Below are positions 1 to 33,961 of a stretch of DNA of 33,961 bases, piece after piece (the first letter of the stretch is position 1; each line of letters opens with the position of its first letter). The DNA comes from Planctomycetota bacterium. Its GTDB lineage: Bacteria > Planctomycetota > Phycisphaerae > SM23-33. The position numbers and the translations under genes are program-made. The notes below the pieces were generated by a model that saw only the letters and a program-made list of their open reading frames with translations, did not search any database and was not told the origin of the DNA. The stretch covers positions 1-33,961 of the forward strand of contig DAOVZK010000022.1 in the NCBI GenBank assembly GCA_030635145.1, given 5' to 3'.

Positions 1-60
1 ATGAATCTGTGCCATGCAACAAGTTGCATGACCTACAAGCTGGGGCTTTAATTGAGAAAG
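1..60. repeat. Copy of a palindromic intergenic repeat (27-bp unit at 10-36)
   Basis: The unit at 10-36 is identical to 9391-9417 and is the exact reverse complement of 9265-9291. Its core is an 8-bp inverted repeat, CATGCAAC/GTTGCATG, around AA (13-30), followed by ACCTAC. It is preceded by GAATCTG and followed by GGGGCTTTAATT, as at 9391-9450. The window therefore begins inside a larger repeat, and only its end is visible. It lies just downstream of the tyrS stop codon. Confidence 0.85.
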
Positions 61-64
61 CTGT

Positions 65-1300
65 TTAGTCGAGTTTGATTTTTCCGAATCGCCGTTTCCC
101 GACGCGTAAAATCGCGCCGTCGGCCAATTCAACCTCGGCGTCAGCGTCGGTAATTTTGACATCGTCTATGCTGACGGCATTCTGCTTAATTAACCGCCGC
201 GCCTCACCATTTGACTTCGCAAAATCGGCCGTCGTTATCAGCTCGATGATATTACACTTCGCAGCCGGTGCCGAAATCTCCGGCATATCGGTAGGAATGT
301 TTTTCTGCGCGAAAACGCGGTCAAACTCCGCAGCTGCTTCGTCGGCGGCGGCGGAATCGTAAAATTCGGCGACAATCGTCTTACCCAGCAGAACCTTGGC
401 TTCGCGTGGATGCGTTTTTTCGGCGTCGGTCAGCAATGCGATTTGGTCGGCGGGTGTATCGGTCAGCAGTGTGAAGTAGTTCGGCATGAGTTCGTCGGGG
501 ATGCTCATGATTTTCCCGAACATATCGTTTGCTGCATCGGTAATCCCGATGTAATTATTCTTCGACTTGCTCATCTTGTCCGCCCCGTCAAGCCCGACGA
601 GAATCGGCATGGTCATGACGAGCTGTTTGGGCTGGCCGGCGTTTTCCTGCAGCTGCCTGCCCACAAGATTATTAAACGTCTGATCCGTACCGCCGATTTC
701 GACGTCGGCATTGATGACCACCGAATCGTAGCCCTGCATCAGCGGGTACAAAAACTCGTGAATGCCGATCGGTTGGTTGGCTTTGTAGCGGAGATCGAAC
801 GTATCGCGTTCAAGCATTCGGGCGACGGTCATTTGCGAGGTCAGCTTGATGACATCGGCGAAGCTCAGCGACCCCAGCCATTCGCTGTTGTACCGAACCT
901 CGAGTTTGCCGTCCGACGTATCGAGAATCTTCCCGGCCTGGGCGAAATAGGTCTCAGCATTGGCCTTGATCTGCTCCTCGGTGAGAATCGGGCGCGTTTT
1001 GTTGGCCCCGCTGGGATCGCCAACGCGGGCAGTGTAGTCACCGATAATCACGACGGCGACATGGCCCATATCTTGAAAACTGCGAAGTTTGCGAAGCACC
1101 ACCGTATGGCCCAGATGAATGTCCGGGGCCGTCGGGTCGAGGCCCAACTTCACGCGCATCGGCGTACCGGACTTTTCAGCCTGCACTAACCGCTCACGCA
1201 GCTCGTCTTTGGTGTAAACCTCCTCGCAGCCGCGAAGAAGAAACTCGATTTGCTGCTCAACCGTCATTTTTTTGCAATCATTCATAAGGTTCGTGAGCAT
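65..1300 (-). CDS. tyrS: Tyrosyl-tRNA synthetase, KMSKS (TyrZ-like) type
   Basis: This class I aminoacyl-tRNA synthetase charges tRNA-Tyr with tyrosine in the cytoplasm. The 411-residue protein has the HIGH-box variant HLGH at residues 62-65 and KMSKS at 242-246. Having KMSKS, where E. coli TyrS has KFGKT, places it with the TyrZ/TyrS2 branch. The region IGGTDQ near 202-207 is the conserved tyrosine/ATP pocket segment. The C-terminus (about 350-411) looks like an S4 RNA-binding domain (NGEARRLIKQ). Length is normal for the branch. The start is not certain: ATG codons at residues 1, 6 and 12 all have weak Shine-Dalgarno sequences, and conserved sequence only begins after residue 12. It ends 4 bp after the repeat at the window start. 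No T-box leader is visible upstream. Confidence 0.96.
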   Translation of the reverse strand: MLTNLMNDCKKMTVEQQIEFLLRGCEEVYTKDELRERLVQAEKSGTPMRVKLGLDPTAPDIHLGHTVVLRKLRSFQDMGHVAVVIIGDYTARVGDPSGANKTRPILTEEQIKANAETYFAQAGKILDTSDGKLEVRYNSEWLGSLSFADVIKLTSQMTVARMLERDTFDLRYKANQPIGIHEFLYPLMQGYDSVVINADVEIGGTDQTFNNLVGRQLQENAGQPKQLVMTMPILVGLDGADKMSKSKNNYIGITDAANDMFGKIMSIPDELMPNYFTLLTDTPADQIALLTDAEKTHPREAKVLLGKTIVAEFYDSAAADEAAAEFDRVFAQKNIPTDMPEISAPAAKCNIIELITTADFAKSNGEARRLIKQNAVSIDDVKITDADAEVELADGAILRVGKRRFGKIKLD

Positions 1301-1360
1301 AACAGATTTCCGCGGAATTTCAATCGTCTAAAAAGAAGTAGCCATTCACGCAAAAATTTA

Positions 1361-1509
1361 GACAGGATCACAGGATAGAACATAGGCCTAAAAAATCCTG
1401 TTAATCAGAATTAATTTGCATCGCAATTTGTATTCGTTGCGATAGCGTTTGCAGTTAATAGCTTTTGTTTTCTTTTTAATAATTCGTAGTTAATCCTGTA
1501 ATCCTGTCA
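1361..1509. repeat. Intergenic element with 18-bp imperfect inverted ends
   Basis: GACAGGATCACAGGATAG at 1361-1378 and the reverse complement of 1492-1509 (GACAGGATTACAGGATTA) match at 16 of 18 positions. A third partial copy, AATCCTGTTAATC, lies inside at 1394-1406. The element has no coding potential and fills most of the 443-bp gap between tyrS and the lipoprotein gene. The rest of the gap (1510-1730) shows only an A6/T6 snap-back at about 1509-1524. It resembles a non-autonomous mobile element or an extragenic repeat. This is inference from two ends only. Confidence 0.65.
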
Positions 1510-1743
1510 AAAAAGGGCTTTTTTAATAAAAATTGGATTTACGAGATAAAAAATGTGAACGGTTACAAAAAGAACCTTCATCCGTAAAGTCACGATGGCT
1601 AAAGAATCCGTGGTGATCATGACGATAAGATTTCGGTAGCACGTTGCTGGGTATCGTTTTACGCGAGGCCCGGCGGCGGCTGAATTGATCTGGGTTAATA
1701 TGGATGAAAAAGTATTGGACGCGTTTATACGGTAGGAGCTGAC

Positions 1744-2289
1744 ATGCGAAATTTGATCATCATTTGCACAATAATTACACTGATTACAGCTGTGGGTTGC
1801 GAGAACGTTTTTAAGAAATCCAACAACGATGCCCCGACGGCAGCAAGCAGCACCACCGACCTGAAGATAGACAAAAGTGAACGCGACGGTTACAACATAA
1901 ACGTCAAGATCGACGACACCGAAGCCGTCCCTACCCGACACGTCAACGGTGAAAATTTCTGGGAAGTCCCCCAGTGCAAATCAACCCCCACAATCTTTTT
2001 CGAGATAGACCCCACAATTCTCGGTGAGTTCCAATCGGCGACGCTGATAATTAACCCCGTGGTAGACGGAAAAATCCAGCGAACCGAAATATGGGAATAC
2101 GCCGGTGAAGAAACCCTATCACCAGACAAGGCGATGGTGCTCGACAAGTTCAACCACTACACCAATGACGGGAAATGCAACAAGGGCGTCGGATCTCTAC
2201 CAGCCGGTAAGTACGTATTTAATATCCGAGTGATCGGAAACGGGCACGTAAAATGGGACGGCCGAGCGATCGAAACCGAAGTTAAGTAG
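1744..2289 (+). CDS. Small predicted lipoprotein of unknown function
   Basis: I do not recognise a family. The 181-residue product starts with a short hydrophobic signal (RNLIIICTIITLITAVG) followed by Cys19, in a loose lipobox (AVGC), so it is probably a lipoprotein. The mature part is polar, rich in Asp, Lys and Thr, with beta-like segments (SATLIINPVVDGKIQRTEIWEY; VFNIRVIGNGHVKW) suggesting a small Ig-like or beta-sandwich domain. Conserved cysteines can be seen at CKSTP and GKCNKG and could form a disulfide. The start is well supported: AGGAG at 1734-1738 lies 5 nt before the ATG. It stands alone between tyrS and yggS, convergent with the latter. A longer ORF on the opposite strand at 1507-1941 is a shadow. 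Confidence 0.72.
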   Translation: MRNLIIICTIITLITAVGCENVFKKSNNDAPTAASSTTDLKIDKSERDGYNINVKIDDTEAVPTRHVNGENFWEVPQCKSTPTIFFEIDPTILGEFQSATLIINPVVDGKIQRTEIWEYAGEETLSPDKAMVLDKFNHYTNDGKCNKGVGSLPAGKYVFNIRVIGNGHVKWDGRAIETEVK

Positions 2290-2294
2290 GCTTT

Positions 2295-2312
2295 GTGATA
2301 TTGTGATATCAC
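2295..2312. repeat. Short perfect palindrome after the lipoprotein gene
   Basis: GTGATAT (2295-2301) and ATATCAC (2306-2312) form a 7-bp stem with a TGTG loop, 5 bp after the lipoprotein stop codon. It lies in the 52-bp gap between two convergent genes. It could act as a bidirectional transcription end, but there is no T-run on either side, so terminator function is unproven. Confidence 0.45.
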
Positions 2313-2341
2313 CGTGGAATCAAATCCGCGACATATGAAAA

Positions 2342-3067
2342 TTACTCGAACAACGCCGAGCCGATGCGCACGATTGTTGCGCCCTGCTCGACAGCAATGA
2401 TGTAATCGTTGGTCATGCCCATCGAAAGTTCGCAGAAGTTCGCCCCGCCGATTTTATCGTGTCGCATTTCATCGAACAGCTCCTGCAGGCGTGTGAAGGC
2501 ATTTCGCGTTTCGACAGGGTCAACCCCGAGCGGGCCCATCGTCATCAGCCCCACGAGATTGATATTCGGTAAGGTGGTGACCAGTTCGCCCATGTGCAGG
2601 GCAGCCCCGACAGCACAGCCGTATTTTTGCGGCTCGACCGAGCAGTTAACCTGCAGCATAATGTCGATCTGCTTGCCGATCTTCACCGCAAATTCGCTCA
2701 GTTCCTCCGCCAACCGCAGCGAATCTACCGAATGCACGACTGATGCAATTTCGATGCATTTGCGAATTTTGTTACGTTGCAAATGCCCTATCATGTGCCA
2801 TTTGACCGGTGTGGGTAGCGGATTTCGGCGGCGGCGGAGATAATCGTCCAGCTCCCCTGCCCGCGTTACCAGCTGCTGCACGCGATTTTCGCCAAACTCG
2901 GTCAGCCCGGCGTCGATCAGGTTTTTTATCGTATCCAGCTCAACCGTTTTGGTTACGGCGACGATGGAAACTTCCTGCGGCGAGCGGCCGGTGCGGGCAC
3001 AAGCGTCAGATATTTCGCTTCGAATCCGTTCCAAATTCTTTTCGATTTTTTTTCGCGTCGCTGCCAT
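2342..3067 (-). CDS. yggS: YggS/PROSC-family PLP homeostasis protein
   Basis: This is a pyridoxal-phosphate-binding protein of the alanine-racemase-like TIM-barrel family (YggS, PROSC, YlmE), thought to buffer PLP and keep amino-acid and keto-acid pools balanced. The PLP lysine is Lys40 in the motif VAVTK, followed by the family segment GENRVQQL. The phosphate-binding end is also present (ELSMGMTNDYIIAVEQG, then VRIGSALF). The open frame extends upstream to 3124, but ATG 3065-3067 has AAGGA seven nt upstream and aligns with family N-termini, so a 241-residue protein is preferred. It lies 95 bp downstream of the vWA gene on the same strand and may be co-transcribed with it. The C-terminus stops right after SALFE, slightly shorter than usual. 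Confidence 0.93.
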   Translation of the reverse strand: MAATRKKIEKNLERIRSEISDACARTGRSPQEVSIVAVTKTVELDTIKNLIDAGLTEFGENRVQQLVTRAGELDDYLRRRRNPLPTPVKWHMIGHLQRNKIRKCIEIASVVHSVDSLRLAEELSEFAVKIGKQIDIMLQVNCSVEPQKYGCAVGAALHMGELVTTLPNINLVGLMTMGPLGVDPVETRNAFTRLQELFDEMRHDKIGGANFCELSMGMTNDYIIAVEQGATIVRIGSALFE

Positions 3068-3162
3068 CCTGCCATCCTTGATTTTTTTGAGCCTCTTAAG
3101 TTTGAAAACATCGACGTAGCACAACTTCTTCTAAAAACCAGCCGCCCGATACAATAACCAGT

Positions 3163-4380
3163 TTACTCAGGCACGGCACTGTTGCTGTACATATCGGCAA
3201 GTTCATCTTTCGTTTCGTAAATAATGCTTTGGGAATTCCCACCAGCTTCCTTCACCAAAACATCGACGGCCTTGATTTGTTCGTCGTTCTCAATACCGAA
3301 CACAACCAGCACCAATATTGCGTCAGACTTTTTAATAGCGGCTGCGATTGCCTTGGGGTATTCGATATACCTGCAACTGATGATCAACACAATCGTCTTG
3401 GGTTGAGGTTTGCAGGCAAGGGCTTTCTGAATTCCCAGCATCAAATCCGTCGCACCACCGATACTAACTGTTCCGCCCGTCTCATCGGTTGGCTGCATTG
3501 TAGCTTTAATCGCACGATAACCGCCCCATCCACCGCTTAGCATCTCACCGCCAATCAGTTCCGTGTGGTCATCCTGAAGTACAACGACCCCAAACTTCCT
3601 GCTGTCACCAAGCGAAATAATCGATGACGCCACAGCTGCACGGGCAAGGGGGTAAATGTCGTATCCCATGTCTGCCCCGGCATCGATGCAGTAAACCACG
3701 GGCGTCTCGATTTGTACGTCTCCACAAACCACCGGGGAGGATGCACCAAGCTTAAACGGATTCGCAGGCCCGGAGGGGATATCAGGTTCGACCGGGAAAG
3801 TTTCCGTTGTAGAGTCGACTGGTTTGGAAAAAATTCTCACACCGAGGTATACACACGCCCCCGTCATCAGCAACATTATCACTATCAACACCAGCGACAC
3901 TATGCCCTGGAACAAAATCGGATTCGCCATCGGAATAGCTGCGAGTTGCTCGGCCGAGAATTTGCTCGTATCCACGGGGATAGCTTCACTGGGCACCTGC
4001 CCTTGCAATGCGGATGTCGGGGGAGAAAGCGGAATATCGAGCAGCTGCTCCATACTCATCTGAGAACGTTTTGAATCCGGAGCCTTTGGTGCCCCGGGAC
4101 GTCGTGAGTCTTGCTCGCTCCCTTTAATGATAGGCCGAGCACCGATTACGTTTTTAAATCCAGTACCGGACGATACTCCCGAGCGGGCAGTCGGTGAGCT
4201 GGGACGTCCTGTGGTAGGTGTCGCCGGGCGTGAAGTACCACCTGACTTGGAGGAAGTATCCCCAAGCTTGGGAACCATAACAATCGCTTTGCAATACGGG
4301 CAGCGACACATGCTACCGGCAAAGGCTTCATCTACTGATACTTTTTTTCGGCACTCACTGCACCGTATCTTTGTCGCCAT
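3163..4380 (-). CDS. Zinc-ribbon, single-TM, von Willebrand A-like protein
   Basis: The 405-residue protein has three parts. Residues 1-38 form a zinc ribbon (CSEC at 7-10, CRCPYC at 25-30), a type common at the N-terminus of planctomycete membrane proteins. A Ser/Thr/Pro-rich linker (40-150) leads to one transmembrane helix at about 155-183. The C-terminal 200 residues look like a vWA domain: PVVYCIDAGADM at the strand that should carry the DxSxS MIDAS motif, GGATDL for the conserved Thr, and TIVLIISCR for the next strand. The MIDAS is degenerate (DAGAD, no Ser pair), so metal-dependent ligand binding is doubtful. Topology implies a cytoplasmic zinc ribbon and an extracytoplasmic vWA domain. 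It precedes yggS and diverges from atpD. Function is unknown. Confidence 0.8.
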   Translation of the reverse strand: MATKIRCSECRKKVSVDEAFAGSMCRCPYCKAIVMVPKLGDTSSKSGGTSRPATPTTGRPSSPTARSGVSSGTGFKNVIGARPIIKGSEQDSRRPGAPKAPDSKRSQMSMEQLLDIPLSPPTSALQGQVPSEAIPVDTSKFSAEQLAAIPMANPILFQGIVSLVLIVIMLLMTGACVYLGVRIFSKPVDSTTETFPVEPDIPSGPANPFKLGASSPVVCGDVQIETPVVYCIDAGADMGYDIYPLARAAVASSIISLGDSRKFGVVVLQDDHTELIGGEMLSGGWGGYRAIKATMQPTDETGGTVSIGGATDLMLGIQKALACKPQPKTIVLIISCRYIEYPKAIAAAIKKSDAILVLVVFGIENDEQIKAVDVLVKEAGGNSQSIIYETKDELADMYSNSAVPE

Positions 4381-4492
4381 TATCGCTCTCTATGAATTCA
4401 TTTCAGGGCATAACCATTCCGTGGAGCCCTAGCTTATCCTGATGCCCCCCCACGCAGCAACCGAAATTTCCCCCATATCTTCCAATTTTTGA

Positions 4493-5971
<1,479 letters not shown>

Positions 5972-6020
5972 GCGAACATCGTTAAATCCCGCCTAAGTTT
6001 GGGATGGAGCAACCAAAAGC

Positions 6021-6947
6021 ATGTGCATCATTAAGTTGCCTAGACAACTCGAATACGACTCCCTGCTTGATTGCCTTTCGAATAATTCTCCATTATTGGG
6101 CAAAGAGAATGTAATTGATTTTTCCACAGTAAATTTTGTTAAACCCTCCGGAATTGCTCCTTTGGCGGCAATAATTAACAAATGGTTAAATCATGGATTC
6201 AAGCTAGCTTTTAAGCGATCCTCTGAACACACAAATTCATTTGCCTATTTGCAACGCATAGATTTTTTCAGGGCCTTCGACGTATTTAAGGAAGAAAACT
6301 TTCTTCGCCATGATTCGCAGGGAAATTTTTTACCCCTACAGGAAATCACTTACGAAAGCAATACGGATGAAATTGCTCCAAAACTGGCTAAGACATTGAC
6401 GGGCAACGAACCGGCCTTTGACTACATAAGATCTGAATTACAAAACTGCCTTTATGAGAGTATGAATAACATCAAAGATCATGCTCAACTAGGACCAATA
6501 GCTGGGTATTCTTTAGCTCAAAATTTTAGTCGTAAAAATGACCCCACCTATAAGGAATATGTATTTACAACCGCAGATGCCGGGCGTGGTATTTTGAATT
6601 CACTCCGTGAGAATTCTGACCTAACAATTGATAATGAAACCCACGCACTTGATCTGGCATGTCAAAAGAGTGTTTCGGGTAGCCCCGGAATAATAAATGA
6701 TGGGTATCCCAGGAACATGGGTGAGGGGTTAACGAGCATTGACAGAATCGTTGAGTCAACAAATGGGTACTTCCGATTAATATCCGGCAACGCCGAGAGG
6801 ATTCGTTGTGGAAAGAAGGTTGAATATAGGGCAAGTAAATATCCTTGGCAAGGGACGGTAGTAATTGTTAAACTACACAAAAGTGGAATTCAAGGATATC
6901 TGGATGCCCTAAGAGCAGGAAGAAAAGAAGATGAGGTGCGATTTTGA
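6021..6947 (+). CDS. STAS-like + GHKL ATPase protein, anti-sigma-kinase-like
   Basis: The 308-residue protein seems to join two domains. Residues 1-90 resemble a STAS-like fold, with strand-helix pattern VIDFSTVNFVKPSGIAPLAAII. Residues 125-290 form a GHKL ATPase: N-box Glu146/Asn150/Asp153-His-Ala (YESMNNIKDHA), G1 box DAGRGI at 186-191, G2 box GEGL at 234-237, and a last strand GTVVIVKL. There is no transmembrane segment and no phospho-acceptor His domain, so it resembles anti-sigma-factor kinases (SpoIIAB/RsbW class) more than sensor kinases. Its stop overlaps the TTG start of the STAS-like gene, so the two are probably translated together. The pair is visibly AT-richer than atpD and the nitroreductase around it, suggesting acquisition. 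Substrate or target unknown. Confidence 0.75.
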   Translation: MCIIKLPRQLEYDSLLDCLSNNSPLLGKENVIDFSTVNFVKPSGIAPLAAIINKWLNHGFKLAFKRSSEHTNSFAYLQRIDFFRAFDVFKEENFLRHDSQGNFLPLQEITYESNTDEIAPKLAKTLTGNEPAFDYIRSELQNCLYESMNNIKDHAQLGPIAGYSLAQNFSRKNDPTYKEYVFTTADAGRGILNSLRENSDLTIDNETHALDLACQKSVSGSPGIINDGYPRNMGEGLTSIDRIVESTNGYFRLISGNAERIRCGKKVEYRASKYPWQGTVVIVKLHKSGIQGYLDALRAGRKEDEVRF

Positions 6948-7291
6948 CCGAATCACAAACAATTAATGTCCGAGAGACTTTGCAGCAGAAAATGAGGGTA
7001 GAGGAAATAATTACAATTTCCGGTACTCCAAGTGGAACCGCTTTGGGAATACTTACCGTTGATGCTCTGAAATCATCAGATTTGGACATCCACCTTGATT
7101 TTGATGGCATTTATAGCATGAGCGGTTCCGCAGCATGTGCCTTCTGGTTATACATAGGCACAAACGTGGGATTCGAGTCTATAGGGAAAATTGTTTTCTC
7201 GCACTTAGAACCCTCTGCAATGGAAGCACTGAAATATGGGCTGGAGTCTGCAAAGGAACGGCTTAACCCTCCACATAAGGCCGTCGGCTAA
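6944..7291 (+). CDS. Small STAS-like protein (resembling DUF4325)
   Basis: The 115-residue product resembles the STAS-like family often found beside or fused to GHKL ATPases (DUF4325 is my best guess). The pattern is an early strand (EEIITISGTPSG), a helix, the strand IHLDFDGIYSMSGSAACAFW in the place of the STAS phospho-acceptor loop, and a C-terminal helix. Start is TTG 6944-6946, four bases before the end of the upstream gene, with GAGGTG at 6933-6938 five nt upstream, so translational coupling is likely. Serines at the DGIYSMSGSA loop could be phosphorylation targets of the upstream ATPase, as in SpoIIAA/RsbV partner switching; this is inference. No sigma factor lies beside it. Confidence 0.65.
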   Translation: MTESQTINVRETLQQKMRVEEIITISGTPSGTALGILTVDALKSSDLDIHLDFDGIYSMSGSAACAFWLYIGTNVGFESIGKIVFSHLEPSAMEALKYGLESAKERLNPPHKAVG

Positions 7292-7336
7292 ATATACACA
7301 CACTGTTACAAACACTACAACGGGAGTTTTCAAAAA

Positions 7337-7846
7337 ATGGACTTGTTTGAAGCAATCGAAAAGCGTTGTAGCGTACGCAAATATGAATCGAGGGATGTCG
7401 AGGATGCCAAACTCCGTCGCGTGCTGGCGGCGGGGATTGCTGCTCCGACAGCTCGCAATCGCCAGGATTTCAAATTCGTCGTCGTCAAGGATAATGCTGT
7501 CCGGGCGAAGCTCGTAGAGGCCACCGAGCAGGAATGGATCACAGCGGTGCCTGTCATCATCGCCGTCGTCGGGCTATCGCCCGAGCGTGTGATGTTCTGC
7601 GATGTCCCATCCGATCCCGTCGACTGTGCCATCGCCATCGATCACATGTCGCTCGCCGCCGTAGCCCAAGGCCTGGGAACCTGCTGGATCGGACATTTCA
7701 AGCAGGACGAATGCAAAAAAATCCTCGGCATATCAGCAGATGCAAAAATCGTCGAGATGCTGACTATTGGATACCCAGCCCAGCCGTCGGCGGCAACGAA
7801 AAAACGCAAATCGTTCGACGAACTCGTTTCATACGACAAGTTTTAA
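7337..7846 (+). CDS. Nitroreductase-family FMN oxidoreductase
   Basis: The 169-residue protein has the nitroreductase fold signature: N-terminal KRCSVRKYES (residues 9-18, FMN phosphate-binding Arg and Ser), AAPTARNRQDFKFVVV (35-50, FMN contact), and the helix-plus-strand MSLAAVAQGLGTCWIGHF. Family members are usually dimeric NAD(P)H-dependent flavoproteins acting on quinones, nitro compounds or small electrophiles; the substrate here cannot be read from sequence. There is no added ferredoxin domain. GGGAG at 7321-7325 is about 11 nt upstream of the ATG. It sits between the STAS-like gene and atpC on the same strand with short gaps, so it may be part of the same transcript. Confidence 0.9.
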   Translation: MDLFEAIEKRCSVRKYESRDVEDAKLRRVLAAGIAAPTARNRQDFKFVVVKDNAVRAKLVEATEQEWITAVPVIIAVVGLSPERVMFCDVPSDPVDCAIAIDHMSLAAVAQGLGTCWIGHFKQDECKKILGISADAKIVEMLTIGYPAQPSAATKKRKSFDELVSYDKF

Positions 7847-7866
7847 TTCTTTGAATAAGCAAACTC

Positions 7867-8328
7867 ATGACCGACACCGATGTTAAAAAATTAAGCTGCG
7901 AGATCAACACCCCCGATGGTAACATCACCGTCGAGGATGTAGTCTCCGTGCAGCTACCCGCCCTCGACGGATACATGGGCATCATGGCGAACCGTGCCCC
8001 GGTCGTCGCTGCCTTAAGCACCGGAGTTTTGACGCTGCAGATGCAGTCGGGAGAAGATCGCGAACTTTTCGTCTCGCGCGGGTTCTGCCAAGTCACCCAA
8101 AACCTCTGCCGAATCCTCACCGAAGAATGCCTCCCGCTGGGCGAGCTTGACCCCGAACGAGCGTGGGATATTCTCCAGCGAGCCTACAAACTTCCCAGCG
8201 ATACCAGTGAACAACGCGAGCTTCGCGACGAAGCTATCGCGGCCGGGCGAACACGTTTCCGCATCGCACAGAAAAACAAGGCCGGCATGATATCCCTCGA
8301 CGAAATGATGTCGCGGGGAATGAAATGA
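7867..8328 (+). CDS. atpC: F1 ATP synthase subunit epsilon
   Basis: This is the central-stalk subunit that couples rotation and inhibits hydrolysis. The N-terminal beta-sandwich is recognisable: INTPDGNITVEDVVSVQLPALDGYMGIMANRAPVVAALSTGVLTL (residues about 13-57), then SRGFCQVTQNLCRILTEE. The C-terminal part (96-153) is helical and ends KAGMISLDEMMSRGMK; at 153 residues it is slightly longer than typical. It is 1.9 kb from atpD instead of next to it. No good Shine-Dalgarno precedes the ATG. The last four bases ATGA are shared with the start of hemC, implying translational coupling of an ATP synthase gene to tetrapyrrole synthesis. Confidence 0.92.
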   Translation: MTDTDVKKLSCEINTPDGNITVEDVVSVQLPALDGYMGIMANRAPVVAALSTGVLTLQMQSGEDRELFVSRGFCQVTQNLCRILTEECLPLGELDPERAWDILQRAYKLPSDTSEQRELRDEAIAAGRTRFRIAQKNKAGMISLDEMMSRGMK

Positions 8329-9260
8329 CCCCCCCAGCCGATAGCGAAAAGCTGCTTCGTATCGGCACGCGGAGCAGTAAGCTCGCGACAACGCAAACGC
8401 AGCTTGTGGCCGATGCAATTTCGCAGCACTACCCCGAATGGCAAATCCAGCTGATCCCGATGCAAACGCAAGGCGACCGGCAAAAAGGCCCGCTGAACGA
8501 TGTTGGTGGTAAGGGGCTTTTCACGGGGGAGCTTGAGGCGAGACTTTTGGCTGGCGATCTTGACATCGCAGTGCATTCGGGGAAAGACCTCCCGGCGGCG
8601 CAGCCCGACGGACTACTAATCGCCGCTGCCCTACCGCGAGAAGATCCCAGAGATGCCTTGGTCACCCGCGAAGGCATAACCGATATCAAAAAACTCCCGG
8701 CAAACGCCACCGTCGGTACCGGAAGTCTTCGTCGCTCCGCCCTGCTGCGACGAATTCGCGACGACCTGAACATTGTCCCAATCCGCGGCAACGTCGATAC
8801 GCGTGTGAAAAAGGTGCTGGGCGACGACAGCGGCAAACCGGAATTCGATGCCGTCATTCTCGCATTGGCGGGGCTGAAACGACTCGGGCTTTTTAATACG
8901 GAATCTCATGCGAAAAATATCCACCCGCTGGAACCCGACGACATTCTACCCGCCGCTGCCCAGGGAATCCTCGCCGTGCAGATCTCAGCCGATAATTCCA
9001 ATCTCATCGAGCAGCTGCAAACCATAAACCACGCTCCGTCGCTGATGGCGATGCAAACGGAGCAGGCGGTACTGCGCGGGCTCAACGCCACCTGCCACTC
9101 ATGCCTCGCCGTGTATGCCTATCCCGAATCCGACTGCTGGAGTGCCCAGGCCATGACCGCCGAGGGCGACGGGGCAAATATGCGATTCGCCCACGCGTCG
9201 GTAAAATCTCCCAATCCATTACCCGACCTGCCTGCAAAAATCCTCCAGCAGCTTTTATAG
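8325..9260 (+). CDS. hemC: Porphobilinogen deaminase (hydroxymethylbilane synthase)
   Basis: This cytoplasmic enzyme joins four porphobilinogen molecules to hydroxymethylbilane in heme/siroheme/corrinoid synthesis. The 311-residue protein shows the family blocks LRIGTRSSKLATTQTQ (11-26), GDRQKGPL (50-57), VHSGKDLP (83-90) with the catalytic Asp88, GTGSLRR (131-137), IRGNVDTR (153-160) and LPAAAQGILAVQ (208-219). The dipyrromethane cofactor Cys is expected at Cys257 in NATCHSCLAVYA, where most family members have GGCQVP; a second Cys260 is nearby. Start overlaps atpC by 4 bp, with GGGGA five nt upstream of the ATG. No other hem genes are in the window. Confidence 0.95.
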   Translation: MTPPADSEKLLRIGTRSSKLATTQTQLVADAISQHYPEWQIQLIPMQTQGDRQKGPLNDVGGKGLFTGELEARLLAGDLDIAVHSGKDLPAAQPDGLLIAAALPREDPRDALVTREGITDIKKLPANATVGTGSLRRSALLRRIRDDLNIVPIRGNVDTRVKKVLGDDSGKPEFDAVILALAGLKRLGLFNTESHAKNIHPLEPDDILPAAAQGILAVQISADNSNLIEQLQTINHAPSLMAMQTEQAVLRGLNATCHSCLAVYAYPESDCWSAQAMTAEGDGANMRFAHASVKSPNPLPDLPAKILQQLL

Positions 9261-9264
9261 TATG

Positions 9265-9417
9265 GTAGGTCATGCAACTTGTTGCATGGCAATTTAATTG
9301 TATAGAAATTTGTATTTATTGTCCTCGCATTGAAGTAGAGTCGACAATGTTCGTCCGAAGGACGTTAATTAAAATATTCCAACGAATCTGTGCCATGCAA
9401 CAAGTTGCATGACCTAC
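9265..9417. repeat. 153-bp MITE-like element with perfect 27-bp inverted ends
   Basis: Positions 9265-9291 and 9391-9417 are exact inverted copies over 27 bp, each containing the palindrome CATGCAAC-NN-GTTGCATG and ending outward in GTAGGT/ACCTAC. The interior (9291-9374) has no ORF. It carries a small hairpin CGTCC-GAA-GGACG and matches 29486-29569 in inverted orientation with roughly a dozen mismatches. Another copy of the end lies at 10-36. It is 4 bp after the hemC stop codon. No target-site duplication is obvious. Confidence 0.85.
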
Positions 9418-9433
9418 GAAATAAGAACGGATC

Positions 9434-9450
9434 GCCCCTACCGGGGCTTT
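9434..9450 (+). terminator. GC hairpin, possible hemC terminator
   Basis: GCCCC (9434-9438), loop TACC, GGGGC (9443-9447), then TTTAATT. The hairpin is short and the T-run weak. A similar GGGGCTTTAATT follows the repeat end at the window start, so it may be part of the repeat and not a dedicated terminator. Confidence 0.45.
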
Positions 9451-9471
9451 AATTAAGAACGCCCTCTAAAC

Positions 9472-9505
9472 ATAAAAATCCACGCCCAGAGGACATGTGG
9501 CTTTC
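9472..9505 (+). terminator. CCACG hairpin repeat, possible terminator
   Basis: CCACG (9480-9484) pairs with TGTGG (9496-9500, one G-T pair), with A-rich sequence before and CTTTCT after. The same pattern, AAAACCCACGCCC followed by GTGG and TTTCTA, occurs at 27041-27069. The region 9506-9676 before nifJ shows no other structure I can name; the nifJ promoter must lie there. Confidence 0.45.
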
Positions 9506-9692
9506 TAAATTTAATGAAAATCCAAAATTCACGTAAATCCAAAAACCGGTTGCATCTCCTCGCCAAATTTGCACAATAAGCGATCCGTGACTCTCAGCGA
9601 TAACCACCGGTGAGAGTAGGTGGTGCGACACAATCGCATACCGACACAAAATTCAGTGAAAAGTTACACTTTTACCAAGGAAAACCAAGGAC

Positions 9693-12600
9693 ATGGCACG
9701 CAAGAAAACAATGATGGATGGAAATCAGGCAGTGGCCTACGTGGCGCATAAGGTCAACGAAGTAATCGCGATTTATCCGATTACTCCGTCGAGCGCTATG
9801 GGCGAACACGCCGACGCATGGAGCGCAACAGGCGAAAAAAATATCTTGGGAACAGTCCCGTCGGTCGTAGAAATGCAGTCCGAAGGCGGAGCCGTCGCCG
9901 CTGTCCACGGTGCATTGCAAACCGGGTCGCTGACGACCACATTCACCGCCTCGCAGGGTCTGCTGCTGATGATCCCGACGCTCTACAAGCTCGCCGGTGA
10001 ACTTACCAGCACATGCTTCCACGTTTCAGCCCGATCGCTGGCAGCTCAGGCGCTTTCGATCTTCGGCGACCACTCCGATGTCATGGCTACCCGCCAAACC
10101 GGCGTCGCCCTGCTTTCCAGCAACAGCGTTCAAGAAGCCATGGACCTTGCCTTAATCGGCTCGGCGGCAACTCTCGAAACCCGCTTACCGTTCATCCACT
10201 TTTTCGACGGGTTCCGCACCTCGCACGAAATCCAGAAGATCGAAGAGCTGTCCCTCGACGACATGCGCGCCATGATCGACGACGAATTCGTCCTGGCACA
10301 TCGATCCCGCGGGCTGACCCCAGACGCACCCGTCCTTCGCGGAACATCGCAGAACCCTGACGTTTATTTCCAGGGTCGTGAATCTGTAAATCAGTTCTAC
10401 CTCGACGCCCCCGCCAAAGTGCAGGCCGTCATGGACAGGTTCGCCAAACTCGTCGGGCGTCAGTATAATCTGTTCGACTACGTCGGAGCCGCCGATGCCG
10501 AAAAAGTCATCGTTATGATGGGCTCCGGTGCCGAAGCTGCCGACGAAGCCGTCGAAGCAATGATCGCCGCCGGTGAAAAAGTCGGCGTCGTGAAGGTTCG
10601 CCTCTATCGTCCGTTCAGCAATGCCGATTTGCTCGCGGCGATCCCCGCCAGCTGCAAAAAAATCGCCGTCCTCGACCGCCAGAAAGAACCGGGATCCTCC
10701 GGTGAACCGCTGTACCTCGACGTCGTCAACGCACATAACGAAGCCGGTAAGACCGACGTCAAAATCGTCGGCGGGCGCTATGGGCTGTCCAGCAAAGAGT
10801 TCACCCCCGCGATGGTCAAAGGCGTATTCGACAATCTTTCGAGCGACGCACCGAAAAATCATTTCACCGTCGGCATCATCGACGACGTCACCAACACCAA
10901 CATCGATTTCGACTTCGATTTCCACGTCGATCATCCCAAAGTCGTTCAGGCGATGTTCTACGGGCTGGGATCTGACGGAACCGTCGGTGCCAACAAAAAC
11001 TCGATTAAGATCATCGGTGAAGGAACAGACAACTACGCTCAGGGTTATTTCGTTTACGACTCGAAGAAGGCCGGTGCCGTTACGATTTCGCACCTGCGTT
11101 TCGGGCCCGACCCGATCCGCTCGACGTATCTTGTCGGCAAGGCCAACTTCGTTGCCTGCCATCAGTTCAGCTTCCTCGAAAAGTACGACATGCTCCAGCA
11201 CGCCGCCGAGGGTGCAACTTTCCTGCTGAACTGCCCCATGGATCCCAGCGAAGTCTGGGCGCACATTCCCAAGAAGGTGCAGCAGCAAATTATCGACAAG
11301 AAGCTGAAGTTCTACGCAATCAACGCTTACAAAGTCGGTAAAGAAACCGGCATGGGTGCACGCATCAACACGATTATGCAGACGTGCTTCTTCGCACTTT
11401 CCGGCGTGCTGCCGAAAGACGAAGCCATCGCCAAAATCAAGGAAGCCATCAAAAAAACCTACAGCAAAAAGGGCGAGGAAATCGTCCAGAAGAACTACAA
11501 GGCCGTTGACGGTTCGCTGGCCGGGCTTGTCGAAATCGACGTCCCTGCAGAAGCAACCAGCAGTATTGTAAAACCCCCGGTTGTTTCGGAAAAGGCACCG
11601 GAATTCGTCAAAGACGTTACGGCAATGATTATGGCGGGCGATGGTGACTGCCTCCCCGTCAGCAAAATGCCCATCGACGGCACCTGGCCGACCGGCACGA
11701 CGCAGTGGGAAAAGCGAAACATCGCTCTTGAAATCCCCGCGTGGGATCCCGAAACCTGCATTCAGTGTGCCAAGTGCTCGATGGTCTGCCCGCACGCAGC
11801 TATCCGCCTGAAGATTTACGATCCGGCGGTTTTGAAGGACGCCCCCGCCACTTTCAAGTCGGCCGACGCCAAGACCAAAGCGTTCGAGGGCAAAAAAGCG
11901 ACAATCCAGATCGCACCGGAAGACTGCACCGGCTGCGGCGCATGCGTTCACGTTTGCCCCGGCAAGAACAAAACCGACGAAACTCTGCGTGCGATTAACA
12001 TGGCCGAACAGGCTCCGCTGCGTGAAAGCGAACGGGAAAATTACGAGTTCTTCCTGAACATACCGGAATACGACCGTACCGAACTGAACATGAAGTCGGT
12101 GAAGGGTTCGCAGCTGGCAGAACCGTTGTTTGAATATTCCGGTGCTTGTGCCGGGTGCGGTGAGACCCCATACGTCAAACTTTTGACACAGCTGTTCGGC
12201 GACCGCCTCATCGTTGGCAACGCCACCGGCTGCTCGAGCATTTATGGTGGTAACCTTCCGACGACGCCGTATACCAAAGACGCCAACGGCCGAGGCCCGG
12301 CGTGGAATAACTCGCTGTTCGAAGACAACGCCGAATTCTCACTCGGTTTCCGTCTGACCCTCGATAAGCGAATGGAATACGCCCGCGAATTGGTGATAGT
12401 ACAAAAAGACGTTATCGGCACCGAGCTGGCCGAGGCCATCATCGCCGGTGTCGACGCCGTCGACGAATCCGGTATCGCACAACAGCGAGACCGAGTCGCC
12501 ACCGCCAAGGGCAAACTCGCGAAAAACACCGACTCCAAGGCCGTCCAGCTTCTCAGCGTTATCGACTCGCTCGTTCACAAGAGCGTTTGGGCGATGGGCG

Positions 12601-13232
12601 GTGACGGTTGGGCGTATGATATCGGTTACGGCGGATTGGATCACGTGCTGGCCAGTACGCGAAACATGAACGTAATCGTCATGGACACGATGGTCTACTC
12701 GAATACCGGCGGGCAGTGCTCCAAGGCCACCCCGCGTGGTGCCGTCGCCAAGTTCGCCGCCAGTGGCAAACCCTCACCGAAGAAAGACCTCGGCATGATC
12801 GCGATGACATACGGTAACATCTACGTTGCCCAGATCGCCTACGGTGCAAACGACAACCAAGCCGTCAAGGCCTTCGTCGAGGCCGATTCGTACCCGGGTT
12901 GCTCGCTGGTGATTTGCTACTCGCACTGTATCGCGCACGGTATCAACATGACTACCGGCACCGACCAGCAAAAAGCCGCCGTGGCCTCTGGATTCTGGCC
13001 GCTGTATCGTTTCGATCCACGACTGGCTGACGAGGGCAAAAACCCGCTGCAACTGGATTCCAAGGATCCGTCGATTTCCTTCGAGGAATACGCCTACAAG
13101 GAAAATCGCTGGAAGACATTGGTAAACTCCAGTCCCGAGCACGCCAAGGAGTTGCTCGTCCAGGCCACCGAAGACGTCAAGGCCCGCTGGAAAATGTACC
13201 AGCAAATGGCCAACGCTCCGTATGGCGAGTAG
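9693..13232 (+). CDS. nifJ: Pyruvate:ferredoxin (flavodoxin) oxidoreductase, single chain
   Basis: This homodimeric cytoplasmic enzyme converts pyruvate and CoA to acetyl-CoA and CO2 and reduces ferredoxin, the central step of anaerobic pyruvate use. The 1179-residue length fits the fused form. In order: POR N-terminal domain with YPITPSS near residue 28, the transketolase-C-like domain (about 260-400), the gamma domain, a two-cluster ferredoxin domain (CIQCAKCSMVCP from Cys689; CTGCGACVHVCP from Cys745), and the TPP domain with the third-cluster motif CAGCGETPY from Cys819. Further on, NATGCSSIYGG, GGDGWAYDIGYGG and YSNTGGQCSK bind Mg-TPP and complete the cluster. Two AAGGA boxes (9677-9681 and 9687-9691) precede the ATG; the first has the better spacing. 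Codon use is consistently GC3-rich, suggesting high expression. Confidence 0.98.
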   Translation: MARKKTMMDGNQAVAYVAHKVNEVIAIYPITPSSAMGEHADAWSATGEKNILGTVPSVVEMQSEGGAVAAVHGALQTGSLTTTFTASQGLLLMIPTLYKLAGELTSTCFHVSARSLAAQALSIFGDHSDVMATRQTGVALLSSNSVQEAMDLALIGSAATLETRLPFIHFFDGFRTSHEIQKIEELSLDDMRAMIDDEFVLAHRSRGLTPDAPVLRGTSQNPDVYFQGRESVNQFYLDAPAKVQAVMDRFAKLVGRQYNLFDYVGAADAEKVIVMMGSGAEAADEAVEAMIAAGEKVGVVKVRLYRPFSNADLLAAIPASCKKIAVLDRQKEPGSSGEPLYLDVVNAHNEAGKTDVKIVGGRYGLSSKEFTPAMVKGVFDNLSSDAPKNHFTVGIIDDVTNTNIDFDFDFHVDHPKVVQAMFYGLGSDGTVGANKNSIKIIGEGTDNYAQGYFVYDSKKAGAVTISHLRFGPDPIRSTYLVGKANFVACHQFSFLEKYDMLQHAAEGATFLLNCPMDPSEVWAHIPKKVQQQIIDKKLKFYAINAYKVGKETGMGARINTIMQTCFFALSGVLPKDEAIAKIKEAIKKTYSKKGEEIVQKNYKAVDGSLAGLVEIDVPAEATSSIVKPPVVSEKAPEFVKDVTAMIMAGDGDCLPVSKMPIDGTWPTGTTQWEKRNIALEIPAWDPETCIQCAKCSMVCPHAAIRLKIYDPAVLKDAPATFKSADAKTKAFEGKKATIQIAPEDCTGCGACVHVCPGKNKTDETLRAINMAEQAPLRESERENYEFFLNIPEYDRTELNMKSVKGSQLAEPLFEYSGACAGCGETPYVKLLTQLFGDRLIVGNATGCSSIYGGNLPTTPYTKDANGRGPAWNNSLFEDNAEFSLGFRLTLDKRMEYARELVIVQKDVIGTELAEAIIAGVDAVDESGIAQQRDRVATAKGKLAKNTDSKAVQLLSVIDSLVHKSVWAMGGDGWAYDIGYGGLDHVLASTRNMNVIVMDTMVYSNTGGQCSKATPRGAVAKFAASGKPSPKKDLGMIAMTYGNIYVAQIAYGANDNQAVKAFVEADSYPGCSLVICYSHCIAHGINMTTGTDQQKAAVASGFWPLYRFDPRLADEGKNPLQLDSKDPSISFEEYAYKENRWKTLVNSSPEHAKELLVQATEDVKARWKMYQQMANAPYGE

Positions 13233-13300
13233 TCTTTTAATAAACAATAAACGTGCTGCATAAGCAGTAGCGGCTATATTTATATTCGAAAAGAATTTGA

Positions 13301-13343
13301 AGAATCCCCGGCGGTCGATGAGGTCGTCGGGGATTCTTTTGAG
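13301..13343 (+). terminator. Intrinsic terminator of nifJ
   Basis: AGAATCCCCG (13301-13310) pairs perfectly over 10 bp with CGGGGATTCT (13328-13337), followed by TTTTGAGATTTTTT. It is about 70 bp after the nifJ stop codon and on its strand. Confidence 0.85.
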
Positions 13344-13366
13344 ATTTTTTAAATGGACTCCAGCCC

Positions 13367-13421
13367 GTAGGGGCGGCAATTTGGGATTCGCAATACGCCG
13401 CCGGGTCAAGACCCGACCTAC
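13367..13421. repeat. GTAGG-bounded palindromic repeat
   Basis: The 55-bp unit begins GTAGGGGCGGC and ends GCCGCCGGGTCAAGACCC + GACCTAC. It has two nested pairings: GTAGG/CCTAC ends with GGCGGC/GCCGCC, and an internal palindrome CGGGTC-AA-GACCCG at 13402-13415. It shares the AA loop and the ACCTAC flank with the 27-bp repeats at 10-36 and 9391-9417, but the stem sequence is different. Confidence 0.6.
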
Positions 13422-13453
13422 AAACTGCGATCACAAATAATTCATCGCGCCGG

Positions 13454-14467
13454 TTAGTAGCCTTTTACCCCGCCGTTTTCGCAGGTGCTGACATTCCAGC
13501 TGGTGAGGTCGCGGAAAAATTCTCGCAGGCCCATGGCGGCAACAACGCCGTCGCTGCAGGCGGTGGCAAGTTGCATTGCCGCGTTTTTGCGGCAATCACC
13601 GGCAACGAAAACGCCCGGAACGACCGTCTTCATGCTTCCGGGGTCGGCGGGGATGTATCCACCCTCATCGCATTCGATAAAACCCGTCAGCCATTTCGTA
13701 TTGGGGATCATTCCGGCGAAGACGAAAACGCCATCGACTTTCAGCTGCTCGACGGCGTCGGTTTCGACATTGCGAATTTTTACGTAATCGATATCCGCGC
13801 CGTTTTCGGCGGCGACGATTTCCACGGGCACGTAGGGAAGTTTGATGTCGATGTTATGCTCCGCGGCGGCGGCGTTTAATTCGTCGACGAGCACTTTTTG
13901 TGCGCGGAATTCGCGGCGGCGATGGATGAGCGTAGTTTTTTTCGTGAAGCGGGACGCGAGATAAATTGTATCCTCGACGGCCGTATTGCCTCCGCCGATT
14001 GTCAGCACTTCCTTGTCGCGATAGAACGCACCATCGCAGGTGGCGCAGTAACTCACACGACCAGCCTGACGCATCTGGTCTTCACCGGGCAACCCGAGCT
14101 GCCGATAATCGCTGCCGGGCGTCAGGATAATACTGCGGGCGGAAAACTTCTTCTCACCGTTGTTCGTTTCGACCGAGAAAGTTCCGTCGCTCTGGGGGGT
14201 GATGGCAGTAACGCCCTGATTGGTTACGATCTCCGAACCGAACTTAGTCGCCTGCGTCTTGAAATTCTCGACCAGCTCGAATCCGCCGATCTTTTCATAT
14301 CCGGGATAGTTCTCGATATGCTCCGTCAGCATAATCTGTCCGCCGGGAAGTCCGTTTTTCTCAAGCAGCAGCGTTTTGTATCCATCTCGCGACGCGTAAA
14401 GACCCGCAGAAAGACCCGCCGGGCCGGCACCAACAATAACTACATCATACATTTGGTTTTCAGACAT
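13454..14467 (-). CDS. trxB: Thioredoxin reductase
   Basis: This FAD-dependent enzyme passes electrons from NADPH to thioredoxin in the cytoplasm. The 337-residue protein has the FAD dinucleotide motif GAGPAG at 13-18, the redox-active pair CATC at 141-144, the NADPH-binding GGGNTAVED at about 157-165, and the C-terminal FAD motif FVAGDCR. The frame begins at a TTG one codon upstream, but ATG 14465-14467 has GAGGA six nt upstream and is preferred. It lies 36 bp downstream of a secreted-protein gene on the same strand. No thioredoxin gene is visible. Length and motifs are typical of low-molecular-weight TrxR. Confidence 0.96.
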   Translation of the reverse strand: MSENQMYDVVIVGAGPAGLSAGLYASRDGYKTLLLEKNGLPGGQIMLTEHIENYPGYEKIGGFELVENFKTQATKFGSEIVTNQGVTAITPQSDGTFSVETNNGEKKFSARSIILTPGSDYRQLGLPGEDQMRQAGRVSYCATCDGAFYRDKEVLTIGGGNTAVEDTIYLASRFTKKTTLIHRRREFRAQKVLVDELNAAAAEHNIDIKLPYVPVEIVAAENGADIDYVKIRNVETDAVEQLKVDGVFVFAGMIPNTKWLTGFIECDEGGYIPADPGSMKTVVPGVFVAGDCRKNAAMQLATACSDGVVAAMGLREFFRDLTSWNVSTCENGGVKGY

Positions 14468-14503
14468 CAAATTTCCTCATCGCAACGTCGATACAAAAAT
14501 CGA

Positions 14504-15997
14504 CTATCTTACTTTCTTCTTCGTTTTTCCAAGTTGGTTAATCGCCTTTACGTACGCGTCGGCCTGCGGGAAGTAAGCAAGCACCTGCTTTTTCATAGCC
14601 GATTCTATAGTGCTGCTGCCCGTGTTGCACCGCAGAATCATCCCGTCCTTACCCAGCCATAGCACCGCAGGCTCGGCGGCGAGATAAGGCTGATCGGTCA
14701 TTTTTATGGCGAGCGTTCGCTTGCCGCGGACGTTGATCCACTCGGGGCCAACAACGGTAAAGGTTCGCATATTGAACGTGTTTTTATCGCTGGAATACTC
14801 GGCAAAGGTATAACCGGTATTGTGTTTGGTAAGGTCGACCAGCTGCGGAAACAACAATCCGACAGCCTTGGGCAAAAGGATGATCCTGACCTCCTCGGGA
14901 ACCTCTTTTTCGCGTGCCTCTATCCTGCCGTTTTTGTTGATGCTGCAGACGATCTTGTTCCACTGAACCAATCCCTCCTGCGACGACAAGCCAGAATCTT
15001 TCCCCGAGCCGACCTGCGTGTAGATTTTCCAAAATCCACCCTCAAGTTTCGGATCGACAAACAACTGCTGCCGGCCCATCGAAACCCGATCTTTCGACTC
15101 ATTCCGCATCGAACACAGACGCAGCTCAAAACCGTCGATATAATTTCGTCGCACCGGTTTAATTTGCATCATCACCCAACCGACAGGTTTGTCTTTTACC
15201 GAAACCAGATACCACATAGGCTTGTCGGAAATTTGGGCGAGGCCTTTGTTTTTCCAAAGGTCCTGCAGAAAACCCTTGGCCCGCTCGGAATTCTCCTTCA
15301 GCTGCGTCAGCGTTTTTTCGACATCCATAATCTTCAGCGACCCAACTGACTTTTCCCAGATCGCATCAATAATATCTCGATTATCGAGCGGAGCAACCAG
15401 CTCAAACGACAGAAACTCCGCGTTTACCAGCGTCACCTTGTCTTTTTTTTTCTCTTTGGGGGTCTCCTGAGGGGTGCTCATGTCGATTTCGATTTTTTCA
15501 AACGTAGTGCGAACCCAAACCCGTCGAAAATATACCTTCCGCAATTCACCGTCAATTTTCCCCTCGGTTATACCAGAAACTTCGATGGCATCCCGTCCTG
15601 AGATTTTCGACACCTTTTCGTTCAGAATTTTCGTCTTTTTTTGCTTCGTCAGCTGCCTGGCGAACTCGTCGGCAAAAGATTGGATGTCCGTATGACTGCC
15701 GGTTCCAAGCACGCGCGTAACACGAAACGACCACTCAATCCGTTTCGTCTTGGGCGTGTAGAAAAACCACTCGGCGATAATTTTGGGATTTTTTTCCGGA
15801 TTAAGCACACCATCTTTCGGGGGTAAAATCGAAAACCCGTTAAGCGTATCGACGTAGGGCTTGACGGTTTTGTCGGATTTTTCCTGCCCAATTATCGGCA
15901 GCGTAAAAACCATGCACAAAAACAGCCCAAAAATCAAAGGCCTCATCCCTGTGTCATACATCCGTTGCGTTTTGCGAATTTTATTCGTCGTGATCAT
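14504..15997 (-). CDS. Secreted protein of unknown function
   Basis: I do not recognise a family. From ATG 15995-15997 the protein has about 497 residues: a long basic N-region, a hydrophobic core (RPLIFGLFLCMVFTLPIIG), then a soluble domain rich in beta strands. Repeated themes are short stretches such as AEWFFYTPKTKRIEWSFRV, YFRRVWVRTTFEKIEIDM and DKPVGWVMMQIKP. The open frame runs on to 16081, but the start with GGAGAG at 16003-16008 is better, and the extra 28 codons lie mostly inside a repeat element. A later ATG (residue 18, before RPLIF) would give a more compact signal peptide. It is upstream of trxB, same strand, 36-bp gap. The product is probably exported to periplasm or envelope. 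Confidence 0.75.
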   Translation of the reverse strand: MITTNKIRKTQRMYDTGMRPLIFGLFLCMVFTLPIIGQEKSDKTVKPYVDTLNGFSILPPKDGVLNPEKNPKIIAEWFFYTPKTKRIEWSFRVTRVLGTGSHTDIQSFADEFARQLTKQKKTKILNEKVSKISGRDAIEVSGITEGKIDGELRKVYFRRVWVRTTFEKIEIDMSTPQETPKEKKKDKVTLVNAEFLSFELVAPLDNRDIIDAIWEKSVGSLKIMDVEKTLTQLKENSERAKGFLQDLWKNKGLAQISDKPMWYLVSVKDKPVGWVMMQIKPVRRNYIDGFELRLCSMRNESKDRVSMGRQQLFVDPKLEGGFWKIYTQVGSGKDSGLSSQEGLVQWNKIVCSINKNGRIEAREKEVPEEVRIILLPKAVGLLFPQLVDLTKHNTGYTFAEYSSDKNTFNMRTFTVVGPEWINVRGKRTLAIKMTDQPYLAAEPAVLWLGKDGMILRCNTGSSTIESAMKKQVLAYFPQADAYVKAINQLGKTKKKVR

Positions 15998-16016
15998 AAT
16001 GCTCTCCATTGCAATC

Positions 16017-16190
16017 AGAGGCTGTTTCAAAACCTCATTTCTGTTGCGGCCGGTTCTTTTTCGTCCTGACTTTGTCATCAAAAAGGCGGAATATCCTCAA
16101 ATATGCAACCTTTTTGCTTCCTCGTCAGGCCGAAATCTTTTATTAAAAAACCTCGGCCTCACGACGAAAGCAGGCTTTGAAACAGCCTCT
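16017..16190. repeat. 174-bp element with perfect 15-bp inverted ends
   Basis: AGAGGCTGTTTCAAA (16017-16031) and TTTGAAACAGCCTCT (16176-16190) are perfect inverted copies. The interior has no supported gene, but it contributes an in-frame extension to the secreted protein gene. The element ends 9 bp from that gene's Shine-Dalgarno and may influence its promoter. No target duplication is evident in the immediate flanks. Confidence 0.75.
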
Positions 16191-16300
16191 AATCATCGAC
16201 TATTGTAGGGGCTAACCCCGCGGTGCGAAAATGAATTCTCACGTAAAACACATGCAAATTCAATTACAGTTTTTACTTTTTCCTGTTGTCGATGCGAGAT

Positions 16301-16322
16301 TAGAGCATTTTAAAACGCTCTA
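16301..16322. repeat. TA-flanked palindrome at the uvrC stop codon
   Basis: TAGAGCATTTT and AAAACGCTCTA face each other with one mismatch over 11 bp. The same end sequence (TAGAGCAT) bounds the 160-bp element at 28559-28718, and a single end occurs at 28879-28887. The terminal TAG on the minus strand is the uvrC stop codon. This could be the footprint of a nearly completely deleted element, or a weak transcription end; no T-run follows. Confidence 0.6.
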
Positions 16323-17660
16323 GCTTTCGAGTGTGGCTTTTCGGCGGAGTATGTGGTGGTAGTGCTGCACGAAGCGATGCGATTCGTCGCGAACGCTCTG
16401 CAAAATGCGAAGCGCCGGGTTCCGCCGCGCGATTTTCAGCGGTACGTCGCAGCCATGCACGTAAACGATTTCCTCTTTCTTCGCCAGCGACATCAAAACC
16501 GGCGGCACAGCCCCGAGCTTCTCAAACCCCGCCGCCGCCGCCCCCAGCTGACCCTTACCACCATCAATCAGCACGACGTCCGGGAAAATTTCCTCGTGCG
16601 CCCCAGCCTTGCGATACCGCCGCGTGACCACCTCAAAAATGCTCGCGTAATCGTCATTCCCGTCAACCGTCTTTATCTTGTAACGCCGATAGCTGCTCTT
16701 AAACGGTTTCCCGTCAATAAAACACACCACCGCCCCGCAAGTTTCCTTGCCCCCAAGATGCGCGATATCGATACCCTCAATTGTTCGCGGAGTTTCGGAC
16801 AGCTGCAACAATTTACCGAGTTTCTCAAGCCCCTCGGTCGGGTCGATGTAAAAAACCTCAGGCTGGACTTGTTCGTCGGCAAAACCGCGTTGCTGGAGAC
16901 TTTGCAGGGCCTTTAGCTCGTCACGAAGCTCGGCTGCCTGCTCGTAATTCTGATTTTCCGACGCCGTCAGCATCCGGGCATTGAGTTCATCTCGCAGCTG
17001 TTTGCCCTTCGAGTCGAGATACTTGCGAAATCGCGATATCTGCGCCGCGTAATCTTCCCGCGAAACCCGCCCGCCGCACGGAGCAGTGCACTGCTTGATG
17101 TTGAACAATATGCAAGGCCGAAATTTTCCCACCCCCTCATCACCGGCAACGATATCCAGCTTACAAGTTCTAAATTTAAAAACTCGTTGCAGCATGGGTA
17201 GTGCTTTTCGCAGGTCTTTTGCTCGCACGAAGGGGCCGTAAAGTTTCACCCCGCGAGATTCGGGTTTGTGCGTAATCGAAATGCGTGGAAAATCTTCGTT
17301 GGTTGTAATTTGGAGGTACGGGAAGCTTTTGTCGTCTTTGAGGCGTTCGTTGAATCGCGGCTGAATGTCTTTTATCAGACGATTTTCCCGCAGCAGTGCG
17401 TCGACCTCGCTGTCGCACTCGATATGCTCAACATGGTCGACGTATTTGGCGATCAGCTTCGCAATTTCGCCCCCGCGCACCTGCAACAGATTCGCACCGG
17501 GTTGAAAATAGCTACTCACACGCGAGCGAAGATTCTTCGCCTTGCCCACGTACAACACAACACCGGCGGCGTCCATAAAAAGGTACACACCGGGGGCAGC
17601 TGGAAATTTTGCAACTTCCTCGCGAACGCGTTCGAGAATGACTTTTCGATTTTCCGGCAT
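16320..17660 (-). CDS. uvrC: Excinuclease UvrC homologue lacking the HhH domain
   Basis: UvrC makes the two incisions in UvrABC nucleotide excision repair. The 446-residue protein has the N-terminal GIY-YIG nuclease (GVY 24-26, YVG 37-39, Arg45), four cysteines Cys166/183/191/195 matching the 4Fe-4S positions described in E. coli, a UVR helical hairpin at about 236-256 (QNYEQAAELRDELKALQ), and the RNase H-like endonuclease core (GIDIAHLGG with Asp298, DVVLIDGGKGQ with Asp366, DESHRF with His428). It ends at KATLES, exactly where the (HhH)2 domain normally begins, so it is about 150 residues shorter than E. coli UvrC. The stop codon lies in a palindromic repeat. In the same frame no HhH-like sequence follows. 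Other uvr genes are absent here. Confidence 0.93.
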   Translation of the reverse strand: MPENRKVILERVREEVAKFPAAPGVYLFMDAAGVVLYVGKAKNLRSRVSSYFQPGANLLQVRGGEIAKLIAKYVDHVEHIECDSEVDALLRENRLIKDIQPRFNERLKDDKSFPYLQITTNEDFPRISITHKPESRGVKLYGPFVRAKDLRKALPMLQRVFKFRTCKLDIVAGDEGVGKFRPCILFNIKQCTAPCGGRVSREDYAAQISRFRKYLDSKGKQLRDELNARMLTASENQNYEQAAELRDELKALQSLQQRGFADEQVQPEVFYIDPTEGLEKLGKLLQLSETPRTIEGIDIAHLGGKETCGAVVCFIDGKPFKSSYRRYKIKTVDGNDDYASIFEVVTRRYRKAGAHEEIFPDVVLIDGGKGQLGAAAAGFEKLGAVPPVLMSLAKKEEIVYVHGCDVPLKIARRNPALRILQSVRDESHRFVQHYHHILRRKATLES

Positions 17661-17809
17661 TTTTGCTAACGAATCCTTTTGTCTGAATCACCCAACATTA
17701 TAGACAAAAACACCGCGAGCCACGTACGCTTTTTTGAAAATTCAAAATCTGAAGCGAATTTGGAAAACTGCTACCCCGCCCCGCCTTATATTGCCCCCAC
17801 CGCAGGTGG

Positions 17810-18148
17810 CTACGCCGTCGGACTATCGTTTTGTTCCTGCAGGAACTGGAGCCCCACGCAAAGTTTCCCGTCGCTTTCGAGAAGTTCATCTCCGACCCGG
17901 GTAACAATCGCCTGGATTCCGTTACCGACGGATATCGTCTTTTTCCCGTCGTACTTGAACTGAACCCAAACCGAATGCCCCACCTGCAAGGCTGAGCTGC
18001 CGGGTGCATATAAATACGCCCCCCCAGATGAAACGTTCACGCAGCGCCCGGGAAATTCGCACTCCGACCCCACGCACCGAAACCGCAGAAAACCCGGTTT
18101 GATCTTTCGCTCTGCCCCCCTTCTATCCGATTCGTAGTAGCTAGTCAT
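17810..18148 (-). CDS. PilZ-domain protein, probable c-di-GMP receptor
   Basis: The 112-residue protein is a single PilZ domain. The c-di-GMP-binding motifs are present: RxxxR at Arg10-Arg14 (RGAER) and NxSxxG at 38-43 (NVSSGG), followed by the usual strand GHSVWVQFKY and C-terminal KLCVGLQFL. Such stand-alone PilZ proteins relay c-di-GMP levels to motility, secretion or envelope functions; the partner is not evident. GGGAG lies seven nt upstream of the ATG. It is a single gene between uvrC and pfkA, and the 149-bp gap to uvrC holds nothing I can name. Confidence 0.88.
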   Translation of the reverse strand: MTSYYESDRRGAERKIKPGFLRFRCVGSECEFPGRCVNVSSGGAYLYAPGSSALQVGHSVWVQFKYDGKKTISVGNGIQAIVTRVGDELLESDGKLCVGLQFLQEQNDSPTA

Positions 18149-18561
18149 GACAAACTCCCTTCATACTTCAATCCGTGTTTTTTCAAATTCTCAATTGCTC
18201 CAAGTCCTGAGAATACCCACCCACTACCTCTCTACGTTGTTATTGTAGCAGTAAGAATTTATGAGACAACATCACCATCGCTCCTGATTACGCAGCAGTA
18301 AAATAAATGGTGACAGGTCGCTTTTATAACCGCAAAGCCGACGATGCAAGCACTTGCCACACAAGACCTTATGGCCGCATAATCCCGCCGAATCATGCTG
18401 CATAACCGGCATATGCCTGAAGGAAAAAAAATGTAATCTTGCTAACGAATTCCCCAGCGAATATCATCAACATCTGTCCTGTGGGATAAAAAAGGATTTT
18501 GACTGATCGCCGTAAATTTACCGCGACGGTTTTGCAAGACGCAAATTTTGGGAGAACTTTC
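18149..18561. other. Intergenic region between PilZ gene and pfkA
   Basis: This 413-bp divergent region must hold promoters for both genes. I see no convincing -35/-10 pair, RNA gene or repeat. The pfkA frame stays open from a TTG at 18499, whose AAGGA is only 2 nt away, so translation from there is unlikely. Confidence 0.5.
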
Positions 18562-19653
18562 GTGACTAAATCGCTTAAACGAATCGGGATTCTTACCGGC
18601 GGTGGTGACTGCCCCGGACTCAACGCTGTTATCCGTGCCGTCGCCAAACCCGCCATCGCCAACGGCATCGAAGTGATGGGAATCGAAGATGGTTACCTCG
18701 GGTTAATCGAGGAGCGATTGCGTCGGCTGAGGAATAACGACGTCAGCGGAATTCTGACGACTGGGGGGACGATTCTCGGATCGTGCAACAAGGCCAATCC
18801 CTCGGCGTATTCCGTGCAGGAAAACGGCAAATGGGTGGTTCACGACGTTCGCGACCGCGTCATCAAGAGCATCGCCGACTTTGAACTCGACACCGTGTTC
18901 GTTATCGGCGGCGACGGAACCATGAGCGGAGCTGCCGACTTAATCGACCGCGGAGTTAACGTCATCGGCGTGCCGAAAACCATCGACAACGACCTGTGGG
19001 CGACGGACATTACGTTCGGGCACGACACAGCTGTGACTACGGCGACGGAAGCATTGGACAAAGTTCACACGACGGCGTCTTCGCATCACCGCGTGATGGT
19101 CGTGGAAGTTATGGGCCGCTACGCCGGTTGGCTGGCGCTGCGGTCGGGCTTAGCTTCCGGTGCCGACGTTATACTGATTCCCGAAATTCCATTCAGCATC
19201 GAAAAAATTTGCGACCACTGCATAACACGTAGCAAACACGGAAAACGATTCACTATAATCGCAGCTGGGGAGGGCGCGACACTATCCGGCGGTAAGCAGT
19301 TTGTCGATCACATCGACGAATCGTCGCCCGACCCGATACGCCTCGGCGGGGTCGCGAAATTCGTCGCCGATCAGGTCTCGCAAAACACCGGGCTTGAATC
19401 GCGATCGATGGTGCTTGGGCATATCCAACGCGGCGGCACCCCGACACCGTACGACCGCATTTTGGCGACTCAGTTTGGATATTATGCGTTTGAACTGCTG
19501 AAAGAAGGCGTGATGAACCATCTCGTCGTCATGAAGGACAACAAGCTCGGTTCCGTGCCGATAAAAGACGTCGCCAACAAAGTTCGCACCGTGCCCCCCG
19601 ACAACGCGTCGATGCTGGCAGCCCGCTGCGTAGGAACAAGCTTCGGTGATTGA
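18562..19653 (+). CDS. pfkA: 6-phosphofructokinase (G104/K124 type)
   Basis: The enzyme phosphorylates fructose 6-phosphate at the committed step of glycolysis. Starting at GTG 18562 (GGAG seven nt upstream) gives 363 residues beginning TKSLKRIGILTGGGDCPGLN. Phosphoryl-donor residues can be read: GGDG at 116-119 has Gly where PPi-dependent enzymes have Asp, favouring ATP, while PKTIDND at 138-144 has the Lys of PPi-type and group III enzymes. This Gly/Lys combination is known from ATP-using long-chain and kinetoplastid enzymes, so donor specificity should not be assumed. The catalytic Asp is in TIDND; VMGRYAGWLA and GHIQRGG are the substrate-site segments. dacB follows after 61 bp on the same strand. 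Confidence 0.93.
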   Translation: MTKSLKRIGILTGGGDCPGLNAVIRAVAKPAIANGIEVMGIEDGYLGLIEERLRRLRNNDVSGILTTGGTILGSCNKANPSAYSVQENGKWVVHDVRDRVIKSIADFELDTVFVIGGDGTMSGAADLIDRGVNVIGVPKTIDNDLWATDITFGHDTAVTTATEALDKVHTTASSHHRVMVVEVMGRYAGWLALRSGLASGADVILIPEIPFSIEKICDHCITRSKHGKRFTIIAAGEGATLSGGKQFVDHIDESSPDPIRLGGVAKFVADQVSQNTGLESRSMVLGHIQRGGTPTPYDRILATQFGYYAFELLKEGVMNHLVVMKDNKLGSVPIKDVANKVRTVPPDNASMLAARCVGTSFGD

Positions 19654-19714
19654 TAAATCCAAAGTGCCGGTGGCATGGTCAGCCCGCAGGGATGGTCATG
19701 AACAATTTGAAAAA

Positions 19715-21214
19715 ATGTCGTTAGCAAAATCTTCAAATGTTTTAGTTGCTTTACTACTGCTGTGTTGCAGCGGTGCAGTTACTTGCGGTCAGCAGCGCAA
19801 AGCTCCTGCCAAACCAAGCCTCGCCGATAAAATCGCCGTTACCGTTGACGCCTATCAGAAGAAAAACCCCCGCACGCAAATCGGCGTAGCGGTCGTAAAC
19901 GTAAAAACCGGCAAGACGGTCTACTCATACAATGCCGAAACTCCACTGATCCCAGCCAGCAACCAAAAACTGTTAACTACCGCGTTTGCTCTGGAGCAGC
20001 TTGGAACGAAATTCAAATTCCGCACGAAGGTGTTGCAATCGGCTGGGGGCGTTATAATCGTCGGGGATTTCGATCCGACGTTGGGCGATCCGATAATTTC
20101 ACGCCACGAAAAAAAGAGCATCTATAGCGAGCTTGACCTTTGGGCCGCTGCCGTAAAAAAAACAGTCGGGAGCAAAATTTGCGGCGACATGATTCTTTAC
20201 AATCGCGGCCGCGGGGCAGAATCAAAAAACCCCTACCACCCCGACTGGCCCAAGCGGCACAGATTCGTCTGGTATGGTGCACCCGTCGCTGCTCTGAATT
20301 TTCACGACAACTGTTTCGACGTTACGTTCGCGAACATCAAAGGAAAAATCACGCCCTGCGTTGCACCGGCGTCGCGGTTTATCAAGGTCGTCAACAAAAC
20401 CCAACCTGGCAAGAAGCAGATATGGAAGTTGAGATCGAATGATGATGACTCGGAAGTTACAGTCAGCGGTAAGGTACGTTCGGCGTCGAAATTTCCGCTA
20501 AGTACACCGGCGTCGAATCCTCCGATGCTGCTGGGTTGGACGTTTTTGGATCGGCTCGCGAAAAAAGATGTCGCTCTGGGCGGAAAGCTGCGTGTTGTTT
20601 CCACCGCCCCGACGGGCATGGAAAAAGCGACAGACATCTGCGAAACGCAAACCCCAATCGCCACCGCCGTTAATCGGGCCAACAAACGCTCGCTGAATCT
20701 CGCCGCCGAGTGCCTGTTTCTGCGGGCTGGGGATGGTACGTGGAAAAACAGCGGCAAGATAATGACCGACACGCTGCTGAAAAAGTTTGGTTTGGATCCA
20801 AAGGGTATAACCGTTCGTGACGGAGCGGGATTGTCTCGCCAAAATCGTATCTCACCGGCTAACATTACGAAGCTGCTGGATAAAATGCTTAAACATGACG
20901 GGGGCCAGCTGTTTTTGACGTCGCTTGCACGCAGCGGACTTGACGGAACGATGCGACGGCGGATGAAATCGCACGAAACTAAAGGCAGAGTGTCGGCGAA
21001 AACCGGATACCTAAACGGCGTCGTCGCTTTAAGCGGATACGTCGTCGACCCGCAGGGCGAACCGGTCTACGCGTTTTCGATTATCCTGAACAAGGTTCGC
21101 GGAGTTTCACGGGCAAGAGGGGTTCAAGACGACATCTGCAGAATCCTCACCAGTGGCACTGGAGGCGATAATGGCAACGCCAGTGGTAATAACCGCGAGC
21201 CGCGGAGGCAATAA
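19715..21214 (+). CDS. dacB: D-alanyl-D-alanine carboxypeptidase/endopeptidase, PBP4-type (S13)
   Basis: This penicillin-binding protein trims peptidoglycan peptides in the periplasm. From ATG 19715 it has 499 residues with a signal peptide (VLVALLLLCCSGAVTCG). The three active-site motifs are present: SxxK as SNQK at 82-85, SxN as SLN at 326-328, and KTG at 429-431. The insert between SxxK and SxN is typical of the S13 family. The frame stays open back to a GTG at 19646 that overlaps the end of pfkA, but the signal peptide supports 19715; no strong Shine-Dalgarno is seen. The C-terminal 21 residues, from TSGTGG to the stop, are encoded by a hairpin array that supplies the stop codon, so this tail is probably recent. 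The 19670-19700 leader shares GGTGGCATGGTCA with the reverse strand at about 21385-21397. Confidence 0.92.
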   Translation: MSLAKSSNVLVALLLLCCSGAVTCGQQRKAPAKPSLADKIAVTVDAYQKKNPRTQIGVAVVNVKTGKTVYSYNAETPLIPASNQKLLTTAFALEQLGTKFKFRTKVLQSAGGVIIVGDFDPTLGDPIISRHEKKSIYSELDLWAAAVKKTVGSKICGDMILYNRGRGAESKNPYHPDWPKRHRFVWYGAPVAALNFHDNCFDVTFANIKGKITPCVAPASRFIKVVNKTQPGKKQIWKLRSNDDDSEVTVSGKVRSASKFPLSTPASNPPMLLGWTFLDRLAKKDVALGGKLRVVSTAPTGMEKATDICETQTPIATAVNRANKRSLNLAAECLFLRAGDGTWKNSGKIMTDTLLKKFGLDPKGITVRDGAGLSRQNRISPANITKLLDKMLKHDGGQLFLTSLARSGLDGTMRRRMKSHETKGRVSAKTGYLNGVVALSGYVVDPQGEPVYAFSIILNKVRGVSRARGVQDDICRILTSGTGGDNGNASGNNREPRRQ

Positions 21215-21305
21215 TAATCGGCTTCGGGGCTTCTTTTCTGTCATCCTCCCGTACGGGGGAGGATGACACCGGCAACGCCGGAGGTAATAAAAGAGCGAAG
21301 CTCTT
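21150..21305. repeat. Array of hairpins with different stems and conserved linkers
   Basis: Five short hairpins with 3-nt loops can be read: CCAGT-GGC-ACTGG (21150-21162), TGGC-AAC-GCCA (21172-21182), CCGCG-AGC-CGCGG (21193-21205), CCGGC-AAC-GCCGG (21269-21281) and AAGAGC-GAA-GCTCTT (21291-21305). Between the third and fourth lies a larger one, TGTCATCCTCCC with a 6-nt loop and its complement (21239-21268). The first four small ones are followed by AGGCGATAA, GTGGTAATAA, AGGCAATAA and AGGTAATAA. Stems differ while pairing is kept, and the linkers are conserved. The array begins inside dacB and extends about 90 bp beyond its stop. Confidence 0.8.
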
Positions 21306-21361
21306 GCCCTCATCGGTTGGAATTAAAAATTCCGTGTTGGATATTGGATATTCAATTCTTT

Positions 21362-21440
21362 CATGGCCAGCGGAGTACCGTTGACCATGCCACCCATGAA
21401 TAGCGAATTTGGTCGGCAATGGCCGACCCTACTTCTACCA
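21362..21440. repeat. Intergenic repeat with GGTCGG palindrome
   Basis: GGTCGG (21411-21416) and CCGACC (21423-21428) enclose CAATGG, followed by CTAC; read in reverse it is GTAG-GGTCGG-loop-CCGACC, like the other GTAGG-bounded palindromes at 13367-13421. The flanking part at about 21385-21397 repeats, inverted, a 13-bp sequence from the pfkA-dacB gap. It lies just after the lysC stop codon (convergent with dacB) and might serve as a transcription end. Confidence 0.5.
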
Positions 21441-21458
21441 TGTCGCCACCAATGCAGC

Positions 21459-22748
21459 CTACTTTTTGGTCTTCTTCGCCGTCTTCTTCTTGGCTGCTTT
21501 CTTGGCAGTCTTCTTTTTAGCCTTGGGCTTTCCGCCTAGCTCGAAAGCATCGTGCACCAGGCGCAGGGCCTTTACGCCCTGGGATTCTGCGATAAGGCAG
21601 GAGATTTTGATCTCGCTGGTGGTGATGTTCTGGATGTTGACCTTCGCTTTGGCCATGGCGGAGAACATGCGCTCAGCTACGCCGGTGTGAACCCGCATCC
21701 CGACGCCAACTACGCTAACCTTGGCGAGGCCCTTGTCGTAAACGACTCCGCACTTGAGGGTCTTGGCGAGCTTGTCGCAAACAGCTTTGGTGTCGGAAAG
21801 CTCCGAAAGCTCAATCGTAAATGATATCGACGCGGTCTTTTTGCACTTGTCGACCGTCTGAATGATATCATCGACGACGATATCATGCGTCGCCATGGTG
21901 TGAAACACGCGGGCTGCAACGCCCGGGGTGTCGGGTACGTTGACAAGGCTTACGCGTGCGAGTTTATCTTTGAGGGCTGCGCCGCTGACGAGGATCTGTT
22001 CCATAGATTCTGTTTCTGCCACGATCAATGTTCCTTTTTTGGTATTCAAACTGCTGCGGACGTGAATTGGGACGTTATACTTTTTCGCGAACTCCACTGC
22101 CCTATTGTGCAGCACGTTCGCACCAAGTGATGCCAGCTCGAGCATTTCGTCGTAGCTGATCTTGTCGATTTTTTTCGCGGTGGGAACCTTTCGCGGATCG
22201 GTTGTGAAAATTCCGTCGACGTCGGTATAGTTTTCGCACATGTCGGCTTTGATGGCGGCGGCGATGGCAACGAGCGTTACGTTGCTGCCTCCGCGCCCGA
22301 GCGTCGTAATGGCGCCGGATTCGGTTACGCCCTGGAAACCGGCGATGATGACGATTTTACCGGCGTCAAGTTCGCGGTGAATCTTATCGGCGGCGATTGA
22401 CTTGATCCGCGCCTTGGTGTGCCGGTCGTCAGTCACCATGCCGATCTGCCCAGCCGTGAAACTAATCGCCGACGCACCCATCGCCTCAATCGCCATCGCC
22501 ATCAAACTGATGGTAACCTGTTCGCCCGTGGAAAGCAGCTGATCCCACTCGCGTTTGGGGGCGGGTTTGCCCTTCATCACCTCGCGAGCCAAATCTTCAA
22601 GCTGGTCCGTCGTTTTGCCCATAGCCGAAACGACCATCACCACCTGATTACCGCCCTTCTGGGCACGAATGGCACGCTTGGCGGCTTGGCGGATCTTCTC
22701 CGCGTCTGCCACCGACGTACCGCCGAATTTCATAACCACAATGCTCAT
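21459..22748 (-). CDS. lysC: Aspartate kinase with C-terminal lysine-rich tail
   Basis: Aspartokinase phosphorylates aspartate, the entry to lysine, threonine, methionine and diaminopimelate synthesis. The 429-residue monofunctional protein begins MKFGGTSV (KFGGTSV at 7-13) and has the kinase domain to about residue 250 (GRGGSNVTLVAIAAAIKAD, then YTDVDGIFTTDPR). Tandem ACT regulatory domains follow (about 265-405; VSLVNVPDTPGVAARVF, VSVVGVGMRVHTGVAERMF), so feedback inhibition is expected. After GG at 405-406 it continues for about 23 residues of Lys/Ala/Thr repeats (KPKAKKK, AKKAAKKK, AKKTKK), like histone H1 or HU tails and absent from ordinary aspartokinases. GGAGA about 11 nt upstream of the ATG is the Shine-Dalgarno. 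No lysine riboswitch is visible in the leader. Confidence 0.95.
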   Translation of the reverse strand: MSIVVMKFGGTSVADAEKIRQAAKRAIRAQKGGNQVVMVVSAMGKTTDQLEDLAREVMKGKPAPKREWDQLLSTGEQVTISLMAMAIEAMGASAISFTAGQIGMVTDDRHTKARIKSIAADKIHRELDAGKIVIIAGFQGVTESGAITTLGRGGSNVTLVAIAAAIKADMCENYTDVDGIFTTDPRKVPTAKKIDKISYDEMLELASLGANVLHNRAVEFAKKYNVPIHVRSSLNTKKGTLIVAETESMEQILVSGAALKDKLARVSLVNVPDTPGVAARVFHTMATHDIVVDDIIQTVDKCKKTASISFTIELSELSDTKAVCDKLAKTLKCGVVYDKGLAKVSVVGVGMRVHTGVAERMFSAMAKAKVNIQNITTSEIKISCLIAESQGVKALRLVHDAFELGGKPKAKKKTAKKAAKKKTAKKTKK

Positions 22749-22853
22749 ATGTCTGATATCTCCACTGCGTAACTTACCGTAATTCCCATCCTCACGGGGG
22801 AAATATAGTAGCGACTATTTGGAAAAATGTAAACCCAAAAAAAGTGGTCCGTC

Positions 22854-22934
22854 GTCAGTTATCAGTCATCAGCAGGAAAAAACGGAATCAGATTTTCCCC
22901 TTATCTTCCTGAAAACTGATTACTGACAGCTGAC
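22854..22934. repeat. Imperfect inverted repeat between sigma gene and lysC
   Basis: GTCAGTTATCAGTCATCAG (22854-22872) pairs with most of 22916-22934 (CTGATTACTGACAGCTGAC), 15 of 19 positions, and CAGGAA/TTCCTG extends the pairing. It lies right after the stop codon of the sigma gene, on whose strand a T7 run follows some 10 nt beyond the hairpin. It may end that transcript or be another mobile repeat. Confidence 0.55.
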
Positions 22935-22938
22935 TACT

Positions 22939-24594
22939 TCAATCACTCGAAATGTCGCGGAGTTTCTCCAAAGCCTTAAGCTCGATCTGCCGGACGCGTT
23001 CCTTGCTGATGCCAAGATCCTTGCCGACCTGCTCGAAAGTTTTAGACTCGCCTTTTTCGTTCAGCCCGAAATGGCTCATCAATACCGTCTGTTCCCGTAG
23101 CGAAAGATGCGACAGCAGCTGTTCAATGTCGTCGCGAAGTTCGGCAATTCCGCCCTCCTGCGGTTCGTACGTCCGCAGCCCAGCGGCGATGTCCAGCAAC
23201 TCGTCGTGGCCGGTCGAAAAACGGTCGAGGTGATAACGCTCCTTCGGGACACTGCGGGCAAAATTCCGCATGATGGCCCAAGATGCGTAGGTGCTGAAAC
23301 GAAAACCGCGAGCGTAATCAAATTTCTCCACGGCCCGCATCAGAGAAATGTTACCATCGCTGACAAGCTCGAAAAGATTCAACGGCCCGCTGATGTGACG
23401 CTTGGCAATCGAAACCACGAGGCGAAGATTCGCACGCACGATCTGATTCTTCAAGACATTGGCCTGCAACAAAAGCGTCTCGATCCGCTTAACATGATTG
23501 GCCTGGATTCGATTAAGATCGATGCGTTTGCGGAATTTGTCGGCGGTGTATTTGAGGAAATTGTAGCGACGGAAAAGGCTTTGCTCTTTTGCCTTCGTCA
23601 GCAGCGGTACTTCGTAGAGGCTTTTGAGATACGGTGGTAAGTCGGCGGGGGCTTTAACGGGCTTGGCGGGGGCTTGCTCTTCGGGTTCAGCAACAACCGT
23701 GAGAATAACTTGGTCGGCATTGGCGGCGTCGAATTCTTCGTTGTAGACGTAGGAAATCGGCGACTCGAGCAGCTGTAACGCCCGAACCTCGTTGATAATT
23801 CGATAAATGCTTCCGCGTGTGCGGCGGTGCTGGGCGGCTAGCTGCTGAACTGCGATACCCTTGAGGAAGTCCTGATATATCCGCCGCTTTTTCACCTTAT
23901 CGAGCGACACGAGAAGATGCGGAAAGACCGCCTTGTCAGGGTTCTCGGCATCGTGCTTGCGTATCGTGTAACGCATCGTTTCGACAGCCCGCCCCGTATG
24001 CTTGGCCAAACGCTTTGCAACATCGCTAAGCGTACAGTTGGTAAACGAAACCATCCTGCGGGATCGGGCGATGATTCTTTTTCGGTCGACTTTGGTGAGT
24101 TTGGAAAATTTCGCGGATCGTTTGATCTCGGCCTTGTGAGCGCGGAAAAAGCGATTGACCGAACTTTCCAAAAACGCCAGCCGCCGCTTACCGTCGGGAA
24201 AAATCATGCGGCGGGCAACTAATCCCCTGTCTCGCCACCGCTGAACGGTTTTGGTCGAAACGTTGCTGTTCTTGGCGAGCGTTTCGTTGTCGAGAGTTTT
24301 TTCGTCGTAATCAGATGTCCGCAGCTCGAAACTGTCGCAGATGTCGAGAATGAGAGTCAGCAAATCCTTCTTCAACTCCCCACCCTGCATCAAATGCCCC
24401 TGATCCGTAACGGAACTCGAAGGTGAATAACCCGTCAGGCGGTACACCACAAACTCGTATGGATAGGGCTTGCTGTCATCGATAAGCAGTATCAAGTCCT
24501 CGGCGGCGTCCACGTACCCCTTGCGAAGTCGTCCCAGTGCGGAACACAACTCGCTCCCCAGCTCCATAATGATCTTGTTACTGTATTTACGCAT
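22939..24594 (-). CDS. Sigma-70-family factor with HTH-rich N-terminal half
   Basis: The C-terminal part is a sigma-70 factor: region 1.2-like segment at about 319-356, region 2 at 386-450 (NLRLVVSIAKRHISGPLNLFELVSDGNISLMRAVEKFDYARG then FRFSTYASWAIMRNFARS), and region 4 at about 487-545 with the -35 HTH (TFEQVGKDLGISKERVRQIELKALEKLR). Region 3 is nearly missing: 35-40 residues connect regions 2 and 4. The N-terminal 300 residues are unusual: a MerR-like HTH at 103-152 (NETLAKNSNVSTKTVQRWRDRGLVARR), a second HTH-like stretch at 187-214 and a third at 241-272 (IAVQQLAAQHRRTRGSIYRII). This suggests extra promoter contacts or DNA-dependent control. AGGGG precedes the ATG closely. A group-2-like regulator is likely; the regulon is unknown. 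Confidence 0.88.
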   Translation of the reverse strand: MRKYSNKIIMELGSELCSALGRLRKGYVDAAEDLILLIDDSKPYPYEFVVYRLTGYSPSSSVTDQGHLMQGGELKKDLLTLILDICDSFELRTSDYDEKTLDNETLAKNSNVSTKTVQRWRDRGLVARRMIFPDGKRRLAFLESSVNRFFRAHKAEIKRSAKFSKLTKVDRKRIIARSRRMVSFTNCTLSDVAKRLAKHTGRAVETMRYTIRKHDAENPDKAVFPHLLVSLDKVKKRRIYQDFLKGIAVQQLAAQHRRTRGSIYRIINEVRALQLLESPISYVYNEEFDAANADQVILTVVAEPEEQAPAKPVKAPADLPPYLKSLYEVPLLTKAKEQSLFRRYNFLKYTADKFRKRIDLNRIQANHVKRIETLLLQANVLKNQIVRANLRLVVSIAKRHISGPLNLFELVSDGNISLMRAVEKFDYARGFRFSTYASWAIMRNFARSVPKERYHLDRFSTGHDELLDIAAGLRTYEPQEGGIAELRDDIEQLLSHLSLREQTVLMSHFGLNEKGESKTFEQVGKDLGISKERVRQIELKALEKLRDISSD

Positions 24595-24682
24595 CGCCCC
24601 TATTTTCTAGTTAAACCATTCTCTGACACCCTATCCGCAAGCCCGCAAAAACCAACCCTTTGAGGCAGCTATCTGGCGGAGA

Positions 24683-26194
24683 TTATTTGGATTTTGAAAG
24701 TTTGGCTCTTATTTCGTCTGCCTTTTTTATTTCGACGGCGGCTTGATCGATATTTCCGACAGCCTTGAGGCTTTTGGCGTATGCTTCGTACAGATTTACC
24801 AACGATCGCTGGTATCTAATCCGCGCCTTGGGGTCACGAATTTTCCTGACCATGGTTGTCCGCAGCTTGACGGCCTGACGATAGCTATCTACGATTTTCG
24901 ATGCCAAGTTCCCGGTCTCTGTAATAAATTTGGTAATTCCCGGAGCAACAGGCTCGGCGGCAAGCTGCATGTCGCCCATGCTTTTTCGTACCATCACAAT
25001 ACGTTCGGACAGGGTTTTGACTTTGGTTTGCAGTTCCCCAACCCGCGTCATAAGCGTGGCATTTCCAATCAGCGACTCGGCCTGATCGTCAATCAAAAGT
25101 GTGGTTGGGTCATCATCCATACGTGCGGCGGCGGCAAATTCTTTCCTGGCCTTGTTGAAATCATTTTCGCCCTGTTTCGCAAGTTTTTGTGCCAGCTGGC
25201 AATTTTGAACCATCGAATTTTTAGAAACCCCGGGGTAATCCTTCAAAGGCTCCTGCTGCGATGCAAGGACATCAGCCCAGCAAGTTTTGATTTCTTTTTC
25301 GCGTGCAGCCAAAGCTACTTTTCGATCCTGGTCCTGCTTTTCAGCAGACTGCTTTCGGGTTTCCCCGGCGGCAATTTTTCCGTTGGCCTCTTCAAGCTTG
25401 ATTTGCAGAAGCAGAACATTCTTCTTATCTACCTTCAATTCACGTTGACGCCCTGCAAGAATATCTTCGTTTTTGTAGATTTCGTTCTCAATCCCTACCG
25501 CCTCTTGCAACTTTTTAAAACCCTGCTCGCGGGAGATATTACCCATGCTCTCTTTACGCAGAGCGGCGGCTTTGGTGCTTAATTCCAGAATTGTTTTCTC
25601 AAGCCCCTGAATATTCTTTACCTGTTGAGCGATTTTGGAGTTCAAGACTGTAATATCTTTCGTAACCGCTTTATGGGTTTTACGGGCATCGCTCAGCATT
25701 TGGGCGATATTCCCACTTTCAAGCATTGTCTGCTTGTAGACTACCGCACCAGCGTATAAACTCTGAACCTTCCCCAGCAGGGCATCGGTTTTGGTTTCCT
25801 GTATGCCAACCTCGCGGGTGATGGCGTGAATTTTCCAAAGGCTGCAGTCACCCCGCAACTGATAGACCATTGCAAGCATGGTGCGGGCATTTACGATTTC
25901 TCCTTCGGGAGTATCGTCGGGGTCGATGCTTTTACCGTGCTCGGCAAGGGCCTTTGTTAGAATTTTCGCCGCAGTACCAAGTGACTTGGCTACTTCCAGA
26001 TTGTCGTACCCGTCGGGGGCGTTAGCCAAGAGGGTTTGTGCCTTGTAGTAGTAGCTTTCCGCCTGTTTCGTCGCCTTGCGAAGCTCTTTACCGGAAGACC
26101 GTTTTGGGGTATCTCCGCAACCCAACATCGCAGCTAGGACCGAAAGGCAAATAATCAAACTCAACATCGATAAATACTGTTTTTTTTTCTGCAC
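24683..26194 (-). CDS. Coiled-coil lipoprotein of unknown function
   Basis: From GTG 26192-26194 the protein has 503 residues. GGAG lies 7 nt upstream of this GTG, which is better than the TTG at 26236. It has a basic start (QKKKQYLSM), a hydrophobic segment and Cys26 in AMLGC, so a lipid anchor is likely. The middle (about 160-290) is long heptad-like coiled coil, rich in Lys/Glu/Gln/Ala (KDITVLNSKIAQQVKNIQGLEK; VDKKNVLLLQIKLEEANGKIAAGE). The N- and C-terminal parts show TPR-like helices (YYYKAQTLLANA; SLVNLYEAYAKSLKAVGNIDQAAVEI). I do not recognise a family. Such proteins often act as envelope scaffolds; that is inference only. Single-gene transcription is suggested by the promoter at 26275-26303. 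Confidence 0.75.
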   Translation of the reverse strand: MQKKKQYLSMLSLIICLSVLAAMLGCGDTPKRSSGKELRKATKQAESYYYKAQTLLANAPDGYDNLEVAKSLGTAAKILTKALAEHGKSIDPDDTPEGEIVNARTMLAMVYQLRGDCSLWKIHAITREVGIQETKTDALLGKVQSLYAGAVVYKQTMLESGNIAQMLSDARKTHKAVTKDITVLNSKIAQQVKNIQGLEKTILELSTKAAALRKESMGNISREQGFKKLQEAVGIENEIYKNEDILAGRQRELKVDKKNVLLLQIKLEEANGKIAAGETRKQSAEKQDQDRKVALAAREKEIKTCWADVLASQQEPLKDYPGVSKNSMVQNCQLAQKLAKQGENDFNKARKEFAAAARMDDDPTTLLIDDQAESLIGNATLMTRVGELQTKVKTLSERIVMVRKSMGDMQLAAEPVAPGITKFITETGNLASKIVDSYRQAVKLRTTMVRKIRDPKARIRYQRSLVNLYEAYAKSLKAVGNIDQAAVEIKKADEIRAKLSKSK

Positions 26195-26274
26195 GGACTT
26201 TCTCCAAATAAAGAAGCCTCGAATCAACCAAGGCAATTCTCGATTAATCTATTATGTGTACAATACGACAGTTA

Positions 26275-26303
26275 GTTTTATCATGTCCAGAATTCGTTTT
26301 CAA
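26275..26303 (-). promoter_or_regulatory. Possible sigma-70 promoter of the coiled-coil lipoprotein gene
   Basis: On the minus strand, TTGAAA (26303-26298), a 17-bp spacer and TAAAAC (26280-26275) with an upstream TG at the extended -10 position. The site is about 80 bp before the GTG start. The match is modest, and the sequence is AT-rich, so chance is possible. Confidence 0.4.
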
Positions 26304-26366
26304 GACGATTGTTGACAATGCGTTGCGGACTTTGGGATTACGTCAGAACCGGGGGACTGCCTTACT

Positions 26367-26993
26367 CTAAAGCGTTTTCAGCTCTCTTAGCAGATCGGCA
26401 GCAATATCGGGGTCGATCATGTTGACTTTCCCCGATTTGTCACCGCCCGAACGGGAAAGCAAAAGCGAATTGTTAACAGTCTGCAGGCTGAGATTTCGGC
26501 ATCCTTCCTTCTGTGCAAAATCGCACAACCAATCGGCAAGCTGCGCGTCACCGGTAAATGACCAGCCCCCGACATGTCCATCGACCTGCCTTATCTCCAG
26601 CGGGGCATTGTCGCCGTCGCTGTCGTTCCACATCATCACGTCTGGTAGTTCCAGCTGCGTGTCGACGACCGTCACATTGTACAAACGCGACATTCTTCGC
26701 GTCCCGTGTCCGACTTCGTAACGAAAATCGAACGAGCGCAAAGTCCATGAATCGACCTGCCCGTACGAAACATTAAATGCCCGCGGGGAATGCCCGCACG
26801 AAATCAGGGCAAAATCGCGGTAACGCTGTGGAATGTCGAAGGGATCTTCGCGGGAGAAGCGAAAGCTACGCCCAAACGCATCAGCCGAGATCATTCGAGT
26901 GCGTTTTTCGTGAAAAATACCCATCACCACAAAAGACACCATCGCCGCCAACAAAGCAACGACCAGAATGATCACGAACACTATTATCAGCAA
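26367..26993 (-). CDS. Single-TM protein of unknown function
   Basis: The 208-residue protein has an N-terminal transmembrane helix (about residues 2-26) and a soluble domain with beta-strand-rich sequence: PQRYRDFALISCGHSPRAFNVSYGQVDSWTLRSFDFRYEVG, then TRRMSRLYNVTVVDTQLELPDVMMW. The pattern (FxLISxGHSPRxxN, then FDFxYxxGxG, then a TVxxxxxxLxLP strand) resembles a family of one-TM proteins of unknown function that I associate with planctomycetes; this is recall, not a search. The start is TTG 26991-26993 with a weak GGTGA six nt upstream; no ATG gives a complete TM helix. It lies downstream of the CX4CH gene on the same strand, separated by a terminator. Confidence 0.68.
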   Translation of the reverse strand: MLIIVFVIILVVALLAAMVSFVVMGIFHEKRTRMISADAFGRSFRFSREDPFDIPQRYRDFALISCGHSPRAFNVSYGQVDSWTLRSFDFRYEVGHGTRRMSRLYNVTVVDTQLELPDVMMWNDSDGDNAPLEIRQVDGHVGGWSFTGDAQLADWLCDFAQKEGCRNLSLQTVNNSLLLSRSGGDKSGKVNMIDPDIAADLLRELKTL

Positions 26994-27040
26994 AATTATT
27001 CACCAAATTCAAAGGCAGTTGCAAACCGAGCCGCTACGTT

Positions 27041-27069
27041 AAAAACCCACGCCCAAAAAACGTGGATTT
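27041..27069 (-). terminator. Intrinsic terminator of the CX4CH protein gene
   Basis: CCACG (27047-27051) and CGTGG (27061-27065) form a stem; read on the minus strand, AAATCCACG-loop-CGTGG is followed by GTTTTTAAC. It lies 18 bp after the stop codon at 27087. The sequence closely matches the hairpin at 9472-9505, so this terminator shape is a repeat in itself. Confidence 0.7.
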
Positions 27070-27086
27070 CTATGGTTAACTAAAAG

Positions 27087-28394
27087 CTATTCCAAAGGTT
27101 CGCTCGGAACAGTATCGGTAGCTTCTCGATCTTTAGGAACGACCGGTAGTTCCGGCATTCCAGCAGTGTTTAACTTCATCCCAAACGGTGCGACATACTC
27201 AAGGTGATAATCCGGTGCCACTGGGCCCTTGAGAGATTTTATCCATTTCAGGGTCGACTTGTATGTCGGGTCGTTAACCGAAGAAAATGCCGGTTTTATT
27301 GATTGCCCGTTTATCTTGGGATGTTTAAATTTCGCAACCTTAGGTGTCAATCCATATTGCAGCAGCAGTGAGTCGGCTGCCTTGTCGCGGTCGATCAACG
27401 GCCGACCCCTGGACGACGACCCCACGAGAATGATGAAATTGGTGTAATTAACCCTGTCGTTAGCCTTGCCGGGAAGGACGAAGAATTTCAGGCCGCCGTT
27501 GACTTTAGGTCCACCATGACATTGGGGGGTGGCACAGAACTGACGAACCTTCACCCAGGCGGTTCTGCGAAACTTGATGAAAAATTTCGGATTCTTCGTA
27601 ACGTGAATGTCCTTGAGCAACCCATACTCGTTGGGCATTTCCAGAAGCATCTCCCGCGCCTGTTTGAAACGTGATTGCGAGCGGAACTTTTTCTTGGCTT
27701 TGAGGCTGTCCCAGCCCGGCAGCCCGCTGCCTTCCATCGCTTCGATAAATCGATTTTGTGCATCATTCTTAAACTGGATGCCGATTCCCTTGTCATTTTT
27801 CCGCAGCTCCATCAGCCGTATCCAGTAAATATCCTGATCGCTGAGAAGATATTTGTCCAGAATCTTTACCTTCGGTGGCCTGGCTCCGGAAACCGCGGTA
27901 CCTGTTAGTTTTTTTTTCTTGGCATCGAGAATTTTTAACGTTGCCGCGATCTGTCTTTTCAGCAGCGTAGCCCGAGGATAATTTTTTTGCAACTCGAGCG
28001 CCTTGCCCAAATCCTTCTCCGCCAGCCGCAACAACTTCGAATCGTCGGAATGCTTTTCCCAAACCCAATTGGCCAGCTTGTAGTAATCCTCGGGGTTGGC
28101 GGTGTCTATTTTCGTTCGCTTTGTGAGGTACTCGTCCATTGGGGTGACATAGGGCTTGATGGACCTGACCTGCTCGCGGGAGAATTGATGTTTGCCGAAT
28201 TTGGTTTTAATCGTGATGGTTTCTTTGTCCCCAGTAACCGTGCCGGTAAACGTTTTACCGTCTTTGAGGAGAACCACCTTCTGCCCCGCGGTTTTTGCAT
28301 CATCTCCAAAAGCATTGCCCAACATCAGCACTGCAACCAGCGACGAGATCAGCAGCACACACATTCCCGCAGTGATAGTAACTTTTTTTGTCAT
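27087..28394 (-). CDS. Secreted protein with CX4CH motif
   Basis: From ATG 28392-28394 (GAGG seven nt upstream) the protein has 435 residues with a signal peptide (VTITAGMCVLLISSLVAVLMLGNAFG). Residues 38-82 form a small beta domain (VVLLKDGKTFTGTVTGDKETITIKT-like strands) that could be SH3-like. Helical TPR-like sequence follows (103-160). At 287-293 there is CATPQCHGG: a Cys-X4-Cys-His arrangement instead of CXXCH. Similar CX4CHGG motifs occur in planctomycete proteins with cytochrome-c-like segments (recall), so heme attachment is possible but unproven. The C-terminus (about 395-435) is Pro/Glu-rich. The open frame extends to 28454, but the signal peptide and Shine-Dalgarno favour 28394. 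Confidence 0.75.
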   Translation of the reverse strand: MTKKVTITAGMCVLLISSLVAVLMLGNAFGDDAKTAGQKVVLLKDGKTFTGTVTGDKETITIKTKFGKHQFSREQVRSIKPYVTPMDEYLTKRTKIDTANPEDYYKLANWVWEKHSDDSKLLRLAEKDLGKALELQKNYPRATLLKRQIAATLKILDAKKKKLTGTAVSGARPPKVKILDKYLLSDQDIYWIRLMELRKNDKGIGIQFKNDAQNRFIEAMEGSGLPGWDSLKAKKKFRSQSRFKQAREMLLEMPNEYGLLKDIHVTKNPKFFIKFRRTAWVKVRQFCATPQCHGGPKVNGGLKFFVLPGKANDRVNYTNFIILVGSSSRGRPLIDRDKAADSLLLQYGLTPKVAKFKHPKINGQSIKPAFSSVNDPTYKSTLKWIKSLKGPVAPDYHLEYVAPFGMKLNTAGMPELPVVPKDREATDTVPSEPLE

Positions 28395-28924
28395 GTCAAA
28401 CCTCATTCCGTCATATCTGTTCTTAAATCTTAAATCTGCAAAAACATCACCCAAGCAAGATCATAAACTCCGTGTGCGTATATGTAAAGACACACTCCGG
28501 AACTTATGGATAGGCTTTTTTTGTACCGCCTTTTACCTATCCCATTATTCGGATGAACTAGAGCATCTCAAAGTTGACAGTTCGCTTTTTGCTGGCTTGC
28601 TTTGCCCGTGGCGGCGTCAGAAACATTTCGGAATATGGATGATATGCCTCATGTTTCTTCCTTGCCACGAACAAACCCGCATCGCAAAAATATGAACTGG
28701 CAACTTTTCAATGCTCTAAAAAACCTTTGTCCCTTTATTTCGGCATAATAGGGGGAGAAATGTTAAGAGTTACGCTAAAAGTTCTTATAAAATATGCTGT
28801 TACCGTTAATGCGGTTTTCTCGCCCGACACGCCAAAACTGCGCATAAACGCACAAAAACCGAAAATAAGGGCGATTTTTAGAGCATTACCCCGGTAAAAA
28901 GCAAAAGTATGAGATGAAAAAAAC
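28395..28924. other. Intergenic region before tRNA-Cys
   Basis: This 530-bp gap holds the 160-bp element at 28559-28718 and a single TAGAGCATT end at 28879-28887. Promoter(s) for the leftward gene at 28394 must lie near its left edge. A 45-codon ORF at 28760-28897 has a GGGGGAG box only 2 nt from its ATG; I do not accept it as a gene. T-rich sequence right after tRNA-Cys (minus strand, 28919-28924) may end that transcript. Confidence 0.5.
28559..28718. repeat. 160-bp MITE-like element with 25-bp ends and TA flanks
   Basis: The ends 28559-28583 and 28694-28718 match as inverted repeats at 21 of 25 positions (TAGAGCATCTCAAAGTTG against TAGAGCATTGAAAAGTTG). The outermost TA on both sides could be a target duplication, as made by Tc1/mariner-IS630 transposases. 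No ORF inside is supported. Related ends occur at 16301-16322 and 28879-28887. Confidence 0.75.
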
Positions 28925-28998
28925 AGGCGGCGGTGGGATTCGAACCCACGAATAACGGATTTGCAATCCGTCGCCTTAGTCCACTTGGCTACGCCGCC
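28925..28998 (-). tRNA. tRNA-Cys (GCA)
   Basis: The cloverleaf is complete on the minus strand: acceptor GGCGGCG/CGCCGCC, D arm GCC...GGC with GG in the loop, anticodon arm ACGGA-TTGCAAA-TCCGT (anticodon GCA), 5-nt variable loop, T arm GTGGG-TTCGAAT-CCCAC. The discriminator base is U73, the cysteine identity element. CCA is not encoded. It lies 284 bp from tRNA-Glu on the same strand. Confidence 0.97.
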
Positions 28999-29240
28999 AC
29001 GTTCTTTTTGAAAAGCACTTACGCGACTGTCTCGGGCTGCCGCAAATTATTACACCAACACCCAAACCGCGTATAAAAATGTCCACTTTTCACCATCAAT
29101 CCGCATTCGGATCGACAATCGTCCGGGTAGATTACACACGCCCCTTGCTGCTGTCAAGGATATTCCAAACAGATGCTCCACGACAAACCACCGCCTCCAA
29201 ATTCATTCCAGGTTAAATTCAGGGCGTTACGTAAAAAACG

Positions 29241-29277
29241 TAAAAAAAGGACGCAACTCGTTTTGAATCGCGTCCTT
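29241..29277 (-). terminator. Intrinsic terminator after tRNA-Glu
   Basis: On the minus strand AAGGACGC (29277-29270) pairs with GCGTCCTT (29254-29247), with a 15-nt loop, and runs into seven Ts. It is 6 bp downstream of the tRNA-Glu 3' end, so tRNA-Cys probably has its own promoter. The region 29000-29240 shows nothing else. Confidence 0.85.
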
Positions 29278-29282
29278 AACAC

Positions 29283-29355
29283 TGACCCCACGGAGACTCG
29301 AACTCCGGTTGCCGGGATGAGAACCCGGTGTCCTAGGCCACTAGACGATGGGGCC
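29283..29355 (-). tRNA. tRNA-Glu (CTC)
   Basis: The minus strand folds as acceptor GGCCCCA/TGGGGTC (with one G-U pair), D arm, anticodon arm CCGGG-TTCTCAT-CCCGG (anticodon CTC), and T arm CGGAG-TTCGAGT-CTCCG. Discriminator is A; CCA is not encoded. CTC reads only GAG, so a separate tRNA-Glu(TTC) must exist elsewhere. Confidence 0.96.
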
Positions 29356-29485
29356 ATGAAGGCGTCGCAAATTTGCCTGTGCAACTGCGTCGCCGCCACT
29401 CGGCACCCACCCGCAATGTCGCGGGTAATGGTGAAGAAGCATCGTATCAATTGAACAAAGAAAATCAACGGATTTCCCCAGGATT

Positions 29486-29569
29486 TTTTAATTAACGTCC
29501 TTCGGACGAACTTTGTCGACCCAGCTTCAACGCGGGGGCAACAAATACAAATTCCTATACAATTAAATT
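29486..29569. repeat. Diverged, inverted copy of the 9291-9374 element core
   Basis: About 84 bp align with the reverse complement of 9291-9374 with roughly a dozen mismatches; shared stretches include TTAATTAACGTCCTTCGGAC and ACAATTAAATT. The 27-bp palindromic ends present at 9265 and 9417 are missing here, so core and ends can be separated. It lies between tRNA-Glu and a terminator. Confidence 0.8.
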
Positions 29570-29592
29570 ATCGTAGCCCCAATTTGTACAAA

Positions 29593-29622
29593 AACTGACC
29601 GATTCGAGTCAATCGGTCAGTT
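29593..29622 (-). terminator. Intrinsic terminator of the basic repeat protein gene
   Basis: ACTGACCGATT (29594-29604) and AATCGGTCAGT (29611-29621) form a perfect 11-bp stem with a 6-nt loop. On the minus strand it is followed by TTTTG. It lies about 50 bp after the stop codon at 29670. Confidence 0.88.
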
Positions 29623-29669
29623 CGGAAAGTTGAAACGCATTACAAGGGATAGAAGCATAAATTTCGAGT

Positions 29670-30374
29670 CTATCGTCTCGATCGACGCCCGGAGCGCCTG
29701 TCCTTGCGGTTCTTTCGATCCTTGCGATCCTTCCGGTCTTTCCGGTTCTTGTGGCCCTTGTAACGTTTTACGGTATTATATCTGTCGTAGCGTTCACTAC
29801 TATAGTCACGGCCTGTTCCTATGCTAACCGTAAACCCACCTCTCGAATATTCGAAAGACGAATTGCTGTCGTTATTCCACCTATTACCACGCTCGTAGTG
29901 CCGCTGGTATTTCCGATCCGGTACGTGAACCTTCACCCACTGCACTTCGTTTCGGTATCCTGTTCGCTTTACTCGCACGCGAACTTTGTATGCCTCGCGA
30001 ACAGTCCGATAGACGGTCCTTTCGTATGGCACACGAACCCTTTCGTAGGTGGTGACCGGTACCTCGACGTCCTTCCACACGTACCTGATTTTCGTGACGC
30101 CGCGGCGACGGCCCGGACGTTCAATTGCGACGCGCTGGCGTTCGTAGCGATACGTCGTCACAGCCCGGCGCTCATAACGATACTCGATCACGGTAAAAGC
30201 TTTTCGGACAGTCCTGTAACGTATTTGCGTTTCGTAGTCGTAGTAGGTGTACGGAACGGAAACGACCTTTTTCACCCACTTTGTCGACGCCTCTGCTCGT
30301 TGTTCGGTGATGAAAAGAAAACCCGCAATCAAAACCAAAAACATTATTCCGTATTGTAGTGTTGTGCGTTTCAT
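29670..30374 (-). CDS. Secreted, very basic YTV-like repeat protein
   Basis: The 234-residue protein has a signal peptide (QYGIMFLVLIAGFLFITEQRAEA) and then a long run of alternating beta-type repeats rich in Tyr, Arg, Thr and Val (VPYTYYDYETQIRYRTV; VIEYRYERRAVTTYRYERQRV; VPVTTYERVRVPYERTVYRTV). The pattern recalls YTV repeats of planctomycete surface proteins, though far more Arg-rich. Residues 165-200 form a Ser/Asn/Gly-rich linker. The C-terminus is a run of KDR/KNR triplets (KDRKDRKDRKNRKDR) ending in RRSGRRSRR. Such charge suggests binding to anionic polymer (cell-surface polysaccharide, DNA) in the periplasm or wall. AAGGA is about 8 nt upstream of the ATG and a strong terminator follows, so it is a single-gene transcript. 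Confidence 0.78.
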   Translation of the reverse strand: MKRTTLQYGIMFLVLIAGFLFITEQRAEASTKWVKKVVSVPYTYYDYETQIRYRTVRKAFTVIEYRYERRAVTTYRYERQRVAIERPGRRRGVTKIRYVWKDVEVPVTTYERVRVPYERTVYRTVREAYKVRVRVKRTGYRNEVQWVKVHVPDRKYQRHYERGNRWNNDSNSSFEYSRGGFTVSIGTGRDYSSERYDRYNTVKRYKGHKNRKDRKDRKDRKNRKDRRSGRRSRR

Positions 30375-30693
30375 TTTACTGTTCCTTTCACGGTAATATT
30401 TTTGGTAACCTCTAAAAATTCGATTTTTTACTACGCATGCCGCCTTAAAGTCCAGTGTTTACTGTTCGTTGTGGGAGGCGGTTTAGCAGATTGTCAAATA
30501 ATTAGAAATACCCTTTTTATAAAACTCTCTACTTCATTCATTCTTTAGAACCGCGGTTGTTCTAACAGTACTAACGCTGGGGGCGGAGAATTATTGTCAA
30601 AATCTACACTGGGAACCAAAATCTTTGAGGATATGCAGCGGCTTAATGCCGATAAGGCACGACCAATAAACCACTTAAACAGGTAAGGGTGAT
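30375..30693. other. Intergenic region, 319 bp
   Basis: Both flanking genes run leftward, so this gap holds the promoter of the basic repeat protein and the 3' region of the GHKL ATPase gene. I see only a loose pairing of GCCGCCT (about 30440) with AGGCGGT (about 30476). There is no convincing RNA gene, repeat family or promoter. Confidence 0.5.
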
Positions 30694-32037
30694 TTAGAAC
30701 GCAAACGGTGTGGGAACAGGAATTTTTATCGACACGCGTGTCCCTTCACCCGATTTGCTGGTGATACCGATATTACCCCCGTGCTCGCGGAAGACTTCTC
30801 GCGCGTAGGCCAGGCCGATACCTTTGCCCCCAATTTGAACCTCACGCCCGTAAACATTACTGCTGTGTGGTAGCACTTTGCGAAAATGTTCACGCCGCGG
30901 AGAATAACCCCAAAACGTCGCGTACGGTAAGTGCTCGCGCGGAATCCCGATCCCCTCGTCGCTTATGGTGAGGCATATCCACTCACGCCCTTCAATCATT
31001 GGGCAGGTCAATTTCAAACTAATCGCCGGATCCGGATTATCGACATCGTGTTTCGGTAGCGGCTGGGCGACCCAGACACCATGCGAGGGTGCGTACATTT
31101 TTGAGCTGGCACTTAAGGCGTTGTTGAGTATCTCCTTGATCGACCATTCCACACGCCGGATGTCCGTACAAATTTCCGGCACGTGAGAAAGTTTGGCACT
31201 GACGTATCTGCGGTGAACGACGGGCTGGCGTTGCTGGTCGATATATTCCACCGCCGCCATCAGCCGCAGATTTTCCGCTGCCCGCCAAAAACGATACTGC
31301 ATATATTCCCGCCCAGCCTTATTGGCAGATTCGCGACACAACTTTACCCGCTCGGGGTCGGCCCGCACCATATACTCAAGTAACATGTCCCGAATAACGC
31401 TGCTGATTTTCGTCGTGGGGCAGAAAAACGCGATGTTCCGCTGCGGAATAACCCCACTCCATGACTGATAGGTGGTGTTGGCGATGTACAGCATGCGAAG
31501 GTTGCTCGTGTTGATGCGATACATTTCACTAATGCGCCGCTGTGTTTCGGGATTCGTTATCATCTTTCCCGTCGCCGGTAATGCCGGAAGCATCATCTCG
31601 AAATTCCCAAACTGTCCGACAATTTTTTGCAACAGGCCACAATATTCTTGACGCGACTCGAGTATCCTCCGCCACCGGGCCATGAACCGCGAATCATCCA
31701 TTTTCATTATCTCGTCCAGCAGCAATTTCAGCTCCCCCCCCACTTCCCGAAGATTCTGAAGCATGGTCAAATTCTCAATCTTACCGGCCCCACGCGGGAA
31801 TATGCACTTCGTACTGCTGAGAACCCCACCGCAAAGCTCGTCGACTTCCGTGGTGAGTTTTTCGTAACGGTCAATGCTGCTTCGGATTTTAGCAGTTATG
31901 CTACGGAGATACTTTTTCAGCCCTTGGTCGGTTTTACCCTTAGATCTGCGAGCCTCTAACCACGAAACGGCATTAGAAAAATCCCCGAGCGTTTCGAGTC
32001 GGTACAGCCCGGACTTTTTTTGGAACCAGTTAAACAA
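30694..32037 (-). CDS. Cytoplasmic GHKL ATPase, histidine-kinase-like
   Basis: The C-terminal third is a histidine-kinase-type ATPase: N-box at about 297-310 (EWSIKEILNNALSAS), G1 DEGIGIP from 360, G2 GGKGIGL at 403-409, and the last strands GGNIGITSKSGEGTRVSIKIP. The N-terminal 290 residues are helical (DRYEKLTTEVDEL; REVGGELKLLLDEIMKM) with no transmembrane segment, PAS, GAF or HAMP signature. A dimerisation His is not obvious; SAKLSHVPE near 284 is in the wrong place for a DHp helix. No response regulator is adjacent. The start is probably TTG 32035-32037 with GGGAG six nt upstream (447 residues); a TTG five codons upstream is possible. It may be an orphan kinase or a non-kinase GHKL protein. 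Confidence 0.72.
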   Translation of the reverse strand: MFNWFQKKSGLYRLETLGDFSNAVSWLEARRSKGKTDQGLKKYLRSITAKIRSSIDRYEKLTTEVDELCGGVLSSTKCIFPRGAGKIENLTMLQNLREVGGELKLLLDEIMKMDDSRFMARWRRILESRQEYCGLLQKIVGQFGNFEMMLPALPATGKMITNPETQRRISEMYRINTSNLRMLYIANTTYQSWSGVIPQRNIAFFCPTTKISSVIRDMLLEYMVRADPERVKLCRESANKAGREYMQYRFWRAAENLRLMAAVEYIDQQRQPVVHRRYVSAKLSHVPEICTDIRRVEWSIKEILNNALSASSKMYAPSHGVWVAQPLPKHDVDNPDPAISLKLTCPMIEGREWICLTISDEGIGIPREHLPYATFWGYSPRREHFRKVLPHSSNVYGREVQIGGKGIGLAYAREVFREHGGNIGITSKSGEGTRVSIKIPVPTPFAF

Positions 32038-32280
32038 ACAAGACTCCCACAAAATATGAGATCACAATCCCAACGCCACGCCTTCAGAATAACCGTAATA
32101 ACCCAAGCCTTACAGCTAAAAAGTTCGCATCAGTTACCCAAAATTTTCAGAACCGTTATTTGGGGTCTGAAAACCAGACATAATTTATGCACGCCCGACA
32201 GCATGGATTGCCATGTAACGCTAAGTTTTTGTTTCTGTAAAGATTTATCGGCAAATGCGTTGGTTTTTGGCGAGAATACC

Positions 32281-32309
32281 TTGACAGCTACCCTCAGAGG
32301 TGATACCTT
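32281..32309 (+). promoter_or_regulatory. Sigma-70 promoter of the initiator tRNA gene
   Basis: TTGACA (32281-32286), a 17-bp spacer, and TACCTT (32304-32309) preceded by TG at the extended -10 position. Transcription would start about 15-18 bp before the mature 5' end at 32334. Confidence 0.7.
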
Positions 32310-32333
32310 CCCTCCTCGCGAATTAACATTGAT

Positions 32334-32407
<74 letters not shown>

Positions 32408-32420
32408 GTTGTTGTAAGTA

Positions 32421-32457
32421 AGGTAGGAGTAGCATTTTAGCTGCCCCTGCCTTTTTG
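32421..32457 (+). terminator. Intrinsic terminator of the initiator tRNA
   Basis: AGGTAGGAGTAGC (32421-32433) pairs with GCTGCCCCTGCCT (32440-32452) through a 13-bp stem with one mismatch and two G-T pairs, with a 6-nt loop, followed by TTTT. If the tRNA end is the attachment site, this terminator is inside the integrated element. Confidence 0.7.
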
Positions 32458-32483
32458 CATATATGGACTGAAATAGGCGAAAA

Positions 32484-32521
32484 TGTCATCAAATTGTCAT
32501 CATTTGATGCGTAATTGTCAT
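32484..32521. promoter_or_regulatory. Three TGTCAT repeats upstream of the integrase
   Basis: TGTCATC occurs at 32484-32490 and 32495-32501, and TGTCATA at 32515-32521, spaced 11 and 20 bp (about one and two helical turns). CATCAAA and TTTGATG form an inverted repeat across the first two. Position between tRNA and integrase fits arm-type integrase sites or an operator for the integrase gene. Function is inferred. Confidence 0.5.
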
Positions 32522-32591
32522 ATCATTCAGTCGTTATCGCCGTGGGAGCAACCCTTGGTAGACTCGTATGAGTCGGAAAGGATTGCTAACC

Positions 32592-33875
32592 ATGGCCTGT
32601 CTGTTCAAACGTGGGAAAAAGTTTTGGATCAGTTTTCGCATCAACGGCAAACTGTTCCAACGGTCATTGAAAACGGATGATCGTCGTATCGCTCGTGAAA
32701 AGATTCGGCAACTCGAATACGAACTTTCGCGTGGCGAGCTTCAAAATGTTAGCCGTACCCCCTTGCCAAAGATTCTCGAAAATTTTTGCAATTTTTTGCG
32801 AACAACCCGTACCCCAAAATCGGCCAAAAATGTCTTCAATCGCCTTCGCTCAGTCTTTGGGCCGGTATCCCCATCGCTGAAACATTGCCCGCCTGGCTCG
32901 CAGGAATCAAAAACATTTCGCGTTACAGAATATGACAAGTTTGCAGGCAGGCATCTACCAGCCAAGCTTCTCGAAGACGTCACCCCAGCCGCTCTTAATT
33001 GCTGGCTGGATGCCCGAGCCCAGGAGGAAAACTGGGCACCAAAGACAGTCAATAACTATCGCCAGACACTTCACCGCCTATTCAGTTATGCGATTAAACG
33101 GCATAATTACATCAGCCGAGATCGACGATATCCAAACCCAGCAGGTGGTGTCGAGCGAAGAAAAGAACCAGCTTTGGAAATTCGTTTTCTGACAATTGAT
33201 CAGATCGATGAACAATTGGAAACATTGAAAAATTATCCAACAATTCACGCCATAGTCGCGACGCTTATTTACGCTGGCCTGCGTCGGGAAGAAACAACCT
33301 GGCTGACCACCCGGGATGTCGATTTAGAAAGCCGCCTTATCCGCGTTCAGGCCAAGACTATTGATGGCGAATTCTGGCAGCCGAAAACCAAACGCAATCG
33401 CGTTATCCCTATCAGCAACGCTTTATTTGCAATACTTTCAAAATTCCATAGACCTCTTTCCGAAAGTATTTGGTTTTTCGCATCTCCCAAAGGTAACCGC
33501 TGGGACCCTGATAACTTTTCACACGATCTTAGGGATATCAATCGCAAGCACAACCTGACATGGAGCAGCTTGGTTTACCGACATACCTTCGGTAGCCATC
33601 TGGCTCAGAAAGGCGAAAGCCTTTACAAAATTAGCACACTGATGGGCAACAGCCCTGAAATCTGCCGCAAGCACTACGCAGCCTTGATACCAGAGCAGAT
33701 GACTGATGTGGTAGAGTTTGGGCAATCTAAAAATGTGCCGAAACTACCCGATGACGATGGTGCTAAGGCCATGCTTGAAAAGATTCTCCAGAAACTTGAT
33801 GGCGTTGAAGATAAGAGACATATCCAGGGCCTACGCACACTTTTTTGCTATCGTAATTGTTTTGCTCATATGTAA
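32592..33875 (+). CDS. Tyrosine recombinase (integrase) of an element in tRNA-fMet
   Basis: The 427-residue protein integrates and excises DNA through a Tyr nucleophile. N-terminal residues 1-50 (ACLFKRGKKFWISFRINGKLFQR) resemble an arm-binding domain, a core-binding domain follows (about 85-180), then the catalytic domain. The first Arg is in GLRREE (Arg231), Lys is in KTKRNR, the second Arg is Arg330 in VYRHTF, and the nucleophile is Tyr362 in RKHYAAL. Both conserved His positions are changed: Leu327 instead of His in HxxR, and Asn353 instead of His in GHS. The frame opens at ATG 32568, but ATG 32592 has AAGGA nine nt upstream and fits the family N-terminus. The C-terminus extends about 65 residues past the Tyr. 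Cargo genes lie beyond the window. Confidence 0.92.
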   Translation: MACLFKRGKKFWISFRINGKLFQRSLKTDDRRIAREKIRQLEYELSRGELQNVSRTPLPKILENFCNFLRTTRTPKSAKNVFNRLRSVFGPVSPSLKHCPPGSQESKTFRVTEYDKFAGRHLPAKLLEDVTPAALNCWLDARAQEENWAPKTVNNYRQTLHRLFSYAIKRHNYISRDRRYPNPAGGVERRKEPALEIRFLTIDQIDEQLETLKNYPTIHAIVATLIYAGLRREETTWLTTRDVDLESRLIRVQAKTIDGEFWQPKTKRNRVIPISNALFAILSKFHRPLSESIWFFASPKGNRWDPDNFSHDLRDINRKHNLTWSSLVYRHTFGSHLAQKGESLYKISTLMGNSPEICRKHYAALIPEQMTDVVEFGQSKNVPKLPDDDGAKAMLEKILQKLDGVEDKRHIQGLRTLFCYRNCFAHM

Positions 33876-33913
33876 TTGTGTATGATTAGCCGATATGATT
33901 TTTGTAAAGAGTT

Positions 33914-33927
33914 GGTGATGGATCACC
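33914..33927. promoter_or_regulatory. Palindrome upstream of the next gene, possible operator
   Basis: GGTGAT-GG-ATCACC is a perfect 6-bp inverted repeat about 30 bp before a start codon. In an integrated element such a site often binds a small HTH regulator. No protein is visible to confirm it. Confidence 0.35.
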
Positions 33928-33957
33928 GACAAATAGCAATTTTTGCAAGGATGCGAT

Positions 33958-33961
33958 ATGA
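33958..33961 (+). CDS. Start of a gene cut by the window end
   Basis: ATG at 33958-33960 has AAGGA (33947-33951) six nt upstream, an ideal arrangement. Only one base of the second codon is visible, so nothing can be said about the product. It would be the first cargo gene after the integrase. Confidence 0.35.

Follow-up and report, generated by a model that had tools for sequence, protein, structure and literature searches.

A dispersed family of REP-like hairpins with covarying loop and tag in an uncultured planctomycete

Short REPs and related hairpin elements

Short REPs combine a small palindrome, variable in its stem and fixed in its loop, with a tag located 2 nt from the foot (PMC8266576, PMC3733652). 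Complementary stem changes in REPs are on record (PMC2817692), as are REP-like families without GTAG (PMC6006769). In vitro, the REPMb and REPSm repeats were found to tolerate stem swaps and not mismatches, with particular loop bases being essential, including the loop G of REPSm (PMC8266576). For the group 3 TnpA_REP enzymes, no structural data exist according to the authors of PMC8266576. Class 3 of the TnpA_Y1 enzymes is mainly planctomycete and acidobacterial (PMC6006769).

The hairpin family described here was compared with the short REPs of group 3 (subclass 2.5) TnpA_REP, namely Marinomonas REPMb and Pseudomonas GTAG-1 (PMC8266576, PMC3733652, PMC6006769). Common to both are a perfect 5-bp stem, a small loop and a tag tetranucleotide 2 nt from the foot, along with variable stems kept perfectly paired, many intergenic copies and arrays. 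The geometry of REPMb (GTAG, 2 nt, 5 bp; PMC8266576) is close to that of the family. The family differs in a lower-strand tag which is TTRC and not GT[AG]G, in a 3-nt loop, GYT, which covaries with the tag, and in flanking no cognate gene. The lower-strand loop of most copies is the GCT of Stenotrophomonas REPSm, a perfect palindrome with a 3-nt loop, although REPSm has an 8-bp stem with GTAG directly at the foot (PMC8266576). No report of loop–tag pairing for REPSm was found in the excerpt of that study.

Classes 2.6 and 3 of TnpA_Y1 have atypical REP-like hairpins which, like the family, are multicopy and without GT[AG]G; the class 3 foot, CnGA, is unlike that of the family (PMC6006769). The IS200/IS605 terminal hairpins similarly carry a 5′ guide and are recognised by structure and loop, but their guide pairs with the cleavage site, whereas in the family the tag matches the loop of the same element and nothing at any flank position. 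A cargo with a terminal hairpin at a fixed distance on its left and on its right, as expected of IS200/IS605 elements or derived MITEs, was not found. Of the features that define REPs, the family has the short, multicopy, mostly intergenic palindrome and the BIME-like arrays of alternating orientation; a GTAG/GTGG (or CGTC) tag at the foot is absent, the TTRC of the lower strand lying 2 nt off.

The initial annotation knew of no family with such properties. This is not supported, as short REPs share the architecture (PMC8266576, PMC3733652) and REP-like families with other tags are known (PMC6006769). What is new here is that the loop covaries with the tag, whereas REP diversity, complementary stem changes and non-GTAG REPs are already on record. 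No mention of tag–loop covariation was found in the papers cited here, and targeted full-text searches of open-access literature returned nothing relevant on pseudoknots or covariation in REPs; an earlier mention is possible.

The array at dacB and its dispersed family

The window, the whole stretch of 33,961 nt that was analysed, is contig C83 of a 2.38 Mb Phycisphaerae MAG of 90 contigs (about 93% complete, ~7% missing). The features of interest are as follows, with covariance scores in bits.

17788..17809, minus strand: fifth window copy, between a uvrC-like gene and pfk; stem CCACC/GGTGG, loop TGC, tag GGGCAATAT; 23.1 bits
19646..21214, plus strand: dacB (Peptidase_S13); its last ~20 codons are copies 1-3
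21150..21171, plus strand: copy 1; stem CCAGT/ACTGG, loop GGC, tag AGGCGATAA; 27.8 bits
21172..21192, plus strand: copy 2, degenerate; 4-bp stem TGGC/GCCA, loop AAC, tag GTGGTAATAA; 19.3 bits
21193..21214, plus strand: copy 3; stem CCGCG/CGCGG, loop AGC, tag AGGCAATAA; 30.9 bits
21239..21268, no strand assigned: interposed palindrome of another dispersed family; TGTCATCCTCCC-GTACGG-GGGAGGATGACA, 12 bp, 100% complementary
21269..21290, plus strand: copy 4; stem CCGGC/GCCGG, loop AAC, tag AGGTAATAA; 33.0 bits
21459..22748, minus strand: aspartate kinase-like gene (AA_kinase + ACT), convergent with dacB
22939-24594, minus strand: 551-aa protein; its C-terminal end contains sigma-70 regions 2 and 4, and a weak HTH match lies mid-protein

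At least four hairpins with different stems and a near-identical linker, reaching into dacB, had been described from the sequence. The four are all present, three with 5-bp stems and one with 4 bp, and copies 1-3 lie inside the Peptidase_S13 reading frame. The loop is complementary to the tag in each, GC to GC in copies 1 and 3 and AC to GT in copies 2 and 4. The array strand folds better than 200/200 shuffles (z = -3.8). Copies 3 and 4 are separated by the interposed palindrome, which is unrelated to the hairpin family, and the array is therefore a mosaic. Similar TGTCATCC units are present elsewhere in the genome. The TGTCATCC...GGATCCAG palindromes, at 21239-21268 of the window and at many other loci, are mixed into the arrays of the family and resemble CGTC/TGTC-tagged REPs with CCA tails.

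The alignment of dacB homologues ends at about residue 501 and is followed by 0-29 unconserved residues. Beyond this aligned part, the window protein has ~20 residues encoded by copies 1-3, which argues that the insertions rebuilt a dispensable C-terminus. The protein ends at the tag of copy 3, whose last TAA (21212-21214) is the dacB stop codon. An AGG motif and stop codons in the linker had also been pointed out; such content looks incidental, because the orientation of the copies is unbiased with respect to tandem genes (15:12). The convergent aspartate kinase has its closest relatives in Phycisphaerae MAGs. No Rfam match was obtained in 20900-21500 up to E=1. A terminator reading of the array was rejected, as no intrinsic terminator or terminator-like site was found in 21100-21460, and the tail after the hairpin is A-rich on the top strand.

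The array hairpins are members of a dispersed multicopy family. The element is 22 nt in length and consists of a 5-bp stem, a 3-nt loop and then N-G-G-Y-A-ATAA. The genome sequence was read in stretches (1.16 Mb), and a covariance model, trained on perfect stems, was built from 42 copies. At least 132 copies were found in the genome of the window (E<=1, 150 candidates scored), and the stem variant GGCAACGCCNGAGGYAATAA has 21 occurrences with <=2 mismatches, against 0 for a reversed control. In 1.13 Mb, a perfect hairpin with a 5-bp stem and 3-nt loop ends exactly 1 nt upstream of 16/142 GGCAATA and 9/137 GGTAATA sites, compared with 0-3 in the other 14 geometries. Together these make 25/279 sites, as against 0-4 for the other 14 offset and loop-size geometries, a count free of the perfect-stem training bias. 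GGCAAT and GTAATA are also among the most enriched 6-mers after such hairpins in a scan without prior choice of linker. The absence of further copies, or as many matches by chance, had been named as grounds for dismissing the pattern; the genome presents neither.

In 34 genomes of the same taxonomic family the model gave 0-7 matches each, which looks like background, and 396 sampled genomes of the class gave 0-3 each under stricter filters. Only 5/22 matches outside this genome have a fully complementary tag, compared with 104/121 within it, and apart from one cluster they are background-like only. This small cluster of the same hairpin type lies in another genus of the same taxonomic family (L201; G042 C122, 1500-1565), adjoins variable-stem hairpins of a GCAGCG-tag type and looks genuine.

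Covariation of stem, loop and tag

At least 26 distinct 5′ stem arms occur in the family. The stem is perfectly paired in 103 of the 121 distinct copies, 98.3% of stem cells are paired and both sides change in all five pairs; the divergence of stems with kept pairing, first noted in the array, is thus real and genome-wide. With the loop–tag pairs included, 96.8% of cells are paired. The covariation test that had been proposed gave a pairing and a covariation score reached by 0/500 shuffles. One-sided stem changes are limited to 8/605 cells, and this low rate, like the stem pairing, is partly selected for by the training on perfect stems. A count of wobble types in imperfect stems, used as a test of strand, gave 19 A.C against 14 G.T with background included, and no clear strand signal.

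Loop bases 2-3 are complementary to tag bases 3-4, with AAC accompanying GGTA, NGC accompanying GGCA and GCG accompanying GCGA. In an unbiased MI scan of all 231 column pairs, the top six were the five stem pairs and loop2:tag4, the sole strongly coupled non-stem pair, while the seventh had about one third of the weakest top-six value. The contingency of loop2 A/G against tag4 T/C is 38:5 and 1:71 (Fisher p = 9e-24). The loop3:tag3 pair is weakly supported, its variation being confined to a few GCG copies, some of them gathered with a purpose-made pattern. Switching of loop and tag occurs within the single stem classes CCGGT, CCGCT, CCCCT and GCGGT. The initial annotation had recognised the stems and missed this coupling.

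The coupling was also seen in copies outside the model-building set, where 149/164 loop–tag pairs matched (shuffle mean 118, maximum 135 in 20000 shuffles). Among perfect hairpins with a loosely defined tail, loop 2-3 matches tail 3-4 in 44/69, divided into GC/GC (26), AC/GT (15) and CG/CG (3). In an ungated pattern count, 5/5 stem pairs were accompanied by a complementary tag at 118:5, and 0-2 stem pairs (no hairpin) by a complementary tag in ~55%. A role of the tag as a guide choosing the target or cleavage site is not supported: it predicts tag-dependent flanks, and 0/50 positions within 25 nt vary with the class of tag that a copy carries (minimum p=0.096).

The lower strand of the element reads 5′-TTATT-XY-2 nt-(5-bp stem)-Y′X′T loop-(stem)-3′. 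This layout may form an H-type pseudoknot, in which a 2-nt connector spanning the 5-bp stem would be feasible. The upper-strand fold would be less comfortable, its connector having to cross the other groove, and the lower strand is therefore the likelier active one.

Genomic setting, Y1 genes and interpretation

Copies are found singly or in arrays of variable spacing and orientation, often mixed with other palindrome families. With ORFs called by length alone, so that some intragenic cases are spurious, long ORFs exclude 63/93 copies but only 14% of random positions. Neighbouring copies show every relative orientation, frequently with 0-40 nt between them in a BIME-like manner, and both strands can carry copies within one array. 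Among the 150 copies, 41 adjacent pairs are <=120 nt apart, of which 15 are (+-), 9 (-+), 9 (++) and 8 (--). No strand bias was seen relative to a GC-skew proxy for the leading and lagging strands (34:33). Palindromic elements, TGTCATTGCGAG...GCAATCTC and GCGGCAATCT, repeatedly abut copies at the same junctions, GGCAA|CCGGC and CAATCTCG|CCGCT (L111, L140, L158, L234, L235 and others), suggesting composite mobile units.

The genome contains eight Y1_Tnp (HUH) genes, and the repeat-associated transposases suggested earlier as a check are among them. In NCBIfam, the tested proteins include four similar IS200-type members, and REP_Tyr_transpos is matched by two above the cut-off and by one below; the C37 copy matches it above the cut-off too. 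On C75 and C37 the flanks of the Y1 genes carry GTAG-headed palindromes, and on C18 and C9 other palindromes. A separate palindrome family flanks each of the non-IS200-like genes (L128, L129, L130, L127): GTAGGGTCGGCCATTGCCGACC, GTAGGCCGGGTCTTGACCCGGC, GTGGTTGCAAAAACCGCAACCAC, AAATAGGGGACGTTCCCCTATTT. The four IS200-like genes (L123-L126; G000 C20, C80, C56, C3) are flanked by variable-stem, GAA-loop hairpins with a [GA]CAGAA-type tag, and these hairpins are present elsewhere in the genome too. The Y motif of the four genes, Y---Q--HH, is that of TnpA_Y1 subclass 1.2, described as being without REPs (PMC6006769). In those Y1 proteins of the genome that were translated, the class 3 motif (NHVH, YV[VI]xEQ) was not observed.

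None of the eight Y1 genes is immediately flanked by the AGGYAATAA family as a cognate tyrosine transposase gene would be, in a genome whose ~93% completeness means that such a gene could be missing. The copies nearest to Y1 genes are a few hundred bases off, at C75, C56 and C3. A weak Y1 fragment (C50:6919), considered as a decayed cognate enzyme, is spurious and has no family copies around it.

The family could consist of terminal hairpins or MITE-like remnants of the four IS200-type elements, a derivative moved by the same enzyme. The hairpins that flank those genes, with variable stems (GCCCC, GCCCT, GTCCC, GCCTC), a 3-nt loop and a G[GA]YA-type tag, such as GCCCC-GAA-GGGGC + GGCAGAAA, are of similar design. 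Their GAA loop, however, has no complementarity to the tag. The families are two separate ones, between which no intermediate was found, and this origin is considered very unlikely. The repeats may instead be passive palindromes without a protein reader, their arms kept complementary by replication template-switching in hairpins and their loop–tag match inherited from a few founder subfamilies. The scarcity of one-sided changes fits this, since arm copying would give simultaneous two-sided changes, as does the dominance of three loop–tag classes. Arm copying, however, leaves unexplained why the loop should match a tag that lies 2 nt beyond the stem. The match also appears repeatedly among copies of a single stem class, and the scarcity is in part a product of the perfect-stem model; this account is considered unlikely.

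A tertiary-like pairing in the covariation, and an enrichment between convergent genes (31/59 copies in intergenic gaps, against ~17% of intergenic bases), are also what would be expected of small H-type pseudoknots in RNA, stabilising or processing mRNA 3′ ends under selection. Such a role is quite unlikely given the unbiased orientation relative to tandem genes, the presence of copies on both strands of single arrays, the lack of an Rfam match or terminator-like site in the array and the expansion of the family in one genome only.

The variable paired stems and the tag–loop complementarity suggest mobile DNA elements of a REP-like kind that are recognised through the shape into which they fold. 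The preferred reading, with a probability of about 0.58, takes the array for a group of non-autonomous, REP-like ssDNA repeats in which the tag pairs with the loop of the same hairpin and the shape is read by a Y1 transposase. The lower strand, when single at replication, would fold into a hairpin, and the tag dinucleotide XY would pair with the first two loop bases. This compact shape, and not the stem sequence, would be bound by a Y1 (HUH) tyrosine transposase of the IS200/TnpA_REP superfamily, which would cut the element and place copies of it at further sites, most of them intergenic. With nothing but the shape being read, the stems and the tag–loop pair could drift while pairing is kept. 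A single-strand transposase of this kind would explain the variable paired stems, the arrays, the intergenic location and the one-lineage expansion; the ssDNA form, the acting enzyme, the role of the element and its mobility all belong to this model.

From the covariation, the tag should contact the loop in this family. That this pairing acts within the recognition fold, as a pseudoknot-like lock in one DNA hairpin, is a tentative proposal with somewhat less than an even chance of being correct. If true, the stem, loop and tag would all be free to change while two sets of base pairs are kept, and the lock would represent a new principle by which HUH transposases recognise hairpins. The family bears on the recognition of perfect short palindromes by TnpA_REP enzymes and on the role of the tag, since its more than 120 distinct natural variants, which keep loop–tag complementarity, point to one specific contact. 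An uncultured planctomycete also adds to the catalogue of REP-like repeats a family whose tag is not GTAG.
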